NCBI GenBank assembly: GCA_029717555.1
Contig: JAMDHS010000092.1
Location: 17,247 to 81,246, forward strand
DNA from: Peribolospora baueri
Lineage: Eukaryota > Basidiomycota > Peribolosporomycetes > Peribolosporales > Peribolosporaceae
Length of the DNA stretch: 64,000 bases
Reading direction: 5' to 3'
Under the pieces are notes generated by a model. It had not been told where the DNA came from. It made no database searches and saw only the letters and a list, made by a program, of their open reading frames with translations. Shown piece by piece: positions 1-64,000 of this stretch. Within the stretch, counting starts at the first letter, position 1. Every line of letters begins with the position of its first letter. A program made the position numbers and the translations under genes.

Positions 1-794
1 GCGGTCGCGGACGCATACTCGGACGTGGACGTGGACGACGACGGTTCCCAGTCGACCTCTCCGGCCGAATCAGCCGAGTTCCCGATATCGCCGATGACGA
101 ACTCTTCGTCTCCCCCCTCGCCGGTGGAGAAGATCGCAATGGCGCACATCGTCCGTCCGCCGCGTGCGATGCCCTCTCGCCTCACTCGTGTTGCTTCTTG
201 GCACGTAGGGGAGGGAGGAGACGTAGGCGTAGGCATAGGCATAGGCAGGGACACAGGCAAAGGCAGGGGCACAGGCGGCCGCCGCGAGTCGATCGAGCTT
301 CAAGCCGGCGCAAGCGCGTACGAGTTTGCTGCGGGAAGGCACGATCCCATCGTCGTGGGACGGAGCGCGCCGAGGGTGTTGTCTAGGGAGGAGATGGAGA
401 GGGAGAGGAGTGCTGGGCGGTGGACGGGTTTGGCAGCCGCCGCTGGCCACAGTTGTTCCCCTTTGTCCTCCGCCTCTGCTTCGGCGGCGGCGCCGTCGGC
501 CGTCGTTTCAAGGGTCGACGACGGCCCTAAGTTCCCCTGCCTCGTGGACGCGCCGGGGGTCGTGGGCACGTCCGAGGCACCTCCGTCGGCTTGGTCAAAG
601 AGTCGGGAGCGGGCGCTCAAGCGCACACAACCGTCCATGGAGACCGTGGACGACGGGCGAAGCAGAGATACGTTCGGCGCCCGGAGGAAGGAGAGGTCCG
701 GAGGGAGTAGTGGTAGGAGGGTGGAGGAGAGGGCGAGACGGAGCAATCGGAAACCCGGTGGCGGCGCCGACGCCAGCGACACCGGTCTCCTGCT

Positions 795-825
<31 letters not shown>

Positions 826-2253
826 CCTCGACGAGTGGCCGGCGCTTCGGAGCACGGCAGAGCCAACGTTCGGGCCTCCTTGCTCGTTCATAACGGTATG
901 CCCAAGCGAGGCGTTGGCGATGAGGAGTCGTCGGTGGGCGAGGAGGAAGGAGAGCAAGAGGCCACCACCACCACCCGCGCCCCCCGTCCCGGCGTCGTGA
1001 ATTGGGTCGAGACGCAAAGGACCGGCCAACAGGCGCCCTCCGTGGATGATAAGGTCGCCTTGACGGCACCGGTATCCAACGCCGTAGAGACGAGTGCGGA
1101 GGCAGACGGTCACGGTCGTCATCGCAGGGATCGCCGTGCTAAACGAGAAAGAGGCGACGGCGGCGATCAGGATCGGAAGTCGCCCTCGCCCTCGCCCTCG
1201 TCGTCCGTCAAAAATGGCTCTTTGTCGAATCGCAGGCGGAGGGAGGAGGAGAAGAGGATGAAGAACGAGAGGAAGCTTGCGGAAAGGAAGAGGAAGGACC
1301 CTCTTCTCCATGAGAGGCTCGGTTTGGTGGGTTTGAAGATGTCCATGCCGACTGAGAAGAGAAGAGACGGAACGCAGGCGGTGGTGCGCTCAGAGAGGAA
1401 GCTCGACGAGGACGAAGGTGAGCGATGAAAGACTGGCGCCCTCCCAACTCTCAAAGAAGATCGCGAAGATTCTGACCGGGTTCTCTTATTCGTTTGTTGT
1501 TCTGCAGGGGCAATCAGTCGACCTGACTATGTCACCGACACGAACAGGCCCGCCGCCTCGGGTACTCTCCACATGGGTCGGCGCGGGGACCATCACGACC
1601 TGGTGATGTTGTCCGACTCCAACAAGCCTCCTCCTTCGTCGCTTTTCGTCGTCTCGCCTTCCAGTCCTCATCGGATCGCGCGAAACGCCTCGGTTAGCCC
1701 CTCTCCGTCTGGCGTGTCTGCCGCGTATATCACCGCGGACGAAGGTCGCCTTCCGTCTGGCTCCCATTCTGACGAGTCATCCAGTTCCCACTCAGAGAAC
1801 GATGGACGCAATGGCGACAGCGACAACGCCGAGCGCCTTCAGTCGCCTCCGGCAGGCGCGAAAACGCTCCAGCACTCGGTTCGCATGCTCGACTCGATGG
1901 CCGCCGGCGGCGGCGCGATCAGCTCACATCGAGGCGTGTCGGTGCCTCAGACGTTGTCGGAGGATGAAGTGACGACGACATTCACCACCCCGCCCAACAC
2001 CGCCGAGTCTCCGCTCGTCGCCGCCCATCACCTCCTGTTTCCCAAGCCCCCCTCGAGGGCTTCGCCGGTCTTGGACGGCGAGGGAGAGGAGGTGGTAGAG
2101 ACTTTGAGGACGGGCGCTGGCGCCGACGCTCGGGTCGTTCGCAAAATCAGGTCCGCCCCCGGTGGTCCGCTCAAGCCGGAGTCAGCTGTCGATGCGTCGC
2201 CGCCTCGTCCGCCGGCCCTTGAGAGGCAGTTGACGGCCAGCGACGGCGCCTGA
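1..2253 (+). CDS. Hypothetical low-complexity protein, 3' part (5' end outside window)
   Basis: The frame is open from the first base of the window, so the true start probably lies upstream; the first in-frame codon that could be mistaken for a start is a GTG at 25. Two exons are supported. Exon A runs to 1417, where GTGAGC begins an intron of 90 nt ending in CTGCAG at 1507. Exon B runs 1508-2253, and the frame continues across the junction. The protein is rich in Ser, Pro, Arg, Glu and Ala, with a basic/acidic charged block near 1230-1310 and no domain I recognise. The 200-290 region carries short GGCATAGGCA-like repeats. It could be a disordered regulatory or nuclear protein, but nothing visible assigns a function. 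The exon-intron structure and the long frame support a real gene. Confidence 0.55.
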
Positions 2254-2890
2254 CGACATGTCATCCCTGACAACGTGGTGTCGTATCATCACATCCCCTC
2301 ATTTACCCTTTCTTTTAACAGCATCTATGCATCCCATCCATACGACATGCCATCTGTATTCTGTCTTTTTGCCTACGCTCTCATCCCATCCGTTCGCCGC
2401 TGTTGAGCCTTTTCGTTCCTTGCAGTCAAGAGCAATCCCACGGCTCTCCCGTCGCTCTTTTCGTCTGTACGCTACGCTCCTTGTGTGTACTCGTGTATTC
2501 CCTTCGCAATATAGCCCCCCAGGTGTATCGTATGACAGACGGCAGATGGGTGGTCGGTCATCTTCGCGTCACTCTCGATTTGCCGGAGAAGAAGAAGAAG
2601 AAAAAAAAAGGCTTACCCCGATCACGGCGGCATAACGGGCAAGCCCGAGGGACGTTTTCTCCAAGCGGCCGATCCTCTGGCCGTCGCTTCTGACGGCCGG
2701 CTTGTCTCGGCACGGCCACTCCCGAGGGTTCGTCTGTTTATTATGCCAGGAGCGGCGCTCTTTCTCAAAAGCAATTCCAGAAGAAAATAAATGATGGCTT
2801 GCTTGCGCTGCTAATGTCGACATGGTGCGTGCGGGTGAGGACGAGCACGTCATCCTAACAGAGGATGGGAGGAGAAGATCAAGATGAGAT

Positions 2891-2899
2891 ATCAGATAA
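2891..2899 (+). promoter_or_regulatory. Iron-responsive GATA element (ATCAGATAA)
   Basis: The nonamer ATCAGATAA exactly matches the extended ATCWGATAA site reported for fungal iron-repressor GATA factors (SreA/Sre1/Urbs1 family). It lies 828 bp upstream of the synthetase ATG, where such a factor would repress siderophore genes in high iron. The match is direct; binding is inferred. Confidence 0.6.
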
Positions 2900-3039
2900 C
2901 GCGATGAGGCGTGTGCAACGGCGCGTTGGGGCCGTCCCTCTCCCTCTCGCCTTGACCTTTGCTGCATCGCGCCCACCCATCCTGGGCGCTCCAGAGAGGC
3001 GATGACGGAGATCGTCGTTGATCCGGCCTTTTGCACCGT

Positions 3040-3048
3040 ATCAGATAG
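3040..3048 (+). promoter_or_regulatory. Second GATA element (ATCAGATAG)
   Basis: ATCAGATAG fits the ATCWGATAR form of the iron GATA-factor site, on the same strand and 149 bp downstream of the first copy. Paired GATA sites upstream of a siderophore gene are known from Ustilago sid1, controlled by Urbs1. The pairing makes chance occurrence less likely, although each site alone is short. Confidence 0.5.
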
Positions 3049-3641
3049 GAGGCAGCATCCGACTTGATCCGATCGGTCGATCGACCCGCGCGCGCTATGC
3101 ATTCGTATAGCGCCGGGAGATGCGGGGCGGAGGAGGGACCTGATGTTGATGGACCCGACCCATCAAGGCAAGTAAGGTCTGGGGTACCTTGCCTCCAGCT
3201 TTTCTGTCTGAACAGCGGGGTAGGACTTGGCGGCGGTGACCAGACCAGGGCGGTCGTCGCTCGATGATGTTGGGATGGGAAGCCCCATCGCCCGTGAAAT
3301 GGAACGAACGCTCGCTCGCTGATCAAGCTCCGTGTCCGCGCCGCCAGTCCGTCCACATCCGCCGTCCCTCCATCCTGCTCGTCGCATCCACTCTCCCATC
3401 CTCGCACCTACGACGCCTCCGCCCACGCGTACCCACGCTCGGTCACCGTGACCCGCTCTCGGCGGCGGAAGATCGCATAGTTTGGTCAAGCGCCTGTTCC
3501 TGTTCCGTCTTTGTCGCCGACCTACCTCCCTTTCCGAGGTCGTTCGACCCGACGACCCAGCTACAGGACCCAGTACCGCCGTCTGCAGTCGACGACGGAG
3601 GAGGCAGATGCGGATACGGATACCGGACGAGGACGCACCGC

Positions 3642-3648
3642 TATAAAA
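3642..3648 (+). promoter_or_regulatory. TATA box of the synthetase gene
   Basis: TATAAAA lies 79 bp upstream of the ATG at 3727, followed by a pyrimidine-rich stretch typical of a fungal transcription start region. A strong TATA fits a highly regulated gene. Confidence 0.5.
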
Positions 3649-3726
3649 CCTACCCTGTGTCTTCCTCCCCCCGTTTCGCTCTCCGCCCGTCGACCTTTGC
3701 CGTACCGCTTCTCCACATTAGACACC

Positions 3727-6700
3727 ATGTCGACATCTACTGCCCCGTCTTCCCACGGTGCCACCCCACCCTCTCATCCTTTCTCGACCCTCCCCGCAGA
3801 CAATCCAGTCTCGCCTTTCCCCTGCCTCTCCGGCTTGCGCACCAGTGCCCTTCGCCCCCATCCCGGACCTGACGTCGACGCCCTTGTTACCGATGACGGC
3901 AGCGTCGTCGAAGCGAGCCTCAAGGTCGCGGCGGACGATCTTGGCTGGGACGAGGTGGAGAGGAGGGAGAGCGAGTGGAAAGTTCACCGAGGCACAGTAG
4001 CGAGTGCCGCTTGGGCCGTGTTGCTGGTAAGTGCAGATAGGAAGACATGCGAGCTTATCGACGATCGGCGGCGTGTACCTCAGACCTCACCCAACTGCGA
4101 CTGTGATCGTCCCTAGACGCATCTCTCCGAGTCGGACAACCCCTTGGAGGACACGACGACCATCAAGTCGGTCGTTTTTGCTTCCTCCTTCACTGGTTCG
4201 GACCAACTCGTGCCTCTCCGGGTACACGGCCTGGGCAAAGAAGCGACGAACCGCCAGGTTGTCGAGGAATTGAACGAGCAACGGATCGCCAGGCGCAAGG
4301 GCGAATCAAGCTGGTCGCAAGTCTGGGACACAGCTTTGATCGTGGATGGAAGAGGAAAGGCTGCTGAGATGGCCAAGTGGAAGGACGCCACGGGACCCGG
4401 AAAAGACGTGAGTTTTCCTCGCGAGTGAGTGAATGTCCACTATGGTGGTCACCACCGGCTCAGGTCACGTTTCCACCCCACTTTCTCGTTTCAGCTTGCT
4501 CTGCTCTTGAGCATCTCCAAGCCAGAAGGCACTTCGGCCTGGACCATGCTCGCCCGCTCTTTCCACCCGCTCTCTAGCGGCTCCTCGCTGAAGCTTCTCC
4601 TCCGTCAGCTGCTGGCCACTTTGATCTATATCGTCCGTCATCCATCCTTGCCTGCACTCGCTCTCGCTGGCGGCTGGGGAAGGGACGCGCCGGAGATGGG
4701 GAACGGCCCTTTTCGCGAGGATTTGCTCGCGTCGAACAACCCTCGGCCTGTTCAGCTCTCTCATTCGACCGGCACCGGAGGGTTGAACGATGAACTCTTC
4801 CATCACCAATTCGAGCGCGCCGCACGTGGCACAGATGAGGACAAGCTCGCCTTTTGGTTCAGGTGGGGCACGTCCGACGAGTACGATCAGGCCACCGAGA
4901 AGAAAGAAGTGAGGTGGACGTATGAAGAGCTGGACAGGCGTGCGGAGGAGGTCAAGGAGAAGCTCTGGCGGTGCGGTGTGGGCAGAATCCGCAGGGCCGA
5001 AGACGAGACCAAGGATCACATCGTCGCTCTGTATCTCGAGAAGAGTCCGGAGACATACGTCGCCATTCTAGGCGTCCTCAAGGCGAGCGCCTCCTCATCC
5101 TTTCTTGACACTATCCGTCAGTCGTATTGTGGATCATCAGTCGACTGTGATCGTCCTAACATGTGTTGCTTCTTGCCAAAAGGCCGGCGCAGCTTTTTGT
5201 CCCATCGACACCTCCACGCCAGCCAAGCGACGATCCTCCCTTCTCAGCCGGTCGGGTGCCTCTGTCGTCCTCACAGCCGGTGACGCCATCTCCTCTGCTC
5301 TGGAGCAAGTGCGACCGTCCCACATGACGGCGATCCACATCGACCGTCCGGGCTGCTCGGCTCAAGGACATTCTGAGCCATTCGAGCGCGAATCCCACGG
5401 CGTGCTGAATGGTCATGTGGAGGAGTTTGGCAAGGAAAGAGATGTCACGCCGGCCGATTTGGCCTATGTGATTTGGACGAGCGGCACCACTGGAGAGCCG
5501 AAAGGCGTAGGTGTTCCACACGCCAGGTGAGCTCTCGTCTCGTCTCCGCTGACGGATGCCTGCAGCGACGTGTCCTTCTTTGACCCGTCTCAACGGGCCT
5601 GCCGAACGTTCACATTGACATTATCTTTTTTTTTTTTTTCTTTTTGCGATGGCGGTTCCTTTCCGAAGCGCCGTGCAAGCTCTTCGAGCACTACAAGACG
5701 TTATCCCACGCGGTGAAGGCGATGTGCGCTATCTGCAGTTCAGCGAGTACAACTTTGACCTGATGATCATGGATTGCTTCTACGGTGAGGTCTCAAACAG
5801 AAGCCTTTCTGGGGTTGCTGGGATGAAACGTCGGCTCTCCTGTCTTTCCCATGGCTGATCCTTCGCTTTCGTCTCCCGTCTTCCAGCATGGGGTGTCTCT
5901 GGTGCCATTTGCACTGCGCCACGGAGCCTGCTCCTGTCGTCTCTTATCCCAGTTTGCAACGTCTTCAATGCTACGCATACGCTATTGACCCCTGCCGTCC
6001 TTGCCGGCATGCCGAGGAACGATATTCCGACCATGCGCGTGGTCGTCAATGGGGGAGAAAAGCTCAGTGAGGTCGTCGCTGACGAGTGGAGTCGACATTG
6101 TTGCTTGCTGAACGTGAGTCGCCACAGGCTTCCACTGAATAAGGTCCTGTGAGGTCGTCCGGGTTGAATCGACTTCCGCCTTTCCTACCTGATCTTATTT
6201 CTCTAGCTTTACGGCCCGGCGGAGGCGACATTGATTGCAATGAGTGAGCGTAGGACGGCAGACCGACATGTTGGACCATCTCGTGGCCTGTATGACTGAA
6301 CCGTTCCACATTTAACCGCAGATCGACGCGTGCCAGAGGGAGACGTTTTTAAGGCTCCAAACATTGGCGTTGCCCTGCCCACCGTCTCGACGCACGCTGT
6401 GAACGGAAAAGGCCAGATCGTCCCAAAAGGGGCGATTGGGGAACTCGTCCTCGGCGGCTTTCAACTCGCCAGGGAGTACATGAACGCTCCCGAGAAGACG
6501 GCGGACAAGTTCGTGGATCATCCTCAGCTTGGTAGGGTCTACAGAACTGGCGATTTGGTGCGTCAGCTCGCGGACGAGAGCTTTGAATTCCTCGGGAGGG
6601 ATGACGATCAGGTCAAGATCAATGGGATTCGGATCGAGCTATTGGGTGAGTTGTTGCAAAAGGACTGCACAAGATAGAGGCGGCTCTAAGGGCCTTCTCC

Positions 6701-9700
6701 TTTCTGGTCCATGTAGAGATCAACGCCGCTCTCAAGGGCTCTCATTCGTCTGTGACGGATTCGGAGACGATGGCCGTCCCTCGGGGCAACGACGTCATGA
6801 TCGTCGCCTTCTTGGTCGCTCCTCTCTCTGCTCCAGGAGACGCGTTCGTCCGACTTGACGATGAAGCTGCCGAGGTGGCGAGGGGGGCGCGACAGTGTGC
6901 TCGCGACACTCTGCCAAGCTACATGGTTCCTTCTCTCGTTGTCGTCCTCTCCAGGTTTCCGCGCACGTCGTCCGCCAAGATTGACAGGGTCGCTTTGAAG
7001 GCCTATTTGGCAGACTTGGACGTGCTCGAATGGGAGAGGAAGATCGGAGGGGAGACTCCAGGTGACGACGACGAGGCTACCTGGAGCGGGGTTGACAAGA
7101 AGCTGAGATTGTGGCTGGCCAAGATGTGCCATGTTCCGGCGGGAAGGATCGGCCGGGGAACACCTTTTCCAAGCCTCGGACTTGACTCAGTATGTCTCCC
7201 TAGCACTCTGTCTGAAGTTAGGGTTTGCTCTTGGCTGTGGGTGACGAGCTTTTTGTTCAAATGCCTTTCCACAGATCAAAGCCATCTCTTTCTCTTCTCA
7301 CCTTCGAAGCGATGGCATCTCGGTCTCAGTGGTGGATATCGTGGAAAATCCCACCATTCGTCAGCTAGGTTCGCTCCTCGCTTCCTCTGCTGCAGGAGAG
7401 GCGCGAGCGGCACGGACCAAGCGAGCGGCCGAACGCCTTCACGGGTTCGACTCTCACTTCCGACCATCTGTGCTCAATAGCTTGCAGCTGAAATCTGAGA
7501 GCATAAAAGCAGTCTTCCCGGCTACCTCACTGCAGGAGGGCATGTTGTCGGAGAGTCAGCGCCGCGAAGACTCGTACTGGCTTCACAGACTCTTCCGCTT
7601 GTCGGACGATGCGGACCTCCAACGGATTCAGAAGGCCGTTGAGATGGTTGTTGATGAAGTCGACATACTACGCACGGGCTTCGTGGACGTTGGTCAGCTG
7701 GACGGAGCGGCGCCAAGAATGGACGGCTTCCAACCGTGAGTACAGGGTGTCGATATTTTAGAGAAAAGGATAGCTCAACATATCTGGCACGTTTTTGGCT
7801 GGTAGTGTCTTCCTCCAGGTGGTGTACAACTCGATCTCTCAACCCGCCTTTGGACACTTGAATCTCTCTCGTTACGAGGACCCCGAGTCGACTGTGTTGC
7901 AGTGGTCGCGAGTCGGTTTACCAACGAGCCTTACCGGCCGGCCACCTCTCGCGTTCGCCTTCATCAGCCAAGCCTCTCGGCGGTGGATGTTAATGAAAGC
8001 GCACCACAGCATTTACGGCGAGTTGGAAATAACAGTAGGCTCTCATGAGTGCTCATCCTTTGACTTATTCGCGACCTTGCCTCCTGCGTTTCTAGACGGC
8101 CAGTCTCTACGTTTGATCCAGGAACGCATTAGACAGCGATACCTCGGTCAACGAATACCACCGCCCATCCCTTTTTCTGTTTCCCTACATCACGTCGTCC
8201 CCCTCGATGAGCAAGAGACCGAGGACATGTCTCGTGTCTGGGAGCATGCTTTGGGCAACTATCCCAAATGCCAGACACTTTCCTTCCCGGACCTTTCTGG
8301 CACGACCGCCCCTTCACCGAAGGCTATCAGCAAGCACACTAAAATCTCGTCAAGTTCGTCCTCAGATGTAGATGCGGCATCCAGGTCTTTGGGAGTTTCT
8401 TCCCGTTCGCTCTTGCAGGCGGCGTGGTGCTGTCTTTTGGCCGCATATCTGGAGACCGACAGTGTCCTGTTAGGAGACTCTGTTTCTGGACGAGATGGCG
8501 ACGTGGATTTGGCTACAGTACTCGGACCGGTTCTGTCGACTCTAGCTGTCCCAGTCGTCCTCCAGGAGAGGAGCACACGCGCAGACGTCGTACGTTCTAT
8601 TGACGCATTCCACCGCTCCGTCGCGAGGCATCAACATATTCCACTGAGTCGCGTACGCCGCATCCTCGGCACGCCGACGAATCAGCAGCTCTTCCAAAGC
8701 GTCTTCGTCTTGGAACCTGAGCCCGACTCCTCTCGCGAGGGGGAGCAACGGAAGAGCCCTGGCCTATGGTTTGACGGTGACCTTGGCATCGACGTCGAAC
8801 ATCCAACAGCGCTCGAGGTTCAAAAGGACGGCATGGGTAAATTTCGAATTACCCTTCTCAGGCAGACGAAGCTAATCTCTGCAGAGCATGGAGCCCTCCT
8901 TCTCGACCAGTTCGATGCCATGCTTTTCACCTTCATCAGCGATCCATCCGGCTCTGTTGAGACCTCATTTTTGTCTTACCCAAGAAACTTGCTCTCTATT
9001 TCTCACAATCATCTGAACGAGACTCCTCAAGAGAGCTACGACGTAGTTACTAGCCGTATTTCACGCCAAACCCGATCCCGACCTCACGCACCCGCACTTA
9101 CTTTCGCCAGCTCAATTGCACCTGCACACGTCGAATGCACGACATTAAATTATCAAGATCTTGAAAATGTACGTATGCCCACCCGCCCCGTTCGTACTTC
9201 TGTTTTCTCGCCGACTGACATGTCTATGCGCCTCGCAGGCATCTAATCAATTGGCTCGATATCTGCACACCCGAGGATACCTCAACAAGGTTGTAGCTGT
9301 CGCTCTTCCGCGCTCTGTAAACACTTATATCTGCATGCTCGGAGTCCTCAAGGCTGGCAATGTGAGTGATTCCTTTGCTTGTCTTTACTTTGCTGACATC
9401 GCGTTGATGACATGTGACACCATCTCCTTGACCTGGCCGTCGCAGGGTGAGACCAAGTTTGATCCTGTGTTGTCGTCGATGTCAATCGTTTTGACTAGCA
9501 AATGTTTCGCCACCAGTCTTCCTCCCTATCGATGTGTCCTTACCGGCCGAGCGTCGCAAATTTCTAGCCGCAGACGCCGAGGCGAGCTTGGTTTTCACAA
9601 ATACTCATTTTTCCGCCGATTTCGGCTCGAGCTCTGTTCCTGTCGCTCTTGTTGATGCGGAGGATTACAAGTCTGCCGTTGGTCGTGAAAGCAAAGGACC

Positions 9701-12700
9701 ATTAGACGCTCATATCCGCCCGGATGACCTTGCTTATATTCTATACACCTCGGTAAGTTCGTAGATTCCGATGTTTAGGCCACTTTTCAAGGAGGTACTG
9801 CTGACGTTTGTCTCGATACCAGGGCACGACAGGCAAACCGAAAGGAGTCAAGATCAGCCATGGAAATCTCGGTAAGATACGGACGGATATGGGATGACCC
9901 AAGAGAAGCTTGCTGATTTCAAGGCACTCCCTCATCATCAATCCACTGCATAATCCAGACGCTGCTATTGAAGGCTTTCGTCTCATGTATGAGAGAGAAG
10001 CACCAGGATCCCTTTTGGAAGCTCGATTTCTCGGTGAGACAAAGCTTTTGCAGTTCCATACTTGCGACGATTTTCTGAAACCCACATTTCTCATTAACGG
10101 TACAGCACGGTCTCCCGAAGCTTTCGACGTATCTTTCCTTGAAACGTTCCTTCCTCTTGTTGTAGGGGCTACCATAGTCACGGCCCCCAGAGAAGTCCTC
10201 CTTGCCGACCTTGGGTAAGTACAGTTGTGATGAAGATATCGGCATACCTTCATTGACATCTGCCTTCCCTAACCAGCTTGACTTTTACCAAACTGGAGGT
10301 GACGCACGCGTGGTAAGGATAAGCTATTCAATGCGCCATCTAATATCATGTATCATGTTCAGAGGACCCTTCTTTTGACTCCATTGTTATCTGCTCACAG
10401 CATGGTTCCGAGCCTGTTGCATTCTCAAGGAGGCAAGCTATTTCCTGCAAATCTTCCATCACTACGTGCATTAGTTGTAGGAGGTAAGGGCCGCATGTTT
10501 CGCTGAAAGCTTCGGGAGCATGTGCCTCTTCATGACTATGTGCTTCTGACGGCTTTTTCTAAGTAGGCGAGAAGCTGTCTCAAGATATCATCGACCGCTG
10601 GGCGGCGTCCGGTATACCCTTGCTGAATGCTTACGGTACGTTTTTTTTCTCCTTTCGCTATGACACAATATGCGGGTGTGCTTCACTGGAGGCTTATGTA
10701 CGTGTTAACGATATAATACTGCATTTAGGTCCCAGCGAGTGAGTGCACAGTTTCCACATTGATATTTTATACCAATCTCACGCGATTGATAATCTGAACC
10801 GACCAACCAGAGCTACCATCGGCATTTCCGTCGCTCGGGTTCTCAAAGGTTCGACGACCCGGAATGTTGGCAAGCCGTTCTCTGGAACCGAAGTCTTTGT
10901 CATGAAGCTTGTGGATGGGGATATTCAGCCTGCGCCACGGGGAGCTACCGGCGAGCTTTACATAGCGGGGGCCCAGGTGGCTTGCGGCTATCTCAAACGA
11001 CCGGATCTGAAAGCTTTTGCAAGCTGGAAAGGCCGTACCTTGTACCGCACGGGGTCAGCGCCATCGTCGGACTTACTTTCATTCTCGTCTCTGAAGATAG
11101 CAGACTGACTATTTGCTTATCTTCTTTCTTATCTTGACATTATCAGGGACGCCGCTCGCCTCTCAGTCCACGATGAGATTGAGATACTTGGGAGAATTGA
11201 CGACGATAGCCAGGTCAAAATCAGAGGCGCAAGTGAGTTCCAGGGCTTCCGTTCTGTCCTAGCTATGTCATTTACTGAGGCCGCTGAATTCCCATTTCGT
11301 GAATGTTGTCCTCTGGAAGGGCTTGAGTTGGAAGAAGTTTCTGCTGTGCTTCGTAAAGCCGCTCTTCCTGTGGTGTTACAGGTCGTCTGTTTGCTGGCCT
11401 CTCACCCGGAGCTACCTCGGGAAGTCCTCGTCTCATTTATAGTCCCTCCAGCGAGCCCGCCACTCAACAACGTCCTTACGGTCGTCGATGACCATGCCGA
11501 GCTGGTGAAGAACCTTCATATCAGGATCCGGAACGTCCTTCCTAGCTACATGCTGCCTTCATTCATTGTGCCTATCTCAACAATCCCACTTGCGCCGGGG
11601 TCCTCCAAAGCCGATGCCACAACTCTAAAGAATTTCTTTGCTAGGACTTCTCTCGCCCATCTACGAGGACTCAGGCCGGATGAAGACCGCGCACTCAGTC
11701 AAGACGAGATCAAAGTTTTCGACATCATGCGTAAGGTGCAAGAGAACTTGCCTAAGTTGCTCAGCCCCTCTGCAGACATTTTCAGTCTCGGCTTTGACTC
11801 CCGTAAGTTTTTTTTTGGCCATCTTTATGCGTGCATGCCGTAATGAAGCGTGTAGGGAAAAGCTCTCACCACACCATACTTCTTATGCAATTATGTCACT
11901 CAGTCTCCGCCATTCCGCTGGTCTCAAAATTGAGGCAGGAAGGTTGTGACATCAGTCTTTCCCAAATCATGATTGAGCCGAGCATAGAGCGCATTGCTCG
12001 ACGATTTAATTCAAGCCAGACAGCTTCTGCAGAGGACGATTCTGCTTTGTCACCTTGGAACAAGCTTGGACCGATGCTCAAGCAGAAGACAAGCCAATAT
12101 CTCTCCATACCGGCGGAGGACATCTTGGTTGTTATGCCTTGTTTGCCTCTTCAAGCTTCTCTCCTCACGATCTCGGCATCGTCGGAGAAGGCGCTGTACG
12201 TCAACGAGGTACTGCTGGAGCTTTCGCCACACATTGACGCAGATCGTCTACGTAGGGCCTGGGAGGATGCGCAAGCGTCAAACGAGATCCTGCGCACTGT
12301 CTTCTGTGACATCGAGGGCCAATTCCAGCAGGTTGTGTTACGACACTCGTCACTGTCTTGGGACGATGTCTATATCACCGATGAGGAGCTTTCCTCGGCT
12401 CGTCAATGCTACCATCAAATTAGTGCCGTCGACATCACTCAAAACGTTCACTCGCGGCCTCCCTTTCGATTGCGCCTGTGGAAACAAGATCGCAAAACTT
12501 GTCTTTCGCTTTGCATCCATCATGGTCTTTACGATGGAGAGTCGCTTCGGCTGCTTCTTCGAGACGTGGAGGACCACTATCTGGGTCGGTCCCTGAGCCC
12601 ATCGCCTTCTATGCATCCGATTGCGAGACAGGCGTTCAAGGTCGCCAAGGACCCTGCGACTAAAGCATTTTGGGTTTCGACGCTGGAAAATATCACGATC

Positions 12701-15700
12701 TCCGACTTCCCTACTCTCACCGGTCTGCGGACAACCGCCGGTTCCCGGGAATCGGAGTCGGCACGCTGCTGCATACCATTGTCGAAACTCAAAGAAGTCG
12801 CGCAACGTTGCGGGGTAACCTTGCATACCTTAGCGTTGACAGCCCAGGTTTCGTAAGTTGACTGCTTTCATATTGTCGATTGAAGCCGTTCACAAATCTT
12901 TGTTGTATACGTTGTCTGGCGCAGCCTTCTGTCCAAGTATTTTGGGGAAGGTTAGTGGATTGCTTCTGCTCCGCATCTTCCGGTGTCTACTTGAGACTGA
13001 TCACCCATCTGCTTGGCAGACGATGTCACCCTCGGTCTTGTCCTGAGCGGGAGATCCTTGACGTTAGACGGTGTCGACGTCAGCAAGATCCGGGGACCCT
13101 GCGTGGCGACTTTACCATTTAGGGTCACGAAAATTTGGGATCGACTTCTGCCCGAAGCCGTGCAGAAGGCATACACTGCAATTTTACCCTATCAACACAC
13201 AGCCCTTTCATCCATCTCAAAATGGCTGAAGCAAGAGCGGCCCCTCTTCGACACACTCTTTTCCTTCGTTGTGAAGTCTTTCACCTTTTACGAATTGTGG
13301 ACCGAGGCCTCCTCCGTCATGGACACAGGAGTGAGTTCTTCTAACGTCTATAGTATCTATCCTATATTGCACTCACACGCCTCTTCCCGCCATCGCCGTC
13401 ATAGTATCCTCTCGCTTTGGAAGTAGAGGTCGACAACGAGGCAGACGCGATAAACCTACAGCTCATATACGACTCCGGCAGGCTCCCGGCGTCACAGGCA
13501 CGGCTCTACCTGCAACACTTCGACACTATCTTGCAAGGAATTGAAGCTACAATACAGAGAGCAAGTAACAACCTTCCTACGACGAATCTCCTGTCTGTTA
13601 TCAATAGTCCACCTCTCTTTCCGACGGTAAATGATACGTTCCTCGGCCGCTTTAACTCCGTTGTCGCAACACAACCTGAAGCTAGTAGGTTTTATATGCT
13701 TTCCGAGAGCTCAAACTTCTTTTTTTCGGAATGCTGAAAAATATTCTCCAATTCCCGGCTTACTTGAATAGTCGCTATCGAATGGTACGAGGCCTTGGAG
13801 AAAGAGCCTTCGTGCTGGTCATATCAAGAACTTGACAACGCGAGTAATGCCATCGCCGACCGGGTTAATGAAGAACAGGGATCGACTATTGCAGTTTACC
13901 TTCCGAAAGCGCCACTACTTTACGCCGCTATGCTCGGGTGCTGGAAAGCTGGCAAGGCGTACCTGCCTTTGGATCCTGCTTTACCTCGCGAGCGGATCGA
14001 GGTGAGAATAGTTCTTAACAAATCTGCATTTGCACCTTCCGACGTGTTTGTTCCTGAGCTCGTTCTATTGCGTTTTGCAGTACATGCTGCATACTGCGAA
14101 TCATCCTCCAGTGCTTTGCAATGCAGATGGGGATATCTTTCTTAGACGCCTTCCTGGCATCAACACAGTTATCCTCAATGAGCTATCAGTGTCTTCAACT
14201 CGGCCGGCGAATATTTCACCTCTGGAGTCCATAGCCTACGTTCTATTTACCAGGTAAGTCGTTGGACACCATTCTTGTTCATTCCAGATGGCGCTTATGC
14301 CCTATTGTTTTCGTAAATGGCGAAGTGGAAGCACAGGGCGACCGAAGGTGAGGCGAGCATGGCTCATTTTTCGGAAACAGCGGCTAACGTTCTTCTCATA
14401 TGTTGATACAGGGTGTTGAAATTAGTCACAGGGCCTTGGCCGGAGCGATCCTGTCCTGGCAGGACATGCTACCGCATCAGTCCGGATGGCGGATGCTGCA
14501 AGTGAGAGTGCATTTTGTTGACTTCAAGTTGCTGTTGCACTACTGAAGCAGGCTGTCCTATCCAATAACAGCTGGCATCGTCGGGTTTCGACGTTGCTAT
14601 ATTTGAGCTGTGCTTTCCCCTCTCCTCCGGCATGACGGTCACTAGCGCATCAAAGGAAGTCCTCCTTCAAGATGTAGCATCAGCCCTTGATCGTATGAGG
14701 ATATCAGTTGTCGACCTGCCGGCAGCGCTTGCGTCTTCAGTCTATCGTAGGGATGTTCCCAACCTCAGTGAGTTGTTTTGTTGCGTTCGCTCCATGTGTA
14801 CATGTCCTCACGGATCGAGTGTGATTTCGGCTAGAATGGTTAATGAGCGGAGGAGACGCCATCTCAGACGATGTCCTGCAAGAATGGGGCGATACTGGAA
14901 TGCTGATCAACGCATACGGGCCGACAGAAGGCTGCATCGGGAACACGCTGGGATTGTAGGTTGTTTCTCCTAGTTTTAACGAGGTCACGCTCTGCTAGCT
15001 TCTGACAAGCCATTCTTCGATTGACCGCCTTGCAGTGTGGCCTCAAACACTCTGCGCTCTGTTGTGGTGAGTTTGCTGCTCTGCCTTAGACATCGCGAAC
15101 GGGCTGACAACCGTCAAGGTTTTATCTTGCACATCAGGGAAAACCTTACCCGACGAGTTCGATCTACGTCCTGGAGCCTGATAGCGTGAGGCTTTGTCTT
15201 GTCGGCTGCATAGGCGAAATTGTGAGTCGTGGCTAGACCATTTGCATTGCGTACCAACCTATGAGAAGTTGAACTCTTTTTCCGTTTTAAGGCCGTTGGG
15301 GGGTCGCAGGTGGCCGAGGGCTACGTGGGCCGGGTCGACTTGACGCAAGAGAAGTTTGTGCGCCTGCCCGATGGCTCCCGTGTATACCGAACGGGAGACC
15401 GAGGTCGCATCTTGTCCAATGGCTTAATTGAATGTCTGGTGAGGACGCCTGTCCACGCCGCGTTGCTTTCTTTTAAATTTTTGAAAAACTCTTCCGACTC
15501 AGACGCGTTCATCCCACGTTGTAGGGTCGCATCGAGCTCGGGCAGGTCAAGATAAACGGACAAAGAGTGGTATGTGCTAATTGAAGTCTGCCTTCCGGTT
15601 TTCGATCTTGCCTTCCGCTATCGATCTAATTGGCTTTCCCAAATTAATTTTCGTACGTGTAGGAGCTCGAAGAGGTCTCGTCGACCTTGAGACGTCACCC

Positions 15701-18700
15701 GAACGTACAGGACGTGGACACACAGTATTTGCAGCACCCGTCTTTCCCATCTCGCCAGCTTATCTCCTTCTTCTCTTTGAACTCCAGAGCTGCACCAACT
15801 CTATCTCCAACAAATAGCAGGGAAGCTGAGGTACAATCAGGACTTGGTCTTCGGGACGATGCGTTGGCCTTTGACACAATGCGCGAGGTCGTAGATGCGG
15901 TAGCGGGAAGGTTACCGGCCTACATGCTTCCGAGCATTCACTTGGCTTTGATCGGAGATTTGCCCCTCACTCCAAACAACAAGGTCGACAGAAACAGGTT
16001 GGCACGCCTGTTTGTCTCAATGGACCCTCAACGCCTGCGCGAGCTGAGCTCGACGCACGCCGTGAACGGTGGGCATTGGAGTCCGCGGGAGCTTGAATTG
16101 CGTAGTCTGCTAGCCGATCATTGTGGGGTAACGGAGGAGCAAATCACTCGAACGACATGTGAGTCCGTTTCCTGTCCTCAGAAAGTTTAGACCTCGCCAC
16201 TAACGAGGCATAACGTCAATCTTTGGCAGCATTTTTCCATCTGGGCTTTGATTCCCTTTCGGCTCTACGCCTGACTCGGACTCTCAAAGGGACAGGCTTG
16301 AATGTCAACGCAACTGATATCATGCAGAGACCATCCATCGCGCAGCTCTCGTCTTTAATGGAGACGAAAGCTTGTCGCGTCAAAGAGGTGTCAACAGCTA
16401 CTCACGCCTTGTGGCAACAATCTGTCAAAGCGGTCGATCAGAATGCAATCAAGCTCAGTGCGGAAGACGAGGTCACATGCGTCTTCCCTTGTACACCGCT
16501 GCAGAGTGGTATGCTTACACAGGTAGGTGCTGCCTCGCGGGATTATTGACGCAAGATGGTACTGAAAGTCATCTTCCCTCCCGCCTGCCACGACCTCAAG
16601 ACGTTGACGTCGAAATCCCAGCTATGTGAGTTGCCCCTTCTAATTTAAATCAAGGAAAGAACACCATGTGCTGAACACGAAGTTGCTGTACAATGGCAGA
16701 CTTCAACCACTTTGCGTTTGTTCTTCATTGTGACGCCAAGGAGATGGCGGCGGCTTGGAAGCGGGAGGCAGAGCGACTGGACATCCTTCGCACGACGTTT
16801 CACTCGACTGACTACGGATGGGTCTCAGCAGTTCATCGCTGGGTCGAGGTCCTGATTGAAGAGGTTCAGCTCCCGTCCAAGAGCGAACTCCATCAATATC
16901 TTGCGCGATCGCATGTCGAAAGCTCTGACGCTGAGGTCGTCTTTACTCGGCCCCCATGGAAGCTGACCATCTTTCATTTTGAACGACAAGCGTGGCTCGT
17001 AACCACCTTGCATCACTCGTAAGCACCGTATAAGCTTTGCACTGTGTAGGGTAGTTTGCTTATATAAGGCTTTACTTCGTATTTTATTCTTGTTCCTTTG
17101 CTTCAGGCTTTATGACGGACACTCCCTGCCCCTTTTGTTCGACGACGTCGCTAAAATCGTTCAAGACGGAAGTCCAGTGACCCGCCTGTCCTTCGCCGAA
17201 CTGGCCCCACACCTGCTCCCCTCGGCTGAGGATACGAGCTACTGGGTAGACGCTCTAAGAGACTATTCTTCTTCGCTCCCGCTGTCGCGGTCCAAGGCAA
17301 CGGTAGCGGAGGCATCCCGGCCATTGTCTGTCTCGAGATCACGTCTCACTCAAGCAGGAAAGCTTTTGGGTGTCTCACCACACTCTCTAATCACCCTTGC
17401 CTTTGCAAAAGCGCTTGCATCTCTCGCCTCACGCCGCGATGTGGTTTTCGGTCAAGTGCTCTCGTTGCGGGATTCGGTTGACGGTGCCAACACGACGATC
17501 GGACCAGCTTTCAATACCTTGCCGACAAGGGTATTCTTTAACGACGATAGCCGTACGTCCAAAGAGCAGCTCCAACTTGTTCAAGCGGCTGACATGAAGG
17601 GACGAACACATCGCGCTGCCAGCCTTCGAGAAATTCAGTCAGCGCTAAAGACGCGCAACGGGGATTTACAGCTTTTCGACTCCATTTTAGTGTTTCAGCA
17701 ATTGAACGAGAAGGAGAACAGCTCAGATACCAGTGTCTGGTCATCCATTCGTCTCGAAAGCCCCTCGCTTCCCCAAGTGAGTTGTGCTTGGTTCTTCATT
17801 CTCACTGCTCTTTTGCTTCGCCTTATTGATTTTAATTCTTAACTGCCCACAGTATCCTATGAATGTTGAGGTCACGCAGACCGGTGAACAACTTGTCTTA
17901 GAAGCAGCGACAACAATCCTCGACTGCGACGAAGTAGCATCTTTTATTGAGCGATACAACGTCATTCTCGAGGCCATGCTCACCGATCCCGACCAGCCGG
18001 CGATAGCCCTTCCTGATGGATACGGCCCACTTCCCACCCTCCAAGCAACAAAGTTACGTCTCAAAGAAAGAGCTAGCCCCTCGTGTCTCTATGACAATGG
18101 AGACACAGAGCCCCTGACCGAAGTGCAGTTGGCAATTCGACAAGTCGTCGCCGAGACGGCTAACGTCCAGGTCGACGAAGTCCGCCTTCGCACGCCTCTG
18201 ACGATGTTTGGCCTTGACTCCATCTCGGCAATCCGGATTGCCTCTCGATGTCGCAAGCTCGGCGTCCAGATCCGGGTAGGGGACGTTATACAAGGACGAC
18301 ACATTCAAGGGATCGCCGCTCGTGTTCGATCAGATGCCATAGCTGATGGGTTGGCGAAGGATGCAGTGGACGTCCAGTGGAAGGACGAGAAACAGGCCGT
18401 TACGGACGTCCTACATCTTTCACCAGAAGACGTCGAGGTTGTCTTCCCCGTTCTTCCGGGTCAGCTCTTTTCCTTGGCTTCCTGGTTAAACAGCGGGCGC
18501 CGGTTTGGTGTTTTTTCGTGGGCATTCCGTTCTACGAGGAAGCTCGACCCGAAGAAGCTGGCCAAAGCCTGGGACGACCTGCGCGCCCGTCATGCCATTC
18601 TCCGCACGACTTTTATGGCAGGTCAGGGCCGAGGTCCTCTGCAGGTCGTCATGAGCTCGAGCGCGATCTCCAGTGGTTGGACGAAATCGACGGAGGTACA

Positions 18701-20010
18701 CCCAGACGAAGGCATGGGTCACGTCGTGCGAAGACAGCTAGTGACGATTGCTGCGGAAGCGACCGACTGTTTTACCCCACCGGTTCGTGGAGAGCACCTT
18801 CGCTTCGAAGGCTTCGACATCCTGATCATCACCTTGCACCATGCTTTATACGGTGTGTGTCCTTAATGGACGAACGGTGTGCTCACTGTCTGAGGCTGGA
18901 GCTGATCCATCTAACTTGATCCGTTGCAGATGCGTGGTCCATGCCTCTACTGGTCTCTGATCTCGAGGCTAGCTACGCTGCTGAAATGATGCGGGCCAGC
19001 GCGGACTTCCCCGATCTCGTCCGCCACATATATCAATGTCGCGACATTGATTCGGACAAACGGTACTGGCAACGGTCACTACGAGACGCCAACGAGACCA
19101 TATTCCTGAGAAGGTCAAGTTCCCCGTCGACTGCAGACATCAAAGACACCTTCGTTTTCCTGCCGTCCGTGATTCGCGATTTACAACGCCTGACCTCACT
19201 TGCCCGCGAAGCCGGTCTTTCTATTCCAGTTCTCCTGATCTCCGCTTTCGGTTCTCTGGCCGCTGAGCAGCTTGACGTCGGCAATCCCACCTTCGGATTG
19301 TACCACGTTGGCCGGTCGTCGTCATTTGCAGGCATCGAGACCCTCGCGGGCCCGACCATGACCATCTTGCCTGTTGTGGTTCGAGGCGCAAAGCGACGCG
19401 ACGGCCGGTCACTTTTGGATATGGCGAGGGTCGCCCAGGAAGACCTGGCGAGCAGGACGGAGCACGAACAGACGGGCCTCGATGAGATCCACTCTTGGCT
19501 CGGAAAAGATAGCAAGCCATTGTTCAACGCGTTTGTCAACCTGCTCTGGCTACAGGGCAGCAACGATGACCGAGAGGGAGAAAATGTTCTGTTTCAGCGG
19601 ATCAAAGTAAGTGCGGAATATACCTCTGAGCGCAGCACATATGACATTGCGCTGACAGGGGACACGTTCGCAGGTTGGCGAGCCCGTGGACTTTGCTCCA
19701 CCTCATGCTTTCACAAGTCCAACCGCCGTCGACGGGCTGGATGCACGTCTTTCAATCATAGTATGTGCCAATGAAACATTGACAAAATCCTTTTCGTGAC
19801 ACTAATTTGGGGAACCTTTTGTCTTGATTGCTTGCTGATGCTCAGGCCGACCTCAACATCGACATTGCCATCACGTCGGACGACTCCATCGGCATCGGTA
19901 TTCGGTGTCCGCAGGACTTGATGGACGAGAGGACGGCGGTGAACCTTGCTAACGGAATAGGGCAGAGGGTGGCAGTCGCAGTGGAAGCTTTGGAGAATGG
20001 CAGAGGGTGA
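3727..20010 (+). CDS. Ferrichrome-type siderophore non-ribosomal peptide synthetase
   Basis: Manual splicing gives about 48 exons and 12,486 nt in frame (about 4161 aa). The domain order is an N-terminal region (aa 1-300), then A1-T1-C1-A2-T2-C2-A3-T3-C3-T4-C4. A cores: TSGTTGEPKG (A1), TSGTTGKPKG (A2) and SGSTGRPKG (A3), with A10 lysines in SSAKID, SSKAD and NNKVD. Carrier serines sit in LGLDS (about aa 897), LGFDS (2012), LGFDS (3089) and FGLDS (3638). C motifs are HHSIYDG (1119), HHGLYDG (2221), HHSLYDG (3293) and HHALYDA (3847). There is no thioesterase, and a C-terminal C domain is typical of fungal cyclising synthetases. Known SidC/Sid2 enzymes build ferrichromes from Gly/Ser and N5-acyl-N5-hydroxyornithine. 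This enzyme has one extra T-C after the last A domain, whereas I recall two in classical SidC. The ATG at 3727 is preceded by a TATA box. Exon boundaries are predictions. Activity and product are inferred from the family. Confidence 0.9.
5083..5182 (+). other. Non-canonical GC-AG intron in the A1 domain
   Basis: The exon ends CTCAAG and the intron starts GCGAGC, has a CTAAC branch sequence near 5157, and ends AAAAG. Removing exactly this segment restores the adenylation-domain motif LKAGAAFCPID in frame. No nearby GT donor gives the motif; the GTCAGT near 5117 would insert about 12 residues into it. Confidence 0.75.
8018..8095 (+). other. In-frame 78-nt GC-AG intron splitting the C1 catalytic motif
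   Basis: The exon ends TTTACG and the intron starts GCGAGT and ends TTCTAG. Removal gives HHSIYDGQSLRLI, the condensation-domain HHxxxDG motif. The intron is 26 codons long without a stop, so a reader that ignores GC donors would retain it and break the motif between Tyr and Asp. Confidence 0.8.
9446..9446 (+). other. Apparent single-nucleotide exon in the A2 domain
   Basis: The upstream exon ends GGCAAT at 9361 and the downstream exon starts at 9517 with TCTTCC. The frame needs one extra G to read LKAGNVFLPID. The segment between them parses as GTGAGT...CGCAG (9362-9445), a single G, then GTGAGA...ACCAG (9447-9516). Both halves have normal donors, acceptors and TTGAC-type branch sequences. 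A one-base assembly error or a real frameshift are the alternatives. Confidence 0.5.
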
Positions 20011-20178
20011 TCAGTACCGGGTATGAACGTGTATGGAGGTCCTGTTAGTACAAATAGTATCAGACATGTCGGTCTCCATGGAAATGAAAGTTTTACTCCC
20101 AACGTAGAAGGGCCGACGTCAGACGAGGCAAGGAATTATCATTTCAACAACTCCATGAGCGAGCGTCCGCCATTCCGG

Positions 20179-21755
20179 CTACACAGGCGGCGATGGCTCC
20201 CAGTAGAACGGGCTCAGCTGGAAGAAGCGCTCACGAGACCATAGGACTAGAGCAGCCCGCTTGTGTGGCAAGTCGATGAGCTGACGGTATGAAAGTTGAC
20301 CATCAGCCTGATGTTTCAGAGCAGCCTGTCAGAGGTGTTGAGGGAACAAAGCTTACCTTCTCAACATGACCGCCATGCTCGCACTCATACTGGATCATCT
20401 TCGTGTTCGAGGCTCGCGGTTCCGAAACGGCTTGCTGAGTGCGAGGATCGAGCAAGAAGATGAGCTGCGAGAAACGTCAAGTGAGGAATAGAGACAAGGC
20501 GGTCAACCAAGGTTTTTGGTCAGCGGTAAAGCTTCTATAACGTGCGTGTGGAACAAATGGAGAAGGCCTCTCACATGCAGCAGCCCTGCCATCCACGCCC
20601 GTACCCTATGAGGACCTCGGAAACGCTCTTCGCCAACGAGAGCGTGGAAGCCACGGGCATATTGATCAAAGGGGTGAAAAGCGGCAATGTTGCTCTCCTG
20701 GGGAAGAAGCGAACGGGCGAGGTGAGCTAGGACTACCATGCAGTCGCCCCTATTCCCCCCCTCAAACCAACAGAATAAGGAAAGGAAGGGCCACCCACCT
20801 TGACCCAATAGATCTCAAACCACCCAAACTCGACTCCATCAAAGCTACCCACAAGCCCAAGGCTGCTCTCACTGTCCCTCACGCGCTCCAAGTACCGCCG
20901 ATGCCCTTCCAAGCTGTCCCTCTGCCTCCACATTCGATTGACCCGATCCGAGTTCTGCCATTCACAGAAGAGCTGTAGGTGTCTCGGGACGGAGTCATCG
21001 ATGGTCTCGTCAACCTTGGGTAGGTGGAGGGGCGTGAAAGTGAGATATTGGTTGAGCCAGGGAATGAATCTTGTGTATATCGGCTCGGGTGGGGGAGCGT
21101 ATTCACTGGAGAAGATGGGCGGCCGAAGGACGGAAGTGTGGAGAGTGTACTGGCTACCAGCCTGTCCCGTCACCAAAGTGCGATTGAAGATGGGAGGAAG
21201 AACGATATTGTGAGGGTAATAGTCCTCGTTGGTGAGCCAAATATACGGACTTGAACCGGCGCCTTGATAGAAGGCGGCACGGGAGAGGAGGAGGATGGGC
21301 TGCAGCTTGGCGGTCGTACCCGACGCGCTTGATCCTGTCGCACCTGGTGGTTGCACGAGGTAGGCGAGACCGTCCCGCAGCATATCCCTGATGAGAGACT
21401 GGTATTGTGGCCGAATATCCAGCTCGACGCGAAACGCCTCATGCTGGGGGTACAACACCTCAAAGAGGGCGTAAATGGCGGCATACAATCCCGTGAGGAG
21501 CACGTCCGCAGCTGGCTCGCCGAAGACCACCTTGCCCATCCTTCCAGCGCGGGCCCAAGGAGTATTGTCAGCTGGCTCATCCTCAGGAGGTAAGGAGAGA
21601 TTGGGAAGCCCCTCCACGCTCAGCCGCAAAGACTTCCCGTCGCTGGACGTAAGAGTGAAGCTAGCTCTCCCATCACTTGGGGCATGGGAGACGACGCGGT
21701 ATTGCCGTCTATCCGGAAGATGGAAGATAGCGGAGGTGCGCGGGTGGCTGAACAT
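20179..21755 (-). CDS. Siderophore N5-hydroxyornithine acyltransferase (SidL/SidF/Fer5-type)
   Basis: Four exons (21755-20799, 20697-20575, 20464-20357, 20280-20179) give about 429 aa. The family transfers an acyl group from acyl-CoA to N5-hydroxyornithine, making the hydroxamate used by the synthetase. Recognisable family motifs are the N-terminal HLPDRRQYRVV strand, YIWLTNEDYYP, WFEIYWVKES across the first splice junction, GEERFRGPHRVRAW, and the C-terminal LPHKRAALVLWSRERFF. The start is the first ATG of the conserved N-terminus (MFSHPR); the open frame continues upstream only through a non-ATG codon. The C-terminus ends SPPV with no peroxisomal tripeptide, which favours a cytosolic, ferrichrome-pathway enzyme over peroxisomal SidF. 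It converges on the synthetase, leaving 168 bp between stop codons. Acetyl as the acyl group is inference. Confidence 0.88.
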
Positions 21756-22222
21756 ATAAGCGAGCGTGTGCGTGTGTGACAAGAAGGTCAAGAAGAGGGA
21801 GGCGAGTGTGAGCAGGAATAGATAGATAGATGGTGATCAAGAAGAAGCCGAACGCGAGCCCCCGAGATCGGAGATGGGCTAGCGGATCAGATTAGACGCC
21901 GGTACGGCCCAGCCTCGCACGACCGACCTGACTTGCAACTGTTGTTAACCTCAGTCTCGAGAGACACTCCAACGGGCTACGGGATCCGATGCAAAATCTT
22001 CCACATCCCCAACGTTTTCCAATGCAAATTAACTAAAGTCTCCCACGCTCCAGCAGATTAAGTAAATGGCGAAGTTCGAAGATACAAACGAACATCTCTC
22101 GGCACTGTTTTGGATGTCGGCCGTCTGAATGGTGACGGCCGTTCCTGGGAGCATCCACATCGAGCATGGCGCAGACCTGTGCCACCTCAGATCTCCCCAC
22201 ATCGTGCCTTCAATGTAGTCCA
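21756..22222 (-). promoter_or_regulatory. Acyltransferase promoter region
   Basis: This is 467 bp between the acyltransferase start and the TSC13 stop. No gene is seen. A run reading ATAGATAGATAGATGG near 21818-21831 contains overlapping AGATAG (WGATAR) cores, and a near-miss ATCAGATTA lies near 21886. Neither is as good as the two sites upstream of the synthetase. Confidence 0.35.
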
Positions 22223-23727
22223 TCAGAAGATGAAGGGGATCATGGCCTTCCTGTGGAGCTTGCGGTACTCGTTGGGGAACTCCTTCTTGTAGTTCCGGTG
22301 TTTCTTGGCAGCCCAAGCGAGCATCTGCCCGGCTCCGACCACGGTGAACAAGACGGCTGTAGAGATCGGGAGGAAGAACTTCCATCAATGCTGCATGTTC
22401 GCCTTTGGCGCGACAATGTCGACAACCGCGGGAGAAGATAGTGACTCACCGGCCCAGCTGCCGGTCAAGGCCGAAACGGCGACCCAGGCGAGCGTCTCAA
22501 AGAAGTAGTTGGGGCACGACACGAGGCTGAAGCCGTAGCCCTTGGGGATCTTGCGGACGCGAGTACCGGGCGGACGGAGGTTGCGCAGAGCAAGATGGGT
22601 ATGCAGGTTGGACAGTTGCGCGTACTACGAGAGAGGTGGAGGAGAAAAAAAGAAGATGCGGTCAGGTCGACGCGGCGCGCTCACGAGTCGATGGGCAGCC
22701 GAAAAAAGACGACGCGGCGAAGCCAAGACCTGTCACGCACAGCCCACACGGCGATCCAGCCAGCCAGCCACTTATCGTCGTCCCAAATGGTTCCAGCAAG
22801 CTTCTGTGCGCTATTCCAAGGACCGTAGATAGCACCAGCGAGAAGGACGCCTTCAAGGATCCAGTAGTGGGCTGAGTTTTTGAAGATGTTGAACAGTGGC
22901 ATGGTACTGGAGCTGAAGCGGTGGACAAAGAGGGTCTCTAGCTCGCGCTTGAGGTTGTGCATGAGTACGAGGCCGTACGTGACCCTGGACGGAGAACCGT
23001 GACGGGAGCGCCGCTCCGTTGAGCAAAAGAACATGTCATGGTGGTAGGGAAGGGAGGAGACCATCGAGCTCACTTCTGCATCCTAGAGTGGGCGAAGGAC
23101 GTGCCATAGACTTGAGGGCCCAAGTGGAAGAGGAGGGGATGGATGATGAGTGGGCCGAGCTGGCGGGGCGTCGATGGGGATGAGACGAGGAGGAGGTAAG
23201 CGACCCTTAATCCAAGCGAAAAAGGCCGGCCGTGGAACGATCGACCGCGCCCGCCCATTCCTCCTTTCGACCCGCGTCGCAACTCACGTACTCGACCAGG
23301 AACACCGTCCTCCAGGCAATCTGAGGCCCAAGGTCCTTGAGGAGCAGCGTATCGCCATTCTGCACGCCATACGTCTCGAGCGCCGCCTTGTCGTCCACGA
23401 GCGCCTTCTTCGGGTCCGTCGAGGGTACGAGGCGCTGGCGGGTGGGATAGAGCTGAAGAAGGAGAGGGTTAGACGGGACGTCGAGGAAAGAGATGGAATG
23501 AAGGTTAGTGGAAGGGTAGATCAGTGCTCCCGCGCTGTGGAAAAGAATGGTCTGCGCGCAGTCTTCCCCGTCCCGCTTCCGCTCACCTTCTTCACCTTGG
23601 CCCACACGGCCTCCTTAACGTCAGCGACCGTCACAGGGCCTTCATCGTCAGGAACCTCAATCTGGAAGGGGAACTTTTCGCTCCCCGGCTTGGGGTTGCG
23701 CAATGCGATGGTAAGGGTGAAGGGCAT
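22223..23727 (-). CDS. TSC13: Very-long-chain enoyl-CoA reductase (TSC13/TECR family)
   Basis: Six exons (23727-23587, 23452-23288, 23159-23074, 22984-22741, 22624-22450, 22356-22223) give 314 aa, the usual family length. The enzyme performs the last reduction of the very-long-chain fatty acid elongation cycle in the ER membrane, feeding sphingolipid synthesis. The N-terminal part is ubiquitin-like ([14 protein letters not shown] then LYPTRQRL), followed by [33 protein letters not shown], a steroid-reductase-like membrane domain, [17 protein letters not shown] and [13 protein letters not shown], and a C-terminal [20 protein letters not shown]. All are hallmarks of Tsc13. Its acceptor and donor sites are canonical and the frame is exact throughout. 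Confidence 0.93.
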
Positions 23728-24225
23728 GTTGTGTTGATGTGTGACGGACGAGTAATGAATTCGTTTCGCCGTCGATCAGTCGGACTGGACTGTCTTTCTT
23801 CTCGGCGCCGCGGTCGCGCATGTGCGCCGCAGTCTCGGAAGGGGAGGGGAAGATCGGCGCTTCCATTTCATCTTCACATGAGCGACGAACACATCCTACA
23901 AGAATGGCAGCGACATGGTAACAACGCAAGCACGAGCGAGCGATGACGAGAATATGTATGACGGTATGAGCCGCTCGCCACGCGCGCGTCTGAGATGGGG
24001 GAATCGTAAGGCTTGTCGGTCCGGACCGAATGCGGATGAATGCAGAGCGTTGTAGGGAAGATGGGGAGATGCGAGTGGGTGGGGATTAGTAGGGAAGCAG
24101 AGGCACGGGCGCTGGGTTGTCGGCGTAACGAATGTACTCGGAAGACGAATTGATTATGGAAGAGGGAGGCCGTCCCGTCCGTAGTTCCGCCACCTCCCTC
24201 GAATACTGCCGGAACGACAGCACAC
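23728..24225. other. Intergenic: TSC13 upstream region and bestrophin 3' flank
   Basis: About 500 bp with no gene I can support. The open frames here are short and lack splice-consistent extensions. It should contain the TSC13 promoter. Confidence 0.4.
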
Positions 24226-26483
24226 TCAGATGTCAGCAAACATGGACGATCCGATGCCATCGGGGACGGAATGCATGAGCCACTCTGTGTTGAAAGGGAC
24301 AAAGAGGACGTGTCAGACGGGTAGGTAGTCCCAACACGGTGACGAAGCGGGAAGGACTTCGTCACTTACCGACTTCATGGGTGAGCTCGGCGCAAAGGAG
24401 GTCAAGCGGCAAGTCGGCCTGGTCGTGACCAAAGGGGAACTCAATCTCCGCTGCGATAGCTTCCATGCCAAGGAGAAGGATGGAGATAAGGAAGACGAAG
24501 AGGATCGTCCACCACCCGACATCCGCGACGAAAGCGAAAGGCTAGCGAACATCGGGAGAGGGGGAAAGGGGGGTGAGCGTTCGCCGTAGTTCTCGGGCAC
24601 TCTTTCTGGTGATCGCACTCACAAGCGCCATGAGGTAGAAGAGGATGACTTGGCGGAGATGGATGCTGTAGACGCTGGGGATTTGGGCTGCAGGAAGAGA
24701 AAGCAAGGACGAAGCAAAGGCGAAGATGGGAAGCGTGCTCGTCAGGGATCGTTGCCGCACCCTAAAAAATGTGATGTCGTTTTGCGTGCCTCACTCACTT
24801 GTGCTGATACGCTCCATGTTACCCAAGCTCACGGTCATGTTGTCGATGCGAGCCATGATAGATCCATACGATCCAGGATCGAGCTGGCCCTGATATTTCG
24901 CCGAGCCGAGGTACCGTACGAGTTCGTGGGCGATGCTACAGGAAGAGGGGGGGCGAGGCCCATATGAGTAATTTGCACTCGAACTTTCGAACCACCGCCT
25001 GAGAAGCACTTACACCTGAGGCAAGCTCATCGGGGGCTTGTTGGCGAAAAAGGCGCGAATGGTCATGTCGCGGGATTGCCGCTGTCGCTTGACCTGCGGC
25101 TTGCGTCTAACGAGGCTGTTGTACCCGGAGCCATGCGCCCTGTCCAAAAGGGGTGTCTTGTGGTTAACAGCTGCCTTGGCCTTGGCGTTGGCGACCGCTT
25201 CCTGACGGCTCTGCTCCGCCGCGGCATCGGCGGCCCTCTGGCGCATGTCGCGCGCCGCCTTGTCCTCCTTGGCGAGATCGGACGCGTCTTCGACTTGGAC
25301 GAGCGTCTCCTCCGTGCCGCTGCTCCTGTGGTCGCTCGAGCCACCCGCAGGCGCGGGGGTGAGGTCCCCGTTGGTATGCACACCGGTGACGCCCGCCGGA
25401 GGTTCGACGATCTTGCCCTTGCCACGGAGACCGAAACCCTTCATCCAGAACTGGGCGACGTCCACGGGAAGGACTGCCTCGTAGTCTTCCCAGTCAAGCC
25501 CGATCTCGCGACGAAGGTGGTGCTTCACGGCGACGGCGAAGCTGACGAGAAGGTGCATGCAACGAGCCTTTTCGAAAAGCAGCTCCGCGTGCGTAGGCGG
25601 CAGCGCAGGTGACGGGTCTCTGCCCTTGCCATTGAAAAAGTGCGTAGAGGGAGGAGGGGAAGGCCTGGTGAAAGTGGCGGGATCGGTGGAGACGTTGCAC
25701 CTGCGAGGACGGTCGGACAAGAATGACGCACTTCACCTGCCGCCCTCTCTAACGGAGAACGTCCGCTCCAAACGCGAGGGAGGGTGAAAGACGCACCAGA
25801 TGTAGCGGCTTGCGATTCTGATGTCGGTGATCATGGCCTGGTACTGGGAGCGACCATCGTACCAGCGGTCGTACTAATATCAGAGGAGAGAAAGCGAAGC
25901 GAAAAGGGACGTATCGTCAATAACCCGAACGCGGGCGCGATGCCCTACACGTAGGACAGCAAGTCGCCGGCCCTGTCCCCGCGCAGCTCACCGCTCCAGC
26001 GTTGCGGAAGGCGACGAGCAAACCTGGGGGAACGAACGAGCAGCAAAGATGAGCGAAATCTGCAGGCTAATAGCCCTATCGAAGACGCTGCTCACCGAGA
26101 ACGAAGATGACGTTAGGCAGCACGGTAGAGCTGAGGGTCATGTGTATGTAGCCAAGAATGTTGGCGGAGGACACGATGACCGCCCAACCGGTGATGATCG
26201 ACACGGGAACGACGATGGCGCCGAGGATCTGGGAGACGAGCGGAGGCGGGGCGGGTCAGGAACGGATGTGAGACACGACGACGTCGAGCTCGTGCTGCGC
26301 GGGTACATATATAATAAATATACACGGACGAGCGAGGCAGCCGGCGATCACCTAGCGAACCACACACGTCCTACTCACGCTGCCTCTGAACCGGACGACA
26401 TCGCGGAAGAAAGCCCTCCTGGACCGCTCCTGCCGGGCCATCTCCTCCTCCTGGGCCTTGACAAACGTCTCAAAGTCGCGCAT
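24226..26483 (-). CDS. Bestrophin-family (RFP-TM/UPF0187) anion channel-like membrane protein
   Basis: Nine exons give about 488 aa. The start is MRDFETFVKAQEEEMARQE. The N-terminal half carries a membrane segment around ILGAIVVPVSIITGWAVIV, then NVIFVLGLLVAFRNAGAYDRWYDGR and the conserved SRYIW. After a charged, Ala-rich disordered insert (about residues 215-320, a fungus-type insertion) come IPSVYSIHLRQVILFYLMALPF, a hydrophobic pair, and the signature MEAIAAEIEFPFGHDQADLPLD with C-terminal helices. Family members form chloride channels; fungal members are poorly studied, so transport function is inferred. Exon 3 is only 32 nt. The exon 5 donor was set at GTAAGT (two bases after a GTGTAA) because only this keeps frame into the next exon. 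Confidence 0.85.
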
Positions 26484-27795
26484 CTCGGGCGGCGGCGGTC
26501 CTACCTGGACTTAATCCTGCTCGTCCTTGCCTCGTCTCGTGGCTGCTGAGAGAAAGAAGCGAGTGCTTGGTCGATCCGCCCTCGGTTCGTCCGTTTGGTC
26601 GCGGTCTGGTCCGGTCGGGTAGCTGGAGGAGGGGGCGGCGGCGGAGGAGGGGGAAAGAATCGGTCGATGGGGAGAGAGGGGGACGAGAAAGGGGATGAGT
26701 GGGGAGGGAGTGAGAGCGGTAGGTATAGTGTAATGCAGGGAACGACGACGGCGTGGACGACGTAACGAGAAAGAGCAAAGCTGTGTCTCCATCGCCATCC
26801 GCCGTCACGTCCGCCTTCCGGGTCCAACGCCTCGGCAAGCAACTAACCCTCCCTTAGCAGGCTTTGCCCGAGCCGACGGCACGCTCGACCCACCCAACCA
26901 AACCAAACCACGCAGCGGCGCGGCCGTAGCGGCGGCACCACTCGCTTTTTTTTTTTCGTCACACTGCAGACAGACCGGTCTAACAGATAGAGACGTCACA
27001 CGCAGCTCATTCGACGCCGCTGCATGGATGGAGAGATGGATGGATAGGACGGAATGAATCATCAAGGCCTGAATCGAAATCGAGCGACATCCCGACACTA
27101 GCAGTTTCTTTACAGCTCGCAACCCAGTCAGTCAGTCCACTCGCCGTAGCAGAGGAGAAGAAATCTGTCCACCAATCCAAACCCCCGACGACGGCCTTCA
27201 CCGCTCCTCATCTTCATCTCAACGCTCTGGTATGCCGTGGACCTTCCAGATAGGAACGCTTCTCCCCGAACGTGAAATCCCGAATTTCGAAATGCAGTAC
27301 GCGGATGAGCCAGTGGGAGATTGGGAGAGAGGGACGGAGGGAGGGAGGGACGGAGGGAGGACGACGACGAGAGGAAAGGAAAAGGCTACATGGAAATGCG
27401 AGGGCCTGTTTATTGATAGGTCGTCAGGGGAGGGAAGGCTCGGCATCTAGACCCGACCTAGTGCCAAGTCAATCAAAGAGGGATAACGTGCGATGGGGAC
27501 CGATGGATGTGTATGTACAGCGAATCCAGAAGCCATGCCAGCAGCAAGACCGGACGAGCGTCTGCGGTGAGAGGACAGCGAAGGTCGATGTCTCAGTACC
27601 TGGATGACGCGAGGGCACGACATGACATAACGGTCCAGAAGCCACGCGAGTTTTGGAGAGAAGTGTGAAAGACATGGGGCCAAGGTACGGGCGCGGGTAC
27701 GCAAATGTTCAAGACCTGAAGGAAGAGTCAGCAACGCGGTCAAACAGGAACAACTGTGAGCTACTGCCCGGGAAGGAAACCGGGTCGGCCCGCTC
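26484..27795. other. Intergenic: bestrophin upstream region and PRMT1 3' flank
   Basis: About 1.3 kb with no supportable gene. It contains a GGAG-rich purine run at about 27311-27364 and simple TGGATGGA repeats near 27024-27045. The minus-strand frames are low-complexity Ser/Pro readings of pyrimidine-rich DNA. The bestrophin promoter should be in the part nearest 26500. Confidence 0.4.
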
Positions 27796-29649
<1,854 letters not shown>

Positions 29650-29950
29650 GGTTACCAGTGCAGAGGGAATGATTTTTCCGCTGCCTACAACCGTATTGGA
29701 CTCTACTCGGCGGACCTGGGAAGAAGGAAGCGGCTGAGGTGAGGCAAGGGAAAAAGCAAGGTGCGATGGATGGGACCACTGTCGGTCTATAAGAGCGGCG
29801 CCGCTGGAGAAATGCTTTTCTTCGCAATTTGGAGTACTGCGGCTGCCCGCCACGTGGGTCGTTGATATGCGGAGCGGGCACAGCCGTCCCCTCAAGAGCG
29901 GACACAGGTTGACGACGAGTCGAGCTGGCTCCCACATGAGAAGCGTTCCG

Positions 29951-30109
29951 TCACAGCGGCTCACACGATATCTACAAGCAGAACATGAAGTCGATGAGGT
30001 GGCAGAGAGTTTAAAGGATTCAACGACTCTGTAAGTCTCCTCGTCAAATGTCCCAAGGCCTCTTATCGACTTCATGTTCTGCTTGTAGATATCGTGTGAG
30101 CCGCTGTGA
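29951..30109. repeat. 45-bp perfect inverted repeat with 69-nt spacer
   Basis: The left arm 29951-29995 starts TCACAGCGGCTCACACGATA. The right arm 30065-30109 is its exact reverse complement over all 45 bases, ending ATCGTGTGAGCCGCTGTGA. The spacer is 29996-30064. The first base beyond each outer end does not pair. Transcribed RNA would form a long hairpin. It could be the remnant of a small foldback element or a hairpin RNA source. Confidence 0.9.
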
Positions 30110-30334
30110 TATAGACAAACAGGAACAGCTAGTCGACTTTGTCTATTCTGAAAGGACTATCCACAACAGCCAAATAGATGCCTGGACATGCCATGATCTT
30201 TAGCCTTTCTCGGCACATGGCTGTGCCTCTTGACAATCTCCTCTTGAGATATACCCTTCACCTGACACTTGGAAGGATCTGAAAAAAGCATTGTTCCATG
30301 AAAAGGTGGAGACGGTTAGAAATACCATCAAGAG

Positions 30335-30530
30335 GGTCCCATCAAACTCAAATACTTTCCAAGATAGAAAGGTGTTATTTGACTATAGCTGAGAGAAAAA
30401 TCGTCATGGTATTCCTCAAGAGGGAGCGTGGGCGCAGTCGGGCCAAATTCCCACGGTATGGTCACCGTGACGAAGTTGTATGAAGTCACGAGGTCCCATC
30501 AAACTCAAATACGTTCCAAGGTAGAGAGGT
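30335..30530 (+). repeat. Direct repeat pair (39 nt, 3 mismatches)
   Basis: Copy 1 at 30335-30373 and copy 2 at 30492-30530 share GGTCCCATCAAACTCAAATA and then a diverged TTCCAAGRTAGARAGGT. The copies are 157 bp apart in the same orientation. They lie just beyond the 45-bp inverted repeat in the same gene-free stretch and may belong to the same decayed element. Confidence 0.8.
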
Positions 30531-31107
30531 CGGAGAGTAGGGTTACCCCGTCGTTCACCTGACGACCGGGCTGCCATCACCCTCTCACTGTTCCAAATTC
30601 ATCTTCCGACTGATAGATAGCAACCATGCTCACTCAGTTCCAGGATGCGAAGCAGGGCAGATGCACAGCCGTCTCCAACGGGCAACAGTTAAGGAACGCT
30701 GCCTAGGCTCCTGGTCCCTCCCCCATGCTTGCTCGCGACGCGGGACGCTTCGCACCACCACCACCATCCTCCCCCTCCCCACTAACCCTTTTTCCTTTCC
30801 GCCTCCCCGTTTGCTTTCTCTTTTCTCTCAGTGCGCAGGCTCGCTTTTGTTTTGGGATCGATTTTGGACGCCGTGTGCAGCAACTCTCGTTACGAGCTTT
30901 GACGCTCCTCTCCTCTCGTCGTCATTACCGGACAACAGATCGCGCATTTCTTCGATTCGGATTTGTTTTTCTCCGGCTGGAGAACTCTCTTGATTCTTCT
31001 CGCACTCTCGACAGCAGTCTGTGACTGCCAATGTGCCATATTTATTAACCCCTACTATCTCGCTCAACTTCAGCTTCCTCGTTCGGTCCCCCGAACTCCA
31101 GTCCGAC

Positions 31108-33167
31108 ATGGCTTTGGTAACGGATCAACTACCGGAAATCGAGAGCCTTACGGGCGACGACCAACGCTTGTCCGGCGACTCTTCCGTTGTCGCCGACTCT
31201 TCGACATTACCTCAGTTTATCGCCAGGCCTCTGTCGTCCGTCTCATCGTCTCGAAGTCTGGACGTCCCAACAGACGTCCTTGCTGCCGACGGCACTACGA
31301 CTGCGTCAGAGGCCGAGCAAGAGGAGCATGTCGGGCAACCAGCGTTCGAAGCCGATGCGGAGGAACTCGGCAACGATCCCCCTACCACACCTCCGTCGGT
31401 CCCCTCGCATCGCCGTCCGCGTCTTAGCATGGACATACTACGCTCGATCTTACCACATCGTCATCCTCGCGAGGACGATAGCGTGGATCTTGAAGCCTCT
31501 ACCGACTCACCAGCGCAGCCAGCCACCTCCGTCAGTCCACCCCGCGGACGGGCCCAAACACGCTCTTCCAGCAGCAGTGGCCCCCGCGGCAGGTCCGACG
31601 GAGCAAGAAACAGAGACTCAGACCAGCATCACTTTTCTGAAAAGAGCGCATCCGTAACGGTCCTGGGAGCAAAGGAGCCGCGAGTACGGTCAGCGAGCAC
31701 TGTAAGCCTTGGTGTGACGCCTGCGCTGGTCACCGAGGACGTTCGAACAAGTCAAAATGGTACCAACCTGTTGGTATCGACCGAAGCGACTGTCAGTGGC
31801 GATAGGGACGTGCAGACGATGCGCGAGCGCGGGAGCTTGCCCCTTGTTGCCGCCATGATCACGGCACCTACTCCGGCATTGCTCTCACAGGCCAGAGACG
31901 GCACACCAACCGTTGGCAGCGGACCCACAGCCCAACCTTTAATGCGGAACTCCAGTCTCGGTAGACAGCACAGTGGACGTTCACAGCTCCGCCGTGAGGG
32001 CTCGACGAGGATCGCAATGAGCCGCACTCCGACTTATCGCACTCTTCCCGATCGCAACGCGCAAGGTCTACCTGCCTCCGATGCGTCGGGAACGAACACC
32101 GCCAGAGGACTACCGCCTCCTGCCCAAGCCAGCTCAAAAGAGGTAGGAAGCAAAAGCTGGCTCGCGCGCCACCTGTGCCCTTCCTCCCCCTCCAAGATCT
32201 GTCGACCTCGGCCCCTGCTGGGCGTGAAGACGGGGACGCGCGTGCGCGTTTTCTCAGGGATGATCATGATCGTCCTCGTCGCGGTTTTCTGGCCACTTGC
32301 GCTGCACCTCCTCAACAAGAAGTCTTCGAATTCCTCGGACGGCCACGGCGGCGACAACATCGACGGGCGCAATGGCAATGGGATGAACAACCCCTTCTTC
32401 GGTAATACCAACGGCATTGCCTTTTACGTTGACCTACTCTTTCTCATCGTAGGTGGTGAGTTTCAATACATTTCTGAGTTTTACTTCGCTCTTACCTCCA
32501 AGTATCCGTCACTGATCTCGTCGGCTTTACCTTACACATCGTTCCTTTGGCTTTCTCAGGCTCCTCCGTCTTGATCACGATATCAAGCCTCCTCCAAGCA
32601 TCTCGCGAACGCTCACACTACCGCAGGCGGGAAGCGGGCATCGCGGCGGGTCTGGACCCGTCCACGACAGACGGGGAAGGCAACGACCGTCGTTCCGCCT
32701 CTCCAGATATGGGAGACCAGGCTTGCCCGGCACGCAGTCAGCAAGCGTTACCAAGCTATGGCCACGTGACTCGACAGAACAGCGAGGGGGTACATACAGG
32801 CGACGCAGAGGACGTGTACGTGAACGCGATGGTTGCAAGGGGTGCCTTACCCCTCTATGGGGACAACAGGGGAAGCACGCTTCTCCTCGCAAACTTCGCC
32901 GCCCTGCAGGCCGATGCCGCGCGTCGCCTCAGCACAGCTTCCAGACGTTCTCGTTCGAGCTCGAAAGAGGACGAAGAAGACGAGCAGGTTCTCGTCGGAA
33001 GGACATTGGAGCTCGAGCGGCGGCTCACGCTCGAGATGCTTGGCGGGAGTCGCAGCGAGCACCAAGACGCTTTGCGCGCGCTAGCAGAGGGCAGGGACCC
33101 CACTTTCAATCGACGCCAGGACGCTGGGGTGACCGAAGTGGAGGCTGTCGCAAGTGGAGCTAGGTGA
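31108..33167 (+). CDS. Hypothetical membrane protein with long disordered N-terminus
   Basis: Two exons (31108-32455, 32560-33167; GTGAGT...CTCAG intron) give about 651 aa. The ATG at 31108 is chosen because the frame upstream begins only with a GTG. The first 370 residues are Ser/Thr/Pro/Arg-rich and disordered. A hydrophobic segment MIMIVLVAVFWPLALHLL follows, then an Asn/Gly-rich loop and a second hydrophobic segment IAFYVDLLFLIVGGSSVLITIS that spans the intron. The C-terminal 180 residues are again polar, with an acidic run KEDEEDEQ. I do not recognise the family. The two predicted membrane spans and the flanking disordered arms are what can be seen; no function is proposed. Confidence 0.7.
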
Positions 33168-33677
33168 CGAACGAGGGTCTGGGTGTGGGAGAGCGTGAAG
33201 ACCGAGAAGTTAGTCTTGTATTCCACGGCACGAGATGAGAACGCGCTGTGTGCTTTGTGACTTAGGCCAGGTCGGACGGGCGTGCCGTCGTAGCTGGTTA
33301 TCACTTGTAGCTACTTCCGCACGTCGATCCGACGATCGCCCAGGAGAATGTGCTCGCGGACGATCTCTCGCCAGATCACAAAGGAAAAAAGCTTCCTTTC
33401 ACCCGTCCGTGCTCCCTGTCGTGCACGTATCTTGCTGCGGTACCGCCGTTTACGCGGCGCGGCGAGTCGCGCGTCTGCAAGGGAAGGCACGCGCGCAGGA
33501 CATGACCGAGCTGGTCGCATTCTTCCTCCTTCCTCCTTGACCCAACGTCTACCATCACCATCACCATCCCCACCACCACCATAGTCACACAACACCCCGC
33601 ACAGGGCCATATCTCACGTCCTTCTTGAACGACCGCCTACACTCGTGCCCTTGGCGATCCTCTCGTTCTCACCGACC
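33168..33677. other. Intergenic between unknown membrane protein and CHZ1
   Basis: About 510 bp with no gene seen. It contains a CACCATCACCATCACCATC-type trinucleotide run near 33552-33585. It should hold the CHZ1 promoter. Confidence 0.4.
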
Positions 33678-34628
33678 ATGTCTTCCCAAGGGTGAGCGGA
33701 TATGAAGTGATCGGGTTCGATAGTGATCATCTCATCCGTCCGGCGTCGCCTCCCTCTAATCCTTACGGCGACATCTAGCACTCACAAAGCTAACTGGATG
33801 TTTTTTTTGCACCTCATCTTTGTCCTTGCACTTGCTCACTATTGTTTCGATCATTCACCGGCATTTCCCCTCGCCCCGCCTACCTTTCAGTCAACCCCCC
33901 GCGACCGAGGCCACCGATCCTCAGACTGTCGCCGCCACCGCGACGTCCAGGACTGAAGAGGCGTCCGCGGCCGCACCGGCGGTCTTTGACAAGGGAAAGG
34001 GGAAGGAGGCTGTGCCTCAGCCACGTGAGTTTGTGGATGAGTTACCGTTTCCCGCCAGCAAATGTCCAGAGCAGGACCTTCATGGGGGAAGGGGCCGCAC
34101 CGACGGCAGAGACAGAGCGCCCTCCAGGTTTGCAACGCGTTGACTTGCTCTCGTTTCCTGCTTTCTCATTCTCAGGCCCCGAAGAGGAAGAGGACGAGGA
34201 TGATGAGGACGACGACGACGACGATGCGATGGACGAAGACGAGGACGAGGAAGAGGATGAGGTAAGGCTTCCATAGACCTTCGTAATGACCATCATCTTT
34301 TGGACTTAGTCTCAACACATTGCTTCTCGCTCCACCGCGGTATGGTCTGCATTTCGCAGGACCTTGGTAAGCATTCGCCTCATTCACCTTCGCACATGGC
34401 AGAGAGAATCTTTCCTGATCTTGTTCTCCCCGTTCTCCCCTCCCATGGCATCCAACAGCCGACGAGCTGGAAGGTTTGGACCAGACTGAAGTCATCACTG
34501 GTGGCCGTCGCACGCGCGGCCGCTCCAAGGTCGACTACACTAGTGCCGAAGCACAGAAGAAAGCTGGCCTGCAGGAGGAGGGAGAGGAGGATGAAGAAGA
34601 CGAGTTCCATGGCGAGGAGGAGGAGTGA
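33678..34628 (+). CDS. CHZ1: Histone H2A.Z-specific chaperone (Chz1 family)
   Basis: Five exons (33678-33691, 33891-34024, 34176-34261, 34360-34366, 34459-34628) give about 136 aa. Chz1 binds H2A.Z-H2B dimers and delivers them to the SWR1 complex in the nucleus. The N-terminal half is Ala/Thr-rich, then a long Asp/Glu run, then the CHZ motif GLDQTEVITGGRRTRGRSK followed by VDYTSAEAQKK, then an acidic tail ending EEEE. Exon 1 is only 14 nt and exon 4 only 7 nt (GACCTTG); both are needed to keep the frame into the CHZ motif. An extra exon within 34045-34138 is possible but would need an intron under 50 nt. The family call rests on the GRRTRG motif and acidic context. Confidence 0.8.
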
Positions 34629-35109
34629 CTGGTTAAGGGAGGGAAGCTTGACACGGCTCCGCTTCGCTAGCATCCATCATGCTGGCAACTGGCCTCGCAT
34701 CTAATCCATCATAGCATACGCGCTCTCCATGGCGAGCACAAGAAAGGGCGCATGTAGCCTACCAATCATGGTTTCGGCATTTCAGCGTTCGTTCGCACGT
34801 GCCACTTTGGCGAGTCGGAGAGTTCAGCTGGCGCGCTTGCTCCCGACGTCGGTGTTGCCATCGTCTTCTATAACAGGGCCTACACTGTCCACATCATGCA
34901 CGGCCTATGGCGACATGAGACCTGAGACCTCCATGTCGCCCCTCTTTAAAGTCACAGCTAACTCCTCGGACCCACGATCAGAAGTGCAGCAACGCCCGGA
35001 AGACGTGCTACATGGAAACCAGCAACGTGCGGTGCCTTGCTCAACTCAACGGCCGTTCCATAGTGATCTAGCTATTATAGCTTGATCTTGGCCCTGGAAG
35101 CAGAATAGG

Positions 35110-35362
35110 TGGGCTCAGCAAGCGGGGACGAGCAGGAAGACGAACCAACCGTTCCGGAAAAGTCCGTGCGCTCGACCTCAGAGCTTCGGAGATGAATGCA
35201 AGTAATGCTCGCGGTAGATGCCGACGTGGGCCAGTAAGCGGGGACGAGCAAGAAGACGAACCAATCACTCCGAAACAGTCTGCCCCTTGAGCTCGCTCGA
35301 CCTCAGAGCTTTGGAGATAGATGAATGCAAGCCATGGTCGCGGCAGATGTAGACGTGGGCAG
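35110..35362 (+). repeat. Diverged tandem duplication, two copies of about 116-130 bp
   Basis: Copy 1 from about 35110 and copy 2 from about 35234 share AGCGGGGACGAGCARGAAGA then CGAACCAA, CTCGACCTCAGAGCTT, GGAGAT, GATGAATGCAAG and GACGTGGG in the same order and orientation. The offset is 116 bp at the start and grows through small insertions in copy 2. Neither copy has coding character. Confidence 0.8.
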
Positions 35363-35558
35363 TCGTCCATTCCTCTCCAATCTCCTCGCCACTATTCACC
35401 GTGAAAACGCTCCTTGCTCTCCCACTAGGTCTCAGAAAAGAGAGGATTAAGTCTCGTCCTCGACACCTTTGACGCCCCGGTCTTGTCCGCCTTGCCTCCG
35501 GAGGGCTCCGCTTCTGTGCCTGATCAGGATCCGAGTTAACTCACCCCCATCCCCAAGA

Positions 35559-35565
35559 TATAAAT
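35559..35565 (+). promoter_or_regulatory. TATA box candidate of the citrate synthase gene
   Basis: TATAAAT lies about 126 bp upstream of the start codon in an otherwise GC-rich region, followed by CT-rich sequence. Confidence 0.4.
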
Positions 35566-35690
35566 GCCCAAGCCAAGAAGTCCCCCACCTTCTTCGCCCC
35601 CGGACGCATTCCCGCTTGCTCTCCTTCAAGTCTCCCTCTCTCTCTTCCCGTCTCTAGCAAGTACATACTTCTCAGGGTAGACACGGCGAC

Positions 35691-38673
35691 ATGGGTAACC
35701 CTGTTAAGGCCGACGCCGGCAGCGTCCGACACCCCGATCAGTCTCTGACCGTTATCGGTGAGCGCCGAGCGCCGGCTTCGGAGACGCTACTTACGGCTCG
35801 CCTTTCGCTCCCGTTATCTCACTCTCCTCCTTTCTCTCCCCACAACCTTTCTTTTCCTACGAAAGATAATCGCACTGGAAAGACTTACACAGTTCCCATC
35901 TCCCAGAACGCGGTGACCGCTACCGCCTTCAAGGCCATCAGTGCGCCCCGGAATGTTGTGCCCGGGAAGCCTGACAGGGAGGAGGACGAATCGGAGAACG
36001 GATTGCGCGTACTCGATCCCGGCTTTATGGTGAGCGCAGGCCGTCCGATGTTGCCTTCCAGGTGCCAGTTGCGGGGCCTTGTCTTGACGTCGTCGTCGCC
36101 GCCCTTCCCAGAATACGGCCGTCGTTAGCTCCAGCATCACCCACATTCAAGGCGACGCCGGGTGAGCCTTTTCCATCCATCCCTTGCGACTTGAGTCAAC
36201 CTTTGTTTGACGGCATGTGCTTCTTGAAATTTTTTGATCTCTCTCTTCTCTTTTCTGATCTCCACACTTTTGACCCTCAGTGTCCTTCGCTACCGCGGAA
36301 TCCCCATCGAGCAGCTCGCCGAAAAGTCTAGCTTCCTCGAAGTCTCCTACCTCCTCCTCTATGGCGAGCTCCCCAGTCGCAGCCAATATGAGAACTTTGA
36401 GCATGAGGTCATGCATCACACCTGTAAGCGATGAGAACGAAAGCGTCAATGTGACGCGTCATGGATCAGCTACTCTCCATCGCCGATCTTTGCGCACATG
36501 CTGACCTCTGCCTCCATCTGCTTCGGCTACCGATGTAGACGTGCATTCCGACCTCGAAGGCCTCTTCTCCTCCTTCCGCTACGATTCGCACCCTAGTGAG
36601 CACCGAGCACCGCTACCCCCACCTTCACTTCCCAGCTTTATTCGGTCCCTAACCAGTTCTTCCTACTCTCCAAACTTTTCCTTGTGACATCCCCTCAGTG
36701 TCCGTTCTCACTTCGGCCTTCGCAGCCCTGGGCGCATTTGCCCCTGAAGCGAACCCTTCCCTAGTTGGACAGAATCTGTACACGAAGCCGACGAACATGG
36801 ACAGTTTGGCCACGATGGATAAACAGATTTTTCGGTTGTTGGGGAAGGCTCCGACTGTGAGTTCTGCACCTTGTTCCCACTTTGTTTGGAGGTCTCCTAT
36901 GGTGACTAGGCATCCTAACCGGGTTTTCCGCCTTCGCTGCGCATGCCAGCTCGCCGCAATGGCCTACCGCGTCCGTCAGGGAAGGCCATTCAACCGTCCC
37001 CCTCATGGGTGAGCCCGTGCGCGTTCCCTCCGATCAGGAACGATCACTTCACGTGCAAAATAACCCATGGTCTTCTCCTTTTTACATCTCTCCCAGGCTT
37101 TCTTACACCGGCACGTTCCTTTACCTATTGGACCACCTCAACGAAACCAACTATGCGCCTAACCCGGTGCTGGAAAAGGCGCTCGACGTGCTCTTCGTAA
37201 TCCACGCCGACCACAGCCTCTGCTGCAGTACCGCCGCCGTTCTGCAGTGCGGGTCCTCGCTCGTAGACCCTTACAGCGCCGTCGCCGCCGGGTGCGCCGC
37301 GCTGTACGGGCCGCTGCATGGTGGTGCTTGCGAAGCAGTGGTCAGGCAATTGGACGCGATCGGGTCGCCCGAGAAGGTGCCGGAGTTTATCGAGAGGGTC
37401 AAGAGGAAGGAGGTCGTCCTTAGCGGCTTCGGCCATCGGTGAGCGAACCGCTTACCTTTCAGATGCAGCGTCAAGGCACCTTGGCCCGACGGCTCCAAGC
37501 TTGCCGTCGTCTGGACGTGGACCACGCACATACGAATCACTCACAGCTCCTTTCGTTATGTCTTCCTCTATACAGTGTGTACAAGACCAGCGACCCGCGC
37601 AGCTTCGTGATTCGAAAGATCGCTCAAGAAGTGTGAGCACGAGTCTGTCGAAGATTCTCCAAAGTCGGCGACGCGCCCTGCTGACGAAACTTTTCCTTGT
37701 CTCGCTCTGCTCACTTCTACTTTGTTTGCTTATTCGTTTTATTTCATTTTTGCAGCTTCGCCGTCACTGGTACTAGCAAACTGCTCGAAACGGCCATCAA
37801 GCTGCACGACATGGCTTTGCAGGATGTGAGTCCGGGATGCGGCTTGGCGGAGAGCGGTCATTTACTGAATGGAGTTTGACATCTCTATTCCTTCTCCAAC
37901 CGGACGGCTCCTGCTTTCCAGGACTATTTCAAGCAGCGCAACTTGTATCCCAACGTCGAGTGAGTATACATGACAGTGACGCGTATGCGTATTCTTCGGC
38001 GCAGTTGACCTTTATTTCGGCTAACCCTCGCCGCAACAGCTTCTGGTCTGGACTCGTCTACCGTCAGATGGGCTTCCCGCTCGACTTCGTGAGTCCCGTT
38101 ATCGCCATTGCTTCGGCGGATGTATGGGTCTCGGTTTGACGAGGACGAGCACTGACCATCGTGTCGTGTCTTATTCGTCCTCTCTAGTTCCCTGTACTCT
38201 TTGCCGTTCCTCGCGTCGCCGGTTGGCTCGCTCACTGGAGGCAGCTGATGCTTACCGGCAACGTCAAGATCTGGTGAGTCATACATATCTCGTTAGATCC
38301 AGCCTCTGCTTCGAAATCTTCGTTTCTGACGTACTCGCGCACGACATCGCTCGCATCCGTCCCCTTCCTACTGAAGGCGTCCCCGCCAGGTGTACACAGG
38401 CTATGGAAAGAGGGATTACGTGCCGATGTCCCGTCGCAAGGACGATCCCGACACGGACGCGAAGAACGTCAACGGTCAGCCCGTGCCCGTCTCCCACGAC
38501 GGCGCATCCAGGGTGAGTGACGTTGTTCGACATCTCCCGCCGTTTCAGTGTCTGTTGCTCGTCGCGCTTTCTGATCTTCTGACCTCTGCTGTGATGGATG
38601 GACCGGTCCCGGATCACAGCGGTCCGCGCTCGCCACGTATCGTGAGAAGACTCAAGTACGCTCCAAACTTTGA
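35691..38673 (+). CDS. Peroxisomal citrate synthase (C-terminal SKL)
   Basis: Fifteen exons give 509 aa. The enzyme condenses acetyl-CoA with oxaloacetate. Family features are [32 protein letters not shown], the catalytic histidine in [14 protein letters not shown], the second catalytic histidine in [31 protein letters not shown], and the catalytic Asp region [19 protein letters not shown]. The C-terminus, on the last 54-nt exon, ends TQVRSKL with the canonical type 1 peroxisomal signal. The N-terminus ([10 protein letters not shown]) lacks a mitochondrial presequence. This points to the glyoxylate-cycle/peroxisomal isoform (Cit2-like role) for growth on fatty acids or acetate. The exon 14 acceptor was set at CTGAAG so that the protein reads [18 protein letters not shown], as in other citrate synthases. 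Confidence 0.95.
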
Positions 38674-38915
38674 TGCCATGAACTCTCCTTCGATACGTCG
38701 CTTGGGGGTTGATAGGCTCTCATTCGATATTCTTGGCAGAAAAGGCCAGTACATACCATGTATGAGATATCACGTGCTTCCCCGCACGATATGATATCAT
38801 CAGGTCTCAGAATTATGAAACGAAATACAATTCCCGGAAGGTTGTAACGAAGTTGTTTCCACCAACATGGCGCAGAGATGGAAGGCGATGACAATGAGAA
38901 GCGCTTGACGGAGCT

Positions 38916-41224
38916 CTAATCGCGGAGTTTCAGCCCAGTTAAATCGATGACAAGGTCTTCGTCCGAGCCTTCTCCCTCGACACGCGCCGCTGTCGATTGA
39001 GGCTTGAGCGCCTCCGTACCCTCCTTACGCTCCTTCCACCGCTGAGCCAGAATCTTCATGACCGTAGCATTCGTGCTCCCCACCGGCGCGCTCTTCCTCA
39101 CCTCCGCAAAGTGCCCCTTCACAAAGTTCTGATATGAACTAGCCTCTCGCGTCGGCTTGGACTTTGCGGCATCGAAGGCCATCTCTTCTCCTGACCGCCC
39201 TGGCGTAGGAGAGCCGCCTTCTCCGCTCGGAAGAACCTCCAGCCGACCCTTGCATTCCCCACAGGCGTGCTTGGAAATGTCGATGCTGTTCGAATGTCGG
39301 CCGTACACCTTGGAGCACGACTTGCACCGCCAGCGGAACTTGTACGCGATCTCGTACGAATGCTTCGTCGTAACTGTGATGTCTGGGTGGCGGGCGTGGA
39401 CGAGGCGCCCCCTTGTGGATGACAAGGAGATTGGAGCGGGGACAACGACGGGGTTGACGTCCATGAGCACATTAGAAAAGGAGCCAAACCAAGTCACACT
39501 GGACGTATAGCGTGCTCACCATCTCTTAAAGTTCGTCCCATGTGGATGCTTCAGGTCGCCATCGATGACCCACGTTGCAAGGTGACACAGCTCGTGTGCG
39601 AGCGTGTTCCTTAGCTTGTCTGTAAGCAGACCCCAAGACGCAAGGTCGTCAGCGACCGCTTTCCACCAAACCGAACAGAACCCTGCAAGGCTCAGCAATG
39701 CTGCTGCCGAGGTGACGGATATGTCGCTCACCATCGTCGTCGATCACTTTCCTACTGAGCTCCACCTTGGCCTCGTGCCTCATCTCCGTCCCGCCTCTGC
39801 CTCCCTTTCCCGTCTCTCTTCGCTTTCTCCAGCTAGCCCGTCCGGCTGTACTCCTAAGAGTGTTGCTCCACACGATCTCGAGTCCCGACGGTAAGCGTCC
39901 GTCAAAAACATCTTCGTTCAGCTCTTGGACGAGGGTCAAAGCGAGCGCGGCGAGGTGGCGTTGGCGCGCGGCCGCCGAGAGTGTCGCAAAAGGCTTTGCT
40001 GCGCCCGCGCTCTTCTTCGCCGTTTGAGGCGGCGCAGGGTTGGAACAGACCTTGGGCTGCGTGGGACGGAGAGGCGTGGAAGGAAAGTCTTTGCGGGAGC
40101 GGGCAGCTTCCTGAGGCGTGAGGAAAGGCTGCACGTCCACGGGTGAAGGACTCGGTGTCCTCGCCCTTTGCGCCTCCTCCCTGCGACGCGGGTGCGGTGT
40201 CCGAATCTCGGGCGAGTTGGCGCGGGCGCACGTTCGAGACGCTGTGACTTGGCGGCGACCAGACATCTTCTTGGCCGGTATGGCCGGTCGTACGTCTGCA
40301 ACATCCGAATCCGAGTCCAGGTTGATTGGCTTCTGCCGAGTCCCAAGCCGATCGGAATCGTCATGGTCCTCACCATCCTCATCAGTGTCGGTAGGCAGAT
40401 CTGATGATGAATAGAAGCTCAGAGAAGCGTCGTCCGGGACGATGAAAGAATCGTCCAAGTCCTCTTCTTCGTCAAAATCGAATTCGTCCTCAGAGCCTCC
40501 TCTTACACTGGCCTCGTCGTCAATCATTCCAGATTTCGAGCGTTGATTTGAGAGAACGCTGGATCTTAGCTCCTCTTCGTCGTCGTCATCCAAGATTCGC
40601 AAGACGTTCCGTCGTCCACGTCGGCTGCTGTGAGCCGGAATGACGTCCTCCTCGTCGTAATCGTCGGGAATAGAAAGGGTTTGGGCCTTCGGCAAACTTG
40701 ACGCTTCTGGCACCTTGCTCCTGGAATCGCTGTTCCAGAAGGAGAATGATGGTCAGGGCGAGACCTACGTAGGCAATGGGGAGCGAGCGAACGGACCAAA
40801 AGAGAACACCCTCTCACCTTTCAATGTCGTGCGGCAGATGAAGAGAGGGCATACAGGGAGAACTATCCTTCCTGCTCGATGACGGCAGGAGCAATTCCAC
40901 CGCGTCCGCCTCCGCCTCACTCTCACTTCGGTCATCATCAGACTTGTTCGGCCTGCCGTTCCGAATCTGGATGTCCTGCGAGTCCTCCTCTACCACCTCT
41001 TGAACTACGAACGCGGCCTTTGCAGGCCTGAATCTCGATGCTGGCTTGGGCTCCATGTTCGCCGACCTTCTTTCCTTGCCCTTCTCGTCCTCAATCCTGG
41101 CCGGATCTGTCCGAGCTCGAAGCGAAGCGCTGGCGGTGGAGGAAGAGAGGACCACCGAGTCGAACAGCGCTTTTAGTTCTGGAAGACTCTCCGCATCTGA
41201 GATGTCTGAGACACTGCGAGGCAT
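38916..41224 (-). CDS. GCNA-type SprT metalloprotease (acidic disordered N-terminus, zinc ribbon, HMG-like C-terminus)
   Basis: Four exons (41224-40818, 40729-39732, 39619-39520, 39411-38916) give about 666 aa. Residues 1-400 are acidic and disordered (DDDDEEEL, EDEFDFDEEEDLDDS). The SprT core carries the HExxH zinc site in RNTLAHELCHLATW and continues HPHGTNFKRWGRLV. The zinc ribbon has CKSC and CGEC pairs. A C-terminal block SYQNFVKGHFAEVRK...KILAQRWKERK looks like an HMG box, and the tail DLVIDLTGL resembles a SUMO-interacting motif. This order matches germ cell nuclear antigen (GCNA), which acts on DNA-protein crosslinks and SUMO-marked chromatin. An alternative upstream ATG at 41308 would add 28 residues. 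The exon 4 acceptor (CACAAG) was chosen to give FKRWGRLVHARHPDI. Function is inferred from the family. Confidence 0.85.
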
Positions 41225-41880
41225 CCTGCTCGTGAAGGTGGGGGAGGGAAGAATCAATACTGTCGAATGCGCGGACGCCAATGTGGGTGTCATTCTGGAC
41301 ATGAACATGATCGAACCGACATCATCTCGGTCGCGCTCAGCGCGTGCCTTGGCTCGACATCACGTGCCGAAAGACAACTCCAGTCGGACAAAGCCTTGAC
41401 GACCTGCTAGCTTCTTAATCCGAGCTCCATGCCCCTATAACCACCCATCCGCAGTACTTGTTACGGCAAAGTCGTGTGAGGTTGCCACTCCAAGTTTACA
41501 TGGCCGGCTCACACTGCTGAGACTCGATTGCGCTAGTGCCACGTTGGTTGGTGACCAATGGGAAAGAGTGCGTTTTTAGGGCATGGATAGAGGCTGCATG
41601 CTATGTCACACGATGGAAACACAGAACATAGGAATGGGCACATGAAGGAGCTCGCCTCGCCGTCTAGCCCAAAACGACGGACGAAGCCCAACAACGGAAA
41701 CCGCGAGTCCGAGCGTACACGGCATCGTGATGTAAGATTGGCGCACAAAGGCGCACAAGGGTGGAAGGAAGGGATGACGCCGGAAACCGACGCGCAGGGG
41801 ATGGGAGGTAGGAAGAGGGTGACAATGATGACAGAGAACGTGACCCAGACGTGAAGAGAGAAGAAACGACGTCACGACGT
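41225..41880. other. Intergenic: GCNA promoter and eL19 3' flank
   Basis: About 650 bp with no gene seen. If the upstream GCNA start at 41308 is used, the first 84 bp are coding. No repeat or RNA gene is evident. Confidence 0.4.
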
Positions 41881-42819
41881 TTACTTCTGCTCCGTCTCCT
41901 GCTCGACGGCGATGATCGCAGCCCTACAAGAAGCAAGACGAATACCGGAAAAGATTGAACAGACGCAATCAACGTGACAAGGGCCAATAGCTGCCGACTC
42001 ACCTCTTCTCCGCAACTCGAGCGGCCCTCCTCTCCCTCTGGGACTTGTTCCGGAGCCTGCGAGCCTCCATCTGGTCCGCGAGCATCTTGGTGCGGAGCTT
42101 CTCCGCCTTGGCCTTGTGGATGTGCTCCATGAGAACACGCTTGTTCTTGAAGACGTTACCCTTCGACTTCATGTACAGCTCGTGGTAGCTGATAGACGGA
42201 GAAACAAAAGTCAGCATATCAGCGGCCAGCTGCCGACAAACCCTGCAGTCCATCATCATCTCGTCGAAACCGATCCTCCTTTCCGTCCGCACATCCTATC
42301 CCTCGCACAGGTTCCATCGATTCGAGAACCCACACTATATCCGCACCCTGCTCCGTCCTCCACACCGCAGTCTGACCATTTCTGATCCCGGCACCTCCAC
42401 CCATCCCATCACCGACTCCTCGTTGCTCACCACCCTTATGCCGCACACGCAGCTCCTACTACTCACAGGTGCTTGTCAATCTTGCCGGACTCCCTGTACT
42501 TCCTGAGAAGCCGGCGAAGGACGCGCTGGCGGCGCATCCACACAACCTTGGTGGGCATACGGGCCTCGGCGGTACCCCTGCGCTTACCGGTACCGGTGTG
42601 ACGGCCCTTGCGCTTGGCGGCGTGGAGCTCGCGAGTGCGAGCGCGAGAGTGGCCGACGGCGGGCTTGCGGATGATCTGGCCATCCTTGATGAGCTTGCGG
42701 ATGTTGGCGCGCGAGTTGGCCGAGGAGATGTCGCTCTGCTCAGCAGGGTCCAGCCACACCTTGCGCTTGCCGCAATCCAGCACCGAGGCGGCCAGACGCT
42801 TCTGAGTACGAAGATTCAT
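41881..42819 (-). CDS. RPL19: 60S ribosomal protein eL19
   Basis: Three exons (42819-42467, 42188-42003, 41923-41881) give 193 aa, close to other eL19 proteins. It is a structural protein of the large ribosomal subunit. The N-terminal [20 protein letters not shown], the [10 protein letters not shown] block, [18 protein letters not shown], and the long basic C-terminal helix ending QETEQK are diagnostic. The second intron is unusually long for the window (278 nt, 42189-42466), as is common in ribosomal protein genes. Its start is 314 bp from the divergent MED9-like gene, so they share an upstream region. Confidence 0.97.
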
Positions 42820-43133
42820 TTTTGGTGGTCTTGCTGCGTTGGCTGACTGGACGACGAGTCTTGACGAATGGTGCGGACGGGCGAGGAAAGGCGGCGACCG
42901 GACTCGATGGGCGGGAGGAAGCGACGGCGTGCGCAAGCTCGCTGCGGCGCACTCGCGTCCGGCGCTGATCCAATGGCACATCGACGTGCCAGAGCTGTAT
43001 AGTCACGCCGATAAGCGGACCTGAGCGGAACATTCCCGCACAGACCACCTCCGATCGCCGGCATGACTGACGCAATCACGAGCGCCAGCCAGCTATCATC
43101 GCCAATGTCTTGCTCTTACTCTTCTTTCTCACC
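42820..43133. promoter_or_regulatory. Shared divergent promoter of eL19 and the MED9-like gene
   Basis: 314 bp between two divergent ATGs. No TATA box is obvious. Confidence 0.4.
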
Positions 43134-43658
43134 ATGCCAGGCCTAACTCCCGCCGCACCGGGCGCAGGTGGCCCATCACCCCCATTGCTCGACGATCCAT
43201 CTCACATACCCTCCCTTCTTCCGCGCATAGCACACCTCTTCTCCCTCATCGGCGCCGCTTCCGCAGCATCTTCCTCGTCCTCAGTCGCCCCATCCTCTGC
43301 CTCGGCCGCAGGCGCAGGCGAAAGTACGACTCCTCTAACGGCCTCCACTGGTTCTGGACTCTCTTCCGAGCGAAGAACAGAGCTTGTGCGGGCTGCGGAT
43401 GGTCTTCGAGGAGCGTTCGAAAGGGCCAGAGCGGCCGTTGAGGGCATGGAGGGCGGGGACATGAGCGTGGAAGAGCAGGAGAAGTTGATCAGCGTGCTAG
43501 AGGATATGAAGGTGCGCAAACGGTGAGTGACGACCTTGGTTGTGTTAACGGCATCAGGGCGTAATCTTACTTCTGGCTTTTCGCTGTTCGTTCTGGCAAA
43601 CCTCAGTGATGTTCTGGCCGAGCTGGCTTCTGCCTCTCTTGGCTCATCGACGTCTTGA
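43134..43658 (+). CDS. MED9-like Mediator subunit
   Basis: Two exons (43134-43522, 43607-43658) give about 146 aa. The N-terminal part contains LLPRIAHLFSLIGAAS, followed by an Ala/Ser-rich linker and a helical C-terminal segment with LRGAFERARAAVEGMEGGD, MSVEEQEKLISVLEDM and KVRKRDVLAELAS. This pattern (helix, EGMxGxDxSxEEQ, then a lysine/arginine-rich helix) resembles Mediator subunit 9 of the middle module. The protein is short and low in complexity, so the call is moderate; a different small coiled-coil protein cannot be excluded. Confidence 0.6.
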
Positions 43659-44079
43659 GCCGCCTTGTAGAGGGACCAATTTCTGTGGCCTTGTGTCACC
43701 ACCGCAAGAGACACCGTTCAACATTGTACCATTGGCGAACGCATGATATACCTCTTTCATGCCTCCTCTCATACCCATTTGAAATCAGCACTCAGCAGTA
43801 CTCAGTTCGTCCAAGTGTAACACTAGTAGCAGTTGTATGTCAGTGGTTCATTGAATTTAGGCTCGAGCAGCTCTTGTTCTGGGTCGGGTGCAGATTCGAC
43901 GACGAAGTTTTGTCCTGGACGCAGCCGACGTGTGCATACACTATAGCTCTGTCAGGTTTCTGTACGTATAAGTCACGGCGCGTGTGTAAACCGGTAGCAG
44001 GCACCACAATAACAGTTGACAAGGAAGCATTGCATTCCACAAAGCCTCAAACGAGACGGACCAGCGCATCCGTCGCCAC
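43659..44079. other. Intergenic between convergent MED9-like gene and RNA14
   Basis: About 420 bp holding the 3' flanks of two convergent genes. No exon or repeat is seen. Confidence 0.4.
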
Positions 44080-47000
44080 CTAGTAGAACCGCCCCCTACC
44101 GCGACCTGATCGACCGACAAGCGTGCAAAGGACAGCGTTAGATGATGAAGCGATGCGATAGAAAAAAAAAAGACCGATTCGGCTCACCCCTTCTCCTTCC
44201 CCTCGGCGGCGACGCCCCATCGAAGCGTCCTCGTCCGGTTGGCCCGCCACCACCGAAGTTGGCGAGCGAGAAGGCGCGACCGCCACGACCGGGCGGAGCG
44301 GTGGGGGTGGGAAGGGACGATTGACGGAAAGTCTCCATCAGGTCTTCCGGCTTGAAGGTAGGCCCTGAGAAAGCAAGTAGGTTCAAAAAGCCATAGCGGA
44401 TGCATCCAGTCAGCCTTACCCAAGGTCGAACAAAGCCGAGGTCAAAAGACAGAAGCAGCTTACCATCAAAGCTGGATGCCGTGGGCAACAAGCTCATGAA
44501 GAAAACCACCGCCTCCGGAATGTCGCCATACGCATTTCTTTCCTCAGGGGCCTTGCTCGCCTCTGGTCTGCCACTGCCACCGCCACCGCCGACGGCGGGA
44601 CTCGAACCGCGCTTCCTCGTCCGGTCGAACCCACCTCCCCTTTCCGGTGAGGGGGTCGACCGTCGATCTGCCTTGCGACGCTTTGCAGCTGGCTCCGCCT
44701 GAGCACGATCTGCTTCCCCTTCCGAGTCGGCGTCCTTGGACACCTTTTGGGCCTGACCATTCCGAGGGGTCTTCCGATGCTCGTCCTCATTAGCCTGTCC
44801 GTACCGTGCAGGCTCCACAAAGCTATCATCCGAATGTGACTGGTCCAGGCCTCTGTCCCGGGTGCTTATAGGGTCCAAATCGAGGTATGAATGACGGTCG
44901 GTGAAACGGTCAATGTGAGGCTCTACAGAACGGAACAGCGAGAGCGAGTTAGTATAGATCTGCAAGCGGACATCCTCAGAATCCGATCTGACCTCATTCA
45001 CATACCTTCAGGGTACGCTTCTGCCAATCGATCCTCGAGTCTCCTGGCTGCTGTTGCATCACCGAAGTGAAACTCGTACTCGGACCAGCGCTCCCATACA
45101 AGCCGCGCCTGCTCCGGCGTGAAAGTCCCGATCGTACGTTCGAACAATGCTCGAGCGTCTACGACCGATACACAAGTCCACGTGAGCGCCACATGTCACG
45201 TAAACCAAGCAGAGAGGAACAAGACCGATACAAAAAAAAACACCCAAACGCTCACTGTTGTCATCGTTGATGTTGATCAAAAAGTCCAGATACCGGACGA
45301 CAAATTGCGAGTCACCCTTGCCGACGTTGTTGAGACCGAGCTCATACACTTTCGTGGCTATCGTTTGATCCTTCGAGCAGTGGTACTCCATCATCGCTGA
45401 GGCGTCGTATACGTGCCAGGTGCAGTGGGGCGACTTCCGCGCCTTCCCGAAGATCGCTCGCGCAGGTTTGATGCCCTTCGAGCGGATGATAGATAAAGAC
45501 GATTTAAAGTCAGAGGCCGTCTTCATGCAGGATTGCTCCTTCATCCAACGGAGAATCATGTCCGTCGACACATAGTGGGACCAACTCACTTCAGCTCTCC
45601 TGACGAACCGTATCCACGCTATCCAGACCATGGCCCCGGCTTTCTTCTCTTCGTCAACCTCGACCTGTCTTCGTTGTCGAACCTCGGCTTTCTTTTCCTC
45701 CCGCCGCTCCACCTTCTTCCTCTCCTCTTCACGCTCCTCACCGGTCATAAGCTCCTCTTCACCACCTGCCGCGGTAGAGACGATACCGTCTTTGTTCTTC
45801 TTCGCTTCTTCGGCCTCGGCAACTTTAGCGGCTTCGGCAGCAGCTTCGGCGTCGATCGACCCTACCTCTTCTTCAATGCTTCGCTGGATGTGCTCGACAC
45901 CTTCATGGATCGCACCGACAAGACGCTCGAACACGGAGCTCACTTCGGGCAGAATAGTCGCCAGTGGCGAACCCATCGACGCCGCACGGGACTCAAGGAA
46001 GTCCACCAGGGCGAAGCCAAGAAGAGTGGACGAGGGACACGCTTCGATTCCTCCCCGCAAAAGAGCTATAGCCGCGTCCGCACGAGAAAGCCGGAACAAT
46101 GCCTGTGCGCCCATGTACCTGAGATTCAAACAAGCATGGTTGTCCAGGCGTTAACAGGGAAATACGGTGACGTCCTGTACGAATTTTAACTCACCAAACC
46201 TCCGGGAAGAATCGAACATGCATGGTCGCCACGTGATACGCCCACTCGATCCTACTCGCAAGCGCCTGTTGGTCCTCCAAGTCGAGCGGATTGCTCTCTT
46301 CCCACTTCAAGTACTTTTTCCAGTCTTCCACCGCTTCCTTCTCCTTGGCTGTCCAGGACGGCTTCGCAGGCGGTCGCGGCAACAAAGGTCGGTAGAGCCG
46401 GTCGGCGAGCTGACGCAATTCGCGAAGCGCCCCTCGTGCTGTCATGTACGCGGGCGAGCGCTCTGCAAGAAATTTTTTCGCCTGTTCGCGAAAAGAAAGT
46501 CGGTGCGGACGGTGGAAAAGTACCGAGACGAGGATAGGAACAAGATAATCGAAGGTCAGGTTGAAGCATTACCGGTTGGGCTCATCACAAATGGCGCCAA
46601 TCGAGCGGTCATAGCCAAATGAAGCTAGAATAGATGACTTGATACAGCTCTCGCGGGGCCAAGAAGTGTGGTTGACGTTTCCGGCGGCAACATGGTTTGC
46701 CATCTTCGCCTGCCAATGGGCTTAGAGACAATCACACGCTCGCACATGCAACTGCAACTCACGGTTATCCTGCTCAGTCCGTTTTCGAAGGCATCGTATT
46801 CACGCCATATTTGTTCGACATTGTTGAGCGGCAGGCACACAGCTCGCTGGTACAGCCGCCGTAGAGCATCCATCTGCTGCTGTTGCTCCCAGGTCCCCCG
46901 CGGCTACGCCATCCAAATAAACAAGTGAGCTTCAGAGCAGATCCTCTCGCAGGACAAAACATCGCTCCTTTTCCATTCCTTTGAATCGATCTGACAGACA

Positions 47001-47696
47001 TACCTCGCTCTCTTTAAGAAAATCAGCGTACTCGCGCCAAATATCGCCGGCGTCTTTGTCTCCACCGACATTTGCTAAAACATGGTCGTACGCCTTCGCG
47101 ACGGTATTCCGAGCCTCGGCTGCTTGGGGTCCCGAGCCTTGAGTGGGGTTGACTCGACGCACGTAGAGAATGTACAGCCGCCAGAGTGGCAGGTACGGCG
47201 TATGAGGCAGACATCGAGCGAAAATGGCTTCAACGGTAGGGAATTGTGCGAGGTCGAGATACATGGTAGCGTAGGACAGCCATTGTCGGCCCTAAAAACA
47301 AAACAATATCAAGGACGGGACCCGCACGTCTCGTTCAGGGTCAGTGATGCTGCCAACTAGGACAAAATCGTCACAGTTTCCGCCATCGTCTCGACTTAGA
47401 ATGAACACACTACTCACGGCATTGGGCCACACCTTGAAAAATTCTTCATACAGATCCCTGGCCGCTTCTACTTCCCCACGCCCCTGGTAATCTTCAATGA
47501 GGGCTAGCCATGCTTCACCGTCGAGCTTGTCCAGCTCGATCCTCTTTCTCAGCTGATCCAACCGCGATTGAGTCTGCGGTTGAGTCTGAGCCGGGCCAGG
47601 CACAACTTGGGAAGACTCGCTCGCAATCTGTGTCGCCTCAGCGGCGGCGGAGATGTCATTGGCATCCGGCACAGAAGGATCAGGGGTTGCGCTCAT
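44080..47696 (-). CDS. RNA14: mRNA 3'-end processing factor Rna14 (CstF-77 family)
   Basis: Nine exons give about 890 aa. Rna14 is the HAT-repeat scaffold of cleavage factor IA, binding Rna15 and Pcf11 in the nucleus. HAT repeats are visible throughout: [119 protein letters not shown], and [17 protein letters not shown] coiled, charged insert ([12 protein letters not shown] to EVDEEKKAG) follows the middle repeats. The C-terminal region has [24 protein letters not shown], the monkeytail-type segment contacting Rna15, then an RG-rich tail ending RGRFY on a 26-nt exon. The intron at 46482-46762 (281 nt) is long for this window. It is head to head with MCM4. Confidence 0.92.
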
Positions 47697-47994
47697 TTGG
47701 TCGAACCTGGAGATGCTGGTGTGAACGACGTGACACAATGTTTGGCCGCTCTCGTCACAAAAGGGTGACCGAGTGGAATGCAGCACGTGATAAGCCACGC
47801 GTGGGAATCCCAACCATAACCCTAGAATAAGCCCCATCTACGCGCACGCTCATTTACGCGGTGATACAACGCGCACGCGTCCATCTCCTTCCCGCCTCCC
47901 ATCCCTTCGTCACGTCCACTCTCTAGCAGAGTCGACGCACTCTCGGTCCTCGCTATTCCTCTTCCCTTTCCTTCGGTCACGTTCACTATACAGG
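47697..47994. promoter_or_regulatory. Bidirectional RNA14/MCM4 promoter with two MluI cell-cycle boxes
   Basis: This 298-bp divergent promoter holds two exact ACGCGT hexamers, at 47797-47802 and 47875-47880. ACGCGT is the MCB element bound by the MBF (Mbp1-type) complex at G1/S, and replication genes including MCMs are classic targets. The CpG-rich background raises the chance rate for this hexamer. A CACGTG also occurs near 47784. Confidence 0.55.
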
Positions 47995-50900
47995 ATGTCT
48001 TCACCCCCGCCTGATCTGCGTTACACGGTCGATGTTGACATGGTCGACACCGCAAACGAGCTCGACCAGCTCGGGGCGGTCCAAGGCTCAGGAAGCCGAG
48101 ACTCATCGCCCGCTCAGCTCGATCAAGCTTCTCAGGCAGGAAACGGACAAGTCGACGGCATTCGTTCCAGCTCTCCGCTGCACTTTCCCAGCTCTAGCCC
48201 GACGAAGAGTGTGAGAAGCAATGGTGCGCCAGTGCCCGGAGGTGAGCACAAAAACGCTTGTACTGCCATGCGTACACGGCGGGCTTATGATGACTGACTT
48301 TTCCTCATCTTCTTTGTTCTCAGGCACATCATCTCCTCTTCATTTTCCCTCGTCCTCTCCGTCCCGTCCGATGGGTACTCACACGCCTAGGAGATCGTCC
48401 AACCTCAACCCCGGTCGTGTACCAAGCTCCTCGCAACAAGCGCGAGCGAGCTACTTTTTCGACCCACCTTCAAGCTCTCGGAGCATTGGCGGGAGGAACG
48501 GCACTGGGCCTATCCTCATAAACAACAATGAGTCACTCTTCTTCCCTACGTGAGTGTGTAAGTATAGGACTGCCACTACGAGTGACAACGGGCTGACACT
48601 TTCTACTCGTCCGTATTCGGTATACTAGCTCCGGAGGATCCACACCTCGTCGTAACCGCCGTGGAGAGATCCACTCTTCCGCTCCTTCGAGCTCCCCCTC
48701 GATGCTCCGGCGAATGAGGCACGTTAATCGAGGCCAAGAAAGGCCCGGTACGACCTCCGATGCCATGGAAGAAGACGGCCTTCCTTCCATCGGCGAGCTT
48801 CCCAATGTGCATGCCGCTGCCGAAGAGGTTCACTCATCAGATGCGCCTTCACTTTCTCAAAATGGTGGTACAACTAGCGACGGAGCGGAGGACCCTGGCG
48901 CCGTGCGTCGAGTCATCTGGGGCACCAACGTCTCCATCAGCGACAGCATTGTCTCTTTCCGGTCTTTCCTTCGCGAATTCCGCTCCAAGTATCGTCGTGC
49001 CTATGACCGACAGGAGAGCGACCCGCCAGCTCGCCCTTTGCGTCCGGAAAACGACGAGGACTTAGTATATGAAGGGTATCTCCGTCGCATGCGCTGGACG
49101 AGTCAGACAAACCTCAACCTTGATGCAACCAATCTTCTCGCATTTCCGCCGACTAAGAAGCTGTACTACCAGCTTTGGAACTATCCTCAGGAGATTGTTC
49201 CCATCATGGACCAGGTCCTCAAGGACACAATGATCGAGCTCGGCTGGGAGGATAGAGACGCAGGTAAATTTTTCGCCGAGGGACAGCAGGGCACTCAAGA
49301 GGAGGCCGACGCCATGATCGAGGAGATGGAGGGCACCTTCTACAAGGTTCGACCTTTCGGCGGCAAGTCGATCAATATGCGCGACCTAAATCCTGGTGGT
49401 GGGTACTGCTTTATTGCTTCCCATACTGCGTCGCTTTCCGAAAGGTGCTGTTTATTCATCGCGTACGGATGTGTTTTTGCAATTAGACATCGACAAGCTG
49501 GTCACTATCCGCGGTCTTGTCATCCGCGCGACACCCATCATGCCGGACATGAAAATGGCTTTCTTCCGCTGCCTAGTGTGCAATCACACCCTCACGAGAG
49601 AGATCGATCGCGGTCGCATCGAAGAGCCAGACCGATGCCCTCGCGACGTGTGCAACTCGCAGGGCACGATCAACTTGATCCACAACCGTTGCGAGTTCAG
49701 CGATCGGCAGGTCATTAGGTTGCAAGAGACGCCCGGTTAGTAGCATCCCTTCGTGTTCTGTTCACAGGGATTTCGCAGATCTTGACAGTTGCTTCACTTC
49801 CTCCGTGCAGACGCCGTACCCGACGGACAGACGCCTCACACTGTCTCCCTCGTCGTCTATGACGAGCTGGTCGATCTTTCCAAGCCTGGTGACCGTATTG
49901 AAGTGACTGGCATCTTCCGCGGAACTCCCGTCCGCCCTAATCCGCGCCAGCGTACGATCAAGAGCTTATTCAAGACCTTTGTGGACGTCGTTCACATCAA
50001 GCGGGGGAATGTGAAGAGGGTCGGTTACGATCAATCGACTCGCGAGGATGGCGGTGTGGAGAGGTCTGTTGGCGTTGGCGGAGAGGAAGACGAGGCCGCT
50101 GAGGCTGAAGCAGCGCGAGCCATGGGCGCCGACGGCGTTCGGGTCGGCGGTGACAGCAGCGAGCTCGAGGCTAAGCTCGTGGAGATTTCAAAGCGAGCGG
50201 ACGTATACGACCTGCTTAGTCGAAGCCTGGCGCCCAGTATCTACGAGTTGGACGACGTCAAACGCGGTATTCTACTCCAGCTCTTTGGCGGATCCAACAA
50301 GAGCATCTCGCGAGGTGGTGGAAGTGGAGGGCCCCGCTATCGAGGCGATATCAACGTACTCCTTGTTGGTGACCCGGGTACGAGCAAGTCGCAGATTCTG
50401 CAGGTGAGACGAAGTTGTCGCGCTGCGAAATTTGCTTGCCGATCACAGCAGTTGCTCACTGTAACGCCCTCGCACGTTCCGGCATCAGTACGTACACAAG
50501 ATCGCCCCTCGCGGTATCTACACTTCCGGTAAAGGCTCGTCGGCCGTGGGGTTGACGGCCTACGTGACGCGCGACCCTGACACGAAGCAGCTCGTACTAG
50601 AGTCTGGCGCCCTCGTACTCAGCGATGGAGGAGTGTGCTGCATCGACGAGTTCGACAAGATGAGCGACGCTACCCGAAGCGTTCTTCACGAAGTCATGGT
50701 GAGCCTCCAATGAAACCTGGTCTAGTACTTGCATTTAGCTTGACAGCGTTTTTGCCTCGGTCAGGAGCAACAAACGGTGTCCATTGCCAAAGCTGGAATC
50801 ATCACCACTCTTAACGCTCGCACCTCGATCCTGGCCGCCGCCAATCCCGTCGGGTCGAGATACGACCCACGCCAGCCTATCACGCGCAACATTGACTTAC

Positions 50901-51791
50901 CTCCGACCCTGATTTCTAGGTTTGACTTGCTCTATCTGGTGCTCGACAAGATCGACGAGGCGAATGACCGCAGATTGGCGAAGCACTTGGTTGGATTGTA
51001 TCTCGAAGACAGAATGGAGACTGGAGGCACTGACATTCTGGTGAGCCCCTATATCGTTGAAGCGACTCCACATCTCTGATGGCAGACAATTAACGCGTTC
51101 CTCCCGAATCTTGTTTCTGCAGCCTCTCGAAACGCTGACCGCGTACATCTCGCACGCTCGAACGCGCATCTACCCGATGCTTACTGAGGGCGCCTCGAAC
51201 GCCCTCGTTTCCGCTTACGTCCAGCTACGGAAGGTGGGCGAGGACCCCCGATCGGCAGAGCGGCGGATCACGGCGACGACTCGACAGCTGGAGAGCATGA
51301 TCCGCCTCAGCGAGGCTCATGCAAGGATGCGGTTCAGCGACACGGTCGATGTCCAAGACGTTGAAGAAGCGAGCCGACTCCTCCGCAGTGCCATCCAAGA
51401 GGCCGCCACAGATCCTATCAGTGAGCTTATTTGCCGTTCTATAACCGACTGTGTCTTGCAGGAACGTTTCGCTGACTGCTTGAATTCTTCGCTTCCCACC
51501 CGTCCAGCCGGTGCTATCGACCTCGACCTCATCAACACGGGTCACTCTCTCCATCAGCGCAAGATGCGCGGCGACCTGCGTCGCGAGGTGCTCAACCTGC
51601 TAGACTCGCCCGAGCACGCCGGCGCGAGGGGTATCCGGTATGCCGAGCTGGTCAAGGCGCTCGAGACACAGAGCTCCATCCCGCTTGACGTGCAAGAGCT
51701 CGGGGAGATAGTCAAGGCCCTCGAGGGAGAGGGGCTCGTCAAAGTCAGCGGAGAAAGGGACAGGAGGATGATCAGGAGGATTACCGGTTAA
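47995..51791 (+). CDS. MCM4: MCM4 replicative helicase subunit
   Basis: A multi-exon gene encoding a protein of roughly 950-1000 aa. MCM4 is part of the CMG helicase that unwinds DNA at replication forks. The N-terminus is Ser/Pro-rich with many SP/TP sites (SSSPTKS, SSSPSRP), matching the CDK/DDK-regulated tail of Mcm4. The zinc motif reads FFRCLVCNH ... DRCPRDVC. The AAA+ core shows Walker [10 protein letters not shown], a post-Walker [15 protein letters not shown], Walker [10 protein letters not shown], sensor 1 [10 protein letters not shown], and arginine finger [14 protein letters not shown] winged-helix-like C-terminus follows to the stop at 51789-51791. Introns fall at about 48242, 48550, 49399, 49738, 50404, 50699, 51040 and 51421. 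The start at 47995 follows CAGG and is the first ATG of the frame. Confidence 0.96.
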
Positions 51792-52029
51792 GTCGAATGG
51801 CTCGACGACGACCGCTCGCGCAAGACGACGACAAAGGTCCTCCGCGCCTTATACCATGGTTCTTTCCCTTTTCTCTTCGGTCGATTGTGTAAACTAGCTT
51901 TGACCGATGTGTCTCCGCGCGCATGATAATACCGTCTATTGCTTCCGGACTCTTGTCTCTTCGAAGGACCAACGTCTTACGTCGTCTAGAAGTGCACCTG
52001 TCGACGGTAGCGTCATGCAGGCTTTTGGA

Positions 52030-52931
52030 TTATTTTGTTGATGGCATGGCGTATAGTTGCGTGTACATCCGCACGAGAGAATTGTATGCCACCATGTCAC
52101 CGGTTCGAAGCAGATTGGCTGGAGTAAGACAAAGAAAAGGGGCACAGGATGGGAAGGTGCGCATGGGGCCGAAGCACACCTAACCTAGTCAGTCAGTTCG
52201 TTGAACAGACGTCTGGAATAAAACAGATACGCTTTGTGCACGCTGGAGACGAGCGAAGGAGGGAGGGCAAACACGCACCAGCATCCACGTTCAATGGACT
52301 GCTCGCCTCTGGACTCTCTAGCAGGGCAACCACTGCCGTACATGCGGAGGAGAGAGTCCAAGCGGGAGACCATTGCGACTTGAGAACGTCGAGGCAGACC
52401 TCACCAGTCTGAGCGTGATGTTAACGTGGTTGAAGGGGTGCGGAGTGAGCGGAATATGGAGGGCCAACGCCGAAGAATTGACGGGAAAAGAGAGAAAGAA
52501 GCATCAACAAGGGAGGGCGGTTTGGGTCTGAGTTCACCTTCCAATGAATGTTAGGATGGAATACCCGCGTCCGGAAGTGCATAACGGGTGGTGCTATCGG
52601 ATAGTTGCTGGGGATTTGGATGGAGAGCTCAAAGGCGCCACCTGCTCGGTTCGGACCCAGACCTGCGGGTCAGCTAACGAGAGCTACTCTTCTTTCCAAA
52701 GCCGTCTCATTTTGCCTCCCAGCCTATGTCCAGCTCACCTTCGTATCCCTCCCCAACGCCCTTCACCCTCGCATACCACTCGAACAGGTCCCCTCCGTCA
52801 ACGTCCCAAGGCCTCAGCTCCAGCACGTCCGGGTTGGCATGTCGCCCGCCTGCCTCAGCTTGAATTGAGGCGTGCTCCTTGAGCAGCCGTCGCATCGCCT
52901 GTTGGGACGGACCTGGTGTGAACGGCGGCAT
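52030..52931 (-). CDS. PEX4: Peroxisomal ubiquitin-conjugating enzyme (Pex4/Ubc10 type)
   Basis: Four exons (52931-52739, 52662-52538, 52408-52279, 52118-52030) give 178 aa, a single UBC fold. The visible E2 features are RRLLKEHASIQ, DLFEWYARVKG, FELSIQIPSNYPIAPP, the HPN box in FHPNIHWK, the active-site cysteine in TGEVCLDVLK, and QWSPAWTLSSACTAVVALL. The C-terminal exon reads ANLLRTGDMVAYNSLVRMYT, which fits Pex4. In the family, Pex4 monoubiquitinates the PTS1 receptor Pex5 for recycling at the peroxisome. The last intron (52119-52278, 160 nt) is longer than usual and was chosen because other acceptors in it give early stops or a truncated C-terminus. The start is the second in-frame ATG (MPPFTPGPSQQAM); an upstream ATG at 53114 would add residues unlike an E2 N-terminus. 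The Pex4 subtype is inference; the E2 fold is secure. Confidence 0.82.
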
Positions 52932-53181
52932 GGCGGTTTCAGGGTCGAACGTGCATTCACGGAATGCTGGTTGAATTGTGGAGTGATCGAGGATGGATCC
53001 GGTCCGGAGAGCAGCCGGGTGCGGATCGAGTAGCGTCACGTGCGCGGACGCGGGTCGCGTAGAATGGCGCGTGTCGATGCGCATGCCCGGACTTGGACAA
53101 GAATGGAGAGGCACATCACCTCCGCCTTGCCCTCGTCAAAGACTTCACGGCTCCTGTATATAGGACCATCGCCTTGCCGGG
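52932..53181. promoter_or_regulatory. Shared divergent promoter of PEX4-like gene and CHK1
   Basis: 250 bp between the two start codons. It contains a CACGTG E-box at about 53037-53042. No exact ACGCGT was seen. Confidence 0.4.
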
Positions 53182-55842
53182 ATGCCCGCCCCCATGTCGT
53201 CGATGGGTCTGCGCTACCCGGAAGTGCTGGGTTACAAGCTGACGGAACAGATCGGTGGTGGCGGCTTCAGCAGGTGAGAGAGAATAAGGGCAAGATGAAC
53301 CCTCTTCTAGCCCCGTCCGTGCTACGAGCGCTCGCTGACGGCCGCTTCGTCGCCGCCCGTACATTCCAGGGTGTTTCACGCCATAAATGTGTCCCAACAA
53401 CTTGAGGCCGCCATTAAGGTCATCTCCCTTCCTTCTTTCCAGGCCAAGTCCTCCAAACCGGCCGTCGACAAGCGCACGCTGCTCAAAGAGGCACAGATCC
53501 ACGGCTCACTCAAACACCTCAACGTGCTCGAGTTTGTCGGATATGAGGAGCATGACGAGGCGAAAAGTGCGGCGCGGCGCACCGTGCCCGGCTTTTACAT
53601 CGTCTTGGAGTTCGCCGCCGGAGGCGACTTGTTTGACAAGATAGGTAAGTTCATGTCCATTATGCAGCGATGGACTCAGTGAGTTGATTCGTTGCTGTAT
53701 CTACCGTTCCGTTTCAGCTCCGGACTTTGGCGTTTCGGAAGATCTGGCCCACTTCTACTTCACCCAACTGATCGCGGGCTTGGTAAGTCACTGTTCGTCA
53801 CATGCGCATGTTCAGGTGGACATGCTCGATTGACCCGATCAGTTCGCCTTTCATTCATTTGCGACAGAGCTTCGTTCATGGCCAAGGAATCTGTCATCGG
53901 GACCTCAAGCCCGAGAACTTGCTCCTTGATCGAGACGGTGGGTTTGAAGTGGTCTCCTCTCACCTCTATGTCCTGCTCTCTCACTCGTCCATGCATCCCC
54001 CATTCTCTCCGTCTCTTGCTGGCAGGCAATCTCAAGATTGCCGACTTTGGCCTGTGCAGCGTGTTTCGATACAAAGGCCAGGAGCGGGCGTTGAGCGGAG
54101 CATGTGGGAGCTTGCCGTATATCGCACCAGAGGTTTGTTTGCAGTCCACAAGGACGCTACGATTTGTTCAGATCTGATCGACCGCACCACATGTCTCTGC
54201 CATTGACCAGATGAACGGTAAACCGTACAGGGCCGAGCCAGTCGATGTGAGTTGGGCCCATATGTGTCTGATTGTGCTGGACACTCACCGTACATTGCAC
54301 CTTGCTCCAGGTATGGTCGTCTGGCGTAGTCCTGTTCGCGATGCTGGTCGGGAGTGAGTGACGCCGAACTGGGTTCCTTCGCTTTATATAGACGCTACAT
54401 TCCATCTTTGATCTTTCTTGCCGCCATCGACCCCTTGCAGACACACCATGGGACGAGCCAACAAAACGCTCTCCCGAGTTTCGCGAGTTCCTCACGGGCC
54501 GCATTTTGCGTCAAGGCCCTTGGACGCGGATACCGAGGGACGCCCTATGTTAGCTAAACGACCTTTCTATGCCATGTGCCCGGCTTCGAACTGACGTTCA
54601 CCTCATCTGTGTGCCGCTTGGCTCAGCTCTTCTGACGAAGACGTTACAGGTTAAACCTGAAGAGCGAATACGGATTAGTGACATCGAGAAACATCGGTGG
54701 TTTAGACGGTCAGTAAAGCCGCTCAGTTCGTCTATCGCGTCGTCTCCCCTTCCTCACGAGGTTTTCTTGCTTGGACACTCTAGGGAGAATCCGCTCTTGG
54801 CTCCGGATGGCCGCTGCAGCGACCCCGTCAGTCTGGCCGGCAAGCTGATGGAAGGCTTGGTCGTGTCTGGAGATCTGCAAACGTCGCGAGCAAAGATTCC
54901 CGATACGTGAGTTGGGAAACAGTTGATGCGATTATAGTGAGGAAGAGGGAAGTAGATTTGGATCAGCTCATGCCAATATTCTTTCTTTTGCCCACTCTTT
55001 CGCAGCATCTCCTACTCGCAACCAGAAAACATGGCCCGCCAGACCCTCTTGCTTGGTGATGTGTCCAATAACTTCGCACCCGCGTCGTCGGCTGCGCCAG
55101 CTTTGAGCGACCGGAAGGGTGTGCCGGCATTATCGCAACCGTTCTTGGACGAGAGCAGCGGATACGGTCACAGTCAGTTTACGCAAGCTGTCAACCTCTT
55201 TGTGGGTGTTTTGTCATTACCTTTGACCTGACGCTTCTGCGCGCCGGCTCGCTTTCTGACGCTCACGCACGGCCTTCCTTCTCATTCCTGCACCGACAGT
55301 CTCAGTGGTCATCCAACTTAGCCCCGTCCTCCCGGCACAGGCTGAACCCTCACCTGACGCGCTTCTTCAGCTCCCACCAGCCTTCGGTCCTTCTCCCCGC
55401 ACTGGTCGAAGCACTCACGGAGCTGGCCGTACAGAACGCCGTCGAGCCTCTGGGCGACGACCTTCCCGTTGAGGATGACCAGGAGTACGTACACGAAGGC
55501 GATGACTCGATGGACCTGGATGGCAACGGCCACGAGGGGGCTATCAAGCGTAGCGGCAGTGACGCGAGCCTTTCTGGCTCGGTGGGGTCCGTCGGCTCAC
55601 GGATCAGGGTGGGAACGGTGGACTCGCGCAAATGCACCCTCAAAGGCGAGATTCGCATCGAACGGCTACGACACAGCGACCTGCGTGCCCCTTCTTCTGT
55701 CGGCGCTGGCGCGGACGACGGCGGGCAGGGCGGTTCGCTGGTACTATGGAGGAGGAGCAAGGGAAGTCCCTTGGAATGGAGACGACTTTTCAGGGCGGTA
55801 GTCAAGTCGGGCGGAGTAAGGGAACTGTTGGAGGCCGCTTGA
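53182..55842 (+). CDS. CHK1: Checkpoint kinase Chk1
   Basis: A gene of about ten exons. The N-terminal kinase domain has the glycine loop EQIGGGGFSRVFHA, the ATP lysine in AAIKVISL, LEFAAGGDLFDKIAP, the catalytic loop GICHRDLKPENLLLD, ADFGLCSVFRYKG, the activation segment CGSLPYIAPEMNGKPY, DVWSSGVVLFAMLVGNTPWDEP, and PEERIRISDIEKHRWF. The RALSGACGSLPYIAPE stretch and the FDKIAPD linker are characteristic of Chk1. After the kinase come SQ motifs (YSQPEN, LSQPFL, HSQFTQ, FSQWSS) that could be ATR-family phosphorylation sites, and a C-terminal regulatory KA1-like region ending SGGVRELLEAA. The first ATG at 53182 was used; a second in-frame ATG lies at 53194. Chk1 delays mitosis after replication stress or DNA damage. 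Confidence 0.9.
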
Positions 55843-56147
55843 CATTCCTAATCGATGCGAATCCGAGTTGTATTTTTTGCTATGCTTCCTTCTTCATAAT
55901 GTATACGTTGAGGCGCTCACTGTGAGTGGGGAATATACGAGCGCTTCCTCCGTCGTGCTCTCCTTCTCTTGTCCATTCGTACTCCTTCCACCAGCTTCCT
56001 GCCTCTGCAAACTCTATTTCTCGTCCCTCTCCACGAGCTCATGGCCATTGCCGTCCACGTGATGATCGAACGTCTCGACTATCGTGTGACTTGAGAATCG
56101 TCTTGCGCGCTACGTCTTCTCACTCCACCCCACTCACCACAGCCAGG
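55843..56147. other. Intergenic between CHK1 and PQ-loop gene
   Basis: About 305 bp holding the CHK1 3' flank and the promoter of the next gene. Nothing else is seen. Confidence 0.4.
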
Positions 56148-57467
56148 ATGGGGTTTCTCTCAACCGTCGCCTCCGCCGCAATGGGTATGTGCGCCGATCT
56201 GATCTGGTATGACGGCTACTGTCGTGCTGGGGAGCGAGCCGAGTCTGACGCACCGCGTCGTTCGTCTCATTTCACATCTCGGTGGTGATCGAACGGACCT
56301 GTAGCGGTAGGCGCTCCGCTGGTATACGTTGATCAAATGCTGAGCATCAAAAGGAAAAGGGACTCTTCCGGGTTCAGCATGGGTGAGCTTTTGAGACCTG
56401 TAACAAAGGAGAAGGAGCGGCTGGCCTCCTCTCAGAAGGAAGGGCGCTTGGCCCTACACGTCTTTCCGACCTTGGTGAGGGGCCCCATCTGACTCTGGCC
56501 GTTGGCCTGTCTACACGCCGCAAACAGACGTGTCTGCCGTCCTTCTCTTTGCCAACATCACGCGGTGCTTTTACTGGCTTGGCGAGCGATTCGAGCTGGG
56601 TGAGCCGAGAAGCTCTGTGTGCTCAGCACTATCATGCACCGCACCGTCTCGTGCGCATGTGAACGGCGAAGCTCATCGTAATTTTGGTCGTCATGCCAGC
56701 GCTCCTTATCCAATCGCTCCTCATGATTCTCATGCAGCTCATCCTCCTTTACCTCTGCGTCCTCTACCGGCCTGTTTACTATTCCGCCTCCGTCCTTCCC
56801 TCAGACGAAGAACCCCTCCCTTCTGTTGATCTCGCGGCAACGGCAGATGCCGAAGACGCGATCGAGCCGCGTCCCTCTACCACCCATCGACCCTTTGCCT
56901 TCTGGCAGTGGCTCGAATACGGAAAATACTTGGAGGTACTTGCAGCATACGTGATGATCATGTTTGTGCTCTACCTCGTGCTCGGTGGGATGGGTTGGTA
57001 TATACAGCTGTTGGGAATTTTCGCGCTGGGAATGGAGAGTACTTTGCCCATCCCTCAGTTGATCAGGTGAGCGAGCCGGCGGTGTTGATGCAGGGAGCAT
57101 GTCCAATGGACGAGCGACTGACGTGCTCACACCCGTACGATGGTATGGTCCACTCTCCATCCATCTCGCGCCCAGCAACTTCCGACGCAAGAGCTTGGAA
57201 GGCTTCCGACTCTCCGTTCTCGCCGGCTGGCTTTTCGGCGACGCCTTCAAGGCGGTCTACTTCTTCCTCCAGCCGAACAACTCTGTTTGGTTCAAGGTGT
57301 CCGCTTGTTTTCTTTTGAGCGTCGACATCGCCGTCGCCGTTCAGGCTTTCCTGTACCGTCATAACGCGCCCGTCGGCGCATTGAACCTGGACGCTGGTTC
57401 CACGCGGCAGGAGGAGGAAGGACTCGTCCACGAAGGACCAGACTTCCAATTAGGCGAGGATGACTGA
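56148..57467 (+). CDS. PQ-loop repeat membrane protein (SLC66A2/PQLC1 or yeast Any1 type)
   Basis: Five exons are joined in frame: MGFLSTVASAAMAVGAPLVY, then VDQMLSIKRKRDSSGFSM, DVSAVLLFANITRCFYWLGE (RFEL follows), ALLIQSLLMILMQLILLYLC, a polar loop, GKYLEVLAAYVMIMFVLYLV, and finally SNFRRKSLEGFRLSVLAGWL (FGDAFKAVYFF follows). The paired repeats, each with KR/RKS-x-GFS/EGF followed by helices, are PQ-loop-like, and the ANITRxFYWLGxRFEL segment is characteristic of the PQLC1/Any1 branch. Yeast Any1 sits in Golgi/endosomes and affects phospholipid asymmetry with flippases. That role here is inference. The C-terminus is an acidic cytosolic tail. Confidence 0.78.
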
Positions 57468-57996
57468 TGGTGGTCGAGCGGGTCCTTATTTATTCTCTGC
57501 TCAAAAGGCTGCCGTTGTGTCCTGTACCGTTCTGTATGACAGAAAATCCACTATACCGTTTTGCAAGCCGAGCGAAGGAGAACGACGGAGATCCCAAGAA
57601 GTCTGACCTTGTTTGCCAGTTCTTCTATTGAGCTTGCGCGTTCGTGACGTTTGCAAACCCGTTGGTTCCGGTTGGTTGGCCGTGCGGACGACGACCCTCG
57701 CGGTGACACGACCCGATCACAATCTTATCGCGACCTTCGCGGTACAGGCTAACATCGTTCGTTCACCTTGATGGAGGCCCGACGGCCGCGAGCTAGGAGA
57801 GGAGCGACGAAGGACCCAACCACATCGAGGGTCGCAACGGTCACGACAGACGACCATGACGGTTGCCCGATCTAACGGTCCGAGTGCTCTGCTAGAACGA
57901 TAAAGGTGGAGCGGATGGAGCGACGATCGCGGACGACGGTGCAACGTCCCTCTCTTCCATCATAACACCCCTCCCCCCTAGAGCAAAAGTCTCGAC
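57468..57996. other. Intergenic between PQ-loop gene and F-box-like gene
   Basis: About 530 bp. No gene or structured RNA was recognised. Confidence 0.4.
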
Positions 57997-59969
57997 ATGA
58001 TGACGACGTAAGTCTGGGCCGCGACGGTGTCGCTGGAAGCCCCCCTTGGCGCGGATCGGCCTGGACTGACATTGTCGTGACCTCTGCGGCCAACTCAGCC
58101 TTTCCACGCTCACCTACGACGTCCTAGCTCTCCTTCCGGCCTACCTCGATCCTCTCTCCCTCTCCTCCCTCTCCCTCACCAGCAAGACACTCCGAAACGT
58201 GTCTTTGCCGCCCTTGGATGCTAGGGCGGAGACGCACGACACGTGGAGCTTTGTCTCCCTCGTCACCAAGCTCCATCGGGAGCGGTTGCTAATGGAGGAA
58301 GGGGAGGAGGGCGGGGCGAAACGGACAGAAGGCGATGGCAGAGGTGGGACGTCGGGGCCGAAATACTGTGTGGGCCACTGCACGGCGGCGAGAGCGGCAC
58401 TTCCTGGTGGTCAGGGCTTCAAGACTACGAGACGCGAAAGCGACGTCGACGGAGGGCGCCCTGACGGTGGTGCCACGGAGGCCCGCGGCCTTTCCTCCGT
58501 CGTCCCTGACGGGTGGCCAGCGACCACGCAATTCCGCGAGCGGAGGACTACGCGAGGGGCCAAGCTCCGTCTCCTTCGCTGTGCCGGCGTGGAGATGTGG
58601 GGGCGAGGGGTGGCCGGGGTGGGCTTTGTGGATCAGAACATGATGGGGACACTGAGCGAGGCGGTACCTGAATTGCGGGTGAGCCTCGACAGACTGGTCG
58701 CACATGCGTGGCAGGGGGCCTCACGATGCTCGCGACTTGTTCCTCCCATCGTCTGCTCTTTGCGCGTGCGACACCTCTGCAGGAACTAGAGTTCATCGAC
58801 ACGACGCTCCCCTGCCGGCTTTTCGAGCCCCTCCTCGTCAAACTACCGCGGCTCACGTCTTTAGTGCTTTCGGGTCCTCACCTCGACGCGAGCGCTTTCG
58901 CATCCCTTCTCTCCCTTCCCAACGTCCAACGCACGCTCCGGCACCTGGACGTGAGCGGCGTCAAGACGTGCGCGCACTGCAAGGGCGTCGAGGGCGTGCG
59001 AACGGCAAAGGAAGAGTTGGCGACAGCGCTGGCGGGTCTGGGAGGACTGAAGAGTCTCAAAGTCACCGGGAGTAGGGCTTTCGGAAAGGCGGAGGGGGAG
59101 GTGTGGCAGGAAGAGTTGCTAGCGAGGCTGGTGGCCCTCGGACGTTCGTCGGCGGCCGCTCCTTTCCGCCTTGACTCGCTCTCCATCCACCGCGTCCCCT
59201 GTAGTGGACCTGCGCTAGCCGCCTTTCTATCGTCGCCGGCTTGCGACGACCTAACCTACCTCTCATTGGGCGGGTTGAAGCGAGTCAAGGCACATCACCT
59301 GTTTGGCGCTCTTTCGTCTCACCGATCGGCGAAGGCGAAGGCGAACGCGCGACCGTTGGAGCTCGAACTGGACGGGAGACTGGTGGGCGGCACGGAAGGT
59401 GGAAGGTGCGTTCTCGACGACGACGTCCGTCACAGAACGGTCAGCCTGAGGCTGTTCGAGCCGAAGGAGGAGCAACAAGGTCTCCTCGACTGCTTGCGGC
59501 TACGAGCCGGCGAATGGCCCTGGCTCCGGCGCCTCGTCGTGCTGCCTCGGCTGAGCGAGCTTGAGATGATGACGACGGTCGGCGTTCCTTGTGCGTTCGA
59601 CGACGTCGACGCCGTACGAGGGTACGAGCGACTGCTGGAGACGGCTCTCGAGGAAGGAGACTTTGCCGCCGGTAGGGTCGACGTACGCATCGGCGACGAA
59701 CGTTGGAAGGAGTGTCTGTATCGTAAGGCGAGGCTGGAGGAGTGGAAGCGGGAGAAAGCAGGTGAGCAGGAGCAGGGGCGAGAGGAGGAGGCGGAGGAAG
59801 CGGGTCCGGGAGAGGTGTCAGAGGCGATGGCCGACATGATGCGCATCGCACGAGAGAGGTGAGTGCCGGGATGCCTCCGTCCAACTCCCGTCAGGTCGAC
59901 TGGCTGATCTTTTACTTTCTCCCCCGCCTCCATTGCTCGGAAAGGAACATCACCGTCATCTTTGCCTAG
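57997..59969 (+). CDS. F-box-like/leucine-rich hypothetical protein
   Basis: Four exons (57997-58007, 58099-58678, 58783-59858, 59945-59969) give about 563 aa. The first exon is 11 nt (MMTT start). The N-terminus TLTYDVLALLPAYLDPLSLS and SLSLTSKTLRNV resembles a short F-box, which would link a substrate to an SCF ubiquitin ligase. The middle holds Leu-rich units (LEFIDTTLPCRLFEPLLVKL, LTSLVLSGPHL, LRHLDVSGVK, LKSLKVTGSR, LTYLSLGGLK) like irregular LRRs. The C-terminus is a charged helix (RKARLEEWKREKAGEQEQG). If the final intron is not used, the protein ends three codons after 59853. The substrate is unknown, and the F-box call is tentative because the motif is weak. Confidence 0.65.
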
Positions 59970-62025
59970 CTGGCGCCGGGCGACAGAGGGAGCGGGAGAA
60001 AGGCTGATCTTGCTTGGAACGGAAACGAGTGAGATAGTGTCTCGAGCGGTCAGTTGGGAGTCGTGCAACGATCGTCGGTGGCACCGAGGGAGGTCGTGTA
60101 TTGTTATTTTCCGACGCCGGGCAGGGCGTTGGGGCGTTTTTGCCGGTCTACTCGTTTTTGTCATTGCGTTTTCTTTCCGTCCTGACGAATCAGTTGGGCA
60201 CCAGTTCGGTTTCAACGAAAGCCGAGTGCCGCCTTGTCGTCGGATGTCTCGAAGCGGACAAGTGGTTTTTTTTTCAGCGACGGCTGCGCTAAGGCGACGT
60301 CGGCACGCATGCGAAACATGTACATATATCCCGGCTAAGCCGTGACCGGACGGACGGAAGCAGAGGCGGACGAATGGGTGCGGGTGCGGGTCGCGTGCGA
60401 GGGAGGGAGGACAAGGGCGGCATCGTCGAGGGGACGCCAGACAAGAACAAGGACGAAGGGGAGTTGTCGTCGGTCGATCGGAATGATCATCGATAACTAA
60501 CTGACCAACGAAACTAGCCCACGCCACGGCAGATGTCTGACTGAGCCTGGGCGATCGACGTTTGCCCCTCGCTCTAGACGGGCGCACCGAGGAGGATCTT
60601 TCTGCAGCGACCAACTTCTCTCCGTGCTCGGCTCGCGCAGGCAAAGCTTGGGTCCATTCCGCTCTAGGGCAAGCTGTGCGGAGGTCGGGTGGACGCGTGC
60701 ATGGCAATGCTCTAGGGGAGGCATCGGGTACCGTCGTCGGTGGCCGTTGTGCTGTGGCTGGGCCGACCAGCATGTGCTCTTTCTTCGTCCACCGCTAATG
60801 GACGGCGACCGGCGAACGGCGAACGGAGAACGGTGAATAGTGAACGACAGTGAGTGTGACCGGGATCTATTGCAAGCTACGGCCGAGACGAGACGGGGAC
60901 GAATCCTGCGCATATTAGCGGCCGGGAACCCACGGGGGACCCTGACGTGAGCAGAATGGGGGCCGGCCCGTCTGTGTCTGTGTCTGTGTCTGGACGAGGT
61001 GGACGACGACGAGAACGAGGGACGTCGGGCTTGGCTGAGACAGACAGACAGACGCACGAAAACATCGCAAGCCGGGCGCGGAGCGGAGCTGATAGCCGAA
61101 GAGATACGCGGTCAGGAGATTTTCCCCGTCTTAGTTTCCCCGAGGCTACACCAGAACCAGAAACGAACCAAAGCGGGATCCGACTAGTTTGGCTCGCTCG
61201 CACATTCTTTGGCCAAAGTAGTTCGCAAGCTACGACGACCGACGGCAGGCTCAGTGCGAGCCAGGCCGTCCTCGACGCCGGCCAATCGCTCTCGCTCCGC
61301 CACGTCGAGTCCGTGCGTCGACGAGCGAGCGAGCGACGAGCAAGGGACGTGTCGCCGCCACCACCTCGTCCGCTCTACACCCGCTCTCCACCTCATCCTC
61401 TGTCATGCCCATCCTTCTCTCCCCATAGCACCCCGTGTTCGTCCGTCCGCAGATCGGGTCATGCGTCGCGACCTTGCACCAGCACCGAAGGCGACAGCGA
61501 CAGCGACATGGTCCCGGCTGACCTTTTCGCAGATCCAGATCCCCTCAGCATGCTCCTCGATCCTACCCACATACATAAGCGCACTCCGTCACCAAAGAGG
61601 CACTCATTGCGCTCCTTCCGTCCGTCTCGGAAGTCTCGGCAGACCAACTCTCCGAGGTTTCACCCATCTCAGACCTTCGTTCATGCTCATCCTCATCATT
61701 CTCTTTCCCGACAATCATTCCTCCGTTTCACCTGTCGCCGCCCCGCTCTTATTCTTCTTCTTCTTCTCCTCCCGAACTCCCGGAGCACCCGTGACCCCAT
61801 CGTCACAACTCACGTCGTGGTCGTCGTCGTCGTCCCGACTAACGTCTCTGTCCTCCTCCGCTACGCTCCTTGAATAAAGACTCGAAGACGTCGCGGCGGT
61901 CTTCGAGCCGCCCCCACTTTTTGTCGCCCCTCCTCCTCCCTCCCTCCCCAGCCACCAACTCCGTCTTTCTTAAACACGACGAGCTGGCCCATCGGCGTCC
62001 AACCGGAAGCCCACGATACTCCACC
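59970..62025. other. 2-kb gene-poor region upstream of the seven-transmembrane gene
   Basis: No exon chain with recognisable protein was found. The frames here are low-complexity Arg/Ser/Pro readings on both strands. A TCTGTG hexamer microsatellite lies near 60969-60991, and CTTCTTCTTCTTCTTCTCC-type pyrimidine runs near 61752. It probably contains the 5' UTR and promoter of the gene at 62026. Confidence 0.45.
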
Positions 62026-63770
62026 ATGGATCCGGTCTTCTTCGCCCGGCAAGCTGCGACGGCGGCCAGCCCCTCCCCCTCCGCCGCTGCCGCCGCCGCC
62101 GCCCTAGGACCGCCGCCCGTCGAGGCGCAAACGACCATCTTCGTCGTCCTTCCGCCCTCTGTCTCCTATGCTCTCTTGGTCAACGTCATCCTCTACTCGG
62201 CCTGGATCGGAGCGGTGATGCTGGACGTCATCGGGAACGCCGGGTTCGATTACCACCTCGTTAGGAAGCCCGGCTGGCTCAACTTGGGCAAGTCCGTCGG
62301 ACGCCTGTCGTATTTCCTCAGCAGGTACTTTTCATTGGCTTTCTTGGTCACCACCTTGTGCACTTTTTCGATCAAGTGGAATTCCTGCAGGGCGTTGGCC
62401 AACACCGTCAACGTGTTTGTGAGTCTCGTCTCGACTCCCCGGTCTAGCCGCCGTCCAAAGTTGGTCTCGCTAATCAAAATGGGCCCTTCCACATCACAGT
62501 TTGTTCTCGGCCTCTCCTTTACCCAGTTCGTCTTCCTCTACCGAACACTCATCATCTGGAGGCTCGACAAACGCATCTTCGTCCCCTGCACGGCCCTCTA
62601 CCTCTGCAACATCGCCGGGGCGGTGACGGTGTTGATCAAGGGTCACAGCATGCCCCTCCCTGGCACCCAAGACCCCTCCTCGGGCGGGCAGTGGTGCATC
62701 TACATGAGCGAGCCCAACTCCATGTTCCTCTTTTACACCGCCTCCAGCTTGGCTTTTGACATTGCCATCTTTGTCGCCACCACGAAGAAGCTGCTCGACG
62801 ACGACATCTTCACCTTTTTGAAGCGCAGGTCCACCTTTGTAAACGTCTCCGAGGTCTCCCGCGCTCTCCTCGCCAAAGGTGAGAGGCCCATCGCTGTGCG
62901 GATAGGGTCGGGGCCGAGCTGAGTGGATTTTTGACCGCTTTTTTCGCTCATTCGCGTGTCGTCCGCGTGGCAGGTATGATCTACTTCCTCGGTAACGTGA
63001 GCATCGGCATCATCGTCCTCGTCATGGCGGTCAGCACGTCCGACGACGCATACAAGACAGTCAACCTGTCCACCGTCGCCGGCGGCACCTCCATCCTCGG
63101 CGCGGCTGTCTACCGTGCCGCGTTCAAAGCGGCAGAGCAAATGCGGAGGAAGAGTGGTTCGGTGCCCCCTTACTCCGGCGGGAGCAGCAGCGGACCTCAC
63201 CACAGCGGCGCTCATGGCCTTGGCATTTTCGATCGACGGCATACGAGCACGATCGGAGGAAGCCTGCCTGCGGGGAGCAAAGGCGGTGCTGGCGCCGGCT
63301 TCCGATCCGCGGGAGGAGGAGGAGGACTCGAGGGCAAGGCATCAGGGGACGCCAGCGACTTTATCGAGATGGAGCCCACCTCGCCCACGACGCCCACGAC
63401 GCCCACGACGCCCACGACGACGACCACTAGACGCACCTCTCGGGGCATCCTGCGCGGCATGCCCAACTCGCCGAGCGTCGACCACCTCGGGAACCCTCTG
63501 CTGGTGTACGTCACCACCGAACGCGAGGTCTTTGACGCCGCCACCACGGACGGTCGAGGCGGCATTGGCGGCGGTGGTGGTGGCGGCAGGCGCGACTTGC
63601 CGGTGTACGAAGAGGACGACGGCGAGGGCGACGGCGAGACCCGCGACGGCCACGCCGACGCCTTGTCTACGCGGGCCGCCTCGGACGTGGATCCCATGCC
63701 GACGCCGCCACCGGCGGTCTTCCAGAGCCCGTCGGTGCAATGGTCGACGGCCTTCGGCAGCGCGCACTGA
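62026..63770 (+). CDS. Seven-transmembrane hypothetical protein
   Basis: Three exons (62026-62418, 62500-62878, 62974-63770) give about 522 aa. After an Ala-rich N-terminus, seven hydrophobic segments are visible: SVSYALLVNVILYSAWIGAV, YFSLAFLVTTLCTFSI, FVLGLSFTQFVFLYRTLIIW, IFVPCTALYLCNIAGAVTVL, MFLFYTASSLAFDIAIFVAT, MIYFLGNVSIGIIVLVMAV, and TVAGGTSILGAAVYRAAF. The RTLIIWRLDKR loop and overall layout recall the basidiomycete-expanded seven-span proteins of unknown function (DUF6533-like), but I cannot confirm this. The C-terminal 220 residues are Gly/Ser/Thr-rich, with a TPTTPTTPTT run and an acidic EEDDGEGDGE block. No ligand or G-protein motif is evident. Confidence 0.75.
63382..63420 (+). 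repeat. 9-nt minisatellite inside the seven-transmembrane gene
   Basis: Four tandem CGCCCACGA units encode a Thr-Pro-Thr run in the cytoplasmic tail. Such in-frame arrays can vary in length between strains. Confidence 0.8.
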
Positions 63771-63971
63771 AATGGAGACGGAACCGTCCTTCTGTTCTCC
63801 GTGCACTTTTGTTTTTCTACCATTCATCCACTTTCCACTCTCTTTTTTCGCACCCTCCCTCCCTCCCTCGCTACACAAAGAACCGCAAAACGCTGCGATC
63901 CCGTCAGACCTTCCTTTTACTTTTCCTCCGCTCTCGTGGCAACGCAATCCTTACTCTTCTTGGCCATCCCC

Positions 63972-63997
63972 TTTTTTTTTTTTTTTTTTTTTTTTTT
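63972..63997 (+). repeat. Poly-T tract (26 nt) at window end
   Basis: An uninterrupted run of 26 T closes the window about 200 bp after the last stop codon, preceded by a T-rich 3' flank. Homopolymers of this length are often miscounted in assemblies. Confidence 0.85.
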
Positions 63998-64000
63998 CCC

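Follow-up and report, generated by a model that had tools for sequence, protein, structure and literature searches.

Predicted structure of the locus

How is the second adenylation domain of a peptide synthetase in Peribolospora baueri read across positions 9362 to 9516, where its conserved core is interrupted by what look like two introns with a single base between them? The window, by which we mean the whole stretch of 64,000 nucleotides that was analysed, belongs to an intron-rich genome assembled as 22.1 Mb in 178 contigs. An earlier note, made from the letters alone, had proposed that G9446 is an exon in its own right, and its coordinates, lengths and letters proved exact (GGCAAT ending at 9361, 84 nt, G at 9446, 70 nt, and TCTTCC from 9517), as did the TTGAC that it placed in each intron. 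The parts of this arrangement are the following.

9239-9361, forward strand: upstream exon, ending CTC AAG GCT GGC AAT (L K A G N)
9362-9445, forward strand: intron 1, 84 nt, AAT/GTGAGT...CCGTCGCAG/G, a multiple of three in length with no in-frame stop; TTGAC at 9428-9432
9446, forward strand: predicted exon consisting of the single nucleotide G, which opens the Val codon GTC (LKAGN-V-FLPID)
9447-9516, forward strand: intron 2, 70 nt, G/GTGAGA...CGCCACCAG/TC; TTGAC at 9491-9495
9517-9752, forward strand: downstream exon, starting TC TTC CTC CCT ATC GAT (V-FLPID)

A complete intron thus lies on each side of G9446, with acceptor and donor exactly one base apart. Both introns are within the normal range of scores and lengths, as 26.8% of 467 introns measure 84 nt or less and 5.8% measure 70 nt or less. 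The branch-like TTTGACT of intron 2 places its A 22 nt from the acceptor G. When 9361 is joined straight to 9517 the frame shifts and a stop follows as the 17th codon past the join; when G9446 is kept, the frame is restored and the core reads LKAGNVFLPID. The two intron-like stretches, the frame, the length of the core and the strength of the sites relative to their rivals can all be read from the DNA itself. From these features we predict that G9446 is an exon of one nucleotide between two complete introns, with a probability of about 0.85.

The host gene

The gene that carries this arrangement is a large synthetase.

4408-20010 (approximate; the gene model starts at 3267), forward strand: multi-domain non-ribosomal peptide synthetase, from the gene model, with PF00501, PF00550, PF00668 and SidN (3ite_A) matches

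Its domain order, read partly from Pfam and partly from motifs, is A-T-C-A-T-C-A-T-C-T-C. The first two of its three adenylation domains were found by Pfam and the third by motifs, and carrier and condensation domains (PF00550, PF00668) are also present. The second adenylation domain matches SidN, a siderophore synthetase of fungi, in one stretch at 296.1 bits with the earlier exon model and at 308.6 bits with the improved one; the two domains of LgrA, the top-ranked gramicidin synthetase, taken singly reach 168 and 160 bits. Because the SidN match is far above those of the LgrA domains, it supports the name siderophore synthetase under which the gene was first described, and with SidN as the closest match, the adenylation, carrier and condensation domains place the gene among siderophore-type synthetases. 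We take the product class to be ferrichrome-like, which is a guess from the domain architecture. The whole second adenylation domain reads open over 557 aa, and the region of it that holds the predicted exon is single copy in the assembly. No close paralogue of this domain was found outside the host gene in an AMP-binding search of the fungus's own genome (18 matches) or in a protein search (12 matches).

Several joins keep the reading frame

The original case for the exon was that the core can be read only if exactly one G is kept, and this argument does not hold, since other joins also keep the frame without a stop. With the flanking exons fixed, we enumerated 122 paths of at most two introns, and 23 of them are in frame and free of stops; 14 single-intron joins are likewise in frame without a stop when GT, GC and AT donors are allowed. 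Only the path that keeps G9446 and ends intron 2 at 9516, however, gives the 11-residue core, which the other in-frame paths alter. Given that several in-frame readings exist, the single-nucleotide exon must win by quality and not as the sole option. A GC donor at 9357, giving LKAVFLPID, two residues short, was rejected with a donor score of -5.72. As a separate observation, the LKAGN frame is open across both introns to 9655 (ORF 9149-9655, 168 aa), so that full retention brings no early stop within the introns.

Three of the frame-keeping paths deserve attention. Since intron 1 is a multiple of three in length and stopless, removing intron 2 (9447-9516) alone keeps the frame, leaving 9362-9445 as coding sequence that adds 28 residues to the core loop. 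This path requires no exon of one nucleotide, yet the stretch that it would retain carries a full donor and acceptor, and stopless introns with lengths divisible by three are not rare in this genome (39 of 467). The other two paths use the following sites.

9366-9371, forward strand: rival donor TGA/GTGATT, used by 0 of 467 introns, donor score 2.11
9498, forward strand: last base of rival acceptor TTTGACTAG, giving a 52-nt second intron and six extra residues, with the single-nucleotide exon kept

The first of these sites would define a single 151-nt intron ending at 9516, with one extra residue in the core (LKAGNVIFLPID, LKAGN-VI-FLPID). It holds the frame with one intron, and introns of at least 151 nt make up 8.8% of the 467. 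The second site would end intron 2 at the TAG of 9498 and insert ANVSPP.

Splice-site strength favours the single-nucleotide exon

The paths were scored with a model of introns and coding sequence that learned, unsupervised, from 57 genes with 347 introns in 200 kb of contig C101; the host gene is not on this contig. Under this model the path through the single-nucleotide exon is the best of the 23 in-frame paths, at 3.66 nats. The same exon combined with acceptor 9498 is the second-best of them, at 0.10 nats, with retention of intron 1 at -1.89 and the GTGATT donor at -3.08, which gives leads of 3.56, 5.55 and 6.74 nats, respectively. When the introns were resampled, the favoured path stayed ahead of these three rivals and of the frameshifting skip in all 200 bootstraps. 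Intron 1, with a donor of 7.43 and an acceptor of 3.86, has a total score of 1.89, above the median total of 0.67 for the C101 introns. Intron 2 (donor 5.57, acceptor 3.52) totals -0.21, between their 25th and 50th percentiles.

Donor usage bears most directly on the 151-nt intron. Among the 467 introns of the joint model, GTGAGT is used 150 times, GTGAGA 18 times and GTGATT never, and only two introns have T at +5. In addition, the GTGATT overlaps the far stronger GTGAGT at 9362 (2.11 versus 7.43). Together with its deficit in path score and the protein comparison below, this makes the 151-nt intron highly improbable. The length of the shortened second intron also counts against acceptor 9498: at 52 nt it would fall short of the 1st percentile for introns on C101, which is 53 nt.

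Two properties of these models define how the scores are to be read. Run freely, the model trained on C101 alone finds no gene between 8000 and 12000, which means that it supports the path only with the flanks fixed, and the model that chose the path through G9446 freely had the host gene in its training set. The gene finder used makes no rarity charge for tiny exons and produces false ones: 17 of its 397 internal exons are 15 nt or shorter, two of these being of zero length, and two such called tiny exons in the host gene are really 22 and 25 nt.

Protein families mostly favour an 11-residue core

Comparison with protein families ranks the readings by their translations. On PF00501, the form with the single-nucleotide exon scores 236.5 bits, the GTGATT form 229.9, the acceptor-9498 form 223.6 and the form with intron 1 retained 216.5, so that its leads are 6.6, 12.9 and 20.0 bits, and retention splits the match into two stretches. 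TIGR01733 gives 312.5 bits for the single-nucleotide exon, 306.0 for GTGATT and 292.0 for the retained form (20.5 worse), all below the cut-off of 317.4 and obtained with the earlier exon model of this domain. The NCBIfam model NF004282 points in the opposite direction and favours the retained form, at 232.5 versus 228.3 bits. Against SidN, the single-nucleotide-exon form scores 296.1 bits and the GTGATT form 290.9. LgrA is the only protein among the five alignments shown, and the core with the single-nucleotide exon aligns gap-free to both of its domains, whereas the GTGATT form has one gap in the core against each.

With G9446 kept as the only base between the introns, the three adenylation domains of the gene share a core length of 11 residues (LKAGAAFCPID, LKAGNVFLPID and WKAGKAYLPLD), and no other reading achieves this. 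Retention of intron 1 disrupts a core that keeps this length in the other two domains, and despite the NF004282 score we regard it as very unlikely. Ending intron 2 at 9498 does keep the frame, as the earlier note had allowed that a different acceptor might, but its deficits of 3.56 nats and 12.9 bits make it extremely improbable. The single-nucleotide exon stands as the best-supported reading, since its splice sites outscore those of the competing frame-keeping paths and it alone preserves the length of the conserved core. We estimated a prior charge of about 8 bits against exons of one nucleotide for their rarity. The evidence against the nearest single-intron rival amounts to about 16 bits (9.7 from splice sites and 6.6 from the protein family), and thus the conclusion survives this charge.

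Chance occurrence and a possible missing base

A different kind of explanation is that a base is missing in the assembly, or that the allele is frameshifted, and that the true structure is one 155-nt intron from 9362 to 9516. This would require no unusual exon, and the direct intron has good sites, with a total of 0.40 compared with 1.89 and -0.21 for the two separate introns; long introns also exist in this genome. However, because the core reads correctly on both sides, the missing base would have to sit within a few bases of the junction, and the rest of the domain is open over its 557 aa. There is one copy in the assembly and hence no allele for comparison. A missing base would also turn the AG-G-GT pair and the two normal intron lengths into a coincidence. 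Dinucleotide shuffling of the interior of the interval, with donor, acceptor region and flanks fixed, produced an acceptor-N-donor split as good as the observed one in 2 of 5000 rounds, and an AG-N-GT split of any quality in 1180. An equally good split with a single-nucleotide exon was absent from the 87 introns of at least 120 nt on C101, and among 4000 segments of 155 nt drawn at random from this contig it occurred once. We consider a missing base very unlikely.

Genome-wide, the pattern GTGAGT-N60-90-CAG-N-GTGAG occurs at 7 places including the present site, versus 5 in a reversed control. Four of the six other places were read by eye, with those on C22 and C146 left out. At L048 (G000:C103:90350-91250, minus strand, about 413-489), in a gene that we take to be ammonium-transporter-like, GTGAGT...CTCCAG-G-GTGAGA...CACAG leaves the protein continuous only when removed as one 113-nt intron, and just 38 nt follow the G, less than the 53 nt that mark the 1st percentile for introns on C101. 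This site reads as a natural negative control, in which the AG-G-GTGAG arrangement lies inside one intron. L047, presumably a proteasome-like gene, has a conventional exon of about 29 nt, and at L049 the second GTGAG falls within an exon. L046 allowed no structure call by eye.

Proposed splicing and comparison with known systems

In the mechanism we propose, G9446 would be flanked by two ordinary, complete U2-type introns, and intron definition would pair each donor with its own acceptor. Each intron, being complete, would be recognisable alone under intron definition. Since one nucleotide cannot serve as 3' exon and 5' exon simultaneously, removal would be sequential, in either order, giving AAT-G-TC. 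We infer that the transcript is spliced in this way, with sequential steps, and that the product is the main mRNA. Removal of 9362-9516 in one step may plausibly occur as a by-product and would frameshift; if intron 1 were retained, the protein would be full-length but its core disturbed.

Recursive splicing yields zero-length exons, in which acceptor and donor stand back to back and removal is sequential; here, one nucleotide would be kept and both introns are short. An exon of 1 bp has reportedly been described in placozoan mitochondria. According to passages of the respective papers, single-nucleotide exons are known from Arabidopsis APC11 (PMC4674806), plant APC11 and VPS55 (PMC8831610) and Fusarium CYP621A (PMC12940212), and RNA support exists for them (PMC12940212, PMC4674806, PMC8831610). 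If confirmed, G9446 would lengthen the list of nuclear genes of fungi known to contain a single-nucleotide exon, and the sequence strongly suggests another example of a rare and already known kind of gene piece.

The closest of these cases is Fusarium CYP621A, as presented in passages of that paper (PMC12940212). It is likewise a fungal nuclear gene with an exon of one G in AG-G-GT between two short introns, located inside a conserved motif and missed or mis-modelled by annotation. It differs in being a P450 gene with 20 orthologues and RNA reads, whereas the present case is a sequence-based prediction for a peptide synthetase in one genome, and its G stands second in a Gly codon, whereas G9446 would stand first in a Val codon. 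The plant APC11 and VPS55 exons, in the passages available (PMC4674806, PMC8831610), are constitutive single nucleotides between two complete introns that restore the frame, but they are conserved over land plants and reporter constructs were used as the test. The CYP621A paper, of 2026, calls itself the first for a fungal gene (PMC12940212), and in the titles, abstract starts and passages of the open-access papers retrieved we found no other fungal nuclear single-nucleotide exon, including in the available parts of PMC9024468, PMC8208691 and PMC12409088. Basidiomycete P450 microexons down to 6 bp are described in a passage of PMC1184071, and no paper linking siderophores with microexons was found in the open-access collection searched. 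Neighbouring introns one base apart also occur in fungal mitochondrial rnl, as a passage of PMC12308204 describes, but these are group II introns in an rRNA gene.

The locus had also been compared with stwintrons, in which, by the definition given in passages of PMC12403724, an internal intron interrupts a splice element of an external intron and must leave first. As an analogy this comparison is sound: in ascomycete [D1,2] stwintrons, as passages of PMC12403724 and PMC5639578 describe them, two introns share one site and are removed sequentially under intron definition, and a competing one-step splice differs by one G. As an identity it fails, because donor, branch and acceptor are uninterrupted in both introns at 9362-9516. 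The T before 9362 allows no [D1,2] or [D2,3] donor and the TC after 9516 allows no split acceptor; since neither intron interrupts the other's elements, either could leave first. In the [D1,2] stwintron, by contrast, the internal intron splits the external donor and nothing is kept between them (PMC12403724, PMC5639578, in the passages available), whereas here both introns are intact and one base would be kept. The two are mirror images, in that one-step splicing leaves an extra G in the stwintron and would lose a G here (PMC12403724).

For the origin of such an exon, the CYP621A authors suggest, in a passage of their paper, that a coding base was lost near the junction and a cryptic AGGGT exon was then adopted (PMC12940212). 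By analogy, the same sequence of events would fit G9446. It is also conceivable, though in our judgement improbable, that the exon was born through insertion of a complete intron a single base upstream of a donor already in place (between exon positions -2 and -1 of AATG/GTGAGA), which would be the exon-side equivalent of the way stwintrons form. The splicing order might then decide between the functional product with both introns out, a frameshifting one-step skip and an in-frame 28-residue isoform with intron 1 kept, and could let iron or stress switch the output of siderophore. The idea that introns 1 and 2 are duplicates of each other was rejected, with 369 of 1000 shuffles equally similar.

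Annotation and other short exons of the host gene

The earlier note expected gene finders to frameshift or truncate the synthetase, which is probably wrong, as the best in-frame path without the single-nucleotide exon is the 28-aa insert. A normal gene finder is more likely to add 28 residues silently than to frameshift. Because intron 1 is stopless and divisible by three, an automatic model might appear sound and still contain 28 wrong residues in the enzyme core. This would be a hidden annotation failure, in which the single-nucleotide exon is probably missed by automatic annotation unnoticed.

Other pieces of the host gene also fall within conserved motifs.

10729-10738, forward strand: GTCCCAGCGA, an exon of 10 nt within core A5 (NAYG-PSE-ATIG) of the second adenylation domain, with the motif continuous
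14326-14347, forward strand: exon of 22 nt within core A3 (FTSGSTGRPKGVEISH) of the third adenylation domain
16601-16625, forward strand: 25-nt exon in a condensation domain (GMLTQ-TLTSKSQLY-FNHFAF)
5083-5182, forward strand: GC-AG intron AAG/GCGAGC...CCAAAAG/GCC within the equivalent core (LK/AGAAFCPID) of the first adenylation domain

Since three of its exons within conserved motifs measure only 10, 22 and 25 nt, alongside the GC-AG intron, exons of very small size are nothing out of the ordinary in this gene. The GC-AG intron lies near, not at, the position matching the two introns of the second domain's core, and the third adenylation domain has no intron at the corresponding position. The 22- and 25-nt exons are preceded by AAG acceptors, which splice models score low, so the host gene is easily mis-annotated at several places. 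In the part of the second adenylation domain that links cores A3 and A4 (9872-10105), introns 9872-9958 and 10034-10105 were placed by homology, while the gene model jumped the whole stretch 9872-10120. Our first exon model of this domain paired donor 9872 with acceptor 10006, which left an 11-residue gap relative to homologues and was replaced by intron 9872-9958; this replacement moved no PF00501 difference among the variants by more than 0.1 bit.
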